The position numbers and the translations under genes were made by a program. Below are positions 1 to 6,501 of a stretch of DNA of 6,501 nt, piece by piece (position 1 is the first letter of the stretch; every line of letters starts with the position of its first letter). The stretch is from Clostridium sp. (lineage in GTDB: Bacteria; Bacillota_A; Clostridia; Lachnospirales; Lachnospiraceae), in contig JAMPAW010000179.1 of assembly GCA_023666975.1 (NCBI GenBank), positions 1 to 6,501 on the forward strand, read 5' to 3'. The notes under the pieces were generated by a model. It had not been told where the DNA came from. It saw nothing but the letters and a program-made list of their open reading frames with translations, and made no database searches.

Positions 1-481
1 AAAGATGAATGGCATCCCCCACGCACAATTCTATTTTTTCATCTTGAATCATCTTTTCTTCCAGAACAATTTCTCTTTCGTTATGAGGCCAGTTTCCCTC
101 TGTCAGGGAGACAAAAGCCCATGTAAGCGCTTTTTCCTCTGCATACAAAACAGGGTAGTCCTTTTTCGGATGATTCGCCAGTATTCCCTGTCCCAATTGA
201 ATACTATATGACGAATCAGTAAACACTGACTGTTTCCTGACAGCATCCATCTGTACGCCTGAAATATTATAATAAATACCTTCTGCCATCGTTCCAACCG
301 CTCGCAGATTATTTGCAAAAACCGCCTGCTGCATAGCAAGATAAACAATCTGACTCACAAAGACAAAAATGATGGACATGCTGATTACAGAAATCATGAT
401 AAGATTTCTCTTTTTTTGATGTCTTATGATTTTACCGGCAAGAGCTACGGTATTTTTCAACGCCAAAATATCTTTTTTCAT
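1..481 (-). CDS. FtsX/MacB-like ABC transporter permease, N-terminal part (cut by window edge)
   Basis: This is the start of the membrane subunit partnering the ATPase encoded just upstream; 160 codons are visible and the gene continues beyond position 1. The N-terminus is basic and cytoplasmic (residues 1-26, ending HQKKR). One clear membrane segment follows (about 27-50, LIMISVISMSIIFVFVSQ). Next comes an extracytoplasmic region ending in LTEGNWPHNEREIVLEE (127-142), the pattern typical of the extracellular domain of FtsX/MacB permeases (L-x-G-x-x-P-x-x-x-E-I-V-L). The ATG overlaps the ATPase stop codon in an ATGA (478-481), so the two are translationally coupled. FtsX-type permeases with a LolD/MacB-type ATPase export peptides or remove antimicrobial peptides from the membrane. 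Next to a RiPP operon the likely role is export or producer immunity. Family assignment is firm; substrate is inferred. Confidence 0.88.
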   Translation of the reverse strand, partial: MKKDILALKNTVALAGKIIRHQKKRNLIMISVISMSIIFVFVSQIVYLAMQQAVFANNLRAVGTMAEGIYYNISGVQMDAVRKQSVFTDSSYSIQLGQGILANHPKKDYPVLYAEEKALTWAFVSLTEGNWPHNEREIVLEEKMIQDEKIELCVGDAIHL

Positions 482-1155
482 GCTTTGTTCTCTGAAAGAA
501 CACCATCTTTCATCACATAAATTTTCTGGCTTCTTTTTGCTATCTCAGTATTGTGAGTAATCATTACGATTGTCTGTCCATATTCTTTTGAGGATTTTAA
601 AATACAGTCTATTACATGTTCTGAATTTTCTGAATCCAGATTTCCTGTAGGTTCGTCTGCCAGAACGATTTTGGGTCTGGCTACTAATGCCCTTGCAATC
701 GCTACGCGTTGCTGCTGACCGCCGGATAATTGATTCGGCAGACGATTTTCCAAGTCTGACAAACCAAAATCCCGAATCAACTGACGAATATAGACTTCAT
801 CTTCCTTTTCTCCCCCCATCTGAACAGGTAAAACAATGTTTTCATATACCGTAAGCATCGGAAGTAAATTAAAATTCTGATAAATGATACCGATATTACT
901 TCTTCTGAAGGCTGCCTTTTTTTCTTCCTTCCATGTGGTAATATCTGTTCCATCAATGATTACTTTACCGGCAGTTGGACAATCTATGCCTCCCAGAATA
1001 TTTAACAACGTGGTTTTCCCGCTTCCCGAAGCACCCACAATCGTAATAAATTCACCCTGATTCACTTTTAAATTCACGTCAATTAAAGCGTTTACCTGAC
1101 TTTCCTTTAATCCATACTGTTTACATATATTTTGCAATTCCGCTATTACTCCCAT
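478..1155 (-). CDS. ABC transporter ATP-binding protein, LolD/MacB family
   Basis: The 225-residue nucleotide-binding subunit energises the FtsX-like permease encoded next. All motifs are intact: Walker A GASGSGKTT (41-49), Q-loop YQNFNL (Q93), signature LSGGQQQR (143-150), Walker B IVLADEPT (163-170), D-loop NLD and H-loop H201. Length is normal for MacB/LolD ATPases. I chose the ATG at 1155 because GGAG lies 7 nt upstream and the protein then begins as the family does (MGVIAELQNICKQYG). The frame is open to a GTG at 1230, but that codon has no ribosome binding site and sits inside a hairpin. There is no C39 peptidase domain, so this is not a leader-cleaving PCAT exporter. It lies 121 nt after the peptide gene and is probably in the same operon. 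Export or self-immunity for the modified peptide is inferred from context. Confidence 0.95.
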   Translation of the reverse strand: MGVIAELQNICKQYGLKESQVNALIDVNLKVNQGEFITIVGASGSGKTTLLNILGGIDCPTAGKVIIDGTDITTWKEEKKAAFRRSNIGIIYQNFNLLPMLTVYENIVLPVQMGGEKEDEVYIRQLIRDFGLSDLENRLPNQLSGGQQQRVAIARALVARPKIVLADEPTGNLDSENSEHVIDCILKSSKEYGQTIVMITHNTEIAKRSQKIYVMKDGVLSENKA

Positions 1156-1206
1156 TTGATTGCTCCAATCCTTTTTTAATGCAATATTGCTGCCGTCACT
1201 AATAGA

Positions 1207-1236
1207 TATTAAATGGGGCGCAGGCCCCACTTAATA
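1207..1236 (-). terminator. 13-bp hairpin between peptide gene and transporter genes (attenuator or partial terminator)
   Basis: On the minus-strand transcript the arms 1236-1224 (TATTAAGTGGGGC) and 1219-1207 (GCCCCATTTAATA) pair over 13 bp around a CTGC loop. The only non-Watson-Crick pair is G-U. On the plus strand the same position would be an A-C mismatch, so the structure fits minus-strand transcription. The sequence after the stem is AT-rich (TCTATT) but has no long U-run, so full termination is doubtful. Placed right after a RiPP precursor and before lower-demand transporter genes, it may act as a leaky terminator or an mRNA-stabilising stem that keeps precursor mRNA high. Confidence 0.6.
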
Positions 1237-1276
1237 AGTGTATCATAAAATGTAAGATATGTTTATAATAAAAATA

Positions 1277-1462
1277 TTAACCTAAGAAAAAGGGCATATA
1301 TTGCCTATCATATGTAGGATTACCCAGCCAGCAACCAACGCCAGCGCTATGATGAGCAGCATCAATAGCCTTCCATACCACGTGCATACAAGCCTTGCAA
1401 CCAAATTCCATTGTTGTGTCCAATTCAATTTTCTGATTGACTTTTTTGATTTTAAGTTCCAT
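1277..1462 (-). CDS. Putative radical SAM-modified RiPP precursor peptide (61 aa, three Cys)
   Basis: I do not recognise this peptide, but its setting makes it the likely substrate of the two radical SAM enzymes encoded just upstream. The first ~20 residues are charged and leader-like (MELKIKKVNQKIELDTTMEF). Then comes GCKACMHVVW (21-30), a stretch with an HH pair (37-38), GVGCWLG (41-47) and an aromatic end PFFLG (57-61). Cysteines are C22, C25 and C44. A GCxxC opening and C-terminal Gly recall subtilosin A, but the third Cys is 19 residues from the second and overall identity is not evident. The start at 1462 has GGAGG 6 nt upstream. An in-frame ATG at 1468 directly abuts GGAGG and would give 63 aa. 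No Ser/Thr-rich core or LanM-type enzyme is present, which disfavours a lanthipeptide. It may instead be a small redox or metal-binding peptide, which is less likely here. Confidence 0.72.
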   Translation of the reverse strand: MELKIKKVNQKIELDTTMEFGCKACMHVVWKAIDAAHHSAGVGCWLGNPTYDRQYMPFFLG

Positions 1463-1473
1463 TTTCATCCTCC
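1458..1473 (-). promoter_or_regulatory. Ribosome binding site and double-ATG start block of the peptide gene
   Basis: The minus strand reads GGAGGATGAAAATGGA. GGAGG runs straight into an ATG, and a second in-frame ATG follows 6 nt after it. Only the second has normal spacing, so it decides the start at 1462. The same 16 nt occur in front of the first radical SAM gene (3793-3808). Confidence 0.7.
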
Positions 1474-1501
1474 AAAATTACTGTTAATTTGTTTTTATCG
1501 T

Positions 1502-1534
1502 ATTCTATAAACATAAATACATTTAATGATTCAA
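1502..1534 (-). promoter_or_regulatory. Possible weak internal promoter in front of the peptide gene
   Basis: In the 68-nt gap between the second radical SAM gene and the peptide gene, TAGAAT (1507-1502) matches a -10 box at five of six bases. The nearest -35-like element, TTGAAT (1534-1529), is 21 nt away, too far for a standard sigma-A promoter. A separate promoter here would help make precursor in excess over enzyme. It is at best a weak or activator-dependent site and may be chance AT-rich sequence. Confidence 0.22.
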
Positions 1535-2541
1535 AATAGTTTTTTTGCCTCTCGTCTGTGCAATTCGCAGACTAACGGAACAGGCAAAAAATAATCTCCT
1601 GTTACCGCCTTGTTAATAAATTTGCATCTGGTAGAAATACAACTGTTATACCCATTGCATCCAACACATTTTGTAACACTTTGCAGACATATTTCTTTGA
1701 TATTTTTTACTACGTTACGATTCAATCCATTGTAAATATCACCCATACACATATCAGAAGTAATAACATAGGAACAGGGATATATTTTTCCTTGTACATC
1801 AATTTCATATTTTTCTTTCCCTGCTCCGCATGGAATATGATTAAATACTTTTTCAGTTAAAGGCAAAATAATCTCAGCATCTACCTCTTCCTCTTTTATA
1901 TAATCCCGTAGCGTTCTGCATTGATATTCTATTGTATCTACATGCTCGCTTGTCCAGTTAACACAAAACAAATCCGGAACAGCTGCTATATGTCTCATTC
2001 CATTTTCCAGAAAAAATTTGATACTATCTGACAGGAATGCACAGTTGACATCATTTATTGTCATACGTATCCAGATATTTTCTTTCTGTTCCACTAGATA
2101 TTTGCATACCGCAAATACTTTATCAAAAACGCCTTCATTATATTTATTTTTGCGACAAATATCGTTAATCTCTTTTGTACCATCTAAACTGATAGATAAT
2201 TCATCCATATTAGCAAGCAGGTAATCCAAATCATCTCTTGCCACTTGATATCCGTTACTTGTAAGCGAAAACTCAAATTTCAGTTCTTTTCCAATTTCAC
2301 GCAGGCTGTCTACTACTCCTCGGATAACAGGCATGTTTATTGTTGGTTCTCCCCCATGAAACCGGATTTGCGCAAAAGTATATCCGCCATTTCTCATCGT
2401 TCCAACCATCCAATGCGCAGCAGCCATTCCTGTTTCCAGAGTCATGTTTGTATTGCTTTTTTTCACTCCCTCATAACAATAGGAACATTCCATATTACAG
2501 GATGTTGTAACCCATAAAGTAAAAGAAATCATTTTCCCCAT
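1531..2541 (-). CDS. Radical SAM/SPASM peptide maturase without an RRE domain (anSME-like)
   Basis: This is a 336-residue radical SAM enzyme. The [4Fe-4S]/SAM site is C15-x3-C19-x2-C22, with the aromatic residue (Y21) before the last Cys that is usual in the superfamily. FHGGEP (61-66) is the SAM amino-group motif, and SISLDG (116-121) is a core strand. The C-terminal SPASM domain, which holds two auxiliary clusters, has C238-x12-G-x4-C256, then C292-x2-C295-x5-C301-x4-C306 and a final C325; the usual spacing in the last pair is CX3C. It starts almost directly at the radical SAM core, so it has no recognition domain and may rely on the RRE-like region of its neighbour. It overlaps that gene by 13 nt; AGGAGG lies 4 nt before the ATG at 2541. 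An in-frame ATG at 2532 makes a classic ATGA overlap and is a possible alternative. The likely role is a second modification of the 61-residue peptide; the chemistry cannot be told from sequence. Confidence 0.9.
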   Translation of the reverse strand: MGKMISFTLWVTTSCNMECSYCYEGVKKSNTNMTLETGMAAAHWMVGTMRNGGYTFAQIRFHGGEPTINMPVIRGVVDSLREIGKELKFEFSLTSNGYQVARDDLDYLLANMDELSISLDGTKEINDICRKNKYNEGVFDKVFAVCKYLVEQKENIWIRMTINDVNCAFLSDSIKFFLENGMRHIAAVPDLFCVNWTSEHVDTIEYQCRTLRDYIKEEEVDAEIILPLTEKVFNHIPCGAGKEKYEIDVQGKIYPCSYVITSDMCMGDIYNGLNRNVVKNIKEICLQSVTKCVGCNGYNSCISTRCKFINKAVTGDYFLPVPLVCELHRREAKKLF

Positions 2542-3797
2542 ATTGCCTCCTGCAAATACTCCTTATTCTCTTTACATATTGCATCTATTCCGAATTCTTC
2601 TATTTCTCTTTCAAAGCTTTCCAGACAGCCAACGCAAAATGGTGCGACATTACACTGTGAACATCTTTCTCTTTTTTTTGCAAGAATCGCCTGAAAATTA
2701 CAATATCCCCTGCTGTTATTACAGGCATTGTCAAAATAATTTCTTAAATCCTCCACATCACGCATATTACCAAAACAAAACTTTTCATTTTCCAAAGGCA
2801 GACAAGGATAGATATCACCAATATAATTAATAGAAATTCTGGTTCTCCCGGCAGAACAGCAATCACAAGAAGGTCTGACAAGTGCCATCTCATTCTTCAG
2901 TTTATCGTATCCTGCCATTCTGTGCCTCGGTTTATTCTCTTGACTAATACATAACCAATCAGCATTTTCAGCACCTCTACCCGCCTTGCTGAACTCTCTG
3001 ACCACAGGTCTTACATCTAAATCACTACATAGCTTCTCGAATAATTCTCTCTTTCCAGATGTTATTGCGGTTTCAACCATGGACAAAGAAATTCTTTTAC
3101 TATCAAATCCACTTTTAATCAGTAATCTGACTGCATCAATAACCTTTTTAAATATTCCGGGACCTCGTAATTTTGAACAGGTATTCTCATCATATCCATC
3201 AATACTGATACTGATATCAGAAAAAATATTAATAATTCTTTTTACATTATCTTCAGTTATAAAAGTTCCATTGGAAGATAACCCGATAGCGCCCTTATAT
3301 ACTTTTCTTATATACTCAACAATATCAAAGAAATCTCTTCTTAACATTGGTTCTCCACCGGTAATAGTAATTGTTTCTATATCTGACAAGCATATTTTGT
3401 CAATTATATTTTTCCATTCTTGTGTAGACAAACCATGATTTACACCTTCACCCTGTGCTGCCTCACAGCAATGTGCACAATGAAGATTGCATCGATTTGT
3501 AATAGCTAAATCTACGCTCTTGATTCTCTCCTCATATTCATCCTTGATTATCAAACCCATATCCGCCATTTTAGAAAAAATCTCTTGATAATATGACCTA
3601 TCATCTTCATGGGCAGCATTACAAATCTCGCTGGGCGAATAGTAAGTAATGTACTTTTCAATACTTTCCCAGCAATCATCTGGCATTTTCAGACTATTAC
3701 CATTTCCGGAATGACAAACAATTATCTCATTATTATTTTTGATTACATGACTAAAAACCGATAAATAGTAAACAGTATTCATTTCTCTGACATCCAT
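2529..3797 (-). CDS. Radical SAM/SPASM RiPP maturase with RRE-like N-terminal domain (sactisynthase-like)
   Basis: This 422-residue enzyme has the architecture of sactipeptide/ranthipeptide synthases such as AlbA, SkfB and TrnC/TrnD. Residues 1-90 resemble a PqqD-like leader-binding (RRE) region, with short strands such as NEIIVCHSGNGNSLKMPDD and a helical tail ending MADMGLI. The radical SAM site is C103-x3-C107-x2-C110, followed by GGEP (147-150) and SISIDG (196-201). The SPASM region has C314-x12-G-x4-C332, then C379-x2-C382-x5-C388-x2-C391 and C408. Extra cysteines lie at 311, 313, 341 and 366. The start at 3797 is chosen because GGAGG lies 6 nt upstream; an ATG at 3803 abuts GGAGG, and the frame opens from a TTG at 3812. 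It is the first large gene of the proposed operon. Likely action is thioether formation from Cys thiols on the 61-mer; the linkage type is inferred. Confidence 0.92.
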   Translation of the reverse strand: MDVREMNTVYYLSVFSHVIKNNNEIIVCHSGNGNSLKMPDDCWESIEKYITYYSPSEICNAAHEDDRSYYQEIFSKMADMGLIIKDEYEERIKSVDLAITNRCNLHCAHCCEAAQGEGVNHGLSTQEWKNIIDKICLSDIETITITGGEPMLRRDFFDIVEYIRKVYKGAIGLSSNGTFITEDNVKRIINIFSDISISIDGYDENTCSKLRGPGIFKKVIDAVRLLIKSGFDSKRISLSMVETAITSGKRELFEKLCSDLDVRPVVREFSKAGRGAENADWLCISQENKPRHRMAGYDKLKNEMALVRPSCDCCSAGRTRISINYIGDIYPCLPLENEKFCFGNMRDVEDLRNYFDNACNNSRGYCNFQAILAKKRERCSQCNVAPFCVGCLESFEREIEEFGIDAICKENKEYLQEAIWGK

Positions 3798-3808
3798 TTT
3801 CATCCTCC
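3793..3808 (-). promoter_or_regulatory. Ribosome binding site and double-ATG start block of the first radical SAM gene
   Basis: The minus strand reads GGAGGATGAAAATGGA, identical over 16 nt to the start block of the peptide gene at 1458-1473. As there, the first ATG directly follows GGAGG and the second has 6-nt spacing, which supports the start at 3797. The stop codon of the upstream 55-codon ORF (3811-3809) abuts this site. Confidence 0.68.
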
Positions 3809-3976
3809 TCAATCATTCACCAAAAATTTCACCAAAAAGAAAGCAAGCATCAAAATAGTCATTCTAAAATAAATAATGAAGAGGCCTACTATCTCACAAA
3901 TCCTGCTGAAAATCTGGGTAATAACAAAAAATGCTATCGTCAGCAATAGAAGTAATTTTAGCAATATCAAATTCAA
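3809..3976 (-). CDS. Possible small hydrophobic membrane protein (55 aa, TTG start)
   Basis: This short minus-strand frame encodes an almost wholly hydrophobic protein. Residues 2-23 (NLILLKLLLLLTIAFFVITQ, then IF) form a first membrane span. A short polar link with R25 and E28 follows, then hydrophobic residues 29-53 broken only by R38 and K50, ending VKFLVND: a two- or three-span hairpin. Its TGA touches the GGAGG of the first radical SAM gene, which is how translationally coupled operon genes are spaced. The proposed TTG start is preceded by AAGTGAT, a partial ribosome binding site 8 nt away; TTG codons at 3970 and 3964 are alternatives. Small membrane proteins in this position are often bacteriocin immunity factors, which is inference. 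Against it: no ATG start, a weak ribosome binding site, and a competing 30-codon ORF (3894-3986) on the same strand. AT-rich DNA also yields hydrophobic frames by chance. Confidence 0.4.
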   Translation of the reverse strand: MNLILLKLLLLLTIAFFVITQIFSRICEIVGLFIIYFRMTILMLAFFLVKFLVND

Positions 3977-3998
3977 GGTTACTCATCACTTCAGTATA

Positions 3999-4025
3999 AT
4001 TGTATTATCAAAATAACTTAGTCAA
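3999..4025 (-). promoter_or_regulatory. Possible promoter ahead of the small hydrophobic ORF and the radical SAM genes
   Basis: TTGACT (4025-4020) is a good -35-like element, and TACAAT (4004-3999) matches a -10 box at five of six bases. The spacer is only 15 nt, short of the preferred 17. A second -10-like hexamer, TATACT, follows at 3998-3993. Transcription would begin about 15-20 nt before the TTG of the 55-codon ORF. Without this promoter the radical SAM operon would depend on a promoter over 500 nt upstream near the direct repeats. Confidence 0.3.
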
Positions 4026-4232
4026 AGTCTCATCAAATGTGAAAAATATTGTTCTGAAAGGGTCACCTGAATTTGTGAACTGATATCGATTCGTTTTCTA
4101 AAATCCCAAAAAGGGCTCAAGCAAATAGATTAACAATAAGAGAAAAACTAAATTGATAAGAAGAAATTTATTACTGTTATTCTTGCTAAAATTTCCAATA
4201 ATGTTATAAGACACCCTTCTTCTATATGTGAA

Positions 4233-4286
4233 TTATCCTAATATCCAAATCCAAATATATCTCCAATTAATCGTTGAAAAAAACAT
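4233..4286 (-). CDS. 17-aa aromatic peptide MFFSTINWRYIWIWILG (candidate pheromone or leader peptide)
   Basis: This tiny ORF is below the size cut-off of gene finders, yet it has one of the best ribosome binding sites in the window: AGAAGGAGG with 8 nt from AGGAGG to the ATG. The peptide holds three Trp, one Tyr and two Phe in 17 residues, one positive charge (R9), and ends in IWIWILG. It lies directly downstream of the kinase gene and about 65 nt after LytTR-like repeats, where a peptide that triggers the two-component system would be expected. It has no Gly-Gly leader, no AgrD-like Cys or acidic tail, and no export gene is visible, so it would resemble short hydrophobic pheromones rather than known LytTR-linked ones. 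Alternatives are a Trp-sensing leader peptide, a small membrane toxin, or chance. The ORF and its ribosome binding site are plain; function is inferred. Confidence 0.5.
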   Translation of the reverse strand: MFFSTINWRYIWIWILG

Positions 4287-4349
4287 TTTTTTATCCTCCT
4301 TCTTCTGGTAGCTTAACAGGGTTTCAGGAGAAACTCAATTATTATTTCT

Positions 4350-4378
4350 TGAACGACATAATTTTTTCGTAAACGACA
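4350..4378 (-). promoter_or_regulatory. Direct repeats resembling a LytTR response regulator binding site
   Basis: On the minus strand, TGTCGTTTA (4378-4370) and TGTCGTTCA (4358-4350) match at 8 of 9 bases and are separated by 11 nt, a 20-nt period. LytTR regulators such as AgrA, ComE and PlnC bind two ~9-bp repeats containing GTT, usually 21-22 nt apart. The pair lies right after the kinase stop codon. About 30 nt downstream is only a poor -10 (TGTTAA or TAAGCT, 4318-4310) with TTGAGT as -35 (4338-4333), as expected for an activator-dependent promoter. No other copy of GTCGTT pairs was noticed. Confidence 0.5.
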
Positions 4379-4399
4379 CTTTTTAGTACTTTATTACTA

Positions 4400-5707
4400 T
4401 TAGATAATAACCTCTATTGTAAAAAACTGATTACTTACAGTGTAGTTTATAATTCCGCCATATTTTTCTGCAACATTGCGTATGTTTTTGCTCCCAAAGC
4501 CATGCCTTGAATCGTCTTTTTGGGACGATATAGGGTTTTGGTTTTCATCGAATACTATTTCGTGTCCGAGTGGATTCTTTTCGTAAATATACAGCTTTTC
4601 TGCCGTCGTATCCATAATAAGCCTTATATTTCTATTCTCGGCTTCCAAGTCTTCACAAGCCTCGATTGCATTATTCAATACATTTATAAGGATTGTGCAT
4701 ACATCATACATAATAATATGCTCAGGAAGTTTATTTGCATTTATTTCGCATGTAAATGATATCCCTTCCGTATCCATGCAATTCTTTTTTTCTGAAATAA
4801 TAGCGTCAATGGTTATGATACCTGTATAGCGCTTTAGTTGCGCAACACTGAAGCATTCATTTATTTTAGTGATATACCTTTTGGCCTCCTCATAATTTCT
4901 CTGCTCCAGACAGCGGGAAAGGATATACAGGTGTTCCTTTACATCATGTCTGAAACTTCGCATTTCTTTGTCCTTTTCCAAAATAAGCTGAATATATTTT
5001 TCCTGTTCTGTTAAATATACATTCAATATATTTTTTTCAACGTGGAGAGTTTCATTTTTATAAATAGTCCCCGACAGCCATAAAAAGAATAGACAAAATA
5101 TCATGCTGGCGCATGACAGGAAAAAGCCCAGAATATTTGCTTCAGTAGATGGTATGTGATGCAAGGACCCTATGTATTGAACCAATCCTATTAAGAGATA
5201 GAATATTATGTTACCGGCTGTAGTAACGATATAGACGGGATTACTGAAAGTCAGCGTGTGCTGTTTATGAGAATGATATATTCTTCTCCTGAGATAAATT
5301 ATTATCATTAATACTGTGAAAAAAGAATTTGCCATCAACTCTAAAACCGGATTATCTGCAACGGTTGCCTGTGGAATATTTAAAATGATTGCCATTAAAA
5401 AAGAAACTGCAACATTACCGGTTGAAGAAATCATAAATGCACATGGATATAATAATAACCACATAATTTTGGGACTGTCTGTTATCAGAAGTGGTAATAA
5501 CAGACCACAAAACATATGAATCAGAACTCTGTCTGCATTTATATGACATACAATATTTATGACATTGCAAAAAATAATTCCCATGTATACCCAATAGATA
5601 TACTGCTTTCTCTTTGTTAAGGGAATCTGCAATATCTGTGTATAACAAAGCAAAATATTGCTTAATGAAACTATGGATTCAGCGATATATAAAATCATAC
5701 TAGTCAT
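4400..5707 (-). CDS. GHKL-family sensor histidine kinase (AgrC/ComD-like)
   Basis: This 435-residue membrane kinase is likely the partner of the LytTR regulator encoded just upstream. The first ~215 residues carry six to seven hydrophobic spans (for example 3-22, 36-55, 62-76, 80-110, 124-140, 157-180 and 190-212), the peptide-receptor type of sensor. A linker helix follows, then the H-box FRHDVKEHL with H254 as predicted phosphorylation site, the N-box INVLNNAIEACE (341-352) and the G-box HGFGSKNI (402-409), followed by KYGG. This is the HATPase_c_5/GHKL layout of AgrC, ComD and BlpH. The ATG at 5707 has GGGAG 7 nt upstream and lies inside the end of the regulator gene, with an 8-nt overlap. 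The ligand is unknown; known relatives sense cyclic or linear peptides, and no agrB/agrD pair lies in the window. Confidence 0.93.
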   Translation of the reverse strand: MTSMILYIAESIVSLSNILLCYTQILQIPLTKRKQYIYWVYMGIIFCNVINIVCHINADRVLIHMFCGLLLPLLITDSPKIMWLLLYPCAFMISSTGNVAVSFLMAIILNIPQATVADNPVLELMANSFFTVLMIIIYLRRRIYHSHKQHTLTFSNPVYIVTTAGNIIFYLLIGLVQYIGSLHHIPSTEANILGFFLSCASMIFCLFFLWLSGTIYKNETLHVEKNILNVYLTEQEKYIQLILEKDKEMRSFRHDVKEHLYILSRCLEQRNYEEAKRYITKINECFSVAQLKRYTGIITIDAIISEKKNCMDTEGISFTCEINANKLPEHIIMYDVCTILINVLNNAIEACEDLEAENRNIRLIMDTTAEKLYIYEKNPLGHEIVFDENQNPISSQKDDSRHGFGSKNIRNVAEKYGGIINYTVSNQFFTIEVII

Positions 5708-6422
5708 CTATGTTCTCCCTGAATATATTTAAGAGATATTCTCTGTATGTGTACTGACTCGTCTGTTTGTATTTTCTTCCTATTGGCAGATTTATGTTAG
5801 AAGATTTTAAGCGTACATACTTTCCAATATTTAAAACGTAACTAAGATTAACAAGGTATGACTTATGTATACGAAAGAAATTATATCCGGCCAACTTTTT
5901 CTCCCATGCTTTTAGACTACCGCATACAGTATAACTTTCCCTGTTTGTAACTATGCATACATAATTACCCTTTCCCGATAAATATACAATTTGGCCGACA
6001 AAAAGATAAATATGTTTTTCTGAAAGGGAGATTTCAATAATTTCTTTGCTTTTATTCAGTTGTTTGTCTATTAACTTTTTAATTTTTTTTGTAAATTGGT
6101 CATATTCCAGAGGTTTGCAAAAAAAGCCTCTGGTTTTGCTGCCAAATGAATCAAAAACGTAATCGGAATGAGCTGATACAAAAAAAATATTTCTGATATA
6201 GTCTCTCTTTTCCAGTATCTGCATGGCATCTATACCATTTATTCCATCCATTTCTATATCAAGGAAGAGAATATCAATCTCTTTATTATATGTAAGTAAT
6301 TCCTCGCCTGTATGAAATATCAGATACTCAAATTTTTCACCAAGCTCATCTCCCGCCCTTTCACAGCATTCCTTTACTGCTTCAACGCATTCAACTTCAT
6401 CATCGCATATTCCTATAAACAT
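5700..6422 (-). CDS. LytTR-family response regulator (AgrA/ComE-like)
   Basis: This 240-residue DNA-binding regulator takes phosphate from the kinase encoded next. The receiver domain (about 1-120) has the acidic pair D7-D8, the predicted phosphoacceptor D55 in ILFLDIEMDG, S83 as the switch residue and K103 in FCKPLEYDQF. The LytTR DNA-binding domain spans about 137-235, with typical features IVYLSGKGNYVCIV, FFRIHKSYLVNLSYV and LPIGRKYK. Such proteins bind paired ~9-bp direct repeats and activate nearby promoters. The start at 6422 is chosen because AAAGGA lies 7 nt upstream and MFIGICDDE is the usual opening of the family; the frame extends to an ATG at 6458, which has no clear ribosome binding site. 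It is the first gene of the regulator-kinase operon. The target is probably the repeat pair at 4350-4378, by inference. Confidence 0.94.
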   Translation of the reverse strand: MFIGICDDEVECVEAVKECCERAGDELGEKFEYLIFHTGEELLTYNKEIDILFLDIEMDGINGIDAMQILEKRDYIRNIFFVSAHSDYVFDSFGSKTRGFFCKPLEYDQFTKKIKKLIDKQLNKSKEIIEISLSEKHIYLFVGQIVYLSGKGNYVCIVTNRESYTVCGSLKAWEKKLAGYNFFRIHKSYLVNLSYVLNIGKYVRLKSSNINLPIGRKYKQTSQYTYREYLLNIFRENIDD

Positions 6423-6491
6423 GGTTTTGTCCTTTGCTTTTTTAATAGATATTTGCATTGTAACCGTTTGACTTGGCTGTGTTTTTGCACA

Positions 6492-6500
6492 ATTATAGCA
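6492..6500 (-). promoter_or_regulatory. Extended -10 promoter element of the regulator-kinase operon
   Basis: The minus strand reads TGCTATAAT, a perfect TATAAT with the TGn extension. Transcription would start near 6485, leaving a leader of about 60 nt before the regulator ATG at 6422. The -35 region lies outside the window, so any operator or autoregulatory repeat there cannot be assessed. Confidence 0.55.
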
Positions 6501-6501
6501 T

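Follow-up and report, generated by a model that had tools for sequence, protein, structure and literature searches.

A gene cluster of Clostridium sp. (Lachnospiraceae) encodes two different radical SAM/SPASM enzymes (hereafter, E1 and E2) beside a short cysteine-containing peptide. We read it, at a probability of about 0.6, as a member of a conserved family of two-synthase RiPP clusters in which E1 and E2 act on one precursor and E2 uses the RRE of E1. Established for this reading are the gene order, the intact catalytic motifs, a predicted RRE fold in E1 but none in E2, and the conservation of the pair together with a precursor.

Gene organization

The window, i.e., the whole stretch of 6,501 nt that was analyzed, holds the genes for E1, E2 and the 61-aa peptide on the minus strand, at the coordinates given by an earlier note made from the sequence alone. 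Its features are as follows.

2..481, minus: FtsX-type permease, truncated at the edge of the window; the full gene in the genome (L119:7959-10511) encodes 850 aa; Pfam FtsX 3.2e-13
478..1155, minus: ABC exporter ATPase, DarD/LolD-like; NCBIfam DarD 221.1 bits, below the cut-off of 375; Pfam ABC_tran 3.1e-38; ATG at 1155 chosen as start
1277..1462, minus: precursor peptide, 61 aa, with Cys22, Cys25 and Cys44; RBS and profile match
1531..2541, minus: E2, radical SAM/SPASM enzyme of 336 aa, PapB/SCIFF/QhpD lineage by sequence, without RRE; ATG at 2541, TGA ending at 1531
2476..2499, minus: CxxxCxxC of E2 (C15, C19, C22), kept in at least 90% of the 23 sequences aligned
2529..3797, minus: E1, radical SAM/SPASM enzyme of 422 aa with an RRE-like N-terminal domain; ATG at 3797, RBS GAGGAGG, TGA ending at 2529
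3468..3491, minus: CxxxCxxC of E1 (C103, C107, C110), invariant in 22 aligned sequences
3549..3752, minus: putative RRE-like winged-helix region of E1 (approximately residues 16-83), from the fold; Pfam gives none
4348..4378, minus: imperfect direct repeat TGTCGTTTACG / TGTCGTTCAAG, matching at 9 of 11 positions, the copies 20 nt apart, 5' of E1; spotted by eye
4400..5707, minus: AgrC-type sensor kinase; GHKL domain PF14501 2.3e-17
5700..6458, minus: LytTR response regulator; LytTR 4e-18, Response_reg 1.3e-10

The start codon of E2 lies 13 nt inside E1, so that the two genes overlap, and AGGAGG is found close 5' of its ATG. For the peptide, the start at 1462 is likelier than the earlier ATG at 1468, as GGAGG is 6 nt upstream of the former and abuts the latter. 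A QhpE-like subtilase gene is encoded approximately 3.5 kb past the left end of the window in the genome (79.6 bits to the QhpE model, cut-off 165). Neither a dehydrogenase among the window ORFs scanned nor a sulfatase among the seven scanned was detected.

The direct repeat upstream of E1 is possibly a LytTR-type site, and chance is also conceivable; the automatic scan printed no repeats upstream of E1, this one falling under its threshold. Predicted promoter sites were no commoner than in shuffled sequences (15 versus a mean of 17.9), and the same scan gave no terminator-like site 3' of the peptide gene.

E1 and E2 are different enzymes, and only E1 has a predicted RRE

Both enzymes carry the radical SAM CxxxCxxC and the full set of SPASM cysteines (22 aligned E1 sequences; 23 aligned E2 sequences, for whose CxxxCxxC one row is an N-terminal fragment). 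The earlier claim of two different radical SAM/SPASM enzymes at this locus stands. Among 5.8 billion proteins, relatives reach 88% identity to E1 and 87% to E2.

The AlphaFold2 model of the window E1 has a mean pLDDT of 90-94 across residues 11-80 and begins with a three-stranded sheet (residues 16-21, 24-29 and 35-39) followed by three helices (40-49, 55-61 and 64-80), the winged-helix arrangement of an RRE. E1 thus qualifies as RRE-bearing on fold only, because the Pfam families that the 22 aligned E1 proteins match at E ≤ 1 include no RRE/PqqD model. In contrast, the predicted model of E2 (pLDDT 88.9) opens directly with the barrel and lacks an RRE, so the assignment of an RRE-like domain to the first enzyme alone holds at the level of predicted fold.

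The NCBIfam scores of E1 are mixed (sactisynthase StsB 116 bits, well under its cut-off of 625; mycofactocin MftC 100; MoaA and NirJ 84-88). In structure, E1 is most similar to thioether synthases (5WHY in Foldseek, SkfB in VIA-align); the SkfB alignment begins at model residue 13, and the structure comparison spans mainly residues 86-413. E1 is, on these similarities, probably closest to sactisynthases. As both enzymes score far under the curated cut-offs of their best NCBIfam models, we infer their reaction types from kinship.

E2 matched PapB best (159.8 bits), ahead of CcpM (113.5), the SCIFF maturase (112.2), QhpD (94.8) and the sulfatase maturase model TIGR03942 (65.2, curated cut-off 349.45). 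An anSME identity, under which E2 had been described, was therefore rejected on scores. E2 also falls outside the PapB ranthipeptide maturase family proper (NF047865, curated cut-off 340) and lacks the N-terminal domain that this family has ahead of the radical SAM core: its modelled core begins at residue 5 (4 residues ahead), versus residue 99 (98 ahead) in L142, a PapB-family protein above the cut-off (480.9 bits). In the 4-kb stretch around L142, the only ORFs of at least 300 residues encode L142 and a transporter. Likewise, E2 and the subtilase are far from the QHNDH maturation system (QhpD/QhpE), whose cut-offs are 453 and 165 bits. The closest solved match of E2 is 5WGG/5WHY (5WHY, TMq 0.84 by structure; 5WGG, 2.7e-27 by sequence), which we take to be the SCIFF maturase CteB. 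Judged by sequence, E2 is kin to the ranthipeptide synthases, in the PapB/SCIFF/QhpD lineage.

The pair recurs with a precursor peptide

A pair was defined as an E1 match above 110 bits near an E2 match above 80 bits, which is less than two proven full genes. Searching by E1 gave 11 genomes (7 of 397, 1 of 398 and 5 of 391, with the window's genome in each sample), and 10 of these have an adjacent E2 and a precursor. The remaining genome, G139, encodes E1 with no E2 beside it and a peptide without CxxDC.

In a tree of 69 E2 rows (L094, with too short a frame, L039-L041 and L043 were left out; the bootstrap had not settled), the 35 rows with E1 above 110 bits within 700 nt form, together with L007 and L026, a single clade of 37 (support 99/98). 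In L007 and L026 all that is left of E1 is a C-terminal part, and we counted these two separately. The 32 rows outside the clade, L027 included, have no E1 neighbor at the cut-off used. Elsewhere in the L027 locus, however, stands a diverged pair, arranged E2-E1 and lined up with a subtilase gene; its E2-like member scores 85 bits and its E1-like member 90 bits. Given G139 and L027, i.e., an E1 without an adjacent E2 and a diverged pair outside the clade, the edge of the family is soft.

Of the 36 pair loci, 33 yielded a short precursor; the misses are L019 and L022, where the E1 match covers only part of the query, and L038, where the E2 match does. A subtilase (E ≤ 1e-6) was detected at 31 of the 36, including in the window's genome, though four of these matches reach only 52-71 bits, as do those of L027, L031, L032, L033 and L037 outside the clade. 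The distances of E1 and E2 are correlated (r = 0.82 over 32 loci; none of 2000 permutations as high), as shared descent alone would also give. The co-recurrence of pair and peptide exceeds chance. This agrees with the conserved pair and precursor foreseen in the earlier note, and the conditions it had named as contrary did not refute it: E2 does not group with sulfatase maturases, and a peptide accompanies 33 of the 36 pairs.

The pairing was found in Lachnospiraceae, Peptostreptococcaceae, Paenibacillus, other Bacillota and three plasmids, and two plasmid relatives adjoin agrB/agrD genes. In six loci (L014, L015, L028, L030, L086 and L088), E2 is accompanied by two E1-like genes, a subtilase match and CxxDC peptides. 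Viral contigs gave two weak matches, and 25 records matched in a phage collection, with 25-26% identity for the five that were listed. The window shows the family cassette (E2 in the paired clade, an adjacent E1, a leader-family precursor and a subtilase in the cluster) without the CxxDC core motif.

The precursor peptides

The 39 peptides from 34 loci have a common leader type. A profile that left out the window peptide and its nearest relative L004 still recovered the window peptide (E 1.9e-4 among 23,999 ORFs); the scan covered ORFs of up to 160 codons from stop to stop, and the L092 peptide, missed by the profile, was seen separately. CxxDC is present in 36 of the 39 peptides; the window (CKAC) and L004 (CTAC) lack it. 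The single case of G139 suggests that CxxDC depends on E2. A late Cys followed by [DTSN][AP] at +5, +7 or +8 was found in 22 of 27 three-Cys peptides, a pattern picked after seeing the peptides and with no control; the window has Asp52-Arg at +8. The single precursor of the earlier note holds for the window and not for every locus, as at least 5 of the 34 peptide-bearing loci (L011, L012, L014, L015 and L023) have two or three.

In a search of 5.8 billion proteins, the 63-aa ORF matched nothing but the 61-aa form of the same peptide. This does not show the peptide to be unique, since sequences so short can have too few words in common or be missed in gene calling. The peptide matched no Pfam or PHROG family, and NCBIfam matches of the window peptide (E 0.026 and 0.064) and the L004 peptide (E 0.09) were weak and taken as chance.

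Comparison with known systems

Thuricin CD likewise has two radical SAM/SPASM enzymes per cluster and, as described, an asymmetric complex dividing leader binding and catalysis; for E1 and E2 a complex is only proposed. The AlphaFold 3 model published for it places the leader chiefly on TrnD and the core on TrnC (PMC12093266), a precedent for one enzyme holding the leader for the other. However, thuricin CD has two different precursors, and TrnC and TrnD are both sactisynthases with an RRE or modified RRE (PMC12093266), a contrast that the earlier note drew correctly; E2 lacks an RRE and belongs by sequence to the PapB/SCIFF/QhpD lineage. With one precursor, the window is no two-component sactibiotic cluster of the thuricin CD type.

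Thuricin Z/huazacin has a single precursor sequence and two radical SAM enzymes that are distant from each other, whereas ThzC and ThzD are described as sactisynthases that each work alone, on two identical precursor copies (PMC8172795). Bicyclostreptin (HghB/HghC/HghD) also combines two such enzymes and one precursor, but its RRE is a separate protein (HghD), its crosslink is O-C and it is under shp/rgg control (PMC11002830). Together, these three are precedents for the two-synthase thioether RiPP family proposed here. The nearest kin of E2 by sequence and fold are the non-alpha thioether synthases PapB (freyrasin), CteB (thermocellin, SCIFF) and QhpD, which are described as single synthases (PMC8172795, PMC9413430, PMC11002830); the QhpE-like subtilase is a further likeness to this group.

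Cluster 115 of a 2022 radical SAM survey is described as combining three to five radical SAM enzymes with a peptidase; its precursor contains three or more Cys, of which one belongs to an Asp-Cys motif (PMC9062424). Compared by description only, it resembles the six loci with two E1-like genes; it is uncharacterized in the survey, and the window differs in having two enzymes and no CxxDC. The survey may thus have sighted relatives of this family (PMC9062424). Apart from this possible match, no prior description of the pair was found in the open PMC literature, the scope of the search, to which subscription papers (e.g., Hudson 2019) do not belong.

Proposed mechanism and alternatives

The short leader of the precursor (LKIKKVNQKIELDTT...) would bind the RRE of E1. 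Encoded by overlapping genes, E1 and E2 probably form a complex and both act on one peptide, E2 borrowing the RRE of E1 because its own lineage would have lost one. E2 most likely connects a cysteine of the core with an Asp or Thr at a non-alpha carbon. Assigning the window crosslinks from the family CxxDC motif was rejected because the window peptide lacks it; with its aspartate missing from both the window and L004, the motif of the family cannot be transferred to them. The best candidate in the window is Cys44 to Asp52, in the variable tail and with a spacing (X7) one past the X0-X6 shown for PapB. E1 would make the remaining crosslink(s). By homology, the QhpE-like subtilase would cut off the leader, the ABC proteins would export the product and the AgrC/LytTR pair would control the operon.

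More tentatively, E1 and E2 may be an obligate pair sharing one RRE, a PapB/SCIFF-type synthase without its own RRE acting only on precursor held by a sactisynthase-type partner. The product would be one peptide with both alpha- and non-alpha-carbon thioethers, and the clusters a widespread mixed sacti/ranthipeptide class in Bacillota.

The alternatives partly overlap, and their odds are not additive. It is possible, though somewhat unlikely, that E2 recognizes the leader or core unaided and that the two enzymes work independently and in sequence. Some radical SAM peptide maturases function without an RRE. Either of ThzC and ThzD is able to modify the thuricin Z precursor (PMC8172795). Against this, all 37 E2 genes of the clade adjoin E1 or an E1 fragment, with no E2-only clade locus among those fetched.

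Synergy of the TrnC/TrnD kind, in which one member of an E1-E2 complex is the catalyst and the other a scaffold or leader holder, with a single crosslink type, appears unlikely. Only TrnC is described as having strictly essential radical SAM activity (PMC12093266), so two enzymes do not imply two chemistries; yet radical SAM and SPASM cysteines are kept by both E1 (invariant) and E2 (at least 90% of rows), which, unlike two sactisynthases, are of different lineages.

We similarly doubt that the chemistry of E1 is non-thioether (e.g., a C-C or ether bond, epimerization or oxidation), leaving thioether formation to E2 only. The mixed best models of E1 would allow it, as would bicyclostreptin, where one of the two enzymes forms the O-C crosslink (PMC11002830), but the best structural matches of E1 are thioether synthases.

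It is very improbable that the peptide is matured for a structural or cofactor-type role, in the manner of the QHNDH gamma subunit, instead of being secreted. The likeness of E2 to QhpD and of the subtilase to QhpE speaks for it; against it, the scanned window ORFs include no dehydrogenase, there are exporters as well as a peptide-sensing type of two-component system, and agrB/agrD genes stand beside two plasmid relatives.

Significance

Under the reading of a two-synthase family with a shared RRE, the E1/E2 pair is a natural test of whether two catalytic subunits can be served in trans by the same RRE, and G139, with E1, no adjacent E2 and a peptide of its own, is a built-in comparison for assigning enzymes to cysteines. 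The recurrence of the pairing in many Bacillota indicates a largely unstudied family of crosslinked peptides. As it is spread across Bacillota and on three plasmids, a single worked example would account for many clusters.

Gene order in the window and its flanks

The window occupies G000:C3:38030-44530 in its own genome, and its features are, in order of transcription:

5700-6458, minus strand: LytTR response regulator, first in transcription order
4400-5707, minus strand: AgrC-type kinase, second, followed by a gap of ~600 nt before E1
4233-4286, minus strand: 17-codon ORF MFFSTINWRYIWIWILG with a strong ribosome-binding site GAAGGAGG, downstream of an imperfect direct repeat (4348-4378)
2529-3797, minus strand: E1, the radical SAM/SPASM enzyme with a predicted RRE
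1531-2541, minus strand: E2, the RRE-less radical SAM/SPASM enzyme, directly after E1
1277-1462, minus strand: 61-aa peptide, after E2
~1197-1240, minus strand: predicted stable hairpin, core GTGGGGCCTGCGCCCCAT, between the peptide and ABC genes
478-1155, minus strand: ABC ATPase, after the peptide
2-481, minus strand: FtsX permease, start only

Outside the window, the same genome carries the remaining part of the permease gene, a gene for a solute-binding protein and one for a subtilase; the top curated model for the subtilase is QhpE, at 79.6 bits against a cut-off of 165. Translational coupling of E1 and E2, as the earlier note had it, is plausible because the E2 ATG lies 13 nt within E1 and is preceded by AGGAGG. 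The 17-codon ORF could encode a candidate inducing peptide for the AgrC/LytTR pair. The hairpin, which is without a clear T-run and absent from the terminator scan list, may reduce read-through and hence leave the peptide in excess.

Conservation of the enzyme pair

Loci were drawn from an E2 pattern search (80 kept of 141), from a whole-genome search of the family (345 of 397 genomes matching at 1e-40, the best 30 places fetched) and from plasmids. The weaker of these best 30 places were mostly frames of at least 450 codons, which by length alone look like SCIFF maturases. The conserved pair with a precursor, for which the earlier note had proposed a genome survey, was indeed recovered: an E1 match >110 bits stood near an E2 match >80 bits at 36 loci (the window and 35 others, window repeats excluded), 33 of them with a precursor peptide. 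Of 69 E2 sequences placed in a tree, 37 fell in one clade (support 99/98), comprising 35 paired rows plus L007 and L026, which each carry a C-terminal part of E1; none of the 32 rows outside the clade had an E1 match >110 bits within 700 nt. Across 32 loci the divergence of E1 was correlated with that of E2 (r 0.82, a value reached in 0 of 2000 permutations), as would also be expected from common descent. For 8 of the 22 best E1 database proteins the longest contig matched that of an E2 match in length (compared by eye), suggesting that the two are also linked in metagenomes.

As the paired loci had been chosen by E2, the search was reversed. At E<=1e-60, E1 turned up in 7 of 397 genomes from the family and in 1 of 398 from the phylum, and at E<=1e-50 in 5 of 391 from the class, with the window's own genome counted each time; this gave 11 genomes overall, two of which (G892 and G1071) are evidently those of loci L017 and L042. 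E2 adjoined E1, with a precursor, in 10 of the 11. The exception, G139 (L128:4957-7122), has, besides E1 and an ABC protein, a subtilase match of 72.4 bits and a 50-aa peptide with two Cys, a leader ending in VQGQ and no CxxDC (precursor-profile E 9.6e-4), and E2 was not found in the 13 kb taken. This cluster adjoins genes whose first residues, judged by eye, suggest flagellar proteins.

Five family subtilases were used as tblastn queries (E<=1e-6), and a QhpE-like subtilase was detected at 31 of the 36 pair loci, the count taking in longer stretches from three genomes and from that of the window. None was detected at L008 (a 4-kb contig), L019, L022, L038 or L093/L130. Matches were weak (52-71 bits) at L017, L024, L140 and L141, and matches of this level also occur outside the clade (L027, L031, L032, L033 and L037).

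Six loci (L014, L015, L028, L030, L086 and L088) have one E2 with two E1-like genes. The plasmid clusters L086 and L088 are among them, with AgrB and cyclic-lactone autoinducer peptide genes close by. Two Paraclostridium sordellii plasmids carry the pair together with agrB/agrD-like genes and a second E1-like gene. The C. difficile plasmid p_TW11 carries consecutive E1, E2, peptide, S8 peptidase and ABC transporter genes.

At L027, ~4 kb away from the E2 counted in the tree, a diverged series outside the E2 clade (L027:10964-16101) begins with an ABC protein gene and continues with:

L027:12659-13726: diverged E2-like gene
L027:13689-14987: E1-like gene
L027:14971-16101: subtilase-like gene

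It had no match to the precursor profile. Given this series, the family is likely wider and looser than the 37-member clade.

Precursor peptides

With L007 added, 34 loci gave 39 peptides whose leaders are of one type, approximately K[IV]xKIxDKxExxxVxxQ. Most, including that of the window, lie just 3' of E2; the peptide is upstream at L012, L013, L014, L028, L030 and L088 and >3 kb downstream at L029. CxxDC occurs in 36 of the 39 and is absent from the peptides of the window (CKAC) and L004 (CTAC) and from one at L011 (CKFNC). With the first two withheld, a profile built from the other 37 peptides was run on 23,999 ORFs from 117 sources; it gave E 1.9e-4 for the window peptide and E 1.5e-3 for that of L004. 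Since further L028 ORFs (E 1.6e-3) and then L037 (E 4.4e-3) rank next, the window match is clear but not strong. Two weak matches (E 0.0044 and 0.0085) lie at L037:72-430, outside the paired clade.

The core nearest to the window's is that of L004 (CxAC, late Cys, YDRQYMP). Within the genome collection L004 is the closest relative, and its contig was assigned to a Muribaculum bin (Bacteroidota), although the other named members of the paired clade are Bacillota; wrong binning or transfer of the cluster may account for this. Among three-Cys peptides, [DTSN][AP] follows the late Cys at +5, +7 or +8 in 22 of 27; the five without it are the window (Asp52-Arg, +8), L004 (Asp-Arg, +7), L007, L016 and L024.

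Proposed mechanism

Most likely, E1 would hold the leader through its predicted RRE and E2 would work on the peptide so held. The best argument for this is that in all 37 clade members E1 or an E1 fragment adjoins E2, a synthase that lacks an RRE yet is kin to an RRE-type maturase. For thuricin CD, leader binding and catalysis are described as divisible between two radical SAM enzymes, with the radical centre of TrnC alone strictly essential (PMC12093266); on that single essential centre, E2 may be either catalyst or helper, and from the conserved cysteines we favour a catalyst. Bicyclostreptin is reported to involve two radical SAM enzymes and one precursor (PMC11002830).

As to the bond, PapB is reported to tolerate Cys-Xn-Asp for n of 0 to 6 (PMC9413430). 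A further account (PMC8172795) gives a Cys32-Thr37 link for a SCIFF maturase, Thr34 for CteA as later found in a heterologous host, and Cys7-Glu16, Cys27-Asp33 and Cys41-Asp49 in QhpD substrates, the last with an X7 spacing equal to that of Cys44-Asp52 in the window peptide. Judged by the spacings that these enzymes link, a Cys44-Asp52 bond made by E2 would be a reasonable prediction.

Relation to known systems

That two radical SAM enzymes serve one RiPP precursor is already known, and an older survey lists C. difficile 630 with two such enzymes per precursor (PMC4289311). Our search of the open literature found no description of an RRE-bearing E1 paired with a PapB-lineage E2 that lacks an RRE, together with this leader family, Cluster 115 possibly excepted. 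As described, that cluster has 3 to 5 radical SAM enzymes, a peptidase and an Asp-Cys motif (PMC9062424), and it may be a multi-enzyme branch of the family. The pair is therefore a variant on a known theme, and the window is a divergent member of its family.
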